DNA of 51,103 nucleotides from Lentisphaerota bacterium (GTDB lineage Bacteria; Verrucomicrobiota; Lentisphaeria; Victivallales; Victivallaceae). Both the position numbers and the translations under genes were made by a program. Below, piece after piece: positions 1 through 51,103 of the stretch (position 1 is the first letter of the stretch; the number at the start of each line of letters is the position of its first letter). The stretch lies in assembly GCA_015061775.1 (NCBI GenBank), contig SUVY01000013.1, positions 1 to 51,103 of the forward strand. The letters are read 5' to 3'. The notes under the pieces were generated by a model. That model ran no database searches. It had not been told where the DNA came from and was given only the letters and a program-made list of their open reading frames with translations.

Positions 1-21
1 TCAAAATCATGTGTCCAGAGG

Positions 22-75
22 TGCAGGGGACTCTCCCCTGCCGGGAGATTTTTAAGAGGCAAGCAGCCTCTTAAA
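22..75. repeat. Intergenic double-hairpin repeat, copy 1
   Basis: Two adjacent perfect inverted repeats are seen. GCAGGGGA (23-30) pairs with TCCCCTGC (34-41) around a three-base loop. TTTAAGAGGC (51-60) pairs with GCCTCTTAAA (66-75) around a five-base loop, flanked by GGGAG and CTCCC. A second copy of the same layout lies at 50953-51091, where the first stem is GCAGGGCA/TGCCCTGC, so both arms changed together. Compensatory change argues that the folded form matters. Function is unknown. Confidence 0.6.
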
Positions 76-103
76 CTCCCTCACCATACGATGCTGAAAC
101 AAT

Positions 104-129
104 AAGGTTTTGCAACAGCCCCTTTTTTT
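104..129 (+). repeat. Right arm of the GCAACAGCC hairpin repeat with T-tract
   Basis: AAGGTTTTGCAACAGCC (104-120) followed by CCTTTTTTT is the right half of the hairpin seen complete at 32022-32060 and 50637-50672. The matching left arm is not present just upstream, so this is a broken copy or a half-site. It lies directly before the promoter of the SGNH hydrolase gene. Confidence 0.5.
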
Positions 130-155
130 ATCCGGTTTTAAATAGTAAATCAAGT

Positions 156-184
156 TTGCAATGTGTCGGCATTTGTGCTAAATT
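156..184 (+). promoter_or_regulatory. Sigma-70-type promoter for the SGNH hydrolase operon
   Basis: TTGCAA (156-161), a 17-base spacer and TAAATT (179-184). Transcription would start near 191, leaving a leader of about 35 bases that contains the AAGGAG ribosome binding site before the ATG at 226. Confidence 0.5.
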
Positions 185-225
185 ATGCCTGTCACAGAAA
201 TTCCGGAATAAGGAGAATATTTTTT

Positions 226-1359
226 ATGAACGTCGCAAATGTCATCAAACGAGCACGCCGCGGAGACGCCTTGAACATCGTGTTTTTCGGAGGTTCTCTC
301 ACTTGGGGAGCAAATGCCTCCGACCCCAACGTTACCAGTTGGCGGGCTTTGACCATGCGGCGGCTCTGTGAGATGTATCCGCAGGCGCGTTTCAGCGCCA
401 AGGACTCCGCTATCGGAGGAACCGGCAGTACGCTCGGAGTTTTCCGTCTCGAGCGCGATGTTTTCAAATACTCTCCTGATTTAGTTCTGCTCGACTTTAC
501 GCTCAACGACAATCTTGGCGGCTCTGAAGAGGGAATAAACGATATAAAAAATCACTCCTACGAGAGAATAATCCGCGAGTGCATCGCGCGCAAAGTCGCC
601 GTTCTTCCTGTTTTTCTCACCGCCAAACGGCACACCGCAGCTGAAGATATATCTGTCTTCAAACGCCGCCTTGAGCATATTCAGCTCTTTGAAAAATACC
701 AGCTCGAATATGCCGATGTGCTTGGAGTCATGAACAGAAAATTCCTCTCCGGCTCGCTTGACCTTGACGCGTTATGGCCTCCTGAGCTCGGAGACGTGAC
801 CCATCCCCACGATATCGGCTACGCCGCATACACCGAGGCGTTTTTTGAAGAGTGGCAGCGGATTGAAAACTCAGCAGAGAAGATTCCTGTTCTGCCCGCT
901 GATTTCATCTCTGGAACCAAATACAGCAATACCCTGAGAGTCGATTTGCACAAATACGATATTCCGGGATGGAAAACCGATTATCCGTGCGTAGTATCCG
1001 ACTGTTACGACTGGCTTTCAAGCCGCTGGCTCGATAAGGTCATCACTCAGCGTATTTCAGCCGGTTCAGCCGCAGTACCCCTGACTTTCAAGCTGAGGGC
1101 GGCACGCGCCGCAGCGATGATCGAGACATACCCTGACTCAGTAAGTTTTTCCGTCTCGGTCAACGGAGGAGCTCCGCAGCCCGTCAAGACCCGCAGCGTG
1201 CTCCGCTCCCAGCTGCACTTTGTTATGCTCGCGGATAACCTCAATGAGGATGACGAGAGCGTCATCACCGTTATTCCGGACACTCCTGAAAAAGAGAGCG
1301 TCCTGCGTTTCGGAGCGCTTTTGCTCAACAGTTCCAAAGACATCACATTTGAGTTGTAA
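226..1359 (+). CDS. SGNH/GDSL-type hydrolase
   Basis: A 377-residue predicted esterase/lipase-fold hydrolase. The four SGNH blocks are visible: GGSLTWG with nucleophile Ser24, GGTGS with Gly65, LNDN with Asn94, and DVTH with Asp190/His193 as the catalytic acid and base. The last 160 residues form a separate beta-rich region that may be a carbohydrate-binding or accessory domain. There is no signal peptide, so it acts in the cytoplasm or by an unknown export route. The start at 226 is chosen because AAGGAG sits about ten bases upstream; an in-frame upstream ATG at 163 has no ribosome binding site and lies inside the promoter. It leads an operon with the next two genes. Members of this fold often deacetylate glycans; the substrate cannot be read from the sequence. 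Confidence 0.85.
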   Translation: MNVANVIKRARRGDALNIVFFGGSLTWGANASDPNVTSWRALTMRRLCEMYPQARFSAKDSAIGGTGSTLGVFRLERDVFKYSPDLVLLDFTLNDNLGGSEEGINDIKNHSYERIIRECIARKVAVLPVFLTAKRHTAAEDISVFKRRLEHIQLFEKYQLEYADVLGVMNRKFLSGSLDLDALWPPELGDVTHPHDIGYAAYTEAFFEEWQRIENSAEKIPVLPADFISGTKYSNTLRVDLHKYDIPGWKTDYPCVVSDCYDWLSSRWLDKVITQRISAGSAAVPLTFKLRAARAAAMIETYPDSVSFSVSVNGGAPQPVKTRSVLRSQLHFVMLADNLNEDDESVITVIPDTPEKESVLRFGALLLNSSKDITFEL

Positions 1360-1375
1360 TAAAGGAGATTTTTTT

Positions 1376-1765
1376 ATGGCAGGCAAAGAAAAAGCAAGCC
1401 GCAAGGTGAAAAAAGCTCTGGACTCAAAAGAGCGTATCGATTTGTGTCTCTCAGAAATCCGCAAAATGAAATGTGAGATGACTTTTGTAACATGCGGATT
1501 ACCCGTATGCGACCATGATTTTGTATCTGTTAACATAGTTTGTCTCGATAAAAAAACAAACACCGTTTTTTCATCATTGCAGCTTGGAGAATATGATTTT
1601 TCCAGCCGTCGGGACAAACTTCTCGTGCGCGGGCAGAAGAAAATAGTTGAGTTTGTCTGCGGACTTCCGGACGGCATTGGTGCTTACAACATAAAAGTCA
1701 CCGGCGAGCCGGAAAAGCTGATCGTCAAAGTTGAAGAGTTTTTGAGAACTTTAAACACGAAATAA
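1376..1765 (+). CDS. Unknown 129-residue protein between SGNH hydrolase and radical SAM
   Basis: A small soluble protein with no family I recognise. It begins with a Lys-rich stretch (MAGKEKASRKVKKALDSKER) and continues as alternating beta-strand-like segments. Five Cys occur between about residues 34 and 100, including CGLPVC, and a second CGLPDG follows. A strong AAAGGAG lies eight bases before the ATG, and the gap from the upstream gene is 16 bases. The stop codon TAA shares its last base with the ATG of the radical SAM gene, so the two are probably translationally coupled. That tight coupling suggests it is a partner or a substrate of the radical SAM protein; this is inference only. It has no signal peptide and no membrane segment. 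Confidence 0.75.
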   Translation: MAGKEKASRKVKKALDSKERIDLCLSEIRKMKCEMTFVTCGLPVCDHDFVSVNIVCLDKKTNTVFSSLQLGEYDFSSRRDKLLVRGQKKIVEFVCGLPDGIGAYNIKVTGEPEKLIVKVEEFLRTLNTK

Positions 1766-2562
1766 TGATGCTTCCTGAAAAACTTCCTGAAAAACTGCTG
1801 CTGGAGATAACACCCAAATGCAATTACTCCTGCCCGTTCTGTTACTGTCTGTGGCATGAGTATCCGGAGTTATCCCGTCATGTGATGACCAACCGTCAAT
1901 GGAAACAGGTGATTTCCGAGGCGGTCGGCAAAGGCTGCCGCAGCTTCCTCTTTACCGGCGGAGAACCGCTGCTCAGGCGCGGGTTTACTGATTTGATATC
2001 GCACGCCCGCAGTTTTCCTGATGTGCAGCTTGAACTCTTTACCAATGCTTCGCGCATGACACCTGAGCTTCTGCAATACTTCAAACAGCAGCGTGTTCGT
2101 CTGGCAACCAGTTTGCAGGGACTCAATACCTATGGCGAAATGACCGGAACAAAGCGCAAGTTTTACCGTACCATAGACTTTATAGCCGAGTGTAGCGAAA
2201 TGAAGTTTCCCTGCTCCGTCGGAGTTACCGTGACTTCACAAAACATCATTGAAGCCGAGAACATCGTCAGCGCGGCGATTTTTGCCGGAGCATCTGTCGT
2301 TCAGGTATCCGTATTTATGTCCACAGGACGCGGAAAAGCAAATTCTTATTTGAGGATATCCCCGGAGGACTGGGAGCAGCTCAAAGAGCGTCTCAAGCGT
2401 CTTCCCGGAGCTTCCGCAGTTATGTTTGGCGATGAGTTTGAGTGCGGCTGTATGGCAGACAGCAATTACAAGTGCCCCGCCGGAAAATCCTTCGGAGTAG
2501 TTTCTCCCAACGGCACATTCCGCAAGTGCCTGCATTATTATAAGCCGAAAACTGATTTCTGA
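1765..2562 (+). CDS. Radical SAM protein with a shortened C-terminal cluster region
   Basis: A 265-residue radical SAM enzyme. The [4Fe-4S]-binding CxxxCxxC motif is CNYSCPFC (Cys19, Cys23, Cys26), followed by the SAM-contacting TGGEPLL segment. Near the C-terminus, ECGC and CPAGKSFGVVSPNGTFRKC match the first part of a SPASM-type auxiliary cluster domain. The protein stops about ten residues later, where SPASM proteins usually continue to a further Cys cluster, so it is either a natural short form or a truncation. Enzymes with SPASM-like ends commonly modify peptides or protein side chains. The start overlaps the stop of the 129-residue gene by one base; a second ATG at 1768 is equally possible. 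Confidence 0.85.
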   Translation: MMLPEKLPEKLLLEITPKCNYSCPFCYCLWHEYPELSRHVMTNRQWKQVISEAVGKGCRSFLFTGGEPLLRRGFTDLISHARSFPDVQLELFTNASRMTPELLQYFKQQRVRLATSLQGLNTYGEMTGTKRKFYRTIDFIAECSEMKFPCSVGVTVTSQNIIEAENIVSAAIFAGASVVQVSVFMSTGRGKANSYLRISPEDWEQLKERLKRLPGASAVMFGDEFECGCMADSNYKCPAGKSFGVVSPNGTFRKCLHYYKPKTDF

Positions 2563-2573
2563 ATACTTGATAC

Positions 2574-2603
2574 AAAAAAAGGCTTGCGATACTCCCGCAA
2601 ACC
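2574..2603 (-). terminator. Rho-independent terminator of the topA-nfo-tRNA-Thr transcript
   Basis: Read on the minus strand, GGTTTGCG and CGCAAGCC form an eight-pair stem (one U-G pair) around a seven-base loop, followed directly by seven T. It lies about 175 bases after the tRNA and ends the minus-strand unit where it meets the radical SAM gene. Confidence 0.7.
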
Positions 2604-2655
2604 GTTCTTATGGCACTCTTAAACGCCCTATATAATGTCACCGTTCCCAGTATTT

Positions 2656-2757
2656 CGCTTTTCTTGAAGTGGGAAGGGGGCGCGGGGGAAGGGCGAAACC
2701 TCTTTTCTCGTGAAAAGAAGTTTCGCCCGTCCCCCGCATCATCTATCCATATCAGGA
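2656..2757. repeat. Dispersed intergenic repeat with CTTTTC-TCGT-GAAAAG hairpin, copy 1
   Basis: This stretch shares its start (CGCTTTTCTTGAA), centre (CTTTTCTCGTGAAAAGAAG) and end (CCCCGCATCATCT then CCATATC) with 39067-39210; a partial copy of the start lies at 50600-50632. The central part folds into a stem with a TCGT loop. An 84-codon reading frame across it also covers the tRNA and is not a gene. Confidence 0.6.
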
Positions 2758-2777
2758 ATAGAGACTATATCAAAAAA

Positions 2778-2853
2778 TGGAGCCGACTGTCGGACTTGAA
2801 CCGACGACCTGCTGATTACAAGTCAACTGCTCTACCAACTGAGCTAAGTCGGC
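2778..2853 (-). tRNA. tRNA-Thr (anticodon UGU)
   Basis: Complete cloverleaf of 76 bases. Acceptor arms GCCGACT/AGTCGGC, D-stem GCTC/GAGC, anticodon stem GTTGA/TCAGC with loop CTTGTAA (anticodon TGT), T-arm GTCGG-TTCAAGT-CCGAC, discriminator T, and an encoded CCA end. It reads ACA codons. It lies 34 bases after nfo on the same strand and is followed by six T, so it is probably cotranscribed with the topA-nfo unit. Confidence 0.97.
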
Positions 2854-2887
2854 GTTTCGTCTAATATACTTTCATAAGTATATTTTT

Positions 2888-3736
2888 TCAAGCGTTTTTT
2901 GCATATTCCTGAAGTTTTTGTACCTCTTCAAGCCAAATTGTTTCATCAATGGTCTCGAGGATAAGCGGAATATTGTCAAATCGGCTGTCCTGCATGATCC
3001 ATTTGAATGTGGACCATCCGAGATTTCCCTCTCCGAGGCTGTGATGGCGGTCGAGGCGGCTGCCGAGAACTCCTTTTGCGTCGTTGAGGTGCATTCCTTT
3101 GAGGTATTTGAAGCCGATTTTCTTCTCAAACTCGTCGAACACCTTTTCAAACCCCTCAGGAGTGGATAGATCGTAACCCGCGGCAAAAGCGTGGCAGGTA
3201 TCGATACAGACTCCGACCGACTCCGGCCGCTCCGTCTGCTCAAGCATGGAGGCGAGCTGATCGAAATTGTATCCGAGATTGCTGCCCTGTCCTGCCGTAT
3301 TTTCAAAGACGGCGGTGACTCCGGGAACCTCATCGACAGCGGTTCTTACGCTCTGGGCGATAAGTGATATACACTCTTCTTCGCTGATGAGTTTCAAGTG
3401 GCTTCCCGGATGGAAATTGAGCCGGTTCAAACCAAGCTGCTGACAGCGGCGCATCTCATCGATAAAAGAGTTGAGGCTCTGCTTGCGTTTTTCAGGGTCC
3501 GGCTGTCCGAGATTGATGAGGTAACTGTCGTGGGGCAATATCATATCCGGAGTATAGCCGCACATCGCACAGTTTTCCTTGAACTTTTCGATGCTTTCGG
3601 CTTTGAGCGCAGGCGCAAACCATTGACGCTGATTTTTGGTAAAAAGCGCGAAAGCGGTCGCATTGATGTTTTTGGCATTCAAAGGAGCGTTTTCCACGCC
3701 CCCCTGAGTGCTGACATGTGCTCCGATATACTTCAT
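2888..3736 (-). CDS. nfo: Endonuclease IV (apurinic/apyrimidinic endonuclease)
   Basis: A 282-residue member of the zinc-dependent AP endonuclease IV family, the usual length. It cleaves DNA 5' of abasic sites in base excision repair. Family landmarks run in order: the N-terminal [79 protein letters not shown] and the C-terminal LILET, together supplying the His, Glu and Asp ligands of the three zinc ions. AGAGG precedes the ATG. It follows the MBL-fold gene by 15 bases, and tRNA-Thr follows it, so DNA topology (topA) and DNA repair share a transcript here. Confidence 0.96.
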
Positions 3737-3751
3737 GAAAGAAACCTCTCT

Positions 3752-4534
3752 TTAAAGTTCTTTGGTTGTCGCATCCTCTGCGATAAAGAAGTTGTCTCCC
3801 CACACCTCCTGGATTGCGGCTTTTGCTCCATGATAATCGTTAAGGATATGTCTGCCGTTATGGGTATATCCGATTTGTTTCACAGGATAATTTTTGAGAG
3901 CTTTTGCCACATCAGCCGGGTGGTGGTGTCCTGTTTCCGCCAGAATGAGATCGCAGCCGTCGGACAGAAAATCTTTGATGTCGTCGGTGCTTTTGATGTC
4001 TCCGGTGAAGATGACGGTCTTGCCTTCGCAGGTTATGCGGAAAGAGTAACTTTTCCAGACTCCGTCTTCCGGAATTCCAAGATGCAGATTGTGTACTGTT
4101 TCAACTTTGATGTTTTCATCCTGATAGAGTAAACCCTCGCAGGTGGTCTGCGCCTGATAATTCACATTGTTTTTGAAGGAAAAAGCGTAATCGAAATCAC
4201 AGCCGAGCCCGAGCGAGGAATTCCATATCCTCATGTCGGGAACAAAAGCCCTGATCGTATCAAACTTCGGTTTTGTTTTGCGGACGATCGCAAGTTTTGG
4301 AACAGTAAAGAGCAGATGCGGAAGACCTCCGCAATGGTCGATATGCGGATGTGATATGAAGATCGCCCGTAAATTAAGCAGGTCGATTTTCATAGTCTGC
4401 CATGCGGTATAAGCGCAGCTTTCTCCGGCATCAAATTGATACAGAGCCTTGTTTGTTTCAATAATAAACGCTGTATGACGGCGGCCGGGCAGGGGTTCCG
4501 TTCCGGCACAAGTACCAAGAAAATGTATTTTCAT
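3752..4534 (-). CDS. Metallo-beta-lactamase-fold hydrolase (RNase Z-like)
   Basis: A 260-residue metal-dependent hydrolase. The HxHxDH zinc motif is HPHIDH (His62, His64, Asp66, His67), with later ligands in FTGDIKS and ETGHHHP, and a GYTHNG segment near the end. The layout fits the RNase Z/phosphodiesterase-like branch of the fold, but it lacks the long exosite arm expected of a true tRNase Z, so the substrate is open. Its ATG directly abuts the stop of the AsmA-like gene, and nfo follows 15 bases downstream. Confidence 0.85.
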   Translation of the reverse strand: MKIHFLGTCAGTEPLPGRRHTAFIIETNKALYQFDAGESCAYTAWQTMKIDLLNLRAIFISHPHIDHCGGLPHLLFTVPKLAIVRKTKPKFDTIRAFVPDMRIWNSSLGLGCDFDYAFSFKNNVNYQAQTTCEGLLYQDENIKVETVHNLHLGIPEDGVWKSYSFRITCEGKTVIFTGDIKSTDDIKDFLSDGCDLILAETGHHHPADVAKALKNYPVKQIGYTHNGRHILNDYHGAKAAIQEVWGDNFFIAEDATTKEL

Positions 4535-5434
4535 TTACTTTATCAACTTTTTGAAAAATTTACCAGTTCCATCAGAAATCGATTCAGCAGTATTTCCGAT
4601 TCCTTTGCTTATTTCTGAAGCGGAGTCGCCAAGAAAAGAGCCGGCATTTTTCAGCGAGTCTCCCAGCGCACCTCCGACACCAGCACAGGCATCGAATACC
4701 GAGGTGAGGATCTTGACGAAAACCGTATTGATGGTTTGCGGGATGGTCAATCCCTTGCCGACATCGGTCATGCTGATCGGAACCAGCGGAACCTTCGCGG
4801 TAAGTTTGAGCAGAGCGTTGGAAAAGGAGATATTGTTGTTGTTGATAGTGAGTTTCCTGATCACCAGCTGCTGTTCGTTTTCGCTTTCATCTGCATTGAC
4901 GTCACTGTTTTGGTCATTGGGGTCTTCTGCCGGAACCAGACGCGCGACGTTTTCCTGAATTACTCCGAGATTTGTCTTGTTGAGTTTTGCCTCAAGATCG
5001 ACCTGCATACCGGTCACAAGGATTTCGTTGACAACGATCTCATTGGTGAACAGAGACGGAATCGAAATATCGACATAGACTCTTTCAAGGCTGAACGCGT
5101 AGGGATTATGGAATCCCTCCGGGTTTGCAACGGTCAACCCCTGAATATCTACCTTTCCGGTGAGGGAACTGGAAAACTTTTTCAGTTCGACCTTTGTTCC
5201 GACAATAAACGTTCCTGCATGAGTGACAGCCGCAGTTATAAAGATGTCGCGGAAAATCAGAAGCAGAGCAAGCAAAGCAAGAATGACTCCGGCAGTCCAT
5301 ATAAGGATGCGGCGTATTTTTTTGCATTTGCAGGGTTTCTGTTCAGCGGCCTTTTCCTGTCCGCAGCAGCACTCTTTTTCGCAGCAATCATCTGCCGGAT
5401 TTTGAATGTTTTTTTCTTCGGTTGGTTCACTCAT
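4535..5434 (-). CDS. Membrane-anchored AsmA-like protein with Cys-rich cytoplasmic tail
   Basis: A 299-residue protein. After a short acidic start comes a Cys-rich stretch of seven Cys in about 21 residues (CC, then CCC, then CKC), then a single membrane helix (IRRILIWTAGVILALLALLL). The exported part has AsmA-like features: VGTKVELKKFSSSLTGKVDIQGLTV, beta-strand repeats and a final Gly/Ser-rich amphipathic region ending FFKKLIK. AsmA-family proteins sit between the two membranes and take part in lipid or outer-membrane homeostasis; that role here is inference. The start at 5434 is used because GGAG lies eight bases upstream; it overlaps the end of topA by eight bases. Confidence 0.7.
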   Translation of the reverse strand: MSEPTEEKNIQNPADDCCEKECCCGQEKAAEQKPCKCKKIRRILIWTAGVILALLALLLIFRDIFITAAVTHAGTFIVGTKVELKKFSSSLTGKVDIQGLTVANPEGFHNPYAFSLERVYVDISIPSLFTNEIVVNEILVTGMQVDLEAKLNKTNLGVIQENVARLVPAEDPNDQNSDVNADESENEQQLVIRKLTINNNNISFSNALLKLTAKVPLVPISMTDVGKGLTIPQTINTVFVKILTSVFDACAGVGGALGDSLKNAGSFLGDSASEISKGIGNTAESISDGTGKFFKKLIK

Positions 5435-7955
5435 TTGTTTTTTCTCCATATTTTGCAGCAAGTTTACTCAATGCGGCGATCTGTTTCGGAGACAGGGTTT
5501 TTCCATCATCGAACTGTTTTTTTACTGACTGGAAAAACTTTTTGTCATCGAATGAGAACCTGCCTTTTCTGACCGGTTCTTCCCAGTTTTTGACTTTTGA
5601 CAGATTTTCGATCAGGAGTTTGACATCAGCTTCCGGAGTTGCTGCGGGCTGCTCAGCGTTTTCGCTGCCCGTATTCTGCGGAGCGTCGCTTTTGAGTATT
5701 TCAAACACCAGATCTCTATTGGTCAACTGAGCTTGATATTTTTCCGCCATCTTGGTAAGTGCCGCACTCTGGCGGTCGCTCAGCAGTTTTCCGGAAAGAG
5801 CCTGTTTTTTCAGCGAATCGAAGAACTTTTTGTCATCATAAGTCATTCTGCCTTTTTTGATCGGCTCATCCCATTTTACATTGTCGAACGCGGCAAAGAG
5901 TCCGGCATAGTCGATCTCTTTTGCCTGAGCGGCGGATTTTTCCTGTTCGATGGTCTTTTCTTTGAGTTTCACAGCCTCTGTTTCCAGCAGGCTGCGGAGT
6001 GTTTCCGGCAGGGAACTCAGAGATTGTGCGGAGAAGCTGTCAAAGTAGCGGGCAGCAAGGTTTATGAGTGCGCTGTACTGTTTCGCGCTGATCTTGTGGT
6101 CGGCGTCATATTTTTCGCGCACAGAGCGGACAAAATCCGCGTCATCATAGGTTCTTCTTCCGACCTTGCGGGCAGGAGCGTAGGAGACGTTGTCGAAAAG
6201 CGAGAGCATAGCCTGCGCGTCGGAGGCCTCAGGAGCACCCACATTTTTAGCCTCCTGCACCCAGTTGATGAATTTGCCGTAAAACTCCTGCATCATATCG
6301 ACCCAGGGCTGCTTGCCTTCTTCAACCTGATCGAGTTTTTCCTCCATCTGGGCGGTGAAGCCGATATCGAAAAGTTCCGGAAGTCTGGAAACGAGAAAGT
6401 CATTGACCTTTATTCCGAGTTCAGTCGGAATAAGTCTGCCCTGATCGCGTTTGACATACTCCCTGTCCTGAATGGTACGCATGATGGTTGCGTAAGTTGA
6501 CGGACGTCCGATACCGTTCTCTTCGAGAGCCTTGATGAGACTCGCCTCGTTGAAGCGCGGAGGCGGTTCCGTGAACTTCTGCGCGCTGTCAAATTTGGAA
6601 ATCACTACCTGCATACCGGTAGCAAGCCTTGCGAGCACAGGAGACTCATCTTTCTCCTTGGTCTCTTTGTCCGCATATTCATAAAGCTTGGTGAAACCGG
6701 GGAACGTGACTACCGAACCCACCGAACGGAAAGTAAACAAATTATTGTCAGCTCCCGAAATATTGGTGTCAACGGTGGTCTGATCGATGCGGCAGCAGGA
6801 CATCTGACTTGCGACAAAACGCTTCCAGATGAGGGTATAGAGTTTGAGCTGAGTCGGATCGAGATAGGGAGCGACGGACTCAGGAGTGCGTCTGACATCA
6901 GTCGGACGGATAGCTTCGTGAGCCTCCTGGGCTGCGGCCTTATTTTTATAGAAATTGAATTTTTCCGGAGCGTAAGCAGCACCGTAGGTTTCGGTAATGA
7001 ACTCTTTTGCAGCGAACTGCGCCTCTTTTGCGATGGTGACTGAGTCGGTTCTCATATAGGTAATAAGACCGACTGCGCCCCCGTTTCCGAGTTCGACTCC
7101 TTCATAGAGCTGCTGGGCGCAACGCATGGTTCCGGTCGCGGACATACGCAGATTTGAGCTTGCCGCCTGCTGGAGAGTACTTGTGGTAAACGGTGGTGCA
7201 GCAAAACGGCGTCTTTCCTGGCGGTTGATTTCCTCAACCTTCGGAGCAGAGCCGTTCAAAACTGCGTTTTTAAGGAAAAGGGCATCCTTTTCATTGGTGA
7301 CCTTGAAGTCTTTTCCGTTGATTTTAAACAGACGTGCGTGATAGATACCTGCAGCGGAAGCGTCGAATTCGACCGCAAAGTTCCAGTATTCTTCCGGAGT
7401 GAATGCTGCGATCTCCCGCTCTCTCTCGACCACGAGTCGGAGTGCTGCAGACTGCACGCGTCCGGCACTGCTGCCTTTTTCGAGCTGTCTCCACAGCAGA
7501 GGACTGGTTTTGTATCCCACGATACGGTCGAGCACGCGTCTTGCCTGCTGGGCATCGACCAGATCCGGATCGATCTCGCCGCGGTTGGCAATGGCATTTT
7601 CAATGGCTGTGCGGGTGATCTCATGGAAAGTTACCCGGTAAAACGGAGCCTTGGTCGATTTCTGTAAAACATCCTTCAAATGCCACGCAATAGCCTCTCC
7701 TTCGCGGTCAGGGTCGGGAGCAAGATATATTTCATCGGCTTTCTTTGCCGCATCCCGGAGACGTTTCACGATGCTTCTGCTTTTGGGGGTGTCAACATAC
7801 TGGGGAGTAAAATCATGTTCGATATCAACTCCCAGATCATGTTCCGGAAGGTTTCTGATATGTCCCATTGACGCAATAATGGTGTAGTCTTTTCCGAGCA
7901 TTTTGCCAATGGTATTGGCTTTGGTCGGAGACTCGACGATCAGCAGTCTGTTCAT
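5427..7955 (-). CDS. topA: DNA topoisomerase I with a three-repeat C-terminus
   Basis: An 842-residue type IA topoisomerase that relaxes negative supercoils. The Toprim domain opens with LLIVESPTKANTI and carries the acidic DPDREGE (81-87). The catalytic Tyr300 is in LITYMRTDS. GSSAGRVQSAALRLV and the later IGRPSTYATI are further family signatures. In place of the usual Cys4 zinc ribbons, the C-terminus holds three related units of about 55-60 residues (about 583-638, 686-740 and 780-842). Each has the pattern KGR-x-(T/S)-(Y/F)-DD-x-x-F and then an (L/I)S-x-x-Q-x-x-AL-x-x-(L/M)A-x-(K/R)Y segment, and has no Cys. It heads the minus-strand unit ending with tRNA-Thr. Confidence 0.97.
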   Translation of the reverse strand: MNRLLIVESPTKANTIGKMLGKDYTIIASMGHIRNLPEHDLGVDIEHDFTPQYVDTPKSRSIVKRLRDAAKKADEIYLAPDPDREGEAIAWHLKDVLQKSTKAPFYRVTFHEITRTAIENAIANRGEIDPDLVDAQQARRVLDRIVGYKTSPLLWRQLEKGSSAGRVQSAALRLVVEREREIAAFTPEEYWNFAVEFDASAAGIYHARLFKINGKDFKVTNEKDALFLKNAVLNGSAPKVEEINRQERRRFAAPPFTTSTLQQAASSNLRMSATGTMRCAQQLYEGVELGNGGAVGLITYMRTDSVTIAKEAQFAAKEFITETYGAAYAPEKFNFYKNKAAAQEAHEAIRPTDVRRTPESVAPYLDPTQLKLYTLIWKRFVASQMSCCRIDQTTVDTNISGADNNLFTFRSVGSVVTFPGFTKLYEYADKETKEKDESPVLARLATGMQVVISKFDSAQKFTEPPPRFNEASLIKALEENGIGRPSTYATIMRTIQDREYVKRDQGRLIPTELGIKVNDFLVSRLPELFDIGFTAQMEEKLDQVEEGKQPWVDMMQEFYGKFINWVQEAKNVGAPEASDAQAMLSLFDNVSYAPARKVGRRTYDDADFVRSVREKYDADHKISAKQYSALINLAARYFDSFSAQSLSSLPETLRSLLETEAVKLKEKTIEQEKSAAQAKEIDYAGLFAAFDNVKWDEPIKKGRMTYDDKKFFDSLKKQALSGKLLSDRQSAALTKMAEKYQAQLTNRDLVFEILKSDAPQNTGSENAEQPAATPEADVKLLIENLSKVKNWEEPVRKGRFSFDDKKFFQSVKKQFDDGKTLSPKQIAALSKLAAKYGEKTNE

Positions 7956-8008
7956 TTTTGTTGTTTATCCGTAAATATTTATCTTAATACTAATTACTCT
8001 TCTTACGC

Positions 8009-8030
8009 GCGTGTGCGCCTGCGCATACGC
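8009..8030 (-). promoter_or_regulatory. 5' stem-loop in the topA leader
   Basis: GCGTGTGCGC (8009-8018) and GCGCATACGC (8021-8030) form a ten-pair stem (one G-T) with a two-base loop. It begins only a few bases after the expected topA transcription start, so it would sit at the extreme 5' end of the message, where such stems often protect mRNA. The effect is inferred. Confidence 0.45.
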
Positions 8031-8040
8031 CTTATAATCT

Positions 8041-8069
8041 ACAATAGCCGTAGAAAACGTTTTTGTCAA
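8041..8069 (-). promoter_or_regulatory. Promoter of the topA operon
   Basis: On the minus strand, TTGACA (8069-8064), a 17-base spacer and TATTGT (8046-8041). The -35 matches the consensus exactly. It lies about 85 bases upstream of the topA start. Confidence 0.65.
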
Positions 8070-8094
8070 GTGTTTTAAATATTTTTTGACAAAA
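8061..8094. promoter_or_regulatory. Inverted repeat over the topA -35 element
   Basis: TTTTGTCAA (8061-8069) and TTGACAAAA (8086-8094) are a perfect nine-base inverted repeat with a 16-base AT-rich spacer. One arm contains the topA -35 hexamer. It also directly follows the end of the LolA-like gene. It could be an operator or, less likely, a weak terminator, as no T-run follows. Confidence 0.4.
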
Positions 8095-8103
8095 GCCGCA
8101 AGA

Positions 8104-8862
8104 TCAGAGCACCGGAGGAGTGAATTCCGAGTCCGCGATCTGAGCATCCAGCTTGTAGTAAATAGTCTTCTGTTTCTGGCTGTCATCTCCGGTTGTTGCA
8201 ACGGATTCGTCTGCTATTCTGACTCCTTCATAGAGACTGTAGCTTTTCATGACGGTATCGGTTTTGACGGTTCCCGCCGGAAGCTTGAGAGATACTCTCA
8301 TACGTGCAGTAAGAAAAGTATCGGCATCTATGTATATTTCTATAATATTATCAGGATTGTTGCTGCAAGTCAACTTATAGAAGGAGTCCTCAGCGGTGGT
8401 GCAGCGTTCGAGTTTGACGTTTTTGAACACATCCGTATAGCGGCTTGCCGGAGTATTCAATCGGGTGAGTGTCCTGATCTGCTGCATGTTCTGCGGAGCG
8501 ATCGGCATGACTTTTCTTGATTTGTAGTCGATGTTCCATGCGCTTGAACCGTTGATGATATAGCCTGATATGGGCTCTCCTTCAATGGAAACAGTGCATT
8601 TGAGCTTGTCAGGACGTCGGTATTTGAGCTCGATGATCTTTACAGGAGTTCCTCCGAAAATACTGTCATCTGAGACTTGCTGGCGCATGATATAACTTTC
8701 AGCCTTGGCAAAGCGTCCATCCGGATCTGCAGCCCTGTCTTTCTTGCTCTGGAGCTGCTCAAGCGTTATATCAGACGGAGACACACTTTCGAGAATACTG
8801 GTGCATCCAACGGCAAGTATCAGCAGCGTGGCTGACATAAAAAGATTTAATTTTTTCATCAT
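8104..8862 (-). CDS. LolA-like lipoprotein
   Basis: A 252-residue predicted lipoprotein. The N-terminus has Lys residues, a hydrophobic stretch and a lipobox LILAVGC, so Cys19 would be lipidated. The mature part has the beta-rich pattern of LolA-type outer-membrane lipoprotein carriers, for example YIMRQQV, LKYRRPDKLKC, SSAWNIDYKSRKV, EIYIDADTFL and ARMRVSLKL. True LolA is soluble and periplasmic, so a lipidated form would act as a membrane-attached carrier or as a LolB-like acceptor; this is inference. AGGA lies seven bases before the start. It is the last gene of the DUF349-argC-holA-murC unit, 27 bases after the HAD gene. Confidence 0.7.
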   Translation of the reverse strand: MMKKLNLFMSATLLILAVGCTSILESVSPSDITLEQLQSKKDRAADPDGRFAKAESYIMRQQVSDDSIFGGTPVKIIELKYRRPDKLKCTVSIEGEPISGYIINGSSAWNIDYKSRKVMPIAPQNMQQIRTLTRLNTPASRYTDVFKNVKLERCTTAEDSFYKLTCSNNPDNIIEIYIDADTFLTARMRVSLKLPAGTVKTDTVMKSYSLYEGVRIADESVATTGDDSQKQKTIYYKLDAQIADSEFTPPVL

Positions 8863-8889
8863 TTTATTTCCTGAAGTTAATGTATGATA

Positions 8890-9471
8890 TCAAAGAGTCA
8901 AAAGCAGTTTTATAATATTTTCCCTCAATTCGGTCGCTGAGATGAAAAGATGGGCATTCCAGCCGTTTGAAATGGCACCGTCGATCAACTCCTTGCGGTC
9001 GTCGGTATATATGAGGGGCTTTCCGTATTTTGCTTCAAAGGCATCGAAGAGCACTTTTGAAGGCTTGTATGCGGCGTAGTCAAAGCTGTAAATGCCGTCA
9101 AAACGGCGCATTTCCGGAAACATTTTGCGACTGACTTCAAGGTGACAGGAAGATATATCCGAGAAAAATACCGGCATGACTCCGAGCGACGGAAGTTCTC
9201 TCAACAGCTCCCTCATTCCGGGAACAGGTTCGATAAGAATTGAGTTGAAGAGTTCTTTCAACTTGGCTTTATCGGTATTTCCGCACTCAGGCATGGATCG
9301 CAGATTGCTGAAAAACTCATCCTCAGTTATTTTTCCAAACTCAAAAAGTTGAACTTGAGCTATGAGCTTTTCGCATTCAGGAGAGTTGATATCGAATCCC
9401 ATGTTTTTAAACGGAATATTTTTGTCTATTGCGATACAGACGTTACCGATGTCGATTGCGGCATATTTCAT
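8890..9471 (-). CDS. HAD-superfamily hydrolase
   Basis: A 193-residue HAD-like phosphatase. Motif I is AAIDIGNVCIA, in which the usual DxDxT/V reads DIGNV: Asp7 is present but the second Asp is Gly, as in some sugar-phosphatase relatives. Motif II is FFSDIS, the conserved Lys lies in AAYKPSKVLFDAF, and the metal-binding acidic pair is YTDDRKE. The cap is short and helical. Its ATG overlaps the TGA of the MurC-like gene by four bases, implying coupled translation. The substrate is unknown; the position after a Mur ligase hints at envelope metabolism but does not prove it. Confidence 0.8.
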   Translation of the reverse strand: MKYAAIDIGNVCIAIDKNIPFKNMGFDINSPECEKLIAQVQLFEFGKITEDEFFSNLRSMPECGNTDKAKLKELFNSILIEPVPGMRELLRELPSLGVMPVFFSDISSCHLEVSRKMFPEMRRFDGIYSFDYAAYKPSKVLFDAFEAKYGKPLIYTDDRKELIDGAISNGWNAHLFISATELRENIIKLLLTL

Positions 9472-10871
9472 AATTGAGCGAGCTCCTGCGCGTAGTTACT
9501 GAGAGAGTTGTCTCTTGCTCCCATTATAACGACGATATCTCCTTTTCTGCCATTGTCGTTTATGAATTGACGGAGCGAGGAACGGTCGGGGAAAACCATA
9601 TACTTGTCCGGAGTTGAACTTTTTTCTTTCCAGTCAGCGCAAACCTCGGTCGAGGACGGCTTTTTGCTGGAAGTTCCTCCTGCATAATACGGTTCAAGCA
9701 GACAGAATATATCGTCTTTGTTCAAAACATGTTCCAGAGTGGAAAACAGTTCGTCTCTCATAAATCCGAATGGACCATAACCATGCGGCTGGAATATGGC
9801 GATCACTTTTCCGGAGGCAAGACTCTGCATATTGCTCAGGCAGGAGGCGATTTTTTCCGGATTATGAGCGTAGTCATCGTAAACCTGAAAACCGGCTTGG
9901 CTTGTGCCGGCAAAATCGGTGCGTCGTTTTATTCCATCGAAACGCAGAATGGCTTTTTCGGCATCTTTTCTGGAAAATCCCAGCATCTCCAGCGTGCAGA
10001 TGATGGCAAGGGCATTTTTCGCCATGTGAAATCCGCTTTGCGGAAGGATGTGTTCATCATTGCTTCCGCTGAATTTCACGCGGGGAACAGGAGCTCCAGA
10101 GCTCTTGTCAAGAGCGTACTCTGAAACGGAATATTTTGCGTCAGGGCAGATATCACTTTCAAAAACAGCCACTTCCAGATGCGGCGGAATAAATGATTTG
10201 ACTTCATTGTAAACGCTGCGGTCGAGGACAGCTCCCTTGCGGGTATTCTGCAGAAACTTGCCAAAAACTTCAGCGAGCTCCTCTTTGCTGTAGTGGTCGG
10301 TTCCGATATTGAGTATGACGGCGTAATCGGCGGAGTAGTTGAGCAGACTTTTATCGCTTTCGTCAGCTTCAAAGACAAAGAATCTGCCTTTGCCTCCGCG
10401 GTAATTGCCTACGCAGGTGTCGGATACAAAGCGTTTGGAGACAGCTCCGTTGAGTGAGCGCGGATCATCTCCAATATTGAGCAGAGCTTCTGCAAGATAA
10501 GCTGTGACGGTGCTTTTTCCGCAGCTTCCTGTGACGGCAATGGAAAGCTGTGTGCTGCCGGTTTGAGCAATGAGTTCTGCAAGCAAAGCTGAGCGGTGAA
10601 GCCGTTTTATTCCCTTTCCTGAAACGAAGTCCGGATTATCCTCTTCGATCGCGGTGGAAAAAACCAGCGCGTCCGGCGTTCCGGCGTCGATATAGGAACC
10701 ATCCTGCGGAAAAATTTCCACTCCGGCATTCTTCAGCGGTTGAATGATATGACTGTTTTCGGGGTTGGCGGCACCGCGGTCGCTGCCTGTTATGCGGTGA
10801 CCGAGATCTTTAAAAGCTGCGGCGAGACCGCTCATGCCGATACCGCCTGCTCCGATAAAGTGTAAATGCAT
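9468..10871 (-). CDS. murC: UDP-N-acetylmuramate--L-alanine ligase-like Mur ligase
   Basis: A 467-residue Mur ligase, matching MurC in length. MurC would join L-Ala to UDP-MurNAc with ATP in peptidoglycan precursor synthesis. The N-terminal Rossmann segment HFIGAGGIGMSGLA is typical of MurC. The ATP loop is GSCGKST (115-121) where MurC usually has GTHGKTT. The EADESDKS, FDGIKRR and DDYAHNPEKI motifs complete the three-domain pattern. DYAHNP differs from the DYGHHP usual in MurC, so this may be a divergent MurC or a specialised relative. It starts one base after holA ends and overlaps the HAD gene by four bases. Confidence 0.8.
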   Translation of the reverse strand: MHLHFIGAGGIGMSGLAAAFKDLGHRITGSDRGAANPENSHIIQPLKNAGVEIFPQDGSYIDAGTPDALVFSTAIEEDNPDFVSGKGIKRLHRSALLAELIAQTGSTQLSIAVTGSCGKSTVTAYLAEALLNIGDDPRSLNGAVSKRFVSDTCVGNYRGGKGRFFVFEADESDKSLLNYSADYAVILNIGTDHYSKEELAEVFGKFLQNTRKGAVLDRSVYNEVKSFIPPHLEVAVFESDICPDAKYSVSEYALDKSSGAPVPRVKFSGSNDEHILPQSGFHMAKNALAIICTLEMLGFSRKDAEKAILRFDGIKRRTDFAGTSQAGFQVYDDYAHNPEKIASCLSNMQSLASGKVIAIFQPHGYGPFGFMRDELFSTLEHVLNKDDIFCLLEPYYAGGTSSKKPSSTEVCADWKEKSSTPDKYMVFPDRSSLRQFINDNGRKGDIVVIMGARDNSLSNYAQELAQL

Positions 10872-10872
10872 A

Positions 10873-11964
10873 TCAATATCTCCCGTTTCTCTGCGCAGGG
10901 GCAGTAAGTTTCAATACCAGTTGTTCGAGGGTGATGCGGCTGTTGCCGCCTCCGGAAACCATGCTGCGCGAGGCGTCTCTGATGAGCGAAAGTTTTTCTG
11001 CCAGCTCTTTTCCGGAGTATCCTGCTGCGCTTTCACATACTTTAAAGGCTCTGAACGGATGCAGTTTCAGCAGAGCGTTTCCCGGATTGGCTGCGCGGAC
11101 ATCGTCCGGAATGTTGTCAAAAGTGCGGGCGTTCACCCTGCCTTTTATGTTCAATTCCTCCATGGCAAGCTTGGTCTGCATTATCTTCTGGAATTCTCCG
11201 GAGAGCATAGCCATGATTTTTATTTCAGGCTCCTTCTGAGCGAGAAGTGCATTGAGCAGTCTCAGCGCATCGAGCCTGTTTCTGGAAGTTATTGCGGAAG
11301 TAAATTCCCACGATATCGCTTCAAATGTTCTGCTGACAACCGCTCGGCAGTCTGCGAGCGTTATCATCGGACGGTTTCCCGTGTAGCAGTACAGTTTTTC
11401 AAGTTCGTTGGCAAGGTTTCCGGAAGAGCTGTTCACAGCTTCTACAAGGAATTGTACTGCATCCGGTTCAAACCGTTTTCCGCATTTCTGACACCAGTTG
11501 AAGATATCCTGCCTGCGGTTTTCGGAAAAGTTTTTGTCATTGGGTTTTGCCGTGACCTTATTTTCGATCACAGCACCGGCAGCCTTGAGTTTTTTTGCGA
11601 AAGTTTTACGCAAATCAAGGTTCGGCCCGTCAATGATGACGGTGAGTTCAGGAGAAAGCTCCGCAGCAAGTTCATCGACAATGGCGGCGCAGATTTTTGA
11701 AGGCTCCGCGGCAGAAAACATTTCCAGATCAGGAAAGTGTTTGAGCCACAGAGTCTTCGAGTCTGCAAGAAAAGGAGGTGTCTGGAGAGAAGAGAGAAAG
11801 CTTCTGCAAATCTGCTCAACTCCCTCTTCGGAGTCGCCTGAAATGATTTCCAGAGCCGGATCATCTTCCGGCTCATCGCATTTGACTACTTCGCAGACGA
11901 TCTCCCTTGCCCTGCGTTTGCGGGCGATATCATCGTCACCTGATATGATGTAGAGTTTTCCCAT
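10873..11964 (-). CDS. holA: DNA polymerase III delta subunit
   Basis: A 363-residue clamp-loader subunit. Delta opens the beta sliding clamp and works with delta-prime and tau/gamma. The family layout is visible: an N-terminal YIISGDD with following Arg/Lys, a beta-contacting SSLQTPPFLADSKTLWL segment, a VIIDGPNLDLRKTFAKKLK region, the middle domain with LANELEKLYCYTG, and a C-terminal helical collar (LRLLNALLAQKEPEIKIMAML). Length agrees with the family. It lies between argC (20 bases upstream) and the MurC-like gene (one base downstream), a compact housekeeping arrangement. Confidence 0.9.
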   Translation of the reverse strand: MGKLYIISGDDDIARKRRAREIVCEVVKCDEPEDDPALEIISGDSEEGVEQICRSFLSSLQTPPFLADSKTLWLKHFPDLEMFSAAEPSKICAAIVDELAAELSPELTVIIDGPNLDLRKTFAKKLKAAGAVIENKVTAKPNDKNFSENRRQDIFNWCQKCGKRFEPDAVQFLVEAVNSSSGNLANELEKLYCYTGNRPMITLADCRAVVSRTFEAISWEFTSAITSRNRLDALRLLNALLAQKEPEIKIMAMLSGEFQKIMQTKLAMEELNIKGRVNARTFDNIPDDVRAANPGNALLKLHPFRAFKVCESAAGYSGKELAEKLSLIRDASRSMVSGGGNSRITLEQLVLKLTAPAQRNGRY

Positions 11965-11984
11965 GAACAGCTCTTGTTTTTGCT

Positions 11985-13016
11985 TCAGATGAGACCGGCA
12001 GCCTCATCGAGACCGAAGCGGATATTCATGCACTGGACAGCCTGTCCAGCAGCGCCTTTGGTCAGATTGTCGATACAGCTGGTGATGATGACTCTGTTGG
12101 TGCGGGGATCGATATTGAATCCGATCTCACAGCAGTTGGTCATGAACACATATTTGGTGTTGCTGGTCTGCTTGGGAGCGAGAACACGGACGAACTGCTC
12201 GTTTCCATAAGCCTCTTCGTAAACTGCGGCGATCTTTTCAAGGGTGCATCCGGGCATGGCTTCCATGAGGATGGTTGAGTTTATTCCGCGGTTGATGGGG
12301 GCGAGGTGGGGAACGAAGTTGATCGCGATTTCATCGACTCCGGCGGCGAAAGCCATTTCCTGTTCGATTTCAGGAGTGTGGCGGTGACCGACGACTCCGT
12401 AAGCTCTGAAGTTCTCGTTGCACTCAGGGAAGATGTAAGGCAGATCGACTTTTCTGCCGGCGCCGGTGATACCGGAGCTGCTGCAGATGATGATGTTTTT
12501 GGTGCTGACCAATCCTGCGGCAAGCAGCGGAGCTGTGGGAAGGATGGAGCTTGTCGGATAGCATCCGGGGCAGGCTACGAGGTCAGCGTTCTTGATCTGC
12601 TCTCTGTAACGCTCAGGAAGTCCATAGACAGCAGTTTTGAGCAGCTCCGGAGCGGGGTGCTCAGTTTTGTAGTATTCAAGATATTTGCTCAGGCTCTTGA
12701 GACGGAAGTCTGCCGAGATATCAAATACCTTGACTCCGGCTTTGAGCAGGGGCAGGGCGAATTCAGCGGCAAGTCCGTGGGGAAGGGCGAGGATGGCGGC
12801 ATCGCAAGACTCCGCGATTTTCTCGGTCTCAGGAGCGACAAAGGTAAGTCCGCTTCCGGTATAACGCGGAAACACGCTTGAAACAGGTTCTCCGGCGCTT
12901 TTGCGTGAGGTGATGGCGGTGATTTCAGCGTTGGGGTGACGCAGGAGGATACGCAGAAGTTCCTCACCTGCATAACCGGAGGCTCCGAAGACGGCGACTT
13001 TGATTTTTTTGCTCAT
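11985..13016 (-). CDS. argC: N-acetyl-gamma-glutamyl-phosphate reductase
   Basis: A 343-residue NADPH-dependent enzyme for the third step of arginine synthesis, reducing N-acetylglutamyl phosphate to the semialdehyde. The N-terminal dinucleotide-binding segment is VAVFGASGYAGEELLRILLRHP, the catalytic Cys152 sits in ACPGCYPTSSILP, and the C-terminal part holds GVVGHRHTPEIEQE and FVPHLAPINRGI, all family signatures. Length is standard. AAGGAA precedes the start. No other arginine gene is nearby; its neighbours are the DUF349 gene (43 bases upstream) and holA. Confidence 0.95.
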   Translation of the reverse strand: MSKKIKVAVFGASGYAGEELLRILLRHPNAEITAITSRKSAGEPVSSVFPRYTGSGLTFVAPETEKIAESCDAAILALPHGLAAEFALPLLKAGVKVFDISADFRLKSLSKYLEYYKTEHPAPELLKTAVYGLPERYREQIKNADLVACPGCYPTSSILPTAPLLAAGLVSTKNIIICSSSGITGAGRKVDLPYIFPECNENFRAYGVVGHRHTPEIEQEMAFAAGVDEIAINFVPHLAPINRGINSTILMEAMPGCTLEKIAAVYEEAYGNEQFVRVLAPKQTSNTKYVFMTNCCEIGFNIDPRTNRVIITSCIDNLTKGAAGQAVQCMNIRFGLDEAAGLI

Positions 13017-13059
13017 GGTATTTATTCCTTGTTTTTTATTTGTTGTATGTGAAGATGTA

Positions 13060-15030
13060 TCATCTCTCTTGAGGTATTTGTTTGAACAGCGACTCGAACT
13101 CCTCCGCGGCGGCGGTAAATTCTTCTGCGGGCAGGTAGATGGTCATGAAGTCGGTACGCAGTTTTTCGACATCGGCAAACTTGGCTTTGCGGCTTTTTTC
13201 GGCTTCGTTTCTGGCGAAATTGCCGAGGATAGCGGCCTCGAGCTGCTGGGAGAGCGAGAGAGCCTCTTCTTCAGGAGCTCCAACGAGACCTTTGAGCTCA
13301 TCTATGATGCGGCTGGCAGTCTTGCGTGAGTGGGAAACAAGTTTGTCAAGTTTCTTTGCAGACTCTTCATCGGACGCATTGAGCAGCTCATAAGCTGACT
13401 CAAGACGGCTGAATTTCTCGATACCGGCGGGTTTTTCAGCGGGGTTTGCTCCGAGGGCAAGGATGATCTGCTTGAATTCGGCAAAGTTACTCAAATTTGC
13501 ATCGACGCGGGCTTTATTTTTTGCCCGGTTGAAGTTGTTGATTGCATCGCGCTCTTTTTTTGCATTGCTGCGGACTTTGAGACCTTCGAGTTCTCCCATG
13601 ATCTCTTTTGCGCGTCCGCTTCCAGCCATCGGATCGGAGGCGAGGCTTTCAAGCTCTCTGACAAGCTCACTGCTGCGGTTTTCGTTTTTGACGGCATTTT
13701 CTCTCAAGGCGGAGAAGAATGCGTCCATTGCGGCATCGAACTGCTTGCGCAAATCGAGCTCAAACTTTCCGGCATTGGCGGTGGCTTTGAACTCTTCTCT
13801 GAGCTGTTTTGCTCCTCTGCGGTCTGCGGGATCAAGTTCAGAAACTTTGGCGATCAGAGCCTCTTTTGCGCTCTTGGCGGCATCAATGCGGCTGTTGCGT
13901 TCCTTGAAGAACGCGTCGCGGGCGGAGAAAAATTTGTCGGCGGCAGCCCGGAAACGGGTAAAGAGTTCTTTCTCAGTGCTTCCGGTGTGCGGAAGCTGTT
14001 TCCAGTCAGCCTGCATCGCCTTGAATTGCTCGGATGATACCTTCCAGCTGGTGGAGTCGGCAAGAGCCTCCGCAGTGGCGCACATGACGAGCTTCTGTTC
14101 AGCGGCAGCTTTTTTTGCCTGACGCAGATTTGAGTAATAGTCGTCGATGCGTCTCTGAAGCGGGCGGGTGAGTTCAAGGAAACGGGTGTTCACCTCTTCT
14201 TTTTTCTCGTTGGGAACAGAGCCGCACTCTTTCCACTTGATGCGCAATTCATTCAGCTTTGCGGCGGCGGAGTTGAGTTCCTCATCGGATATGGAGGCGA
14301 GTTTTTCGATTTCAGAGAGCAGATCGAGCCTGCGGGTATAACTTTCCCATCTGGCGAGATCGAGCGTTTCGTAGTGCTGGTTGAGTTTGGTTCTGATCTT
14401 TCCGATGGCGTCATTGTAGCGTTTGATGCTTGCCGCCGGAAGGTTTCCGATTGCATCGTACTCTTTTTTGACCTCTTCCTTTGCCTCTTTTACTGCGGCA
14501 AAGTCTTCGCTTGCTTCAAGTGCTTCGAGACGGGAAATGAGTTCATCACATTTTTTGACTCTCTCAAGTTCTGCTGCCTGCTCCTCTTTCAATGCTGCGA
14601 GCAGGGGGGAGAGCTTTTCGAGCCGGGAACTGACTTCAGCATCCGGAGACACCGAATTGTACTGAACAAGTTTCTTTTCAATGCTCTCAACCTCTTTTGC
14701 CGTGGCGAGCTCTCCTGCAGAAATCACTGCGTCAGCGGTCTCAATAAGTTTTCTCAAAACTGCGCTGCGCTCTTCGATCTCCTTTTTGAAAAGCTGTGCT
14801 GCTTTTTCTGCGTCGGCAAAGCGTTTGGAAATAAGTTCAGCGAACTCTTCCGGAAGTGCCGGAAGCGCATTGAAATCATTTTTCAGTCCGTTGACTGCCG
14901 TATCCACATCCTGAACCGGAGTATTGGGGAGCTCCTCGAGTTTTTTGCACAAAGCTTCGTAGCTGTGCAGCAGCTCTTTCAACTGCTCCGGCAGCGCGAC
15001 TGATGATGAAGTCTGGTGGTCGTTTGTCAT
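13060..15030 (-). CDS. DUF349-repeat coiled-coil protein
   Basis: A 656-residue cytoplasmic protein, highly charged and Ala/Glu/Lys-rich, predicted to be almost all helix. It contains DUF349-type units, seen as W-x-x-x-(G/L) followed by FF-x-x-R elements: ELRIKWKECGSVPNEKKEEV, MQADWKQLPHTGSTEKELFT and KFFSARDAFFKERN are the clearest. DUF349 proteins are found in many bacteria and some are linked to ribosome or recombination functions, so no firm role is given. The start at 15030 is preferred because AGGA lies about eight bases upstream; an in-frame ATG at 15054 has no such site. It is the first gene of the argC-holA-murC unit and diverges from htpG. Confidence 0.8.
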   Translation of the reverse strand: MTNDHQTSSSVALPEQLKELLHSYEALCKKLEELPNTPVQDVDTAVNGLKNDFNALPALPEEFAELISKRFADAEKAAQLFKKEIEERSAVLRKLIETADAVISAGELATAKEVESIEKKLVQYNSVSPDAEVSSRLEKLSPLLAALKEEQAAELERVKKCDELISRLEALEASEDFAAVKEAKEEVKKEYDAIGNLPAASIKRYNDAIGKIRTKLNQHYETLDLARWESYTRRLDLLSEIEKLASISDEELNSAAAKLNELRIKWKECGSVPNEKKEEVNTRFLELTRPLQRRIDDYYSNLRQAKKAAAEQKLVMCATAEALADSTSWKVSSEQFKAMQADWKQLPHTGSTEKELFTRFRAAADKFFSARDAFFKERNSRIDAAKSAKEALIAKVSELDPADRRGAKQLREEFKATANAGKFELDLRKQFDAAMDAFFSALRENAVKNENRSSELVRELESLASDPMAGSGRAKEIMGELEGLKVRSNAKKERDAINNFNRAKNKARVDANLSNFAEFKQIILALGANPAEKPAGIEKFSRLESAYELLNASDEESAKKLDKLVSHSRKTASRIIDELKGLVGAPEEEALSLSQQLEAAILGNFARNEAEKSRKAKFADVEKLRTDFMTIYLPAEEFTAAAEEFESLFKQIPQER

Positions 15031-15086
15031 ATTTTTTCCTGTAATTTTAGACAACTGTTCTTAAAATAGTATTTACTCGTCTTATA

Positions 15087-15114
15087 ATAATAGCCCGATT
15101 TCTGTTTTTTGCAA
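15087..15114 (-). promoter_or_regulatory. Promoter of the DUF349-argC-holA unit
   Basis: On the minus strand, TTGCAA (15114-15109), a 16-base spacer and TATTAT (15092-15087). It is back to back with the htpG promoter, with about 20 bases between the two -35 elements. Confidence 0.5.
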
Positions 15115-15134
15115 CACTCTATTGCAAATAAGAC

Positions 15135-15162
15135 TTGATTTTTTTGTAAAAAAAACTATATT
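15135..15162 (+). promoter_or_regulatory. Promoter of htpG
   Basis: TTGATT (15135-15140), 16 bases, TATATT (15157-15162). No CIRCE element is present. Just downstream, AACGG (15167-15171) and CCGTT (15177-15181) form a short stem followed by T's in the leader, ahead of the AAGGAG at about 15191-15196. Confidence 0.5.
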
Positions 15163-15207
15163 CAACAACGGCAAAACCGTTTTTAACCCAAAAAGGAGTT
15201 TTTCAGC

Positions 15208-17088
15208 ATGGCTAAGACCCAGAAATTCAAGACCGAGGTAAATCAGCTTATGGAGCTGATGATACACTCACTTTATTCCAACCGCGACATCTTTCTGAGA
15301 GAGCTGATCGCCAACGCGGCGGACGCTATCGACAAGGCGCATTTTGCGAGCTTGACCGATGAAAAGCTGGTGCAGGATTGGAAGATCCGTATCGACATCG
15401 ATTCCGAAAACCGCACCGTGACGGTCACCGATAACGGAATCGGTATGAATGAAGCCGAAGTCTCGGAAAACATCGGAACTATCGCCCGCAGCGGAACCCG
15501 TGCTTTTATGCAGATGCTCAGCGAGCAGAAAGAGAAAGCCGCCGGAGCCCCCGAACTTATCGGACAATTCGGAGTCGGATTCTATTCAGCCTTCATGGTA
15601 GCCGAAAAAGTTGAGCTGCGCACCAAAAAGGCAGGCAGCGACGATCCTGCTGTTCTCTGGATCAGCAAGGGCGAGGGAAGTTATACCCTCGACACATGCG
15701 ACAAGAGTGAGGCAGGAACCGAGATAAAACTCTTCCTCAAAGAAGATGCGGAAGTCTATCTCGACCGCTGGAAGCTGGAAAATATCATCCACCGTTACAG
15801 CGACTACATCGCTTATCCGGTCATCCTTCCGGCAAAGAAGGTCAACGAGGATAAGAGCGAAGAGTGGGAGGATAAAGTCGTCAACTCCCGGAAAGCTATC
15901 TGGCTGAGAAAACCCTCCGAGGTCACTGAGGATGAATATAAGAGCTTTTACAGCCATCTCTCAAATTTCGGCGGAACCGAATACCTGAAAGCGATCCACG
16001 TTTCAGCCGAGGGAGCCAGCGAGTTCAAGGCTCTCTTGTTCCTTCCGAAGACAGCTCCGTTCAATCTGCTGATGCCGGATATCCAGAAGAAGGGACTCCA
16101 GCTCTACGTCAAACGCGTGTTCATTACCGACGAGTGCAAGGAGCTCATTCCCGATTACCTGCGTTTTGTCTGCGGAGTCGTTGATTCGAGCGATCTTCCG
16201 CTCAATGTGTCGCGCGAGATATTGCAGGAGAATCCCCACCTCGCTACCATCGCCAAAACTGTGGTGAACAAGGTTCTTGGAGAGTTGAAGCGTCTTCTTG
16301 AAAATGACCGCGAGGGCTATGAAAAGTTCTTCGCCGAGTTCGGACGTATCCTCAAAGAGGGGCTTCATACCGATTTTGCCAACGGCGAGAAGCTCAAGGA
16401 TCTTGTGATGTACCGCAGTCTCAACAGCGCAGACGGCAAACTCATCACGCTCGATGAGTATGTCAAAGCCATGCCTGAGAGCCAGAAAGATATCTATTAC
16501 ATCACCGGAGACAAAGTCGAGTCAGTCGCCTCCAACCCCGTTCTAGAGTATTTCCGCAAACAGGGATACGATGTACTCTTTATGACTGATCCCATCGACG
16601 AGTGGGTGATGCAGTCGATGTTCCAGTACCAGAAGAAGAGCTTCAAATCGGTCACCAAAGGTGATCTTGAGCTCGATGGAGAGAAAGAGAAGATCGAAAA
16701 AGCTCAGGAAAAATATTCAGCTCTGGTCGAGTACCTCAAAAATGAGCTGGGCAGCGAAGTGAGCGAAGTGCGTTTTTCAGCGCGTCTCACCGACAGTCCC
16801 TGCTGCCTTATCGTGGATGGAGGAGCCCTCAGTCCCCACATGGAGCGTCTGTTCCGCGCCATGCACCAGGAGATCCCTGAGTCCAAACGTATCCTTGAAC
16901 TCAACACCGATCACGCTCTCATTGACGCGCTCAATGCCATGGTCGGCTGTGAAGAGCGCAAAGAGGAGCTTTCCAAGCTCGTTCATATCCTCTGGAATCA
17001 GGCTCTACTTGCCGAGGGAAGTCCCTTGAAGGACCCCGCCGCTTTCGCAAGAAGTGTGACAGAGCTTCTGCTCAAATCTGTAAAATAA
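15208..17088 (+). CDS. htpG: Hsp90-family chaperone HtpG
   Basis: A 626-residue ATP-dependent chaperone, full family length. The GHKL ATP-binding domain is marked by LFLREL-type DIFLRELIANAADAIDK, VTDNGIGMNEAEV, IGTIARSGTRAFM and GQFGVGFYSAFMVA. The middle domain carries YVKRVFITDECKELIPDYLRFVCGVVDSSDLPLNVSRE, and the C-terminal dimerisation domain ends with NQALLAEGSPLKDPAAF. ELIANAADA replaces the common ELISNASDA; the ATP-contacting Asn is kept. A strong AAGGAG precedes the ATG. It is a single-gene unit between its own promoter and a strong terminator. It helps fold client proteins, especially under stress. Confidence 0.98.
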   Translation: MAKTQKFKTEVNQLMELMIHSLYSNRDIFLRELIANAADAIDKAHFASLTDEKLVQDWKIRIDIDSENRTVTVTDNGIGMNEAEVSENIGTIARSGTRAFMQMLSEQKEKAAGAPELIGQFGVGFYSAFMVAEKVELRTKKAGSDDPAVLWISKGEGSYTLDTCDKSEAGTEIKLFLKEDAEVYLDRWKLENIIHRYSDYIAYPVILPAKKVNEDKSEEWEDKVVNSRKAIWLRKPSEVTEDEYKSFYSHLSNFGGTEYLKAIHVSAEGASEFKALLFLPKTAPFNLLMPDIQKKGLQLYVKRVFITDECKELIPDYLRFVCGVVDSSDLPLNVSREILQENPHLATIAKTVVNKVLGELKRLLENDREGYEKFFAEFGRILKEGLHTDFANGEKLKDLVMYRSLNSADGKLITLDEYVKAMPESQKDIYYITGDKVESVASNPVLEYFRKQGYDVLFMTDPIDEWVMQSMFQYQKKSFKSVTKGDLELDGEKEKIEKAQEKYSALVEYLKNELGSEVSEVRFSARLTDSPCCLIVDGGALSPHMERLFRAMHQEIPESKRILELNTDHALIDALNAMVGCEERKEELSKLVHILWNQALLAEGSPLKDPAAFARSVTELLLKSVK

Positions 17089-17106
17089 GCACTTGCCCCA
17101 AACAGT

Positions 17107-17144
17107 AATTCCGGAACTTCACAAGCAGGTTCCGGAATTTTTTT
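17107..17144 (+). terminator. Rho-independent terminator of htpG
   Basis: AATTCCGGAAC (17107-17117) and GTTCCGGAATT (17129-17139) form an 11-base perfect stem around an 11-base loop, running into seven T (17138-17144). It lies 19 bases after the htpG stop. Confidence 0.95.
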
Positions 17145-17227
17145 GCCTGAAAAAACATCTTAACAAAAATAAAACAATTCATTTTTGCGTTATATAGGCA
17201 AACGGATAAAAATGAAAGGTTTGAAAA

Positions 17228-17359
17228 ATGTATATCGACGGCGGCACCGGAAGTATGTTGTTTCAGGCGGTTGCGGTAGGATTTTTTTCTTGTCTGGTAT
17301 TTTCAAGACAGATAATTTCCAAGCTCAAAAAACTCCTGTCGCGAGAGAAAAATGACTAA
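17228..17359 (+). CDS. 43-residue membrane microprotein
   Basis: A small gene beginning MYIDGGTGSMLFQAVAVG, with one membrane helix at about residues 10-27 and a basic tail (KLKKLLSREKND). AAAGG lies before the ATG. Its stop overlaps the start of the methyltransferase gene by eight bases, so it is the first gene of the cassette. Proteins of this kind, with a D/E-x-GTGS start and a single helix, are known from other bacteria beside NoeA-like methyltransferases and membrane phosphatase/sulfatase genes; this is from memory of such neighbourhoods. A membrane anchor or chaperone for the next two proteins is the natural guess. The conserved context and coupled start argue that it is real despite its size. 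Confidence 0.75.
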   Translation: MYIDGGTGSMLFQAVAVGFFSCLVFSRQIISKLKKLLSREKND

Positions 17360-18716
17360 GTCATCTCCGGCAGGACGCTTGCAGTCAAGTTTTCGTGATC
17401 CATCAGGATTTGTGTATCGCAAAGACGGGAAAGTATTCCGGCATATCTGTAAAAATGCGATGGCAGATTTTGAAAGGTTCATCTCAAGCGGACTCGCTGG
17501 AGTGCTGGTGGATAGAGAGCTGCTTTTGCCTTTTGAAATTATTTCAAAAGACAATGACTCCATTACCGTTGAGCCGGAGCAGATACCGTTTGTAACATGG
17601 TGTTACGAATGGAGTTATAATCAGTTTCTCGATGCGGCTGCAGTCACGGCTGAAATCTGCCGCACGGCACTGGAATACGGTTTTATCCTCAAGGATGCCA
17701 GCGCATTCAATCTGACATACCATAAAGGACGAATGTATTTTATAGATCATACAAGTTTTGTTCCGTATGATTTGGGTACTCCGTGGATGGCATATAAACA
17801 ATTTTGTATGCAATTCTTTTCTCCTCTTATGCTTATGAAATATGTTACCCCTGAGACGATTGCACTTTTAAAGAGCGATGTGGATGGTATAAAACTTGAT
17901 GTAGCTTCAAAAATGCTGCCGTGGAAAAGTTACTTTTTTCTTCCTGCGCTGACCCATATCCATCTGCACGCTCTCGCCGATAAGAAGTATTCCGGAAATA
18001 TGTCCGAAAGCCGTTCTGTACGGATGAAAGCAGACGGACTGCATGATCTATTGGAAACTATTTTGCATGATTTGAAAAGCTTGGGCCCCGGCAGCACAAA
18101 GACACTCTGGCAGGATTATTACAGTTGCGATCACTATTCAAAAGCAAGTTTTGAGCACAAAAAATTATTAACAGAAGAATTCTGTTCCAAAAGAAAGCCT
18201 GGAGTGCTTCTTGATGCCGGCGCAAACAGCGGAGTCTTTTCTCAGATAGCCTCACGCTACTCAACGATGGTCGTTGCAGCTGATTTTGATGCCAATGCTG
18301 TCGATGCACTTTACCTTAAATGCCGGAATACAAACAGCAACATTTTTCCGGTGAAACTTGATATATTCAATCCGACTCCGGCAGTCGGAGCGTTCAACGA
18401 GGAGCGCAGCAGTTTTTTTGACCGCTGTCAACCCGACTGTATCATGGGATTGGCTCTGATGCACCATTTGCGGGTGACCGGAAACTGGAATCTTGATAAC
18501 ATCGTAAAATTTTTTGCCATGGCGAAAAAATCTGCACTTGTGGAGTTTGTTCCGCTCGATGATCCAAGGATGCAGCAGCTTGTAAGGGGCAGGGGGAGCA
18601 TTTACGCAGATTGGGAGCTTGAAAATGTCGTGACGGCATTCAAAAGGAGTTTTTCCAAAGTGCGTATTTGTGAAATAATCAACAGTTCCCGTGTACTTAT
18701 TGAACTTGACAAATGA
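17352..18716 (+). CDS. NoeA-like SAM-dependent methyltransferase with kinase-like front half
   Basis: A 454-residue two-part protein. The C-terminal half is a class I methyltransferase: motif I is LLDAGANSGVFSQIA (DAGANSG at 288-294), an acidic VVAADFDANAV follows, and a later DCIMGLALMHHL corresponds to motif IV. It resembles the nodulation protein NoeA family, which modifies surface glycolipids. The N-terminal half carries GFILKDASAFNLTYHKGRMY then FIDHTSF (Asp115, Asn120, Asp132), reminiscent of the D-x4-N ... ID catalytic loop of kinase-fold enzymes. It begins inside the 43-residue gene and is followed seven bases later by the AlkP-fold gene. The substrate is probably an envelope glycan or lipid (inference). 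Confidence 0.8.
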   Translation: MTKSSPAGRLQSSFRDPSGFVYRKDGKVFRHICKNAMADFERFISSGLAGVLVDRELLLPFEIISKDNDSITVEPEQIPFVTWCYEWSYNQFLDAAAVTAEICRTALEYGFILKDASAFNLTYHKGRMYFIDHTSFVPYDLGTPWMAYKQFCMQFFSPLMLMKYVTPETIALLKSDVDGIKLDVASKMLPWKSYFFLPALTHIHLHALADKKYSGNMSESRSVRMKADGLHDLLETILHDLKSLGPGSTKTLWQDYYSCDHYSKASFEHKKLLTEEFCSKRKPGVLLDAGANSGVFSQIASRYSTMVVAADFDANAVDALYLKCRNTNSNIFPVKLDIFNPTPAVGAFNEERSSFFDRCQPDCIMGLALMHHLRVTGNWNLDNIVKFFAMAKKSALVEFVPLDDPRMQQLVRGRGSIYADWELENVVTAFKRSFSKVRICEIINSSRVLIELDK

Positions 18717-18723
18717 GGTTTTT

Positions 18724-21039
18724 ATGCAAGCTGGATTTTTCCGGAAGAGAGCTGATATATTTCTGCTCTCCATGGCGGTCGGAGCGGTTTTTTCAGCTCC
18801 GGTGATGAATATTTACCTGACGAACAAAAGTGCGTTTATTCTGAGCACTCCTGCCGCTGCAGCAATCAGTTTGGCAATCATGGGTGCGATATCTGCCGCA
18901 GTTGCCGGACTCCTTTGGGGTTTCCGCTCATCCGGATATAAAGCCGGAGTGACGTCACTGGTATTGGCTTTTGCATTGAGTGTACTTCTGCAATTTCATT
19001 TCGCCGAGGATTATTTTCGTGATTATACCACTCCGGAGACCAGTATATTCGACAGAATATTGATGTTTTCCACCCACTTTTTTCTTCTTGCAGTTCCATT
19101 TTTTGCTTCTTGGAAACTGCGGAAAATTGTGTTTGCCAATATCTGCCGCATATCCCTTGTGCTGCTGTTTGCCCAGCTTGCTTATGCAGTGCTGCCGCTC
19201 TTTGACCGGAACACCCGACACGAGCAATATGACTATCAGGAGTACTATTTCAGCGAGCAGGATAAATTTACATTCGGAAGTAAAAGGAATATAATTTTGT
19301 TGGTGGTTGACTCAATGGGAGCCGATATCGCCCGTGAGCTTTTGACAAAATATCCAGAAGTCGCTTCCGGACTTGCCGATTTCACCATGTTCGACAAATA
19401 CACCAGCGACAATCCCCGCACGATGTACGCTGTTCCAGCGATGTTGAGCGGAATACCTTACGCGGCAGATGAAGACGATGAAGACGGTCATTCAAAATAC
19501 CTTGAGCGGGTGTGCCGTGATAAAAACTCACTCTTTTCCGGATTGAAACGGCATGGGTTCAGAGTTGAGGGGTATCCGTTTATTCTGCAAACGATAAGTT
19601 ACGCTCCTGATGTGATAGACAACTCAACCACAGTATCCGGCGAAGTGCAAAAGGCATCATTCAGGAAGCTGCTTGAAACTTCATTTTCCCGGATGGTCAT
19701 GCTGCCGTTGAGAAAGCTGTTTGGGGAAAAAGAGAGTCTTCCATTTGTTGTTCCGACGGAAAGCCGTCCGGGAGAGCCGTATGACAGAGTGTTTTACAGC
19801 AATCTGGTAAAAGAGTTCAAGATCGGAGAGAACGAAAAAGTGTTCAAATATCTCCATTTGCATGGAGCTCACGACCCCGTTGTCACCGGAGAAAACTTGG
19901 AAACACCAGAAAAAACTCCGTTGCGTGTCGAACAGTTAAGAGGAAGTTTCAAAGTGGTTTTAAAGCTCATCGAGCTGCTCAAAAGTCACGACTTGTGGAG
20001 TGAAACATCAATCATCATTACTGGAGATCACTCTGAGTTATACACTCCAGGCACAGTCTGTTTTGTCAAAAATTCCCGGAGTGCCAGTCACCCATTGATG
20101 GTAAATCATTCTCCCGGAAAAGTTGATTACCTTGCCGGAACCATACTCAAAGAGTTTGAAAAAGATACTCCTCTGCCGTCACTCAATACGTGTGCTGCAG
20201 TACAGGCGTATCAGCCGGAAAAATATTATACGCCGGTGGAAACGGCAACTGCATGGAAAAAAATGACACCATCTGTTCCTTCAGCTCACGAAAGTCTTAA
20301 CACCAACTGTTACCTTGACGGAAACAAACTTGTGTTTGAGTCTTATCCTGATGCCGTGGATGCACTTTGCGGTTACCGTATTGTGGTGAGAAGTGAGGAA
20401 AATAATCAGGTGTGGTCAAGTGAATATATATTTTCTACTGACCAGGCTCGTTACATAACCAGTTGCGAATTTCCCTTTCCGGACGGTAATTACCGGGTGG
20501 AAATCCACAGTCTCGGAAAGAATGAGCTTCATCTTGAACCGCATCTGCAATCAGCCTCACGCCGTTTGTGGAAAAATTTTTTGAGGATAAAAGATGGCAA
20601 AGCTCAGGCGATAAAGGAGCATGAAATTGCAGCAAAACGTCACCTGTATGCCGGAAAAACGATTGATTTCGGTGTGAAAAGCTCCTTCCCGATGCTCAAA
20701 ATTCGGGAAAAAGCCGCGTTCCGTCAGGAGTATCTGCTGATTTTCGATGGAGCCGTTATGGAACTCTCTCTTGCCGCAAGCGAACGCGCTGGAGTTCTGC
20801 GTTTTGCCGTTATTGGTCAATACCATAGGGGAGGCGTATTGACAGTAAGTTGCGGTGATAATATCCGCAAGCAGATAACACTCAAAGCCGGAGTGGAGCA
20901 AACGGTCGATATTCCGCTTGTTGCCAATACAACTCCTGAAAAGCTGACTCTCAAATTCGGTTATGTTGCAGAAAATATTTCCAACGCCGCTCCACAGCGC
21001 AACCCCGGAGTGAACCTGCTGCGCATGGAGCGTCTGTGA
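18724..21039 (+). CDS. Membrane alkaline-phosphatase/sulfatase-fold protein
   Basis: A 771-residue protein with about five N-terminal membrane helices (roughly 12-30, 38-68, 73-92, 112-130 and 140-158). The following domain has the AlkP-superfamily pattern: NIILLVVDSMGAD with metal ligand Asp196, NPRTMYAVPAMLSG with likely nucleophile Thr233, HLHGAHDPVV, and IITGDHSELY. This is the layout of LtaS- and phosphoethanolamine-transferase-like enzymes, so transfer or hydrolysis of phosphate-linked head groups on an envelope polymer is likely. The last 250 residues form a beta-rich tail. GAGG precedes the ATG at 18724; an earlier in-frame ATG at 18691 lies inside the previous gene and is not used. 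It ends five bases from a convergent gene with no terminator between them. Confidence 0.8.
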   Translation: MQAGFFRKRADIFLLSMAVGAVFSAPVMNIYLTNKSAFILSTPAAAAISLAIMGAISAAVAGLLWGFRSSGYKAGVTSLVLAFALSVLLQFHFAEDYFRDYTTPETSIFDRILMFSTHFFLLAVPFFASWKLRKIVFANICRISLVLLFAQLAYAVLPLFDRNTRHEQYDYQEYYFSEQDKFTFGSKRNIILLVVDSMGADIARELLTKYPEVASGLADFTMFDKYTSDNPRTMYAVPAMLSGIPYAADEDDEDGHSKYLERVCRDKNSLFSGLKRHGFRVEGYPFILQTISYAPDVIDNSTTVSGEVQKASFRKLLETSFSRMVMLPLRKLFGEKESLPFVVPTESRPGEPYDRVFYSNLVKEFKIGENEKVFKYLHLHGAHDPVVTGENLETPEKTPLRVEQLRGSFKVVLKLIELLKSHDLWSETSIIITGDHSELYTPGTVCFVKNSRSASHPLMVNHSPGKVDYLAGTILKEFEKDTPLPSLNTCAAVQAYQPEKYYTPVETATAWKKMTPSVPSAHESLNTNCYLDGNKLVFESYPDAVDALCGYRIVVRSEENNQVWSSEYIFSTDQARYITSCEFPFPDGNYRVEIHSLGKNELHLEPHLQSASRRLWKNFLRIKDGKAQAIKEHEIAAKRHLYAGKTIDFGVKSSFPMLKIREKAAFRQEYLLIFDGAVMELSLAASERAGVLRFAVIGQYHRGGVLTVSCGDNIRKQITLKAGVEQTVDIPLVANTTPEKLTLKFGYVAENISNAAPQRNPGVNLLRMERL

Positions 21040-21044
21040 TCAGT

Positions 21045-23111
21045 TCACTTGACCGATATTCTGCGTACCGGCATGGTGATAACGTTTTTGTTGCGCCGGA
21101 TTATTCCGCTGCGGTTGGGCGCTCCATCGTAGCTTGCTCTGAGCAGAAAGAGCTGATTTCGTTCAAACGGAGTGCACTCTTTGGATACGTTGAAGTTGAA
21201 AGAGACGACATTGTTCTGCACCTTCATATCTGAAACAGTGACTCCGCGCGGCGGATCGATAGGTTCGACGCTGTCGATGGTTGGATTTCCGTTCTTGGGG
21301 AGGTCTTTGAATTTGATTTCAAAGCGGTATGATTTTCCTTTTTCTATCGTAACCGGAGCGGAGCTGCTCCAACTGAAGAGATGTGCGTTCCAAGCCCATG
21401 ACGGAGCAATATAAAGCTTGTGTGACGGAACGATATGGTAGTAGGCGAACGCCTGCATGAGTTCGTCTCCGGCGGTGAAGTTTACTATCTCTTTTCCGTT
21501 TTTTGCCGCGATGCTGATATTGACCATTTTATTCGGGTGCTTCGCGGTAGCCGGAGCTTTCAGCGTGAACGTGGCACGTTCAGCGTTTGCCGGAATGGTT
21601 TTAGCTCCGGTAAGGTAGTAACCGTGAGAGTTCCTGACTTCGAGAGTGATCTCCTTGTCGTAGCCGTCAAGTCTTTCGACCACGGCGGAAAACTGCTTGC
21701 AGCCATTGCGCGGAACCGATATCAGGCTCGGAGTGACATAGCCGATAAATCCCGGACGCGGGTTATCTATGCGCAAATGGTAATAGTGTTCGCTGCTTCC
21801 GGCTCCGGTTGTGTCAGTGAGCTCGACTTTGTAAATGCCCTTTTGCGGGGCCTTGAACATCAGATAGCTGTCGGCATTGTGCAATATTGTTCCGACCCTT
21901 GGACGCTTGATATCGTCGTTTGAAGCGACTAATTTGCCATTCTGGTCGAACACTTTGATTATTCCGTCGAGCGGAGAGCCCATTCGACGGGCGAAGAGTT
22001 CCAGCACGACAGGTTTTTCAGGAGACGCATTGAGCGAGAATGTCATTTTTTCACCCGGTTTGCTTATGACTCCCTGCATGCGGCAGGGGACCGGAACAGT
22101 TCCGACTGAGCCGCTTGCAGGCAGCAGATTTCTGATCCGCTGCGGGGCAGGGGGAATGATGAATTTCTTTACCCCCTTTGATGCCTGTATCCGGTAAACG
22201 AAATCGGCTCTTCCGCGGTAGATCGAGTCACGGATGATGAGCGTGTAGGTGTCGTCCGCCGGAGCTTTGAATATCAAAAGCGGGTCGGGGTTGAAGTGGT
22301 GATCGTCGGCGAATGCGACGGTTTTGCCCTTTGAGTCAAAGACTTCAAGTACAGCCTGAAAATGTCCGGGAACTCCATCTCCGATAAAAGGAACGAGCTC
22401 TCTTGCTGTGGTCTTGAAGGAGATTATTTCTCCCTTTTTTGCCTTGAAGAAAAATATATCGCGTTCACCTGGATATATCTGACCGTTGGCAACTCCGGGG
22501 ACTGGAATGAACGGGCGCGGAGTTTTTACCTTTTTTCCGGGGCGTTCATAGAGCGGTTCGTTGATTTCAGGTACATCGCTTACGAAGAAGGGAACCTGAT
22601 TGGTGATATCATTTCTGTTGCACAGCCTCAACTGCCGTTTTCCTGTCGGAGCATCTTTATCTATTTTCAGTTTTACGATGACTCTCTGGTTGATGGACGG
22701 AGACATCTGCAATGAATTGCGGGGAGTGAAGAACCACCTGTGAAAAATTGCGGTTTCCAGCGCATCAAGTTTATCCATGTTGTCATACCAGGGGGATACT
22801 CTCCAAAACTGGGTGTTCTCCGGCATTTTGGGTTGTGGAGTGCCCTTTTCGATCGCTTCGATCCATTTGGTCATATAGCGTCTCTGGTCTCCTGCAGGAA
22901 CAGGAAATCCCGGAACGTAAGTTATCTTCTCGATTGAGATCCCGGGACCGGCATCTATTTCTCTTTTTCCGCCGATGCCCTGACCTCCGAGAACTATGGT
23001 TGTGACGGTTCCGCGTTTTGCTCCTGCCGGGTAGCAGAAGCCGATGTGTCCTGCGGAAAATGCTTCAGCTGCGATAATTCCGGTTACAGCAAATAAAAAT
23101 AATTTTTTCAT
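21045..23111 (-). CDS. Exported protein with two PPC domains
   Basis: A 688-residue protein with a signal peptide (MKKLFLFAVTGIIAAEAFSA). The first 200 residues match the front part of planctomycete-type exported proteins that begin with a wrapped GTVTTIVLGGQG motif. Two bacterial pre-peptidase C-terminal (PPC) domains follow at about 208-310 and 345-450; each has the VFDSKGK/VFDQNGKLVA, ADDHHFNPDPLLIF and KAPADDTYTLII style of strands. The C-terminal third is Ig-like. No catalytic centre is visible, so a binding or structural role is likely. GAGGTGAAG precedes the ATG. It follows the DUF1549/DUF1553 gene by 16 bases, the usual partner in Planctomycetes and relatives. Confidence 0.75.
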   Translation of the reverse strand: MKKLFLFAVTGIIAAEAFSAGHIGFCYPAGAKRGTVTTIVLGGQGIGGKREIDAGPGISIEKITYVPGFPVPAGDQRRYMTKWIEAIEKGTPQPKMPENTQFWRVSPWYDNMDKLDALETAIFHRWFFTPRNSLQMSPSINQRVIVKLKIDKDAPTGKRQLRLCNRNDITNQVPFFVSDVPEINEPLYERPGKKVKTPRPFIPVPGVANGQIYPGERDIFFFKAKKGEIISFKTTARELVPFIGDGVPGHFQAVLEVFDSKGKTVAFADDHHFNPDPLLIFKAPADDTYTLIIRDSIYRGRADFVYRIQASKGVKKFIIPPAPQRIRNLLPASGSVGTVPVPCRMQGVISKPGEKMTFSLNASPEKPVVLELFARRMGSPLDGIIKVFDQNGKLVASNDDIKRPRVGTILHNADSYLMFKAPQKGIYKVELTDTTGAGSSEHYYHLRIDNPRPGFIGYVTPSLISVPRNGCKQFSAVVERLDGYDKEITLEVRNSHGYYLTGAKTIPANAERATFTLKAPATAKHPNKMVNISIAAKNGKEIVNFTAGDELMQAFAYYHIVPSHKLYIAPSWAWNAHLFSWSSSAPVTIEKGKSYRFEIKFKDLPKNGNPTIDSVEPIDPPRGVTVSDMKVQNNVVSFNFNVSKECTPFERNQLFLLRASYDGAPNRSGIIRRNKNVITMPVRRISVK

Positions 23112-23127
23112 ATCTTCACCTCAGCTG

Positions 23128-24690
23128 TCAGTGTTGATAGATAAACTCTTTTGAGTTGACGAGTGACCAGACGAGTTCTCCCCAGAATACCCAGGTTTTC
23201 TTCATGGCCTTGTTGCGTTTGCGGCAGAGCTCCCGTTCCTGTTTTGTGGCGGGTCTGGCAAGAACGTTGAGATAGACAAAATCCACCCGTTCGTTGAAAT
23301 TCATGCGTTTGTTTTTCCATCGTTTGGGGAATTTGCCTGCATTGTTGTAGATCCAGCCGGAATTCATGAGAAAGAGCCGCTGGGAGTCATCGATGGCACG
23401 CTTGCGTTCAGAGATCCGTCCTGAGTCCCGCGGAGGTCGTCCGAAGCTGTCAAGCATACGGCTTGAGATGCTTCCGTCGGAGATTTGAACGGCTCTGGTT
23501 CCGCGCGGAAGATAGGTGAAGGGTTCAGGTATCACGCTTGAGTAGCTTTCGCTGGTATCCAGTACTTTACAGATGATATCGACGAGTATTTCCGAGTCGA
23601 GGCGGCGCACTTTGAACGCGGCAAAACGTTGTTCCGCGAGGAACTGCTGCTCTTTGACGGTCTTCCAGTTGGCATTGTAAGCTTTGCTTGAGACGATAAG
23701 TTTGATGAGTTTTGCGGTACTTCCGTTGGTCTCTGTAAAGTAGTCGGCAAGGAAATCCAGAAGCTCAGGATTTGAAGGCTGCTGTCCAGCCGGAGACGAA
23801 AGCTTTACCTTGTCCCAGAAAGTTTCCGGAAGCGGCATATCATCGGCGGGTTCGACAATTCCTCTGCCCATGAACCAGCTCCATACACGGTTGACATAAG
23901 CTCTTGCAAAATAGCGGTTTTTCGGAGAAGTCATCCAGTCGGCGAGCACTTCACGCGGATCAGTTTCAGGCGCGTTGATGGTGAAATCTATTCCGTCAGG
24001 AGTTCCCGCCTTGACGACTTGACTGTTGATATCATTGTAAACGATCTCTTCTTTCCACTCATCAGTACTTTTGTATCTTATGCATTGGAAAAAGCCTTCA
24101 AAAGCCTTTTTGCGGTCATCGGAAAAGTTTTCATAACGCATACCGAGCAGCGAGAGCGCGGTGCTCTGGGCAAGCCCAGCCGGAGTGCGGTTTGCTGCTG
24201 CCCTGAAAAAATTGGCGGCAGGGACTCTGAAGTTGCTTCCGTTTGAGGTGAGCAGCTCTCTGGTCACCGTGTAGAAAGATCTGTCGCGCCTTGCGTTATC
24301 GAGAAAATAGTGGTGATAAGCATGTACTGCATTGGGCCAGAGGTTGATGGGAAACTCCGACTTGATGCGGAACATATCGCTGTAACGCATGGCAAGCAGA
24401 TCCGCGTATTCCGGAGTTTTCAGCAGACTGTCGATAAGTTTTTTTCGTTTGTCAGGTGATTTGTCGGCGAGAAAACGCTTTACCTCCTGCGGAGTCGGCT
24501 GGATGCCTTTTATATCCAGCATGATCCTGCGCAGGAATACATGATCCGGAGCCTGCGGAACCTCGGCAAGCTTGTGCTGCTGCCAATCCTTCTGTAAAAT
24601 GTCATTGAGTTTTGCGACTGCCGGATCTTCTGCGGCGCGGACAACGATGCCGACCAGCAGACAAAGCAGTCCAGAAAGCAGTTTTTTCAT
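23128..24690 (-). CDS. DUF1549/DUF1553 exported protein
   Basis: A 520-residue protein with a signal peptide ending near VRA-AED. DUF1549 spans about residues 30-235, shown by VFLRRIMLDIKGIQPTPQEV and PDKRKKLIDSLLKTPEYADL. DUF1553 covers most of the rest, with REVLADWMTSPKNRYFARAYVNRVWSWFMGRGIVEP and FMNS-like LFLMNSGW. Related planctomycete proteins are usually 700-1000 residues and carry a cytochrome c CxxCH; this one is short and has none. It is paired with the PPC protein, but the DUF1501 gene that often completes the set is absent. The biochemical role of the family is not established. It follows rdgB by 18 bases. Confidence 0.85.
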   Translation of the reverse strand: MKKLLSGLLCLLVGIVVRAAEDPAVAKLNDILQKDWQQHKLAEVPQAPDHVFLRRIMLDIKGIQPTPQEVKRFLADKSPDKRKKLIDSLLKTPEYADLLAMRYSDMFRIKSEFPINLWPNAVHAYHHYFLDNARRDRSFYTVTRELLTSNGSNFRVPAANFFRAAANRTPAGLAQSTALSLLGMRYENFSDDRKKAFEGFFQCIRYKSTDEWKEEIVYNDINSQVVKAGTPDGIDFTINAPETDPREVLADWMTSPKNRYFARAYVNRVWSWFMGRGIVEPADDMPLPETFWDKVKLSSPAGQQPSNPELLDFLADYFTETNGSTAKLIKLIVSSKAYNANWKTVKEQQFLAEQRFAAFKVRRLDSEILVDIICKVLDTSESYSSVIPEPFTYLPRGTRAVQISDGSISSRMLDSFGRPPRDSGRISERKRAIDDSQRLFLMNSGWIYNNAGKFPKRWKNKRMNFNERVDFVYLNVLARPATKQERELCRKRNKAMKKTWVFWGELVWSLVNSKEFIYQH

Positions 24691-24708
24691 GGCAAAATAG
24701 TCTCCGTA

Positions 24709-25302
24709 TTAAAAGTCGAGAGCAGACAATGTATCCTCTACAAATTCAATAGCCTGGTTGAAAGCGTTTGCCCGGTGGCTGATTTTGTCTTTTTCTGCTC
24801 CGGAGAGCTCAGCAAAGGTCTTGTCATAGCCGTCCGGAAGGAACACGGGATCATAGCCGAAGCCGTCTTTTCCGCGGGGCTCAAGTGTGATGGTTCCTTT
24901 TACTTCACCCTCGAAAACCTCGAGGACTTCTCCGTTGAAAGCGATGGCGATCGCGCAGACGAAGCGGGCGCGGCGGTTTTCGACGCCGTCGAGCTCTTTG
25001 AGGAGTTTTGCGATGCGCTCAGGATCAGAAGCGGCGTAGCGTGAGGAGTAAACTCCGGGACGTCCGTCGAGGGCTTCGACTTCGAGACCAGAGTCATCGG
25101 CAAAGGCGGCGGCTTCGCAGTAGCTGCTGGCGGCGGCGGCTTTGATGGAAGCGTTTTCGGCGAAAGTAGTTCCGTTTTCTTCGACTTCGGGGTATCCCGG
25201 ATAGTCAGCGAGCGACATGAGTTCCACATCCTGACCATCGAGCAGGCGGCGGTATTCTTCGACTTTATGGGCGTTTGCGGTGGCGACAACGATATGAGAC
25301 AT
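24709..25302 (-). CDS. rdgB: XTP/dITP pyrophosphatase (RdgB/HAM1 family)
   Basis: A 197-residue enzyme that hydrolyses non-canonical purine NTPs (dITP, XTP) to monophosphates and pyrophosphate, keeping them out of DNA and RNA. Family signatures are the N-terminal VVATANAHKVEEYRRLL, EENGTTFAENASIKA, the acidic FADDSGLEVEALDGRPGVYSSRYA and the C-terminal GKDGFGYDPVFLPDG then ISHRANAF. Length is standard. AAGGA precedes the ATG. It is divergent from tilS, and the two promoters overlap. Confidence 0.96.
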   Translation of the reverse strand: MSHIVVATANAHKVEEYRRLLDGQDVELMSLADYPGYPEVEENGTTFAENASIKAAAASSYCEAAAFADDSGLEVEALDGRPGVYSSRYAASDPERIAKLLKELDGVENRRARFVCAIAIAFNGEVLEVFEGEVKGTITLEPRGKDGFGYDPVFLPDGYDKTFAELSGAEKDKISHRANAFNQAIEFVEDTLSALDF

Positions 25303-25325
25303 AGTTAAAATTCCTTATATAAAGA

Positions 25326-25353
25326 TTGACATAACTTTATTCCGGTTTATATT
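25326..25353 (+). promoter_or_regulatory. Promoter of tilS
   Basis: TTGACA (25326-25331), 16 bases, TATATT (25348-25353). Its -10 element overlaps the -10 of the rdgB promoter on the other strand, so only one polymerase could occupy the site at a time. Confidence 0.55.
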
Positions 25354-25379
25354 ATATCATGTAAAAACTCAAAATGCAA
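25351..25379 (-). promoter_or_regulatory. Promoter of rdgB
   Basis: On the minus strand, TTGCAT (25379-25374), a 17-base spacer and TATAAT (25356-25351). It faces the tilS promoter and shares three bases of the -10. Confidence 0.5.
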
Positions 25380-25397
25380 GTGCTTGAGCGAAATGAA

Positions 25398-26738
25398 ATG
25401 AATATTGAGGCATGCAGAGAACTTTTTTTGCAGGAAAAATGCGGAACTGTGCTGTGCGGATTTTCCGGAGGAGCCGACAGTACGGCAGCTCTGCTTGTGA
25501 CTTTTGCCTTGAGTCGTGAGTGCGGTTTTTCCGTTGTAGCGGTTCATTTTGACCACGGATTGCGCGCCGAGTCTGCCAGTGAAGCGCTCTGGTGCGAAAA
25601 CTTCTGCCGGGAGCGCGGAATAGAGTTCATCAAAATAAATCTTGACGTTCCCTGCAACCAGGGAGGCATAGAAAATGCCGCGCGTCAGGCGCGCCTTGCG
25701 GCTTGGAAAAACCTTGTTTTGAAATACAATAATGCCTGTGTCGTCACCGGACACCATGCCAATGATAAGCGGGAAAACTTTTTTCTGCGCTTTTTCCGGG
25801 GCTCAAATATATCCGGGTTGACTGGTTTGCGCCGTAAGAGTGAAGTCGGCGGAGTAAAATTTCTCCGTCCGCTGCTGGGCTTCACCCGCCGGGAGATAGA
25901 AACTTATCTGCGCGATCTTGGAGTTGAGGTCTGGATGACCGACTCCAGCAACTTTGATTCAGCGATGCTCCGCAACTATCTTCGCAACGAAATTCTGCCG
26001 GATATCTGCAAACGTATCGGATTTGCTGATTCAGGCATGGCTAAATCCATCGAATGTATAGAGTGCGACGCGGATTTCATCGAGCAGGAATCAGAAAGAG
26101 CTTTTTCTTCCGGAAACTGTTCTTCGCGCCTTTTCTGGTGTTCTCTGCATGATGCACTCAAGGTTCGGGTGCTGCGAAAATTTCTTTCCGGCAGATGCGG
26201 CGGAGACATTACTGTTTCATCTGCGGTGTTTGAACACTTCTGTGCGAGCATTGAGCAGTACTCCAGCGAGCCGCGCTTGATACAGCTTGGCTGCGGAATA
26301 GAGTTGATCATCCAACGGGATACCGTAAGTCTTGTGGAGCAAACTCCATCTGAAATCATCTGGAATTGGCAGAAAGAGAGATCGTGCAGATGGGGAGAGG
26401 TCTTTTTGGAGTGCCGTTTTACCGATGTTCCGGATAAAGGAGATGCTGATACCGCAAGCTTCGACGCCGATGTGCTCGGGGAAACAGTCATACTGTCAGC
26501 TCCCCGTGAAGGAGAAAAGTTTGTTCCATTCGGAACTTCCCGTCAGGTGAGTGTAAAAAAACTTCGTATTGACCGCAAGATACCGTCCTACCCTGTGCTG
26601 CCGGCAGTAAGAAATTCCTCAGGAACGGCAGTATGGCTGCCATTTGTCCGCAACGGAAATTTTGCCGGAGTAACTCCGGAAACCAGGAGAATAATCACCT
26701 TTTACGCTAAAAGCTCTCTGAAAAGCTCCAACAGGTGA
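25398..26738 (+). CDS. tilS: tRNA(Ile)-lysidine synthase
   Basis: A 446-residue ATP-dependent enzyme that converts C34 of tRNA-Ile(CAU) to lysidine, allowing AUA decoding. The N-type PP-loop is SGGADST (23-29), followed by HFDHGLRAESASEA, the GGIENAARQARLAAW segment, and VTGHHANDKRENFFLRFFRG. A TilS_C domain closes the protein (APREGEKFVPFG, SVKKLRIDRKIP, GTAVWLPFVRNGNFAGV). The start at 25398 puts the PP-loop at the usual distance from the N-terminus; an ATG at 25374 adds eight residues but has no ribosome binding site. The 3' end overlaps the convergent UPF0489-like gene by 37 bases. Confidence 0.93.
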   Translation: MNIEACRELFLQEKCGTVLCGFSGGADSTAALLVTFALSRECGFSVVAVHFDHGLRAESASEALWCENFCRERGIEFIKINLDVPCNQGGIENAARQARLAAWKNLVLKYNNACVVTGHHANDKRENFFLRFFRGSNISGLTGLRRKSEVGGVKFLRPLLGFTRREIETYLRDLGVEVWMTDSSNFDSAMLRNYLRNEILPDICKRIGFADSGMAKSIECIECDADFIEQESERAFSSGNCSSRLFWCSLHDALKVRVLRKFLSGRCGGDITVSSAVFEHFCASIEQYSSEPRLIQLGCGIELIIQRDTVSLVEQTPSEIIWNWQKERSCRWGEVFLECRFTDVPDKGDADTASFDADVLGETVILSAPREGEKFVPFGTSRQVSVKKLRIDRKIPSYPVLPAVRNSSGTAVWLPFVRNGNFAGVTPETRRIITFYAKSSLKSSNR

Positions 26739-27382
26739 TCGACTATATCGTCAGCTGAGAGGTTCTCTCCTTTTAGCCGCAGCAATCTCACGTAATCGCT
26801 CTCTTTTGATATGGATATGGCGCAGGCGTTTTTGATAAGCCGGTGCCATAAGGAGTATTGCACAGGTTCGAGAGCACTCCGGCACATGAAATTGTCGCAA
26901 TCGATATCAAGGATAAAGTTTTCCGGAAGCGTGTTTCCGATGAGCGGAGTGAGAAAACGGTCATCGAGAACTTTCCCGGCAAAGGGACGGAATTTTTCCG
27001 GCTCATTGAGTTGTGTGAGTTCGTCAGGGAAATTTTTGTCATGCAGCACAGTTATTCTGTTGTCAGCCGCCGGAGTCATATCGACATGAGAAATCACAAA
27101 AGCCTTGGTCAACATTCCCGTTTTTACCGCCCAGTCTATGTGTTCGTCATGTCTGAGTTCAGCTATTGCCTGCCGCACAAGTTCGGGGTGCTGCCATGCT
27201 CCGGGGCAGACCTCTTTAGCCCCCCGGAACGCCTGTACCACATCGGTGTGGTGATCGAGTGTTATTGCCGCAAGTTCTGTATCCGGCATTGAGCGTTTTA
27301 CTATGCTCCAGAGTTCGATGACTTCATGGTGGAAATCAGACACAGATACTGAAGTTTTTCCGATTTTGTAAAATTCTGTCAT
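26702..27382 (-). CDS. UPF0489-like protein
   Basis: A 226-residue soluble protein. SVSDFHHEVIELW, AAITLDHHTDV and FILDIDCDNFM resemble the UPF0489 (C5orf22-like) family, in which Asp and His residues suggest an arginase-like metal-binding fold. I am not certain of the assignment, and the function of the family is unknown. The start at 27382 is used because AAAGGG lies about eight bases upstream; an in-frame upstream ATG at 27463 has no support. It is convergent with tilS, with which it overlaps, and divergent from azlC. Confidence 0.65.
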   Translation of the reverse strand: MTEFYKIGKTSVSVSDFHHEVIELWSIVKRSMPDTELAAITLDHHTDVVQAFRGAKEVCPGAWQHPELVRQAIAELRHDEHIDWAVKTGMLTKAFVISHVDMTPAADNRITVLHDKNFPDELTQLNEPEKFRPFAGKVLDDRFLTPLIGNTLPENFILDIDCDNFMCRSALEPVQYSLWHRLIKNACAISISKESDYVRLLRLKGENLSADDIVDHLLELFRELLA

Positions 27383-27422
27383 AATTTGCCCTTTCTTATA
27401 AAATAATACCATAACAGTAAAG

Positions 27423-27451
27423 TTGCAAACCTCATAAGCAGGATGTATATT
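27423..27451 (+). promoter_or_regulatory. Promoter of azlCD
   Basis: TTGCAA (27423-27428), 17 bases, TATATT (27446-27451). GAGGG at 27471-27475 is the ribosome binding site for the ATG at 27483. Confidence 0.55.
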
Positions 27452-27482
27452 ATGAATCTGCATTTTTTAAGAGGGTATGATC

Positions 27483-28199
27483 ATGTTGTTTGACCGTAAA
27501 ACGCTGAGTGCGGCGTTCAAAGTATCGATTCCGGTTCTCATGGGGTATTCGACCATGGGAATGGCGTTCGGAATACTTATGGTGACCGATACGCAATTCG
27601 GTCCGTTGTGGGTGCTGCTTTTGAGTATCACCCAGGAGTCAGGGAGTTTGCAGTTTGCTTCTGTCGGAATGATGAAGACCCTGATGCCGCTTGCTGAAAC
27701 AGCATTGATGTCTCTGCTGATAAACATCCGTTATTGTGTTTACGGACTCTCGCTTATAGATCCCTTCAAAAAATGCGGATGGCGCAAATACTATATGATC
27801 GGAGCTCTGACCGATGAGACTTATGCGCTTCTGGTGCAGGATGAACGTCCGGGAGATGTAAAGCGCGAGGATTTTATGTTCCTTGTCGCACTCTTCAACC
27901 ACCTCTACTGGATTGCTGGAACTGTTACTGGAGCTTTGGCTGGTAAACTTCTGCGCTGCGATATGCGCGGAGTCGATTTTGCCATGACAGCGTTGTTTCT
28001 GGTGATTTTGACCGATCAGGTGCGCGAGCGCGTCAACCGTATCCCGGCGTTGACAGGGTTGCTTTCAACGGTGGCAAGTTTGCTTATATTTGGAGCAAAC
28101 CGGATGCTTCCTCCTGCTATGCTTGCCATGATATTCATTCTGCTTGTGCTCCGCAACAAGCCGGCATTGAAAGAGCTTAAAGAGGAGTGTGCAAAATGA
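27483..28199 (+). CDS. azlC: AzlC-type branched-chain amino acid exporter, large subunit
   Basis: A 238-residue integral membrane protein with about six to seven helices. The family signatures are present: the N-terminal SIPVLMGYSTMGMAFGILM, ITQESGSLQFASVGMM, LLINIRYCVYGLSL, and ALTDETYALL. With AzlD it forms an exporter for branched-chain and some other amino acids in the cytoplasmic membrane. The start at 27483 has GAGGG at a good distance; an ATG at 27477 is only one base from that site. The stop overlaps the azlD start by four bases. Confidence 0.9.
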   Translation: MLFDRKTLSAAFKVSIPVLMGYSTMGMAFGILMVTDTQFGPLWVLLLSITQESGSLQFASVGMMKTLMPLAETALMSLLINIRYCVYGLSLIDPFKKCGWRKYYMIGALTDETYALLVQDERPGDVKREDFMFLVALFNHLYWIAGTVTGALAGKLLRCDMRGVDFAMTALFLVILTDQVRERVNRIPALTGLLSTVASLLIFGANRMLPPAMLAMIFILLVLRNKPALKELKEECAK

Positions 28200-28525
28200 G
28201 TAATGAAGTTATTGTTCACGCTCTTCTTATGGTTGCCGTGATGTCAGTTGTGACCCACTTGCTGAGAGCATTTCCGTTCATAGTTTTCGGAATCACAGGA
28301 AAAGCTCCCAAGATAGCGGTGTATCTTGGAAAAGCCCTCTCCCCTGCGGCGATAGCGATGCTGGTGGTTTACTGTTTCAAGTCGGTGGATTTTTGTGTTC
28401 CCGGAAAGTTTCTTCCGGAGCTTTGCGCCTCCGCCGTAGTGATCGCCCTTCACCTTTGGCGCAGAAATCCTATGATATCCATTTGCGCCGGAACGCTTTT
28501 ATATATGCTGCTTATCAGACTGTGA
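28196..28525 (+). CDS. azlD: AzlD-type branched-chain amino acid exporter, small subunit
   Basis: A 109-residue membrane protein with about four helices (roughly 5-25, 38-60, 66-86 and 90-107). VVTHLLRAFPFIVFG and YLGKALSPAAIAMLVVYCF are typical of AzlD. The ATG overlaps the TGA of azlC (ATGA), with GAGGAG just upstream, so the pair is translated together. It ends three bases before the convergent DUF374 gene. Confidence 0.9.
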   Translation: MSNEVIVHALLMVAVMSVVTHLLRAFPFIVFGITGKAPKIAVYLGKALSPAAIAMLVVYCFKSVDFCVPGKFLPELCASAVVIALHLWRRNPMISICAGTLLYMLLIRL

Positions 28526-28528
28526 GCG

Positions 28529-29185
28529 TCAGTCGATGGTGATTTCGCGCAGATCGTGTTCGATTTTTGCGCGGTACTCTTCGAGCTGTTCAGGCGAAAG
28601 ATTTTCCGGAACAGAGTAAGCACCTCTTATAACCAGAGTCAAAGTTGCTCCCGGTTTGGGAAGCTGGAAGCGGTCCCAGCTTTTGAGCTGCCAATACTTG
28701 GAAGCGTTGATCGAGACAAGTATGATTTTTGCTCCGGTAACAGAGGCGAGTTGGATCGGACCTTTTTTGAGCGTATATATCGGTCCTCTCGGCCCATCCG
28801 GAGTGAGGGCGACGTTGTTTCCCTGTTTTATCTCACGAATGGATTCCAGCTGAGCGTGAGCTCCGCCGCGCGAACTTGAGCCGCGGGCGCATCTTACTCC
28901 GAAGTAGGATATGAGGTCGGATATATACTGTCCGTCGCGCGACGCGCTGACGATGGCAACTGTCTTTGTGCGGAGACGTTTGTTTATGGCGCAGGGAAAA
29001 AATATCAGACGGTTGTGCCAGATAAGTCCGATTTTGGGGTAATCAGTTTCGAGAATATTATCCGGGTCATCGATCTTGTGTCTGAATGCAAACTTGTAGA
29101 GACACTTCATAACCAATGCGGGAAAGAAGTATATCCAGCGCGGAAACTTTTTTATGTCGCGGAATTTCTTTTTGAGGAACCCCAT
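28529..29185 (-). CDS. DUF374 lysophospholipid acyltransferase-like protein
   Basis: A 218-residue membrane-associated protein of the DUF374 (LPLAT superfamily) type. IGLIWHNRLIFFP carries the H-x4-(D/E)-like block, SASRDGQYISDLISYFGVRCARGSSSRGG is the family hallmark, and LTPDGPRGPIYTLKKGPIQLA matches the glycerolipid-binding block. Members are thought to acylate lipid A or other lyso-lipids; the substrate here is unknown. The start at 29185 is chosen because AGGAG lies about ten bases upstream; it shares one base with the stop of nth. It is the last gene of the hisH-nth unit. Confidence 0.85.
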   Translation of the reverse strand: MGFLKKKFRDIKKFPRWIYFFPALVMKCLYKFAFRHKIDDPDNILETDYPKIGLIWHNRLIFFPCAINKRLRTKTVAIVSASRDGQYISDLISYFGVRCARGSSSRGGAHAQLESIREIKQGNNVALTPDGPRGPIYTLKKGPIQLASVTGAKIILVSINASKYWQLKSWDRFQLPKPGATLTLVIRGAYSVPENLSPEQLEEYRAKIEHDLREITID

Positions 29186-29820
29186 TATTTTGCAACTCCT
29201 TTTTTTGAGCATATATCGTTCAAAATGCACCTGTCACACGCGGGTTTTGCAGCCGAACACACTCTTCTGCCGTGCTGGATTATCAGGTGGGAAAAATTTG
29301 TCCACAGCGTGTCCGGAACATTAGAACACACTTCGCGCTCAATGATTTCCGGATTTTGGCTTTTGGTCACTCCAAGACGGTTCAGGACTCTTCTTACGTG
29401 AGTATCGACCGGAAATCCCGGAATGTTGAATGCGTTGCCCAATACCACATTTGCGCTTTTTCTGCCTATTCCGGGCAGAGTGGTGAGTTCCTGCATAGAG
29501 CGCGGAACGCAGCCGTTGAAATTTTCCAAAATCATCTTGCTTGCGCCGAGGATATTGCTGCTTTTGGCTTTGGATAGACCGCAGGGGTGGATGATCTCTT
29601 CGATTTTTTCCAACGGCATATCTGCCATGCTTCTTGCGTCAGGAGCTTCTGAAAAGAGTTTTGCCGTCACCTGATTTACCCGGTCGTCCCGGCATTGAGC
29701 TGAGAGCATTACGGCGATGAGCAGCTGGAAAGCGTCCGCATGGACGAGCGGACAGCCGCACTCTCCCATCTGGGAAAACAGCCGGTCATGGATGAGCAGG
29801 GTTTTGTCTTTTATTTTCAT
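29185..29820 (-). CDS. nth: Endonuclease III
   Basis: A 211-residue DNA glycosylase/AP lyase that removes oxidised pyrimidines in base excision repair. The helix-hairpin-helix is LPGIGRKSANVVLG with catalytic Lys121, and the catalytic Asp139 is in PVDTHVRR, at almost the same positions as the E. coli enzyme. The C-terminal [4Fe-4S] motif is C-X6-C-X2-C-X5-C (from CSAAKPACDRC to the Cys of NDIC). The start at 29820 overlaps the hisH stop as ATGA with an AAAGAGAG site; an upstream ATG at 29841 lacks one. Confidence 0.96.
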   Translation of the reverse strand: MKIKDKTLLIHDRLFSQMGECGCPLVHADAFQLLIAVMLSAQCRDDRVNQVTAKLFSEAPDARSMADMPLEKIEEIIHPCGLSKAKSSNILGASKMILENFNGCVPRSMQELTTLPGIGRKSANVVLGNAFNIPGFPVDTHVRRVLNRLGVTKSQNPEIIEREVCSNVPDTLWTNFSHLIIQHGRRVCSAAKPACDRCILNDICSKKGVAK

Positions 29821-30434
29821 TTTGTACTCTCTTTTGCCCATCTCAAAAAGTTTTTCAGCAGGGCGATTCCTGCATTCTGGCTCTTTTCTGGGTGAAATTG
29901 GGTGGCAAAGCAGTTGTTTCCGCAGAGAATTGCTGAAAACGGCTGCTGATAGCGGCAGATACCGGCGCGCCCCGGAGTATCAAACGGAGCATAAAAAGAG
30001 TGGACAAAATAGACGTCTATTTCGTCAGGCATCCCTTCGGTGACCGGATTTTTCTCAAGTTCCACGGTGTTCCAGCCTATTTGCGGAACTTTTCCCAGTT
30101 CAGGATCGAATTTTACTGCATCTGCGTTGAAAATGCCGAGTCCTGAGACACCTGGAGACTCTTCGCTTGAATTGAGCATCATCTGCATACCAAGACAAAT
30201 GCCCATCATCTTTCTGCCGGAGTTGATAAAATCCATGATAGGATCAACGAATCCCCGGGCTCTCAGATTGTTCATACCGTCTCCGAAGGAGCCTACTCCG
30301 GGGAGCATGGCGCAGGGAAAATCATTGAGTTTTTCAGGTTGGGTGATGAACTCAACCTTTGCTCCTGCGTATTCCAAAGCTTTTCCGACTGAGCGCAAAT
30401 TGCCCATGCCGTAGTCGATTACTGCTATATCCAT
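29817..30434 (-). CDS. hisH: Imidazole glycerol phosphate synthase, glutaminase subunit
   Basis: A 205-residue class I glutamine amidotransferase that feeds ammonia to HisF in histidine synthesis. IDYGMGNLRSV at the start, LPGVGSFGDGM, the nucleophile Cys80 in GICLGMQMM and the FHPEKS pair (His181, Glu183) form the catalytic set. Length is normal. No other his gene is in the window; nth and DUF374 follow it. The start codon lies directly after a strong hairpin and T-tract (30435-30478), and its SD-like CAGGG is inside the 3' arm of that hairpin, so expression may be controlled there. Confidence 0.95.
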   Translation of the reverse strand: MDIAVIDYGMGNLRSVGKALEYAGAKVEFITQPEKLNDFPCAMLPGVGSFGDGMNNLRARGFVDPIMDFINSGRKMMGICLGMQMMLNSSEESPGVSGLGIFNADAVKFDPELGKVPQIGWNTVELEKNPVTEGMPDEIDVYFVHSFYAPFDTPGRAGICRYQQPFSAILCGNNCFATQFHPEKSQNAGIALLKNFLRWAKESTK

Positions 30435-30478
30435 AAAAAAATCCCTGATGTATAAATTTGTTTTAATATACATCAGGG
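30435..30478 (-). terminator. Terminator/attenuator hairpin touching the hisH start
   Basis: On the minus strand, CCCTGATGTATA (30478-30467) pairs perfectly with TATACATCAGGG (30454-30443) around a 12-base loop, followed by seven T that end at the hisH ATG. It has the form of a complete Rho-independent terminator for the His/Pro-rich gene upstream. As the CAGGG in its 3' arm is the only SD-like sequence before hisH, the hairpin would also block translation. Confidence 0.8.
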
Positions 30479-30480
30479 AA

Positions 30481-30537
30481 ATGGATTTTTCCATAGAGAG
30501 GATTTCAAAAACTTTCAAAAAGTCCGTAGAAATCCTC
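30481..30537 (-). other. Two further hairpins in the hisH leader
   Basis: GAGGATTTC (30498-30506) and GAAATCCTC (30529-30537) form a nine-pair stem with a 22-base loop, which itself holds a short CTTT/AAAG stem. ATGGA (30481-30485) and TCCAT (30490-30494) form a small stem next to the terminator. Together with 30435-30478 this gives three consecutive hairpins between the upstream stop and hisH, as in a regulated leader. It matches no riboswitch I know. Confidence 0.45.
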
Positions 30538-30555
30538 CTGTGGCAGTTGTTTGCG

Positions 30556-30834
30556 TCAGCGGCGGTGTCCGGGCATCGGGCGCGCCGGTCTGGGAGCAGG
30601 CCTTGCGGGAGCTGCCGGACGTCTTGCCGGAGCCGGCTTGACCGCAGGATGATGCTTCGGCGGCGGAGGCGGCAGCGGACGCGGCGCAGGGCTGTGATGA
30701 TGCTTCGGCGGCGGAGGCGGCAACGGACGGTGCACCGGTTTATGGTGATGGTGCGGCGGCGGAGGAGCCGGAGCCATAGCGCAAAGTCCGAGACCGGCAG
30801 TCAATACAACAGCAGTAAAAATTCTTTTGATCAT
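30556..30834 (-). CDS. Small exported His/Pro-rich peptide
   Basis: A 92-residue protein with a signal peptide (MIKRIFTAVVLTAGLGLCAM) and a mature part made almost only of Pro, His, Ala and Arg. PPPPHHHHKP is followed by two RPLPPPPPKHH units and then an Ala/Pro/Arg tail. His clusters of four, three and two suggest metal binding in the periplasm or at the surface; the low complexity gives no family. AAAGGGGG lies seven bases before the start, which sets it at 30834 rather than the ATG at 30957. The DNA under the repeat is itself repetitive. It has its own promoter, and the hisH hairpin is its terminator. Confidence 0.7.
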   Translation of the reverse strand: MIKRIFTAVVLTAGLGLCAMAPAPPPPHHHHKPVHRPLPPPPPKHHHSPAPRPLPPPPPKHHPAVKPAPARRPAAPARPAPRPARPMPGHRR

Positions 30835-30869
30835 GTTATACCCCCTTTCGAGTGGTTGTTCTATACAGT

Positions 30870-30897
30870 AATATAACTTTCCAAAATCAAAAGTCAA
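30870..30897 (-). promoter_or_regulatory. Promoter of the His/Pro-rich gene
   Basis: On the minus strand, TTGACT (30897-30892), a 16-base spacer and TATATT (30875-30870), 35 bases before the start codon. Confidence 0.55.
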
Positions 30898-31045
30898 CCG
30901 CATAAAAAACAAAAAACGAAATATTTGCTCTGCGTGAGCCTTGCATAGTAAACGCATACAGCTCTGAAAAGAAGAGTGTTTTAATTTTTACAACTACCGG
31001 AGTATCAATAATATTCCCGGTTCTCCAATTTCTTATCATTCTCCC

Positions 31046-31074
31046 TTGTATTTTTATCATAGAGGCACTATATT
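31046..31074 (+). promoter_or_regulatory. Promoter of the leucine-rich-repeat gene
   Basis: TTGTAT (31046-31051), 17 bases, TATATT (31069-31074), about 53 bases before the ATG at 31128. Confidence 0.5.
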
Positions 31075-31127
31075 AGACTCAACATCGGTTTCTTGTCGGA
31101 ATTTGTCAAAAAATGAGGTATGCAATT

Positions 31128-31913
31128 ATGATCAGCAAAAGAGTATTGAGTATTTGTTCGATATTTTTTTGTTTTGTGCTTTTTGCAGGAACTGTTAACT
31201 ATTATGAAATATCAAAACTCGAATCGCAGGGAGTCCGTTTCAGCTCCGACAACAAAACTTTGGACAGATGCCCAAAGAATATCACGTCTATCGTTATCCC
31301 GGACGGCGTCACGACCATCGGAGATAGGGCGTTTCGGAATTGCATAAATTTGACCAGCGTGACCATCCCCTCCAGTGTCACTACCATTGGGAATGGTGCG
31401 TTTTCTTGGTGCTTAAATTTGACCAGCGTGACCATCCCATCCAGTGTCACGACCATTGGGGATGGTGCGTTTGAATATTGCATAAATTTGACCAGCGTGA
31501 CCATCCCCTCCAGTGTCACGACCATCGGGGGGAGGGCGTTTGCGAGGTGCTCAAAACTGACCAGCGTGACCATCCCCTCCAGCGTCACGACCATTGGGGG
31601 TAGTGCGTTTGGGGGGTGCTCAAGTTTGACCAGCGTGACCATCCCCTCCGGTGTCACGACCATCGATGGTGAGGCGTTTGCATTTTGCTCAAATTTGACC
31701 AGCGTGACCATTCAGGACGGTGTCACGACCATCGGAAGTGGTGCGTTTAGGTGGTGCTCAAAACTGACCAGCGTGACCATCCCCTCCAGTGTCACGACCA
31801 TCGGAAGTGGTGCGTTTAGGTGGTGCTCAAAACTGACCAGAGTGACTGTTCCTCGCAATTGCAAGGTGGAGGCTACCGCTTTTCCGAAAGGGTGTAAGGT
31901 GGTAAGACGGTAA
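31128..31913 (+). CDS. BspA-type leucine-rich-repeat exported protein
   Basis: A 261-residue protein with an N-terminal signal-like segment (MISKRVLSICSIFFCFVLFA). Residues 55-238 are eight copies of a 23-residue BspA/TpLRR unit with consensus VTIPSSVTTIGxGAFxxCxxLTS, closed by a cap ending FPKGCKVVRR. Such repeats occur in surface proteins of host-associated bacteria and in mobile-element-associated genes, and usually mediate binding. The start at 31128 has GAGG about ten bases upstream; an ATG at 31113 has none. No anchor is visible beyond the signal peptide. The repeats are nearly identical in DNA, so copy number probably varies. An opposite-strand frame of 169 codons is a shadow of the repeat. 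Confidence 0.85.
   Translation: MISKRVLSICSIFFCFVLFAGTVNYYEISKLESQGVRFSSDNKTLDRCPKNITSIVIPDGVTTIGDRAFRNCINLTSVTIPSSVTTIGNGAFSWCLNLTSVTIPSSVTTIGDGAFEYCINLTSVTIPSSVTTIGGRAFARCSKLTSVTIPSSVTTIGGSAFGGCSSLTSVTIPSGVTTIDGEAFAFCSNLTSVTIQDGVTTIGSGAFRWCSKLTSVTIPSSVTTIGSGAFRWCSKLTRVTVPRNCKVEATAFPKGCKVVRR
31290..31841 (+). repeat. Eight tandem 69-bp repeats within the LRR gene
   Basis: Eight in-frame 69-base units start at 31290, 31359, 31428, 31497, 31566, 31635, 31704 and 31773. Blocks such as TTGACCAGCGTGACCATCCC and GTGTCACGACCATCG recur almost unchanged. Units 7 and 8 differ only around the IQDG/IPSS codons and at the last residue (LTS/LTR), which points to a recent duplication. Confidence 0.9.
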
Positions 31914-32021
31914 AACGCATCTTAACATAGGCTCCCTGCGCCCAAAGCGGGGAGTAAAGTCATTATCAGCGATACAACGCTGAGGATGACAGAAGAGCAA
32001 AAAACTCTGATAAAAAAATGC

Positions 32022-32065
32022 GGCTGCTGCAAAACCTTTTCCGTAAGGTATGCAACAGCCTTTTT
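32022..32065 (+). terminator. Hairpin repeat acting as terminator after the LRR gene
   Basis: GGCTGCTGCA with ACCTT pairs with AAGGT and TGCAACAGCC (one mismatch, small internal loop), followed by TTTTT. It lies 108 bases after the LRR stop. The same hairpin, with perfectly paired outer arms, is at 50637-50672, so it is also a member of a dispersed repeat family. Confidence 0.7.
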
Positions 32066-32142
32066 CTATTGTTTGAACAGATGAATAGCTGAAAACTATG
32101 CCGCGAACACTTCGCGTGCCGCATACTTCACCGCCCCGGTCA

Positions 32143-32179
32143 TCCGTTCACTCCGTTCAATTCCGTTCAATTCCGTTCT
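32143..32179. repeat. Short tandem array of TCCGTTCA units
   Basis: Four units of nine to ten bases (TCCGTTCAC, TCCGTTCAAT twice, TCCGTTCT) at 32143, 32152, 32162 and 32172. An inverted equivalent built of GAACGGAG lies at 50735-50771, in each case about 60-85 bases from the GCAACAGCC hairpin. Confidence 0.65.
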
Positions 32180-32272
32180 GAAGGCGGGAGTTTTTTCTCG
32201 CGCGGGCACAGCACGTGCTTGGCGGGCTTGGAACTTGAAATCAAACGGTTGTCAGCGCGCAGGTTCCGCCAG

Positions 32273-35200
32273 TCACTTGCTCTGGTGACTTGCAACTTTC
32301 CACGGTTCGCAGTTGAGGCCGCAGAGGATTTTTACGAGCTCACTTCTGGTAACTTTGTCGGTTCTCGGAGTTATCAGCATTGCCGCGATCTCGATTTCAT
32401 GGGGTCTGTTTGCCTGGATCGTTACACTTTGGGTTGCGTTGTCAAGAGTTGTCCAACGGGGTGAGAAATAGGGATATTTGTTGTGGTCGTTGTCCAGACG
32501 GGCGTCCCACCTGAAACGGCCTTTGCCTTTTCCGTATTGGGCTTTGTAGAACTCGGTTCCGGAGTTGATTCCGGTGATGGCGGGAACGATTTTTCCATCG
32601 GGCAGAACGACGCCGATATCCTGTTTGGTTCCGTCACGTGAAGTGCGGGCTTTGGCTTCCTGAGTGTTCATTCTGCTGAGCAGCCAGATGGTGTAGTCTC
32701 CGGCAGGAATCTCCTCGAAGTTGAAGGTTGCACGTTGACCTCCGGCGTTGACTACGAGGCAGTCCTGTACGCAGTTTTTGTGGGCTGGAACGATTTTGGC
32801 TCCATTGAGCGGAACTGCATTTTTTGCGGGTATGAGGCGGACATTGGGAGCAACCAGAACGGCGAGCTCTTTTTTTGCTCCGTTGTCATCGATGACCACG
32901 TTTTCAAACCGGGTTGCCGAGGAGTCAGCTTTGGCTGTGATGGAGAGAACTCCATTTGCGAGTTTTGCCGTGACTCCGGAGCTTGACGTTACCTTTGCAT
33001 CGGCAGACGCTCCTTCGACAGCGTGGCTTACGCTTTTGCCGGGTTCGACTGCGGTTATCTGACGCTCGAAACCGGGAATTGCTCCGTTATAGGGAGCGTC
33101 TTTGATGACCAGCTCTTTCACGTCGTTGCGGTAGGATACCGTGATATTGGCTTTGCTTCCTTTATCGGCTTTGAAGAGGATAGAGTTCTCTCCAGTTTTA
33201 AGCTGGCAGTTCTGGACGCGGCTGTTGAACATGACTTCGGTGAATGCCTCGAATTTTGTCACCTTGCTGATCGGAGCTTTGATTTTGATGTAGTAGGCGT
33301 GACGTGCTCTGATGGCATAGGTCGCGCGGCCGTCAGCGTCAGTAACGAGTTTGCGGAAAGTTTTGCCTCCATCAGTGGATAACTCGATGTCAGCCTTTTT
33401 TCCGTCGGAGGTAATTGCTTCATAGCGTCCGGCGACGATGGGGTAGGGCAGTTCGACGGCGTAGATGAAGTCATTGGCGGTGATGTTTGAGAACGCCTTG
33501 TTGCTCTTGGAGGGCTTTCCGCTGAAAGAGAAGTACGCGTTGGAGTAGTGGGGGAACGGACGGTGTACCTGATAGAGCTGCTCCGTGCAGACAAGCTCTT
33601 TGGGAGCCTTTTCCGCCAGACGGAATTTTTTGTCGTACGGGAAAGGATCGTTGGGGTGCACCGCTCGCGGATCGATACAGCGGGCGACCTGCACATCGTT
33701 ATAGTTTCCGTCATTGTAGAAATAGAATCTGGCCTTTTCTCCCGGGTGCAATGTGTAGGCGATGCGCTGCTGCATTCCGGGGATGTGTCTTGAGTAATTT
33801 CTGGTAAATCCCTGGCGGGTGAACGATGAACTTCCGCGTCCCCAGCGGACGAATGATCCGTTTTCGACATCGAGCTCTTTCAAACTTGCCGGAGTTTCGT
33901 TGTCCCATCCGGGGAAGAACTGCTGAGCAGAGAGGTCGTAAACATGATTCTTTCCATCGAAGTAAACCTGCTGGAAGCTGTGTCCGTATCCGGCAGTCTG
34001 GGTCGCAGGCAATGATCCGGAACACGAAAACATATTTGCTGCCATGTTATTGAGCGGACCGCATTCAAATCCGCAGTATCCGTTGAAGAGGCTGAGTGCG
34101 AGGTATGAAGCGTGTCTGGCACGGTCGCTGTGCGCACCTATACTTGCCTGATGGGTCATGAAGTAGTCGCTTGCTTTCAGTACGAGATTGAAAAGCAGAT
34201 TAGCTTTTTCGTAGTCACTTACTTTGATGTTTTTGAGACTGTCGGTGATGTCTCCGAAGCTGCGGACGTCGAGCTCTTCATTGGCTATAAGGACAGGATG
34301 GCGCAGCTCTGCAACGTTGTCAGGACAGGCTATTTCTATATAGTTCATATAGCTGTTTGCCGGAATCATCAACTCTTTTCTCGAGCCGGGCGTTGCGCTG
34401 TATTTTACGGTATTATCTTTACGGGCTGCTTTGAAATCTTTGACCGACGGCATAACGGGGTAGTTGTTTTTGTTCAGGACTTTTGCCGGATTGCTTCCGT
34501 CGAGAAGTTTTTCCGGAAAGTACTGGATGGTTTTTCCGTCGTAGGCAAAGGTTCGTGCCCTGAGGAAGGTGGCAGAGTTGATTGAACCATAGACTTTTCC
34601 CAGTCCCATCGAGGATTTTCCGTCTATTGAGCGGTCAAAGTCAAAGAGGGCGTAAGTTGCGGCATCAGCTTTGAGCTCTTTTTCCGGAGTGAACTCTTTT
34701 GTGTAGCGTCTGCCTCCTGATATCCTCAGCGAATCGATTGTTGCCGGAGCGTATTTTGTCGCGATCTGTCTCGCCCGGTTTGCGTCATTTCCGATGGCAA
34801 CGACCTGAGCGATTTGATCGTTGTGATAAAATTCTTTGCTGATACTATGTTTTATAAAGCTGAATTTTGAATTTGCAAAGACCTTCTTGCCGTTGACGAA
34901 ACACTCGATTCCGTTTTTGCCGTACTGAACTGCTATGTGAGACCACTTTTTCAGTTCAAGTTTGTGTTTGAAAGAGAAGTCGCGGCGTTTCCCTGAGCCA
35001 TCGAGGACAGATATTTTCCAGACACCGCGTTTGGGAGTATAGGTGGTGTTGAAAAGAGAACCGATCTTTTGGCGGATAGCTTTGTTTTTGGGACGCGGGC
35101 CATAGTTGTTTCTTGCGTCGATCACGCAAAAAGTCTGAGCGTCGCTTCTTTTCCATTGCGGATTGATCCAGAGTTCAACTGTTCCGTCGTTGAGCGGCCA

Positions 35201-36217
35201 GAAACACTCTCGGTCGCTTTTTATTTGCTTGCCTTCGCTGTAAACGGCGTGGCTGTTGGGGGAGTAGTGGAATATGGTGTTTCCGTCAAGTTTGAGTGCG
35301 TGATCTCCCTCTTTGCCGGTAACACCTTGAGCAAACAGTTTGTCATTGTATGAGGGGAAGGGAAGCTGCTGGGCTTTCCTTACCGCAAGCTTGCTGATTT
35401 CCAGTTCGGGAAGACAGTCACTTTTCTGTTTTACTTCAAGACCGTGGTTGTCATATTTATACAAGGTTCCGCTGCAGTCAAATGTGACGGCAATGCGTTT
35501 TGCGTCTTTGTGGAAGAAGCCATACTCCTGATAGTGAGTGGTGACTCCGGGAACGCGCATGTGACTGATCCAGCGGGGTTCGGTGAGACTTTCCGGAAGC
35601 AGTTTTCCTTTTGCATCATACTGCTCAACTCTGACCGCGCCGCCCCAGGTGAGTTTGGCGAGTGATTTGAGTTCAAGCTCGAGTGCCGCCGGAGTTCCAG
35701 CGTATCCGGCAGGAAGATCAACGAAGTATTTTGCGGTTGACCATCCGAATTCGTTGGCTTTGATTATGATTTTATTTCCGTCCGAGCTGATGTCGATGCT
35801 GCGTCTGTTTTTTGTCCACTTGGAGGGATTTTTCAAGGCTCCGTCAAACAGGTTGTCGGTGGAGTTGATGCAGACAAATTTTTTGTCAGAATTTTTGACG
35901 ACAGCATAGAGTTTTTTTGTTCCGGCAGGAATTGTGAGACGCAGGATATCTTTTCCGGAGGCATTACCTTTGATGATTTTGGTATCGACCTGTTTATCAC
36001 CGTTTGCAGTTACTGCGACGACCTGGATATCGGCGTTTTGCGGAATTCCGGCAAGCTTATCAAGTTTTGCGCGGTCGATAGCGATCTCATAAGGCAGAGA
36101 TGTGTCGTTTTTACTGTTCCATTCAAGATCGAATGAATTTGCAGGTTTTGCCGCCGCAAGCTGGAAAGATGCAAAGCATCCCAGAGCCGCGGACAGCATG
36201 AAAGAATTGAACTTCAT
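32273..36217 (-). CDS. Large exported LamG and transglutaminase-like protein
   Basis: A 1314-residue protein with a signal peptide (MKFNSFMLSAALGCFASF, cleavage near LAAA). After a beta-rich region comes a LamG/concanavalin-A-like domain at about 340-505 (NDGTVELWINPQW, WSHIAVQYGKNGIECFVNGKKV, IDSLRISG). A transglutaminase-like domain follows at about 670-770, with Cys719 in FECGPLNNMA, His746 in GYGHSFQQVYFDG and Asp761 in VYDLSAQ as the likely triad. The last 500 residues are Ig- or jelly-roll-like and contain two long beta regions. The combination suggests a cell-surface protein acting on peptide or polysaccharide material. AAGGAAAG precedes the ATG. It follows the pseudopilin gene by 46 bases and may share its promoter. 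Confidence 0.75.
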   Translation of the reverse strand: MKFNSFMLSAALGCFASFQLAAAKPANSFDLEWNSKNDTSLPYEIAIDRAKLDKLAGIPQNADIQVVAVTANGDKQVDTKIIKGNASGKDILRLTIPAGTKKLYAVVKNSDKKFVCINSTDNLFDGALKNPSKWTKNRRSIDISSDGNKIIIKANEFGWSTAKYFVDLPAGYAGTPAALELELKSLAKLTWGGAVRVEQYDAKGKLLPESLTEPRWISHMRVPGVTTHYQEYGFFHKDAKRIAVTFDCSGTLYKYDNHGLEVKQKSDCLPELEISKLAVRKAQQLPFPSYNDKLFAQGVTGKEGDHALKLDGNTIFHYSPNSHAVYSEGKQIKSDRECFWPLNDGTVELWINPQWKRSDAQTFCVIDARNNYGPRPKNKAIRQKIGSLFNTTYTPKRGVWKISVLDGSGKRRDFSFKHKLELKKWSHIAVQYGKNGIECFVNGKKVFANSKFSFIKHSISKEFYHNDQIAQVVAIGNDANRARQIATKYAPATIDSLRISGGRRYTKEFTPEKELKADAATYALFDFDRSIDGKSSMGLGKVYGSINSATFLRARTFAYDGKTIQYFPEKLLDGSNPAKVLNKNNYPVMPSVKDFKAARKDNTVKYSATPGSRKELMIPANSYMNYIEIACPDNVAELRHPVLIANEELDVRSFGDITDSLKNIKVSDYEKANLLFNLVLKASDYFMTHQASIGAHSDRARHASYLALSLFNGYCGFECGPLNNMAANMFSCSGSLPATQTAGYGHSFQQVYFDGKNHVYDLSAQQFFPGWDNETPASLKELDVENGSFVRWGRGSSSFTRQGFTRNYSRHIPGMQQRIAYTLHPGEKARFYFYNDGNYNDVQVARCIDPRAVHPNDPFPYDKKFRLAEKAPKELVCTEQLYQVHRPFPHYSNAYFSFSGKPSKSNKAFSNITANDFIYAVELPYPIVAGRYEAITSDGKKADIELSTDGGKTFRKLVTDADGRATYAIRARHAYYIKIKAPISKVTKFEAFTEVMFNSRVQNCQLKTGENSILFKADKGSKANITVSYRNDVKELVIKDAPYNGAIPGFERQITAVEPGKSVSHAVEGASADAKVTSSSGVTAKLANGVLSITAKADSSATRFENVVIDDNGAKKELAVLVAPNVRLIPAKNAVPLNGAKIVPAHKNCVQDCLVVNAGGQRATFNFEEIPAGDYTIWLLSRMNTQEAKARTSRDGTKQDIGVVLPDGKIVPAITGINSGTEFYKAQYGKGKGRFRWDARLDNDHNKYPYFSPRWTTLDNATQSVTIQANRPHEIEIAAMLITPRTDKVTRSELVKILCGLNCEPWKVASHQSK

Positions 36218-36263
36218 TTTTCTTTCCTTTTTTTGTGGTTTTATGTTAAAAAATTATTGTTGA

Positions 36264-37088
36264 TCAGAATGTGTAAATCTGTCCCTCTCCGGCATAGAAA
36301 GCGTTGTAGCCCTGGAGCGAAGTCAGACGTTTGGATATGTCTCCTGCTGAGTTGCTGTCAGAGTGTCCGTCAGCCCACAGCACGTTGCATCTGCCGTTGT
36401 GATGTCCGGCATACAGGCGTGAAGAAGAGTTGTCCAGCCAGTACCATTGAGCGCGGACGGTCGTTGACCAGCTGTCAGCAAGCAGCAGAAAGGTTGACGG
36501 ATTTTTGATGTGTACAGGACGCAAGACCATCGCGCTACCGGTGGTGCCGTAATCTTGGAATTTCAGACGCCATTGGGTGCGATCATCTCCTTTGCGGGAT
36601 GTGGGGATGATTTTGTGTGACGGAATAAATCCGTATGTACTCACATGAGTAGCCATATCGTATGAGGCTGAGTTGTCATGTTTTTTCCAGTCGTTGACCA
36701 GAAATTGGAACGGAAAGACTGCGGGGCAGAGAACTGCATTCTTATTTCCGAGGTAGTTGCCTCCGAGTTTTGCTTTAAATCCCGCCTTGCTTTTGATTCT
36801 CATGATGTCACGGCAGACATAGCTTGTCCATTTTACGTTGTCGAGAGCATCTCCGCGGGATTCTGTGTACATGACAAGACTATTATGGTCATCGAGGTAT
36901 CCGGCGATAGCAAGTCCGCATTGCTTTTGGTTGTTGGTGCATTGACTTCCTTTGGCGCGCTGTCTTGCGCCCTGAAGCGCAGGCATCAGAATCGCGGCAA
37001 GGATGGCGATGATGGCGATAACAACCAGAAGTTCAATCAAGGTGAAACTAAGCTGTTTCTTAGAAAAAATGCTTTTAGTGGTATTCAT
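36264..37088 (-). CDS. Type II secretion pseudopilin with H-X9-DG motif
   Basis: A 274-residue prepilin-like protein. A short basic leader precedes the class III signal ([19 protein letters not shown]), with Glu at position 5 of the mature end, so cleavage is expected before the Phe. The C-terminal [15 protein letters not shown] carries the H-x9-DG pattern, the hallmark of the large pseudopilin families of Lentisphaerota, Planctomycetes and Verrucomicrobiota. Many such genes exist per genome and often sit beside large exported proteins, as here. The exact role is unknown, but it is probably a minor pilin or a secretion adaptor for the neighbour. It has a consensus promoter and AGGAAAGGAAA before the start. 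Confidence 0.92.
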
Positions 37089-37129
37089 TTTGTTGTTTCC
37101 TTTCCTTTTGAAAAATAGTTGTTTTACAT

Positions 37130-37158
37130 ATTATACGGCATATTGATAAAAAAAGCAA
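37130..37158 (-). promoter_or_regulatory. Promoter of the pseudopilin-LamG unit
   Basis: On the minus strand, TTGCTT (37158-37153), 17 bases, and a perfect TATAAT (37135-37130). It is 41 bases before the pseudopilin start. Confidence 0.65.
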
Positions 37159-37208
37159 GCCGAATTGGAATATTCTAATAAAAATGTAATGAATAGCGGG
37201 GAGAAGGC

Positions 37209-37237
37209 TTGTTTTTTTGCCGGGATTGCTTTACATT
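37209..37237 (+). promoter_or_regulatory. Promoter of the sugar-acid kinase-aldolase operon
   Basis: TTGTTT (37209-37214), 17 bases, TACATT (37232-37237). AAGGAG (37264-37269) follows as ribosome binding site. Confidence 0.5.
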
Positions 37238-37278
37238 AAACAATGAACCGTTAAATCATAAATAAGGAGTTGTTTGTT

Positions 37279-38379
37279 ATGGATAAAAAATGTATTGCGG
37301 CATTCGGAGAAGTGATGCTGCGTCTGTGTCCTCCCGGGAAAAAACGCTTTGCCCAGAGTTTTCCCGGAAGCATTGAAGCGACCTTCGGCGGCGGTGAGGC
37401 AAACGTCTGTGCCTCGATCGCCATGCTTGGAGGCAGCTGCCGTTATCTTACCGCTCTTCCGGATAATCCGATCACCCGCGCCTTTGCCGTCCAGTTGCGC
37501 GGACTCGGATGCGACGTCGATAAGATACACTACGACAAAGCTGGTCGTATGGGAGTGTATTACGCCGAGCATGGTTCCAATATGCGCGGTTCCAATGTAG
37601 TTTATGACCGCGATAACTCAACGATAGCTCTTCTTGCTCCCGAAGCCTATGATTTTGCCGATATGCTCGACGGAGTCACCCATTTGCATGTCACCGGAAT
37701 CACTCCGGCGTTGAGCGAAAACGCTTATCATTCGACCCTTGCCGCCGTAAAGTTTGCCTCAGACGCAGGAATAGCTGTTTCCGTAGATCTCAATTACCGC
37801 AAGAAACTCTGGAATTGGGATGTGAACAGCTCAAAAAGCGAGCTTGCCTCGCGCTGCATGAGTGAGATAGTCAAGTTTGCCGACATCATCATCGGCAATG
37901 AAGAGGACGCAGCCGATGTGTTCGGAATCCACGCGTCAGACACAGCCATTGACGCTGGAAAACTCAATATATCTGGCTACAAATCGGTTGCCGCCGCTCT
38001 TTCAGAGCGTTTTCCGAAAGCGAAGTTTGTGGCAATAACTTTGCGCGAGAGCATCTCAGCCGACCACAATAACTGGGGAGGTATGCTCTACGACTGCAAG
38101 GCGAAAGAGGCACACTTTGCCCCGCTTGCCGCAGACGGAACCTATTCTCCATACCACATCTGCGATATTGTTGACCGTTTCGGAGGCGGAGACTCCTTCT
38201 GTGCCGGACTTATTTTTGCTCTCAACAGTGACAAATATTCTTCTCCTGCCGATGCTATCCGTTTCGCGGTCGCCTCAAGTGCCCTCAAGCACACGATAAA
38301 TGGAGACTACAACTATACCTCCCTCAGCGAAGTTGAAACGTTGATGAAGGGCTCAGCTTCAGGAAGGGTGCAGAGATGA
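37279..38379 (+). CDS. kdgK: PfkB-family 2-keto-3-deoxygluconate kinase
   Basis: A 366-residue ribokinase-fold sugar kinase, predicted to phosphorylate 2-keto-3-deoxygluconate (or its galactonate epimer) at C6. The N-terminal FGEVMLRLCPPG and GGGEANVCASIAMLGG are PfkB motif 1, and DIVDRFGGGDSFCAGLIFAL is motif 2, with the catalytic base Asp305. The usual DTxGAGD reads DRFGGGD, as in several KDG kinases. The start at 37279 is nine bases after AGGAG; an in-frame TTG at 37270 is too close to it. The stop overlaps the aldolase start by four bases (ATGA), so the two act in sequence in a sugar-acid pathway. Confidence 0.85.
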   Translation: MDKKCIAAFGEVMLRLCPPGKKRFAQSFPGSIEATFGGGEANVCASIAMLGGSCRYLTALPDNPITRAFAVQLRGLGCDVDKIHYDKAGRMGVYYAEHGSNMRGSNVVYDRDNSTIALLAPEAYDFADMLDGVTHLHVTGITPALSENAYHSTLAAVKFASDAGIAVSVDLNYRKKLWNWDVNSSKSELASRCMSEIVKFADIIIGNEEDAADVFGIHASDTAIDAGKLNISGYKSVAAALSERFPKAKFVAITLRESISADHNNWGGMLYDCKAKEAHFAPLAADGTYSPYHICDIVDRFGGGDSFCAGLIFALNSDKYSSPADAIRFAVASSALKHTINGDYNYTSLSEVETLMKGSASGRVQR

Positions 38380-38984
38380 AAGAGCGTTTTGAAGCCTTGA
38401 TGAAAGAGTGTCCGGTCATCGCTATTTTACGCGGGATCACCGAGCCGGAAGTTGCCGCAGTCTGCGATGCCCTCTTTGAAGCAGGAATCACTCTGCTGGA
38501 AATTCCGCTCAACTCCCCCGATCCCATAAAGACGATCGCCGCAGCCGTAAAGCATTGCGGAGACCGCCAGATGGTCGGAGCGGGAACCGTTCTTACTCCG
38601 GAAGATGTACGTGATGTCGCAGCTGCGGGCGGAAAATTCATTATTTCCCCAAACACCGACGTTGATGTCATCAAAGAGACCAAAAAATGCGGGCTCATAT
38701 CCATCCCGGGATTTTTTACTGCAAGCGAGGGTTTTACCGCTCAGAAAGCCGGAGCGGACTATCTCAAACTCTTTCCTGCTTCACTCGGACCGGGATACGT
38801 CAAAGACCTCAAGGCCGTCATCAAGCTTCCGATCATGGCGGTCGGAGGTGTAAATGCCGCCAATACCCCTGAGTTCTTGAAAGTCTGCTGCGGAGTCGGA
38901 ATCGGTTCTGCCGTTTATAAAGCAGGGCGCACAGCCTCCGAAGTCGGAGCCGCCGCAAAAGAGATCACCTCATCAATAAAGTGA
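38376..38984 (+). CDS. 2-keto-3-deoxy-6-phospho-sugar-acid aldolase (KDPG/KDPGal type)
   Basis: A 202-residue class I aldolase of the Eda/DgoA family, splitting a 6-phospho-2-keto-3-deoxy sugar acid into pyruvate and glyceraldehyde 3-phosphate. Catalytic residues are Glu42 in LEIPLNSPDP and Schiff-base Lys131 in YLKLFPAS; GAGTVLTPEDV and SIPGFFTASE are further signatures. The LNSPDP block is more typical of the galactonate enzyme (DgoA) than of Eda, so the name is left open. It follows the kinase with a four-base overlap. Sources of the sugar acids, such as uronate dehydrogenases or dehydratases, are not in the window. The terminator at 39221-39260 ends the unit. Confidence 0.92.
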   Translation: MKERFEALMKECPVIAILRGITEPEVAAVCDALFEAGITLLEIPLNSPDPIKTIAAAVKHCGDRQMVGAGTVLTPEDVRDVAAAGGKFIISPNTDVDVIKETKKCGLISIPGFFTASEGFTAQKAGADYLKLFPASLGPGYVKDLKAVIKLPIMAVGGVNAANTPEFLKVCCGVGIGSAVYKAGRTASEVGAAAKEITSSIK

Positions 38985-39066
38985 CATTGGTATTCTGTTT
39001 GAAACAGAAGTTATAAAAAGGCTCTGTTCCCGACACGGGTAGGTGAAGGTAAATAAAAAAGTTTCC

Positions 39067-39210
39067 CCGCTTTTCTTGAAAGGGAGAGATCCGCCGTCGC
39101 CAAGGCTATGGCGGGACAAGGGGGAAAGAATAACGAAGCCGACGTTCGGCTTCTTTTCTCGTGAAAAGAAGTTTTCCCGCTTTCCCCGCATCATCTCCCC
39201 ATATCGGGAA
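39067..39210. repeat. Dispersed intergenic repeat with CTTTTC-TCGT-GAAAAG hairpin, copy 2
   Basis: Matches 2656-2757 at both ends and in the centre. Two overlapping stems compete: GAAGCCGA/TCGGCTTC (39135-39142, 39146-39153) and CTTCTTTTC/GAAAAGAAG (39150-39158, 39163-39171). They share CTTC and cannot both form. It contains about 30 bases more than copy 1 in the middle. Together with the following terminator it fills the 325-base gap between the aldolase and the DUF4886 gene; no gene is seen there. Confidence 0.6.
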
Positions 39211-39220
39211 CAAAGCTTAT

Positions 39221-39260
39221 AAAAAAGGACTTGCACGGAAAAATCGTGCAGGTCCTTTTT
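39221..39260. terminator. Bidirectional Rho-independent terminator
   Basis: AAAAGGAC-TTGCACG pairs with CGTGCAGGTCCTTTT (one G-T pair) around a seven-base loop, with A's on the left and T's on the right. It can end both the aldolase transcript (+) and the DUF4886 transcript (-), which converge here. Confidence 0.9.
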
Positions 39261-39309
39261 GTATCAAGTCATACTGCTCCGCATTGCTGAGGAACAGCAG
39301 ATGGCGTTT

Positions 39310-40200
39310 TTATTTATACTCTTTGAGAGCTTTGTCTGCGCAGGATTTCAGCAGAGCGGCATCTTCAGGAGACAATTTTATTCCGTTGTATTTGATATCG
39401 AGCGGAGACTTCTTGAAGATGAAACCGTACCAGACGCAAGCCTGGAGAAATTTTCCGCGTCCGTTGAGGTGGCTGGGATCACAACGGAACTCAGGAGCTC
39501 CGGTCTTGCGGTTCTTGGTCCAACGCCATCCGACGTTGAATGAACCGGTCTGATCTACGGTAGAACCCTGCGTTTTCTTGGCTTCAGCAATGAGTTTTTT
39601 GTCCACGGGCTTGAATTTGACGGGCTGAGCTTCGCGGGCAAGCTGAACAGCAAATCCTGCAGGAATGACTCTGAAGCCGTATTTTGCTGAGGCTTCTTTA
39701 TAGTTGTTGTAAATTCCGTCATACATACCTTTCTGCCCGCCGCTTTTTTTCAGCATATTGTGGTCAACGCGGTATGCCCAGGTCTGCTGGAAAACGATTT
39801 CCGAGTTGGGAGCATATTTTTTGACATACGCAACCAGATTATCCAATTCCGGATAAAAACTGCCTTTTACCCAGCTGAGGCGGCTCGCCTGCTGAATGGT
39901 GATGATATCCCATTTTTCAGCGGCAAGTATGTCGCGGAGTTTGGCCATTTTGCCGTTGTATTTATAGTACTTTTTATCGGCATTCTGCTCTTCTTCATTG
40001 GCATACGCCCAATGCTTTTGAATGGTGCATCCTCCGTGGTTGGCAAAGGCGAGGGTAAGTTTATCTCCCTGCGCTTTGGCGATCGCCGGAAGCTCTTTTT
40101 GCAGGCTCCAGGTAAAGCTGTTGCCGATGGTCAGCACTTTCATTTCTCCTGCCGCCAGAGCAAAAGCGGCAAGGAACAGAACAAACATAATTTTTTTCAT
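39310..40200 (-). CDS. DUF4886 SGNH-like exported protein
   Basis: A 296-residue protein with a signal peptide (MKKIMFVLFLAAFALAAGEM). LTIGNSFTWSLQKELPAIA is the Ser-containing first block, DIITIQQASRLSW the Gln-rich block III equivalent, and CDPSHLNGRGKFLQACVWYG the final DxxHLN block with the catalytic Asp and His. These match the DUF4886 branch of the SGNH hydrolases, found often in Bacteroidota and Lentisphaerota and presumed to act on glycan esters. AAAGGT precedes the ATG. It lies 27 bases after the 593-residue gene in the panC unit. It is the second SGNH-type protein in the window. Confidence 0.85.
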   Translation of the reverse strand: MKKIMFVLFLAAFALAAGEMKVLTIGNSFTWSLQKELPAIAKAQGDKLTLAFANHGGCTIQKHWAYANEEEQNADKKYYKYNGKMAKLRDILAAEKWDIITIQQASRLSWVKGSFYPELDNLVAYVKKYAPNSEIVFQQTWAYRVDHNMLKKSGGQKGMYDGIYNNYKEASAKYGFRVIPAGFAVQLAREAQPVKFKPVDKKLIAEAKKTQGSTVDQTGSFNVGWRWTKNRKTGAPEFRCDPSHLNGRGKFLQACVWYGFIFKKSPLDIKYNGIKLSPEDAALLKSCADKALKEYK

Positions 40201-40227
40201 AATTTGTACCTTTCAGTATTTTTTTTA

Positions 40228-42009
40228 TTACTTATTGAAGCTCTTGTAAAGTCTTTCAAAATCGCGGCGGTGATTTTCCATGATGGAAATTTTCTTTTCG
40301 AGCTGTTCTATGAGGTCGGGACCGAGCAGCATGATGTTTTCAAACTCTTTGGACTCCGCCTGATGGATAACCGGCTGTTTTGCGCCGCGGAGTATATCGA
40401 TAAGTTCGAGCATGTTGTTTATCTCAGTGCGGACGATCTCAGACATTTTGTAGAAACGTATATCACCCTGGGTGCTGATATCGTATGATTTGTCAGCCGG
40501 AGGCGTGCTGTAATCTGTTTCATCAAGATAGAACTGGAAACTGATTACGTTCATGGCATTGGTCATGAGACATTTCCAAACCTTGAGCTTTTCAGACTGC
40601 GAGGTGATGTACTGTTTTGCTGTCTCATCGACTGCGCAGGGTATCAGGCTTGACATCTTCGATATCGCCTGTTTGAGCAGCGGAAGAGTGCGCTGATAGA
40701 CCATACGGTAGAGTGTGCGTCCTCCGACACCGCTCAGCCAGCGGTTTGCCTGAAGGTCGAGCAGATTGTCTGCATCGGCTTCAGTCTGTGCCTGAAACTG
40801 GAATTCACGATAATAATTCTTTTCCTCGGGCTTCAGCTCTGCCGGAAACGCTACCAGCGGGCGGGTGAGCCAACGCTGCTGTACGGTTCCGAGAACGAAG
40901 ATGTGGCCTCCGGTATCGAGGTGTTCGAAACGGTCATAGACCTGTCCGGTGAGTTCCCAGGCTTCGACAAGGGTTTCTGCATTGTCTTTGCCGACGAAGC
41001 TCTCTGCCATCTCGAGCAGGGCGGTGTATTTTCCGATAACACCTTTTTTCATTGTGCGGTAATACTTTTTGACAAATCCGATGGTGTCGATCTCATCGAG
41101 GTCGCGGAACGCCAGCATGATGTTGTTGTCTTCTTTGCCGATGATCTGCTGGATGTGGTCTGCGACTTTGGGCAGACGGGTCAGACGGGCGATTGGATTG
41201 GAATAGTCAAGATAGTAGTTGTGGAAACCGACGATATCCGTGGATATGACGCTGTTGAGGGTGCGGTTGTTGATGGACTGCCCCTTTTTGAGCAACGGAA
41301 GAACAGCGGGAACATCAGGTTCAATGATGTTGCGGGTATTTACTTCCACATCGTGGAGACCGGCGAGCGCAGCACCCTCCTGGAACATTCCGAGGAAATT
41401 GACTACGCGTTCTCCGATAGGAATATCCCTGCACACCTCAGGACCGTTGGGACCGGGATAGAGACGGTTGTTCCAGCAGAGACCACCGCCTGAGTCATTG
41501 GTCATGAGCTGAAAGAGCTCAAAGGGAGCGACTTTGCAGAGCTCTCCGATGGTTCTGACATACATTGCTCTCACTTCAGGATTGTCGATACAGGGAGCGT
41601 AATATTCAGTTCTGGCGCGGCGTGGCTGATCGCAGCGCGGACCTCTCCATTTGGGGTGGTCACGGAAGACCTTTTCCGGAAGATATGCGGGCTCCATTCC
41701 GTTGAAAGTAGCCTTGAGACCGAACTCTTTGAGTATCTCGACGCGCTTTACGAGGGTATCAAGATTGCGTTTTGCGTAATCTTCCGGAAGATATCCTTTG
41801 AGTTCTTCCGGAACGATGAATTTGAAGATCGTCGGACGGTGAAGAGACCAGTTCGGGTATGGATCATAGCGGTTGACATTCCACTGCCACATGCTCAGTT
41901 CGACTTGACTGGCAGAGAGGTGGGTCGCTCCGAGTTCGCAGGCAAGCTCTGCGAGACGGCGGTACTCATCAAGGTTGGATGTCGGACACTCAACACTGAT
42001 TTTTCTCAT
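40228..42009 (-). CDS. Unknown 593-residue glycosidase-like protein, paralogue 1
   Basis: I do not recognise a named family. The N-terminal 300 residues alternate strands and helices like a TIM barrel (ISVECPTSNLDEYRRLAELA, FKFIVPEELKGY, LKATFNGMEPAYLPE, FQLMTNDSGGGLCW). The rest is helical, with a conserved QRWLTRPLVAFPAELKPEE block and a final IMENHRRDFERLYKS. GMEPAYLPE and the NDSGGGLCW-NNRLYPGPNGP motif carry the Glu, Asp and Trp expected in a glycoside hydrolase active site. There is no signal peptide, so it is cytoplasmic. A second copy of similar length lies at 48531-50300, about two-thirds identical over the N-terminal part by eye. AAGGAAA precedes the ATG. It sits between panC and the DUF4886 gene. 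Confidence 0.75.
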   Translation of the reverse strand: MRKISVECPTSNLDEYRRLAELACELGATHLSASQVELSMWQWNVNRYDPYPNWSLHRPTIFKFIVPEELKGYLPEDYAKRNLDTLVKRVEILKEFGLKATFNGMEPAYLPEKVFRDHPKWRGPRCDQPRRARTEYYAPCIDNPEVRAMYVRTIGELCKVAPFELFQLMTNDSGGGLCWNNRLYPGPNGPEVCRDIPIGERVVNFLGMFQEGAALAGLHDVEVNTRNIIEPDVPAVLPLLKKGQSINNRTLNSVISTDIVGFHNYYLDYSNPIARLTRLPKVADHIQQIIGKEDNNIMLAFRDLDEIDTIGFVKKYYRTMKKGVIGKYTALLEMAESFVGKDNAETLVEAWELTGQVYDRFEHLDTGGHIFVLGTVQQRWLTRPLVAFPAELKPEEKNYYREFQFQAQTEADADNLLDLQANRWLSGVGGRTLYRMVYQRTLPLLKQAISKMSSLIPCAVDETAKQYITSQSEKLKVWKCLMTNAMNVISFQFYLDETDYSTPPADKSYDISTQGDIRFYKMSEIVRTEINNMLELIDILRGAKQPVIHQAESKEFENIMLLGPDLIEQLEKKISIMENHRRDFERLYKSFNK

Positions 42010-42034
42010 GGTGCTTTTTCCTTATTTTAAATAT

Positions 42035-42880
42035 TCAAAGGTCTATAAGTTCGTTGTCGATAAGTCTTGTTGTTCCGAAGAAACAGGCGGCAGCAAGCAG
42101 AAGCTGGCGAGTCTCTGCGGTCGGTTCTTTCATTGTGTCGATATCGAGGGCTGAGACGTAATCGACTCTGCCTCCGGCGGCAGTCATGACCTCTTTTGCT
42201 CCGGAAATCGCTTCTGAAACGGCATCAAGTCCTTTATTTTCGATGATTTTTCTCGCTTCGACCAGGGATTTGTGGATAGAGAGCGCACGGGTTCTTTCAT
42301 CAGCCGAGAGATAGCGGTTGCGCGAGCTCAGGGCAAGACCATCGCTGTCGCGCACCAATGCTCCCGGAATGATCTCTATCGGGAAATCCATGTCGCGCAC
42401 CATGCGTTTGATCACAAAGAGCTGCTGGGCATCTTTCAGACCGAACACCGCAAAATCCGGCTGGGCGAGCAGAAAGAGTTTTGCGACGACCGTAGTGACT
42501 CCGCGGAAGAATGTCGGGCGGCTCGCTCCGCAGAGCGGTTTGGATAATTCGCACTCCGTGACCCAGGTGGAGGCATCTTCCCGATACATCTCTTCGGGCT
42601 CCGGAGCAAAAATCACATCGACCTTGTGTTCGGCGCAGAGCGCGGCATCACGGTCAAAGTCTCTCGGATACTGGTCGAGATCTTCGGTGGGAGCAAACTG
42701 GGTCGGGTTGACAAAAATAGATACGATAACAGTATCGGCTTTCTCACGTGCGATATCAATAAGCGAGAGGTGACCGTCATGGAGAAATCCCATGGTTGGG
42801 ACAAAACCGATGACTTTGCCGGAGCGTTTTTCTGCGAGGGCAAATTGCTGCAACTCTTTTCTTGTGCGGATGATCTGCAT
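42035..42880 (-). CDS. panC: Pantothenate synthetase
   Basis: A 281-residue enzyme that joins pantoate and beta-alanine with ATP to give pantothenate, the CoA precursor. The nucleotidyl-transferase HIGH-like motif is HDGHLSL (34-40) after FVPTMGFL; VSIFVNPTQFAPTEDLDQYPR, FRGVTTVVAKL, GLKDAQQLFVIKRM and LSSRNRYLS are all family signatures. Length is standard. GGAG lies eight bases before the ATG at 42880, which is preferred over an upstream ATG at 42910. No panB or panD is nearby. A terminator-like hairpin separates it from ilvE upstream, and no other promoter is visible between them. Confidence 0.96.
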   Translation of the reverse strand: MQIIRTRKELQQFALAEKRSGKVIGFVPTMGFLHDGHLSLIDIAREKADTVIVSIFVNPTQFAPTEDLDQYPRDFDRDAALCAEHKVDVIFAPEPEEMYREDASTWVTECELSKPLCGASRPTFFRGVTTVVAKLFLLAQPDFAVFGLKDAQQLFVIKRMVRDMDFPIEIIPGALVRDSDGLALSSRNRYLSADERTRALSIHKSLVEARKIIENKGLDAVSEAISGAKEVMTAAGGRVDYVSALDIDTMKEPTAETRQLLLAAACFFGTTRLIDNELIDL

Positions 42881-42893
42881 ATTGAAACTCCAT

Positions 42894-42937
42894 AAAAAAT
42901 GTGACCGCAAGACGTTGAAAGAACTGCCTTGCGGTCA
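42894..42937 (-). terminator. Intercistronic terminator between ilvE and panC
   Basis: On the minus strand, TGACCGCAAG (42937-42928) pairs with CTTGCGGTCA (42911-42902) around a 16-base loop, followed by ACATTTTTT. It starts ten bases after the ilvE stop and its T-tract ends 13 bases before the panC ATG. Confidence 0.75.
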
Positions 42938-42947
42938 AATTGTCAAA

Positions 42948-43955
42948 TCAAATCTCGACGAGCCAGTTGTGGGTGTCGGGAAGTTCACCGTACTGGATTC
43001 CGGTCATCTGCTTGTAGAGCTTCTCAAGGACGGGACCGATCTCGGTGAGTTTGTAGTCATAAACTTTCTCTCCGTCGAAGATCCTGCCGACCGGAGTGAG
43101 CACCACGGCGGTTCCGCAGGCGGCGACTTCGGTGAAATCTGCGAGCTCTTCAGCTTTGACCTGACGGCGCTCGACGACCATTCCGAGATCCTGGGCGATC
43201 TGCATCAGGCTCTTGTTGGTGATAGAGGGCAGAATGGAGTCAGAACGGCTGGTGACATAACGTCCGTCAGCAGTGATGGCAAGGAAGTTGCTGGTGCTGA
43301 ACTCATCGATGTAAGTGTGGGTCGCAGGATCGAGGAAGAGCGCAACGGGGCAATGGTTGTCTTTGGCAACTTTTCCGGAGAGAAGGCTCGCCGCATAGTT
43401 TCCGGCGGCTTTGATGTGACCGGTTCCGTGGGGCGCTGCGCGGTCAAAGTCGCGGGAGATCATTGCATCTACCGGTTTGATTCCGCCTTTATAGTAGGCT
43501 CCGACCGGCATGACCATGATGACCAGCTCATACTCTTTGCTGGGAGCTACTCCGACCTGCGGAGTGGTTCCGAACATCACAGGACGGATGTAGAGAGAAC
43601 CGCCGCTGCCGTAGGGAGGAACGTAGTCTTCGTTGTCTTTGACGACGGTTTTGACCGCTTCGACAAACTTCTCGACCGGAAACTCCGGCATGAGCAGGTG
43701 TCTTGCAGATGCATTGATACGTCTTGCGTTCTCATCGGGGCGGAAAATACGGACTTTGCCGTCTTTGCATCCGAAGGCTTTCATTCCTTCGAAGATCGCC
43801 TGACCGTAGTGCAGGACGTTTGCCGCGACGGAGATGTTGATGTTGTAATCATTGCAGAGTCTGCCCTCGTCCCATTTTCCATCGGCATAGTGGAAACGGA
43901 TGTTGCTGCGCGTCGGCATAAACGCGAAACCGAGTTTATCCCATTCAATGTTCAT
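42948..43955 (-). CDS. ilvE: Branched-chain amino acid aminotransferase
   Basis: A 335-residue PLP enzyme of fold type IV that interconverts valine, leucine and isoleucine with their 2-keto acids. It follows the BCAT II-type layout: LHYGQAIFEGMKAF, the Lys182-carrying GHIKAAGNYAASL that binds PLP, EFSTSNFLAI and ACGTAVVLTPVGRI. Length fits the family. GAAAGAAG precedes the start. 2-Ketoisovalerate is shared between valine and pantothenate synthesis, so its position before panC makes metabolic sense, although a terminator lies between them. Confidence 0.95.
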   Translation of the reverse strand: MNIEWDKLGFAFMPTRSNIRFHYADGKWDEGRLCNDYNINISVAANVLHYGQAIFEGMKAFGCKDGKVRIFRPDENARRINASARHLLMPEFPVEKFVEAVKTVVKDNEDYVPPYGSGGSLYIRPVMFGTTPQVGVAPSKEYELVIMVMPVGAYYKGGIKPVDAMISRDFDRAAPHGTGHIKAAGNYAASLLSGKVAKDNHCPVALFLDPATHTYIDEFSTSNFLAITADGRYVTSRSDSILPSITNKSLMQIAQDLGMVVERRQVKAEELADFTEVAACGTAVVLTPVGRIFDGEKVYDYKLTEIGPVLEKLYKQMTGIQYGELPDTHNWLVEI

Positions 43956-44003
43956 TTTTACACTTCTTTCGTTAATTTTTACGGGTTGAAATAAAACTTT
44001 ATT

Positions 44004-44031
44004 AATATAATACTGGAAAGATTTATTTCAA
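44004..44031 (-). promoter_or_regulatory. Promoter of ilvE
   Basis: On the minus strand, TTGAAA (44031-44026), a 16-base spacer and TATATT (44009-44004), 48 bases before the ilvE ATG. Confidence 0.6.
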
Positions 44032-44101
44032 GGTTTACATCGCTAAAAACACCATGTTCCGCCGTGAACTGTGTCATTTGCGCGGATGAGGTGCTTTTGT
44101 T

Positions 44102-45382
44102 TCATATCCTGATATCTTCAACTTCAGCACCTATTCCGCGAAGTTTTGAAATCAGATCTTCATATCCGCGGTAGATGATCTCCGCATGGTTGATGGTACT
44201 GGTTCCTTTTGCGCAGAGGGCAGCGATGACCATTGCCATTCCGGCGCGGATATCGGGGCTGGACATCTCCTGGGCGTGCAGATTTGCTTTTCCGGTGATG
44301 ACCACGCGGTGCGGATCGCAGACGATGGCATTGGCTCCCATACTTATCAGGCGGTCGGCAAAGTAGATACGGCTTTCAAACATCTTCTCAAAGAACATGA
44401 CAGTTCCTTTGCATTGAGTTGCGGCAACGATGGTGCAGCTCATCATATCTGAGGGAAAATGCGGCCAGGGACCATCTGATATCTGAGGAATATGACCGCC
44501 GTAGTCACATTGTATTTCGGGAGTCTGACCTCCCGGAAGAAAAATCCTGTCGCCCAGCAGTTCGATTTTGACTCCCAGACGCTCAAACACGCGTCTGAGC
44601 ATCCAATGGTTGCGGTTGTTGGTTCCGTGGACGGTGATGCTGCCTCCGGTGGCGGCGGCGAGTGCGAGGAAACTTCCTGCTTCGATGTGATCTCCGATAA
44701 CGGTATGTTCTGCTCCGTGAAGTTTTTCAACGCCCTCGATGGTGAGGGTGTTGCTGCCGATACCGCTTATTTTTGCTCCCATTTCATTGAGCAGATTTGC
44801 CAAGTCATTGACGTGCGGTTCGCAGGCTGCATTGTAGAGGGTGGTAACTCCCTCTGCGGTGGCGGCGGCGAGCAGGATCTGTTCGGTGGCGGTGACGCTG
44901 CTCTCATCAAGAAACAGCTCTCTTCCGGCAAGACGCGAGGGGGCGTTGAAAATATAGGTGAGGTCTCCGGACATCTCTGCTCCGAGTTTGGTCAATCCGT
45001 AAAAGTGGCCGTCGAGTCGGCGTCTGCCGATCACGTCTCCTCCCGGAGGATAGAGCTCAGCCTTGCCGCATCTGCAAATCAAGGGCGCAGCAAAGAGTAT
45101 GCTCGTGCGGTTTTTTGCACAAAGCTCTCTCGGAATGGTCGTTTCGCGCACTTTTGAGCACTTGAAACGCAGAGTGTTTTTTTCAAAAGTGAACTCAGCA
45201 CCGAGGACTCCGGCTATCTCCAGCATCGAGCGGACATCGCGGATATCCGGAACGTTGTGCAGAACGCACTCTTCATCGGTGAGTAAAAGGGCGGGTATCA
45301 TCGGGAGAACGGCGTTTTTATTGCCTGAGATCGTCACATCTCCGGATATAGGTCTCTGTCCTGTGATACGTAAACTTTCCAT
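44102..45382 (-). CDS. murA: UDP-N-acetylglucosamine 1-carboxyvinyltransferase (Asp variant)
   Basis: A 426-residue enzyme for the first committed step of peptidoglycan synthesis, adding enolpyruvate from PEP to UDP-GlcNAc. ISGNKNAVLPMIPALLLTDE supplies the Lys/Asn pair; TSILFAAPL, YPPGGDVIGRRRLDGHF, EASSVTATEQ-like DESSVTATEQILLAAA, IEAGSFLALAAATGG and DIRAGMAMVIAAL follow in family order. The residue at the position of the usual catalytic Cys115 is Asp116 (PGGDVIG instead of PGGCxIG). An Asp here is natural in Chlamydia and mycobacteria and makes the enzyme insensitive to fosfomycin. AGGAAGGA precedes the ATG. It is divergent from the Uup-type gene. Confidence 0.96.
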   Translation of the reverse strand: MESLRITGQRPISGDVTISGNKNAVLPMIPALLLTDEECVLHNVPDIRDVRSMLEIAGVLGAEFTFEKNTLRFKCSKVRETTIPRELCAKNRTSILFAAPLICRCGKAELYPPGGDVIGRRRLDGHFYGLTKLGAEMSGDLTYIFNAPSRLAGRELFLDESSVTATEQILLAAATAEGVTTLYNAACEPHVNDLANLLNEMGAKISGIGSNTLTIEGVEKLHGAEHTVIGDHIEAGSFLALAAATGGSITVHGTNNRNHWMLRRVFERLGVKIELLGDRIFLPGGQTPEIQCDYGGHIPQISDGPWPHFPSDMMSCTIVAATQCKGTVMFFEKMFESRIYFADRLISMGANAIVCDPHRVVITGKANLHAQEMSSPDIRAGMAMVIAALCAKGTSTINHAEIIYRGYEDLISKLRGIGAEVEDIRI

Positions 45383-45544
45383 GTTTTATCCTTCCTGTTT
45401 CAGCGGTATTGTTTCTGCTATAATTTATCAGGAGTTTTTGCAAATACAAGGGTTTTTTCAAGATGTTTCCGGCTTTTTCCGGACTTCTTTTTCAGCAAGG
45501 AGTAAATAAGCTCTTTTTATTGACGGTCAATGGCTCAAAAAATA

Positions 45545-45573
45545 TTGAAAATCAAAGAAAGATGTGGTATATT
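45545..45573 (+). promoter_or_regulatory. Promoter of the ABC-F/EamA operon
   Basis: TTGAAA (45545-45550), 17 bases, TATATT (45568-45573). An overlapping alternative is TTGACG (45520-45525), 17 bases, TATTGA (45543-45548). Either leaves a leader before the ATG at 45613, which has only a weak ribosome binding site. Confidence 0.6.
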
Positions 45574-45612
45574 TTACAGTTGATAATCAAACACTCAAAA
45601 CAAGAAAAAACT

Positions 45613-47496
45613 ATGTCAAATCAAAGTGATATCTGGTCAGTCGAACATCTCAACCTTGCCATCGGCAGGCAGATATTGTTCGACGATGCGGAGTTTTCCA
45701 TAGGGGAGGGCGAGCGTCTCGCTCTTACAGGACGCAACGGCAGCGGAAAATCCACGCTGCTCAAGATCATTGCCGGAACAGAACAGCCGTCGTCGGGAGA
45801 TATTGCAGTACGCAAGAACCTGAGGATATCATATCTTCCTCAGAGTGCCGATATCGGAGTCGAAGGAACCGCCCGCGAGGTGCTTGCCGGAGGTCTTGCC
45901 GATTTTGTGGAAATGCACCGTCTCTACGATACGCTTCCGCAAAACTCACCTGAGCACGTGAAAATCGAACATGCCCTCGATCTTTACGACGCATGGAACT
46001 GTGCGAACAAGCTGGATAAAATGCTCGACCGTCTGTCGCTTGATTTTCCGGACCGCAGGTTTTCCGATCTGTCAGGAGGCGAGAGAAGACGTGTCCTGCT
46101 GGGGCGGGCCTTGATAAGCGAACCTGATCTTCTTCTGCTCGATGAACCGACCAACCATCTGGATATCACGACTATCGAGTGGATGGAAAACTTTCTTTCA
46201 GCATTTCGCGGAGCCTGCTGTTTCGTGACCCACGACCGCTTTTTTCTCGACCGCATAGCCAACCGCATCGTTGAGCTCGATCACGGAAAATTTTATTCAT
46301 GCGAAGGCTCATACGCCGATTTTCTTGCGGCAAAGGCGTTCCGTATCGAATCAGAAGACGCAGAGACAGCCCGCCGCCGCAGTTTTCTGCGCCGCGAAGT
46401 AGAGTGGGTGCGCCGCAGTCCCAAAGCCCGCCTCAAGCGCAACCTCGGAAGATTGAAGCGTTATGAAGAGCAGGCATCGATATCGGCTCCTGAGAGAACA
46501 GGAGATATCGAGCTTGTAATACCGTATCCGTCCCGTCTCGGAAACAAGGTGGTCAATTTGAAAAGTGTCACACTTTCCCGCGGAGACAAAAAACTTTTCT
46601 CAGACTTTGATTTTGAATTTACTTCAGGTCACAAAGTGGGCATCGTAGGTCCCAACGGCTGCGGAAAAAGTTCCCTGTTGAAGCTTCTGACCGGAGAACT
46701 TTCAGCTGATTCCGGAAAAGTCGAGATCGCCGATACCGTTGAGTTCAACTACATCGACCAGTCCCGTCTTGCGCTTGATCCGGAAAAAACTGTGGTCGAA
46801 GAGGTCGCCGAGGGCGTCGAAAATATCGATCTCGGAAACAGTAAAATATCCGTCTGGGGATATCTCAAGCGTTTTTTGTTTGAAGATGAACGCATAAATA
46901 CCAAAGTCCGCAATCTCTCCGGAGGCGAGCGGGCGCGTCTTCTTCTGGCGAAGATACTCAAGCAGGGAGGCAACTTTCTTATCCTCGACGAGCCGACCAA
47001 CGATCTCGACCTTGCTACGCTCCGGGTGCTTGAGGAGGCATTGATAGATTATCCGTCAACCGTTCTTGTGGTGAGCCACGACCGTTATTTTCTCAACCGC
47101 GTATGCAACCATGTGATAGTTTTTGAACCGGGGAAAGTTGTCTCTTCGGTCGGAGATTATGACTATTATCTTTCGCGTCGCGCTGAACCGGAAGTTCCGG
47201 CAGTTCAGCAGGAAAAGAAGAGCACTCCGGCACCGGCAGCTCCGAAAAAAGCTCCCAAAAAACTCTCGTATTCTGAGCAGCGCGAGCTTGATATGATGGA
47301 GGACAGGATTTTTGCTGCTGAAGAGAGAGTATGCGAACTCGAAAAAGAGTTTTGCGACCCTGAACTCTTTTCCAAACGCCCGAAGGATGTTCCTGTTGTG
47401 CAGGCGGCTCTCGAAGAGGCAAAAAATGAACTCGAAAAGCTCTACGCCCGCTGGGAGGAGCTTGAAAATAAAAAATCAGCATTGGAAAACGGATGA
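45613..47496 (+). CDS. uup: ABC-F family ATPase, Uup type
   Basis: A 627-residue soluble protein with two ABC ATPase domains and no membrane part. Domain 1: Walker A GRNGSGKST (40-48), signature LSGGERRRVLLGRAL, Walker B LLLLDEPTNHLD. Domain 2: GPNGCGKSS, LSGGERARLLLAKIL, FLILDEPTNDLD. The linker between them is charged, and a C-terminal coiled coil (from LSYSEQRELDMMEDRI to the end) marks the Uup branch, which binds DNA or ribosomes in other bacteria. The frame stays open upstream to 45463, but that part lies in the promoter. The ATG at 45613 is preceded only by AAGAAAAAA, so translation may be weak. The EamA gene follows 16 bases after the stop. Confidence 0.92.
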   Translation: MSNQSDIWSVEHLNLAIGRQILFDDAEFSIGEGERLALTGRNGSGKSTLLKIIAGTEQPSSGDIAVRKNLRISYLPQSADIGVEGTAREVLAGGLADFVEMHRLYDTLPQNSPEHVKIEHALDLYDAWNCANKLDKMLDRLSLDFPDRRFSDLSGGERRRVLLGRALISEPDLLLLDEPTNHLDITTIEWMENFLSAFRGACCFVTHDRFFLDRIANRIVELDHGKFYSCEGSYADFLAAKAFRIESEDAETARRRSFLRREVEWVRRSPKARLKRNLGRLKRYEEQASISAPERTGDIELVIPYPSRLGNKVVNLKSVTLSRGDKKLFSDFDFEFTSGHKVGIVGPNGCGKSSLLKLLTGELSADSGKVEIADTVEFNYIDQSRLALDPEKTVVEEVAEGVENIDLGNSKISVWGYLKRFLFEDERINTKVRNLSGGERARLLLAKILKQGGNFLILDEPTNDLDLATLRVLEEALIDYPSTVLVVSHDRYFLNRVCNHVIVFEPGKVVSSVGDYDYYLSRRAEPEVPAVQQEKKSTPAPAAPKKAPKKLSYSEQRELDMMEDRIFAAEERVCELEKEFCDPELFSKRPKDVPVVQAALEEAKNELEKLYARWEELENKKSALENG

Positions 47497-47512
47497 TCGC
47501 GGGGGAATATAA

Positions 47513-48403
47513 ATGAATCTGCTTGCCCTTATTTTGATAATCATATCAGCTGGATTTCACGCAACTTGGAATTTTCTCAGCAAGGCTGGAACTCCGAGCT
47601 GCGGATATTTTCTGCTCACGACCATAGCCGCAACTATACTCACATTCCCCTTTGCGTTGTTCGGTCCGGTCGATTACCTCGCGCTCCCTCCGAAATTCTG
47701 GTTATTTGTCTTTTTCAGCGTGTTGTGTGAGCTCGCCTATATTTTGAGTCTCGCCAACGGTTACCGCAAGGCGGAAATATCATTTTTCTATCCCATGGCA
47801 CGCAGTCTTCCGGTGCTTTTTACCTTTATAATAAGCTCGGCTGCCGGAATCGGAAAAAATCTCTCCGCAGCAGCGATGGTCGGAATGGTTCTGGTTACGG
47901 CAGGATGTCTGGTCATGCCGATCAGGAAATTTTCTGATATCAAACTGAAGGATTATTTCAACTCCACCATGCCGTATATTTTGCTCGGAGCCGCCGGAAC
48001 CACCGGATACACGATATTTGACAGTCTTGCCTGCAACTATCTCTATGCAACAGGAGCAAATAAATCCCTTGTTGCTCTCGGATATCTCGGAGTTATCGAA
48101 GCAGGTATTCTTCTGGGGTCTCTTTTCATCGTAGGCATCTCTTCAAAAGAGCGCGCGATCGCATTGCAGCTGCGCCGGGATATCTCTCCGTACCTTGCCG
48201 GAACATTCAGCGTAGCGGCTTATGTGCTTGTACTCATCGCCATGGGACTGGTAACCAATGTGAGTTTTATCCAGGCGTTCCGCCAGCTCAGTCTGCCGAT
48301 AGGAGTGGCTCTCGGAGTCATTATCCTGAAAGAGAAGATAACCCTTCCCAAAGCCATCGGAGTTACGCTCCTGCTCGCCGGTTTGATGCTTACAGCAATA
48401 TAA
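47513..48403 (+). CDS. EamA-type (DMT family) transporter
   Basis: A 296-residue integral membrane protein with about ten helices in two five-helix halves, as usual for drug/metabolite transporters. The first half starts LLALILIIISAGFHATWNFLSK, the second near YILLGAAGTTGYTIFDSLAC; each ends with a VTAG or LLAG helix. The EamA signature (GFHATWNFLSK, FYPMARSLPVLFTFI, FIQAFRQLSLPIGVALGVIILKEK) is clear. Substrate cannot be inferred; metabolite or amino acid export is common in the family. GGGGGA precedes the ATG. It is cotranscribed with uup and followed by a short terminator. Confidence 0.88.
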   Translation: MNLLALILIIISAGFHATWNFLSKAGTPSCGYFLLTTIAATILTFPFALFGPVDYLALPPKFWLFVFFSVLCELAYILSLANGYRKAEISFFYPMARSLPVLFTFIISSAAGIGKNLSAAAMVGMVLVTAGCLVMPIRKFSDIKLKDYFNSTMPYILLGAAGTTGYTIFDSLACNYLYATGANKSLVALGYLGVIEAGILLGSLFIVGISSKERAIALQLRRDISPYLAGTFSVAAYVLVLIAMGLVTNVSFIQAFRQLSLPIGVALGVIILKEKITLPKAIGVTLLLAGLMLTAI

Positions 48404-48421
48404 ACGGAAAAACTCCGTTTT
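48402..48421 (+). terminator. Short terminator after the EamA gene
   Basis: AAACGGA (48402-48408) and TCCGTTT (48414-48420) form a seven-pair stem with a five-base loop, ending in four T. It overlaps the stop codon. It is small, so termination may be partial. Confidence 0.5.
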
Positions 48422-48467
48422 CAGATGACGCATACGCAAAAGTTATATTGTTTTACATAAATATATG

Positions 48468-48495
48468 TTGAAAATATGAAAAACGGTGCTATTTT
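48468..48495 (+). promoter_or_regulatory. Promoter of the 589-residue gene
   Basis: TTGAAA (48468-48473), 16 bases, TATTTT (48490-48495). AAAGGAG (48515-48521) is the ribosome binding site for the ATG at 48531. Confidence 0.5.
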
Positions 48496-48530
48496 TCTAT
48501 ATGTCACCTGAAACAAAGGAGATTCCATTT

Positions 48531-50300
48531 ATGAGAAAGATCAGCATTGCGTGCCAGACTGAAAATCTTGACGAGTACCGCCGTCTTGCGGAGCTTGCGA
48601 AACAGATGGGGGCGACTCACCTCAACGTCAATCAGATTGAGCCGAGTATGTGGCTGTGGAATATCAACCGCTACGATCCGTATCCGAACTGGGGACTTGA
48701 AAACCCGACCCTTTTTAAATTCATCGTTCCGGAAGAGTTGAAAAAACACTATGACTCCGCTTATGCTGCCCGCAATCTTGAGATGCTCAAGGCGAGGGCG
48801 GAGATCCTCAAAGAGTTCGGTTTGAAGGCGAGCTTCCGCGGAATGGAACCCGCCTATATGCCTGAGAGCGTTTACCGTGAGCATCCTGAGTGGCGCGGAC
48901 CGCGCTGCGACCAGACCCGCCGTGCAAGAACGGAGTATTTTGCTCCCTGCCTTGACAATGAAGAGCTGCGGGAAATATATGTGAGGACTGTTGAACAGCT
49001 CTGCAAAGCTGCTCCTATCGAATCATTTTCTTTGCTTACCAACGACTCCGGCGGAGGACTCTGCTGGGCGGAGGGACTTTATCCCGGCAAAAACGGTCCG
49101 CTTGCCTGCGCCCATATTCACATGGGCAAACGCATTTCCCGTTACCTGTCGATTTTTCAGGAGGGTGCTGCCCGCGCCGGTCTCGAAGCTGAGGCGGCGG
49201 TGTTCCATGTTGACAATGTCGATATGATTTCATCTCTGCCGGATCTGCTTCCGGGACAGTCCATAAACAACCGTACTTCCAGCGGCGGGAGTGCTACTTA
49301 CACCATCGGTACCGGCACTACCTACTCAGACCATGCAACTCCGGTCAATCTCATGCCGAGAATGTTCATGTATGCCGAAAATATACAGGCGTTTCAGGAT
49401 CGTACTGACGGAAACATCACCTATGCCTTCCGCAGCGTCAAAGATATCGAAGCGATCACCTTTGCCCAGAAGTATTTCGGCAAGATCGGCAAGGGACCTG
49501 CCGGCGTCTGCAATGCCCTGACCGAATTTGCCGCAACTCTGGTCGGCAAAGAAAATGCAGACGACCTTGTGACTGTCTGGGAGCTTATTGAAAGGTGCAT
49601 CCGAGCGTTCGACTATCTCGAGACCGGAGGTCACATATTCTATCTCGGCTCAGTCCATCAGCGTTGGCTTACCCGTCCGCTGGTGGCGTTTCCGGGAGAG
49701 CTCAAGCCCGAGGAAAAGGATTATTACCGTGCTTATCAGTTCCAGGCTCAGAGTGAAGCTGATGCGGATAATATGTGCGACCTTCAGGGCAACTGTTGGC
49801 TTTCCGGATACGGAGCAGCGAATTTGCTCAACAAAACTGTGGCATGCAATCTTCCCTTGATCAACAAGGCGATAAATATCTCGGAAAAACTGATATCTGC
49901 TGTTCCGGACAGTTATCGTGAACAGATGAAGAAAATCCTGCTCAAGCTGCGCCTTTACCGCTGCGTGATACGCAACGCAAACAATGTCGTTTCGTTTCAG
50001 GAAATCCTGGACCGCACGGATTACAGCGTCGAGCCTAAAGATACATCTCCTGCGATCGGAGAGCAGGGGGATATCAGATATTTCAAGGTAAATCAGATAC
50101 TCCGCAACGAGGTGGATAATACCCTTGAAATCATTTCGATACTCAAAGAAGATCTCTCGACGATAATCACCGTCGATGTCAAGTTCAAAAGCGTGATGAA
50201 TTACGGAAGCGATATCATTGACGATCTCAAAAAGAAAATCACCATCATGGAAAATCACCGCCGTGATTTCGAGAGACTCTATAAGAGTTACAACCGCTGA
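48531..50300 (+). CDS. Unknown 589-residue glycosidase-like protein, paralogue 2
   Basis: The second member of the family described at 40228-42009. It shares the opening MRKIS, the NLDEYRRLAELA helix, NRYDPYPNW, KFIVPEELK, GMEPAY, WRGPRCDQ-RRARTEY, TNDSGGGLCW, PGQSINNRT, TGGHIF, QRWLTRPLVAFP-ELKPEE and the C-terminal IMENHRRDFERLYKS. The stretch between about 235 and 330 differs most, with a Gly/Ser/Thr-rich insert here (SSGGSATYTIGTGTTYSD), so the two probably differ in substrate. The start at 48531 follows AAAGGAG; an in-frame ATG at 48486 lies inside the promoter. There is no signal peptide. It is a single-gene unit with its own promoter. Confidence 0.75.
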   Translation: MRKISIACQTENLDEYRRLAELAKQMGATHLNVNQIEPSMWLWNINRYDPYPNWGLENPTLFKFIVPEELKKHYDSAYAARNLEMLKARAEILKEFGLKASFRGMEPAYMPESVYREHPEWRGPRCDQTRRARTEYFAPCLDNEELREIYVRTVEQLCKAAPIESFSLLTNDSGGGLCWAEGLYPGKNGPLACAHIHMGKRISRYLSIFQEGAARAGLEAEAAVFHVDNVDMISSLPDLLPGQSINNRTSSGGSATYTIGTGTTYSDHATPVNLMPRMFMYAENIQAFQDRTDGNITYAFRSVKDIEAITFAQKYFGKIGKGPAGVCNALTEFAATLVGKENADDLVTVWELIERCIRAFDYLETGGHIFYLGSVHQRWLTRPLVAFPGELKPEEKDYYRAYQFQAQSEADADNMCDLQGNCWLSGYGAANLLNKTVACNLPLINKAINISEKLISAVPDSYREQMKKILLKLRLYRCVIRNANNVVSFQEILDRTDYSVEPKDTSPAIGEQGDIRYFKVNQILRNEVDNTLEIISILKEDLSTIITVDVKFKSVMNYGSDIIDDLKKKITIMENHRRDFERLYKSYNR

Positions 50301-50364
50301 TAAATAGTTGATGTCTCAAATGTTGTGAGACAATCTGAACGGCGGCGGCGCCCCGCGGTCAATC

Positions 50365-50438
50365 TCGCGCCTTGCATCTGCGCCGCGGCGGTCGTGTACA
50401 GAAGTACACTCCCTTGCTGTGCTCAATGCAAAACGCGA
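50365..50438. repeat. Long nested imperfect hairpin
   Basis: TCGCGCCTTGCAT (50365-50377) pairs with ATGCAAAACGCGA (50426-50438) with two mismatches. Inside it, GTGTAC (50394-50399) and GTACAC (50404-50409) form a perfect stem with an AGAA loop. No T-tract follows, so it is not a standard terminator. Confidence 0.45.
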
Positions 50439-50599
50439 CCTTGCCTCGCGGATGCATCCCCCGATGCTGACAAGCGTTTTGCGTATGTTGACAAAACATA
50501 TCTTATGCGTTATATTTAAGCGTATAACAAAATATTGTTTATCACCTGTTTCGAAAAGTTTTCACAAAAATTGGGACAATAGCAATCAATTATAAGAAC

Positions 50600-50672
50600 T
50601 CCGCTTTTCCTGAAGTGGGACGGGGGCGAGGGAAGGGGCTGTTGCAAAACCTTGAAAAGGTGAGCAACAGCC
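50600..50672. repeat. Partial dispersed repeat fused to a GCAACAGCC hairpin
   Basis: 50600-50632 matches the left end of the 2656 and 39067 repeats (CGCTTTTC-TGAAGTGGGA, then a G-rich run). It runs directly into a hairpin in which GGCTGTTGC and ACCTT pair perfectly with AAGGT and GCAACAGCC (50637-50672), followed by TTTATCTATTGTTTGAA as at 32061. So two repeat families are joined here. Confidence 0.6.
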
Positions 50673-50734
50673 TTTATCTATTGTTTGAAAGAAGCCAAGC
50701 CACGCAGTTCGGCTTGAGAAAACGGAAGGCTCCC

Positions 50735-50771
50735 GAACGGAGAAGAACGGAGTTGAACGGAGTGAACGGAG
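50735..50771. repeat. Short tandem array of GAACGGAG units
   Basis: Four GAACGGAG units at 50735, 50745, 50755 and 50764 with one or two spacer bases. It is the inverse complement of the TCCGTTCA array at 32143-32179. Confidence 0.65.
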
Positions 50772-50952
50772 ATATTGTATGTGGAAAAGTATTCCGCCCG
50801 CCATTGTCTGCGGCGTAACTTAGCCGTGCATTACGCCGTGAACAACAGCGTGCAACATACCCAAACGCCAAACACCGCCGCAAACATCTGCGTGAGTTTG
50901 CGCGTCAAGCGCAAAAAATATACCTGTTCATCTATACCCATCGCATTAAGTC

Positions 50953-51091
50953 GCACAGAGCCAATATAAAAATTGGCTCTGTGCAGGTGCAGGGCAGTCT
51001 GCCCTGCTCAGGGGGTTCAAAGGGGGGATGAAATCCACCCTTGCGCATCGCACGGAGAGAGTGCCTGAGCAGCCAGAAAAGGCTGCTCAGG
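50953..51091. repeat. Intergenic multi-hairpin repeat, copy 2
   Basis: Three perfect stems: GCACAGAGCCAAT/ATTGGCTCTGTGC (13 pairs, 50953-50965 and 50972-50984), GCAGGGCA/TGCCCTGC (50989-50996 and 51000-51007), and CCTGAGCAGCC/GGCTGCTCAGG (51064-51074 and 51081-51091). The second stem is the counterpart of the one at 23-41, with a G-C pair swapped to C-G. Confidence 0.6.
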
Positions 51092-51103
51092 GGCGGCTAC
51101 TAT

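Follow-up and report, generated by a model that had tools for sequence, protein, structure and literature searches.

A conserved microprotein in a NoeA-NoeB type gene cassette and its possible role in envelope modification

A three-gene cassette at positions 17228-21039 (+) of the window, the whole stretch of 51,103 nucleotides analysed here, codes for a microprotein, a NoeA-like protein and an AlkP-like protein, and both the codon conservation of the microprotein and the recurrence of the module in many genomes place it beyond chance. We propose, with a probability of about 0.45, that it modifies the envelope as a module of the NoeA-NoeB type in which the microprotein is obligate. NoeA would first phosphorylate a lipid-linked sugar or glycolipid on the inner side of the membrane and then methylate the phosphorylated product, an order of steps modelled on the capping of the O9a O-antigen by WbdD. 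On the outer side, the AlkP enzyme would then transfer, swap or trim a phospho head group, and the microprotein would couple both enzymes, reaching NoeA with its tail and the AlkP domain with its motif.

NoeA and NoeB reportedly received their names in a 1995 paper, as host-range nodulation proteins. Our survey shows them to be part of a module that occurs in many phyla, for the most part outside the rhizobia, and points to a small third component. The module is widespread but little studied, and almost every copy comes with the microprotein. If this were a required subunit, it would provide a handle on the role of the kinase-methyltransferase family and an example of a short membrane protein missed in a well-known operon.

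The window comes from a Lentisphaeria-type gut bacterium. The three genes, all on the forward strand, start with the one for the microprotein (17228..17359, 43 aa, N-terminal MYIDGGTGSMLFQ), which has one transmembrane helix and a basic tail. It is followed by the gene for a NoeA-family kinase/methyltransferase fusion (17352..18716, 454 aa), recognized by tblastn to Sinorhizobium meliloti NoeA and by its AlphaFold2 model, and, in the position of NoeB, by the gene for an AlkP-superfamily membrane enzyme (18724..21039, 771 aa counted from the ATG), recognized by Pfam Sulfatase and by a converged profile with NoeB. The first two genes overlap by 8 bases (17352..17359) and 7 bases separate the NoeA stop from the start of the AlkP-like gene, to the base as described in the original prediction; the one helix of the microprotein and the five hydrophobic segments of the AlkP-like protein given there were also recovered by a hydropathy scan. 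A terminator-like hairpin (17107..17139, +, a 13-pair stem and then a T run) lies 3' of htpG and sets the cassette apart from this upstream gene. No glycan cluster adjoins the cassette in the window, where the neighbours are mostly housekeeping genes.

The kinase-methyltransferase fusion and the membrane enzyme

Against S. meliloti NoeA, tblastn aligned residues 8-454 with 29% identity (E 6e-45), i.e. homology along the full length and through both domains, confirming the NoeA-like methyltransferase that had been predicted. The protein has no membrane segments and was modelled as a whole by AlphaFold2 with a mean pLDDT of 91.8. Its N-terminal half, previously described as kinase-like, does show a kinase fold in the predicted structure (residues ~13-246, 17388..18089, +; mean pLDDT 92): 50 of 50 structural matches among those listed were kinases (Z 10-11), among them 3hgk_B with Z 11.0, rmsd 4.0 and 197 residues aligned over positions 4-246 of the model. 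At the sequence level, the profile of the kinase domain gave nothing significant against solved structures, and phmmer found among them no match for either the NoeA-like or the AlkP-like protein. The rest of the chain (residues ~249-454, 18096..18713, +) is a class I SAM methyltransferase domain, with VIA-align Z up to 16 to methyltransferases. MePCE and BCDIN3D, both of which methylate phosphates, were among these matches, but differences of less than one Z unit count as ties, so that the likeness does not support methylation of a phosphate.

D115, N120 and D132, in the D-x4-N ... ID arrangement first noticed in the sequence, occupy the positions of the catalytic Asp, the Asn and the DFG Asp, and are invariant in 65 of 65 homologues, as are E86 and R30. 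The latter, located in an N-lobe strand, stands where the VAIK Lys would be and was equated with R38 of Lani_1194, a Legionella protein, by position and without superposition. Since all 65 homologues have Arg for this Lys and the ion-pair Glu was not found by the published analysis (PMC9758233), the activity of the modelled fusion as a kinase is uncertain. The same two features would be expected if the kinase fold were a pseudokinase or a nucleotide-sensing scaffold, leaving catalysis to the methyltransferase and the AlkP enzyme only. However, the strict conservation of D115, N120 and D132 over many phyla is what is expected of a working phosphotransferase, and E86 is retained too, so we consider this alternative unlikely, if a serious one.

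The third protein matches Pfam Sulfatase at residues 188-439 (E 7e-12), has its five hydrophobic segments at residues ~12-153 (18757..19182, +) and keeps an AlkP catalytic set, D196, T233, H378, H383 and D435-H436 (19309..20031, +), conserved across 47 homologues, all of which bears out its earlier designation as an AlkP-superfamily membrane enzyme. Its relation to NoeB runs via intermediate sequences only, the same converged profile set being reached from either start at E < 1e-3. The solved matches of the profile were sulfatases. In the alignment with sulfatase 6bia, its catalytic Cys falls opposite the Thr in the nucleophile position. This Thr, at the site of the Cys that is modified in formylglycine sulfatases, led us to reject that class: the Cys/Ser-x-Pro-x-Arg motif is absent and PRTMYAVP is found instead. 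LtaS and phosphoethanolamine transferases have N-terminal membrane helices, an extracytoplasmic AlkP domain and a Thr in the nucleophile position; the window protein is like them in its N-terminal helices, its probably extracytoplasmic AlkP domain and its Thr, whereas no solved LtaS or EptA matched it by sequence.

Instead of an envelope polymer, the product might also be a soluble secreted lipo-oligosaccharide signal, which the module would make or decorate in the way suggested for NoeA/NoeB with Nod factors; noeA and noeB are indeed host-range genes, located in the nodL operon (PMC4053727, PMC9048898). We give this low odds, since Lentisphaeria, Chloroflexota, an archaeon and many other organisms that are not known to make Nod factors have homologues.

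The microprotein and its linkage to both enzymes

The window microprotein carries at residues 2-13 (17231..17266, +) the motif Y-[LI]-D-x-G-T-G-S-xxx-Q, with the family-wide form Y-(L/I)-D-P-G-(T/S)-G-S-xxx-Q. In 76 members the Gln is invariant, the Ser at motif position 8 is kept in 75 and the second Gly in 74. Compared with a sister species, 34 codons of the gene contain 8 synonymous changes and no non-synonymous one. The microprotein gave the only match of the profile within its own genome (E 6.7e-13) and has all the features by which the family is defined here, namely the motif, a single helix, a basic tail and a place ahead of a NoeA or AlkP gene. We found no description of this family in the literature, and it matches no curated family. 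Pfam and NCBIfam contain none for it, only scattered matches to one or two members each and none to the window protein; in the library of papers searched, the text 'DPGTGS' occurred in a single, unrelated chromoprotein paper, and the S. meliloti small-proteome paper names neither noeA nor nodL in its main text.

None of the 76 members has K/R within 12 residues from the motif start, and the 18 residues after the helix contain on average 4.9 K/R vs 0.5 D/E. The motif is thus predicted on the outer face of the membrane and the basic tail on the inner one, an orientation from which we infer that the microprotein connects NoeA, in the cytoplasm, with the AlkP enzyme on the far side of the membrane. 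The role of membrane anchor assigned to it in the original prediction is too simple, since the conserved part is the motif predicted to face outside; furthermore, the microprotein also adjoins AlkP enzymes with no NoeA nearby. Another possibility is that it is a substrate or a released peptide, a signal peptidase freeing the N-terminal YLDPGTGS to be decorated by the AlkP or another enzyme, with no coupling role. Long leaders do resemble signal peptides ending in AxA before the Tyr (41 of 46 have Ala right before it, which also fits the predicted topology), and the nearly invariant Ser would suit such a peptide. However, more than one third of the members, including the window one, have no long leader, the helix and the basic tail are retained across members and the invariant Gln sits inside the hydrophobic stretch, so the chances of a released peptide are slim and we favour the coupling role.

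At 78 of 83 NoeA loci, which span many phyla and one archaeon, a profile search found the microprotein. An AlkP gene lies in the flanks of 64 of the 83 and, in 51, on the same strand at most 0.7 kb downstream of NoeA. These loci were chosen by similarity to the window NoeA, so the counts favour its close relatives. In about 14 loci whose flanks are of reasonable extent, many from Chloroflexota, microprotein and NoeA are present and the fetched flanks contain no AlkP gene, so that an AlkP step close by is not obligatory. The survey of 336 genomes of the window's phylum is less biased, although the genomes are related to each other: NoeA appears in 22, the microprotein in 27 and both in 21 (Fisher p ~5e-27), on separate contigs in four of these 21. 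In locus L037 no microprotein is adjacent, yet the genome carries one elsewhere beside an AlkP gene. Pairwise distances are correlated as well, with Mantel r of 0.64 (NoeA-AlkP), 0.32 (NoeA-microprotein) and 0.34 (AlkP-microprotein). The three genes do recur together in other genomes, and adjacency by chance of three unrelated genes is hardly credible, for in spite of a few NoeA copies without an adjacent microprotein or AlkP gene, it would have to explain why the genes overlap, stay linked in many phyla, co-occur even from separate contigs and show correlated divergence.

Comparison with known systems

To our knowledge, WbdD of E. coli O9a has no microprotein or AlkP partner. It is like the NoeA fusion in joining kinase and methyltransferase in one polypeptide, and phosphorylates a lipid-linked glycan to then methylate the phosphate (PMC3482155). 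It differs in the order of its parts, with a C-terminal coiled coil after a kinase that is not N-terminal (PMC3482155), whereas the window protein begins with the kinase and ends with the methyltransferase. The kinase-methyltransferase families reported for it in PMC9758233 are only remotely related.

Much closer is the kinase-methyltransferase family of Legionella Lani_1194, linked to NoeA in the main text of a 2022 paper (PMC9758233), which otherwise reports there only remotely related kinase-methyltransferase families. Like the window NoeA, it has both domains in one chain and Arg for Lys, and its neighbourhoods include the AlkP-fold Lani_1195 in 38% of cases and Lani_1193 in 65% (PMC9758233). 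The fusion and its AlkP neighbour had therefore already been published and are not new. Lani_1193, not described in the main text, may well be the YxDPG(T/S)GSxxxQ microprotein.

The nodL-noeA-noeB operon of S. meliloti (nod box n5) is counted as three genes, and the chemistry of NoeA/NoeB appears only as hypotheses, in the published works (PMC4053727, PMC9048898). Like the cassette, it combines a full-length NoeA homologue with an AlkP-fold gene that follows directly (converged profile). We found the microprotein in it too, as a DPGTGS protein of 71 aa, its gene sharing 23 bases with noeA. The window cassette differs in having no nodL, a microprotein without leader and an AlkP protein ~220 residues longer, mostly by a C-terminal extension. 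The microprotein family, present in bacteria and at least one archaeon, could be an essential subunit of NoeA plus AlkP-type envelope transferases, linking both membrane faces by its outward YxDPGxGSxxxQ motif, a tentative reading that we place a little short of even odds. If so, the classic host-range operon would have an overlooked fourth gene.

Cassette layout and the two enzymes

The three genes lie on the forward strand, the microprotein (43 aa) at 17228-17359, the NoeA-like protein (454 aa) at 17352-18716 and the AlkP-like protein (771 aa) at 18724-21039, with an overlap of 8 bases between the first two and a gap of 7 bases before the third, in exact agreement with the original prediction. 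The cassette is bounded by a terminator-like hairpin after htpG (17107-17139) and by a convergent gene on the other strand (21045-23111), and the surrounding genes are mostly ordinary (HtpG, Mur ligase, DNA polymerase III delta, Ham1 and a PP-loop protein). The draft genome measures 2.7 Mb (98% completeness), and the nearest relatives that carry names are MAGs of Lentisphaeria and Victivallales recovered from ruminant guts.

Residues 8-454 of the middle protein align to the nodulation protein NoeA of Sinorhizobium meliloti (29%, E 6e-45), and the same kind of comparison (tblastn, plasmids) gave 34-37% to plasmid-encoded proteins of Singulisphaera, Gemmatirosa and a deltaproteobacterium. The whole protein was modelled with a pLDDT of 91.8 (AlphaFold2, 65 sequences) and residues 1-246 alone with 92. 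All 50 matches listed by VIA-align for this N-terminal part are kinases or kinase-fold domains, at Z 10.2-11.0 over 191-207 aligned residues and with rmsd mostly 4-4.6, and Foldseek agrees (PknG, MSK1, PAK1, IRAK4, RioK1). The C-terminal half resembles class I methyltransferases (Z up to 16). The kinase-like half and the NoeA-like methyltransferase first claimed from sequence are both supported. R30, E86, D115, N120 and D132 are invariant in the 65 NoeA-family sequences.

The third protein has five hydrophobic segments followed by a Pfam Sulfatase match (E 7e-12), as had been claimed for a five-helix AlkP-superfamily enzyme, and an alignment of 47 sequences conserves D196, T233, H378, H383 and the pair D435-H436. 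Sulfatases are the best solved matches of its profile; a formylglycine sulfatase was ruled out because the conserved Thr aligns with the catalytic Cys of 6bia. Phosphotransferases such as LtaS and the phosphoethanolamine transferases typically have a Thr nucleophile. Iterated profile searches started from either end gathered a single set of 53 that includes both this protein and NoeB. In the closest relative (L036:7340-9683, the same place as L018:9898-12205) two ORFs stand instead of one AlkP frame, through either an error in the MAG or breakage of the gene.

Recurrence of the microprotein at NoeA loci

The GTGS microprotein precedes the NoeA gene in relatives. On S. meliloti pSymA, a 71-aa ORF with a leader (MPIIMSVVGFLILSIVPAHA-YLDPGTGSMLVQ...), annotated as hypothetical protein, is found between nodL and noeA, overlapping noeA. 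By tblastn the microprotein appeared in 61 Rhizobiaceae plasmid records (57 Sinorhizobium, 3 Rhizobium and 1 Ensifer), with per-genus counts equal to those of NoeA. We surveyed 83 NoeA loci, 80 from a genome scan and 3 from viral contigs. A strict regular expression found the microprotein before 31 of 77 NoeA genes versus 1 on the reverse strand, used as control, and a profile built from these upstream matches found it in 78 of the 83 loci, nearly all with E < 1e-8, bearing out the expected recurrence in a neighbourhood survey. In three of the other five the contig starts 3-52 bases before NoeA, one genome (L037) has a copy elsewhere adjoining an AlkP gene, and only L115 belongs to a genome that yielded no microprotein with the profile.

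Three IMG/VR contigs called viral (L116, L117 and L118) also have the microprotein upstream of NoeA; prophage, mobile elements or misclassification may account for them. A distant NoeA-like subfamily (L029:5256-6677 and L030:5408-6805, about 22-25% identity) keeps the kinase and methyltransferase motifs, and the GTGS microprotein was not found in the fetched stretch.

Since the profile came from NoeA neighbours and the loci had been chosen by similarity to this NoeA, a separate count was made in 336 genomes of the phylum. The microprotein was present in 27, full-length NoeA in 22 and both in 21 (Fisher p about 5e-27, a value that overstates independence because the genomes are related). Among these genomes' 23 full-length NoeA copies, the microprotein lies immediately upstream of 17 and 1.5 kb upstream of another, where the AlkP gene intervenes; for four it is found on another contig only, and the last copy is truncated at the end of its contig. 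The two also occur together when they are on separate contigs, which speaks for dependence and against simple hitch-hiking of the microprotein with NoeA. Within the genus, 6 of 33 other genomes match NoeA (some drafts are incomplete), a patchy distribution indicating that the cassette is often gained or lost.

Anatomy and partners of the microprotein

In the motif Y-[LI]-D-P-G-[TS]-G-S-x-x-x-Q the Gln is found in 76 of 76 microproteins, the Ser in 75 and the second Gly in 74; the Tyr (76/76) is not independent, being required by the search. Lys and Arg are absent from the 12 residues starting at the motif in all 76, and the residues after the helix contain a mean of 4.9 Lys/Arg vs 0.5 Asp/Glu, so that by the positive-inside rule the motif is predicted on the outside and the tail on the inside. 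Leaders of 13-36 residues occur in 46 of 74, and 41 of these 46 have Ala directly before the motif Tyr; the remaining ones, the window's included, begin at the motif or up to about 11 residues from it. In both classes the mature protein would carry the motif at its N-terminus or close to it. The microprotein is described by no Pfam or NCBIfam model, and a literature text search for 'DPGTGS' returned a single, unrelated paper. Lani_1193, described in a 2022 Legionella study as a neighbour in 65% of neighbourhoods (PMC9758233), may be the GTGS microprotein; if so, the association is already on record there, though the motif and topology are not.

At L129, L139 and, more weakly, L125 (profile), the microprotein adjoins an AlkP gene with no NoeA nearby, and at about 14 NoeA loci with reasonable flanks it is present with no AlkP gene in reach. 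This pairing with either enzyme alone is the pattern expected of a coupling subunit. A further locus with no NoeA nearby, L121, has two pairs of microprotein and membrane protein; the membrane sequences (GERQSAAPY ... DHG and a similar one) matched no profile and, judged by eye, look like the phosphoethanolamine-transferase type.

In two related genomes (L122:7795-8169 and L123:8258-8605) a GTGS microprotein distant from NoeA adjoins an EF-hand protein. A sister class with AYIDPSVMSYTVQAIAG was seen at L125:8152-8385, L126 (ending at 8078) and L130:4507-5097, which suggests that envelope-linked microproteins form a wider family. The L125 member overlaps the end of a YidC-like plus CDP-glycerol glycerophosphotransferase protein, and L130 has in the corresponding place an ORF of equal size (630 aa).

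Proposed model and known systems

NoeA would phosphorylate and then methylate a lipid-linked glycan or glycolipid at the inner face of the membrane, the head group would be the target of the AlkP enzyme at the outer face, and the microprotein would couple the two enzymes. WbdD, which phosphorylates and then methylates, is a precedent for this order (PMC3482155). The main rival is that the kinase half is a pseudokinase scaffold. The coupling model is the best supported; it builds on the observed fold, conserved residues and linkage and on a predicted topology, from which we infer reactions, substrate and contacts. The observation behind the original prediction was confirmed, and its interpretation, one complex modifying an envelope head group with the microprotein as anchor, is supported in part.

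According to PMC9758233 (2022), Legionella Lani_1194 and its homologue NoeA have Arg in the Lys position and the D/N/D set, and their two-domain build and AlkP-fold neighbour have been on record since then. These features as described here are therefore a rediscovery; the pair of enzymes was already known, and what deserves following up is the near-universal microprotein.
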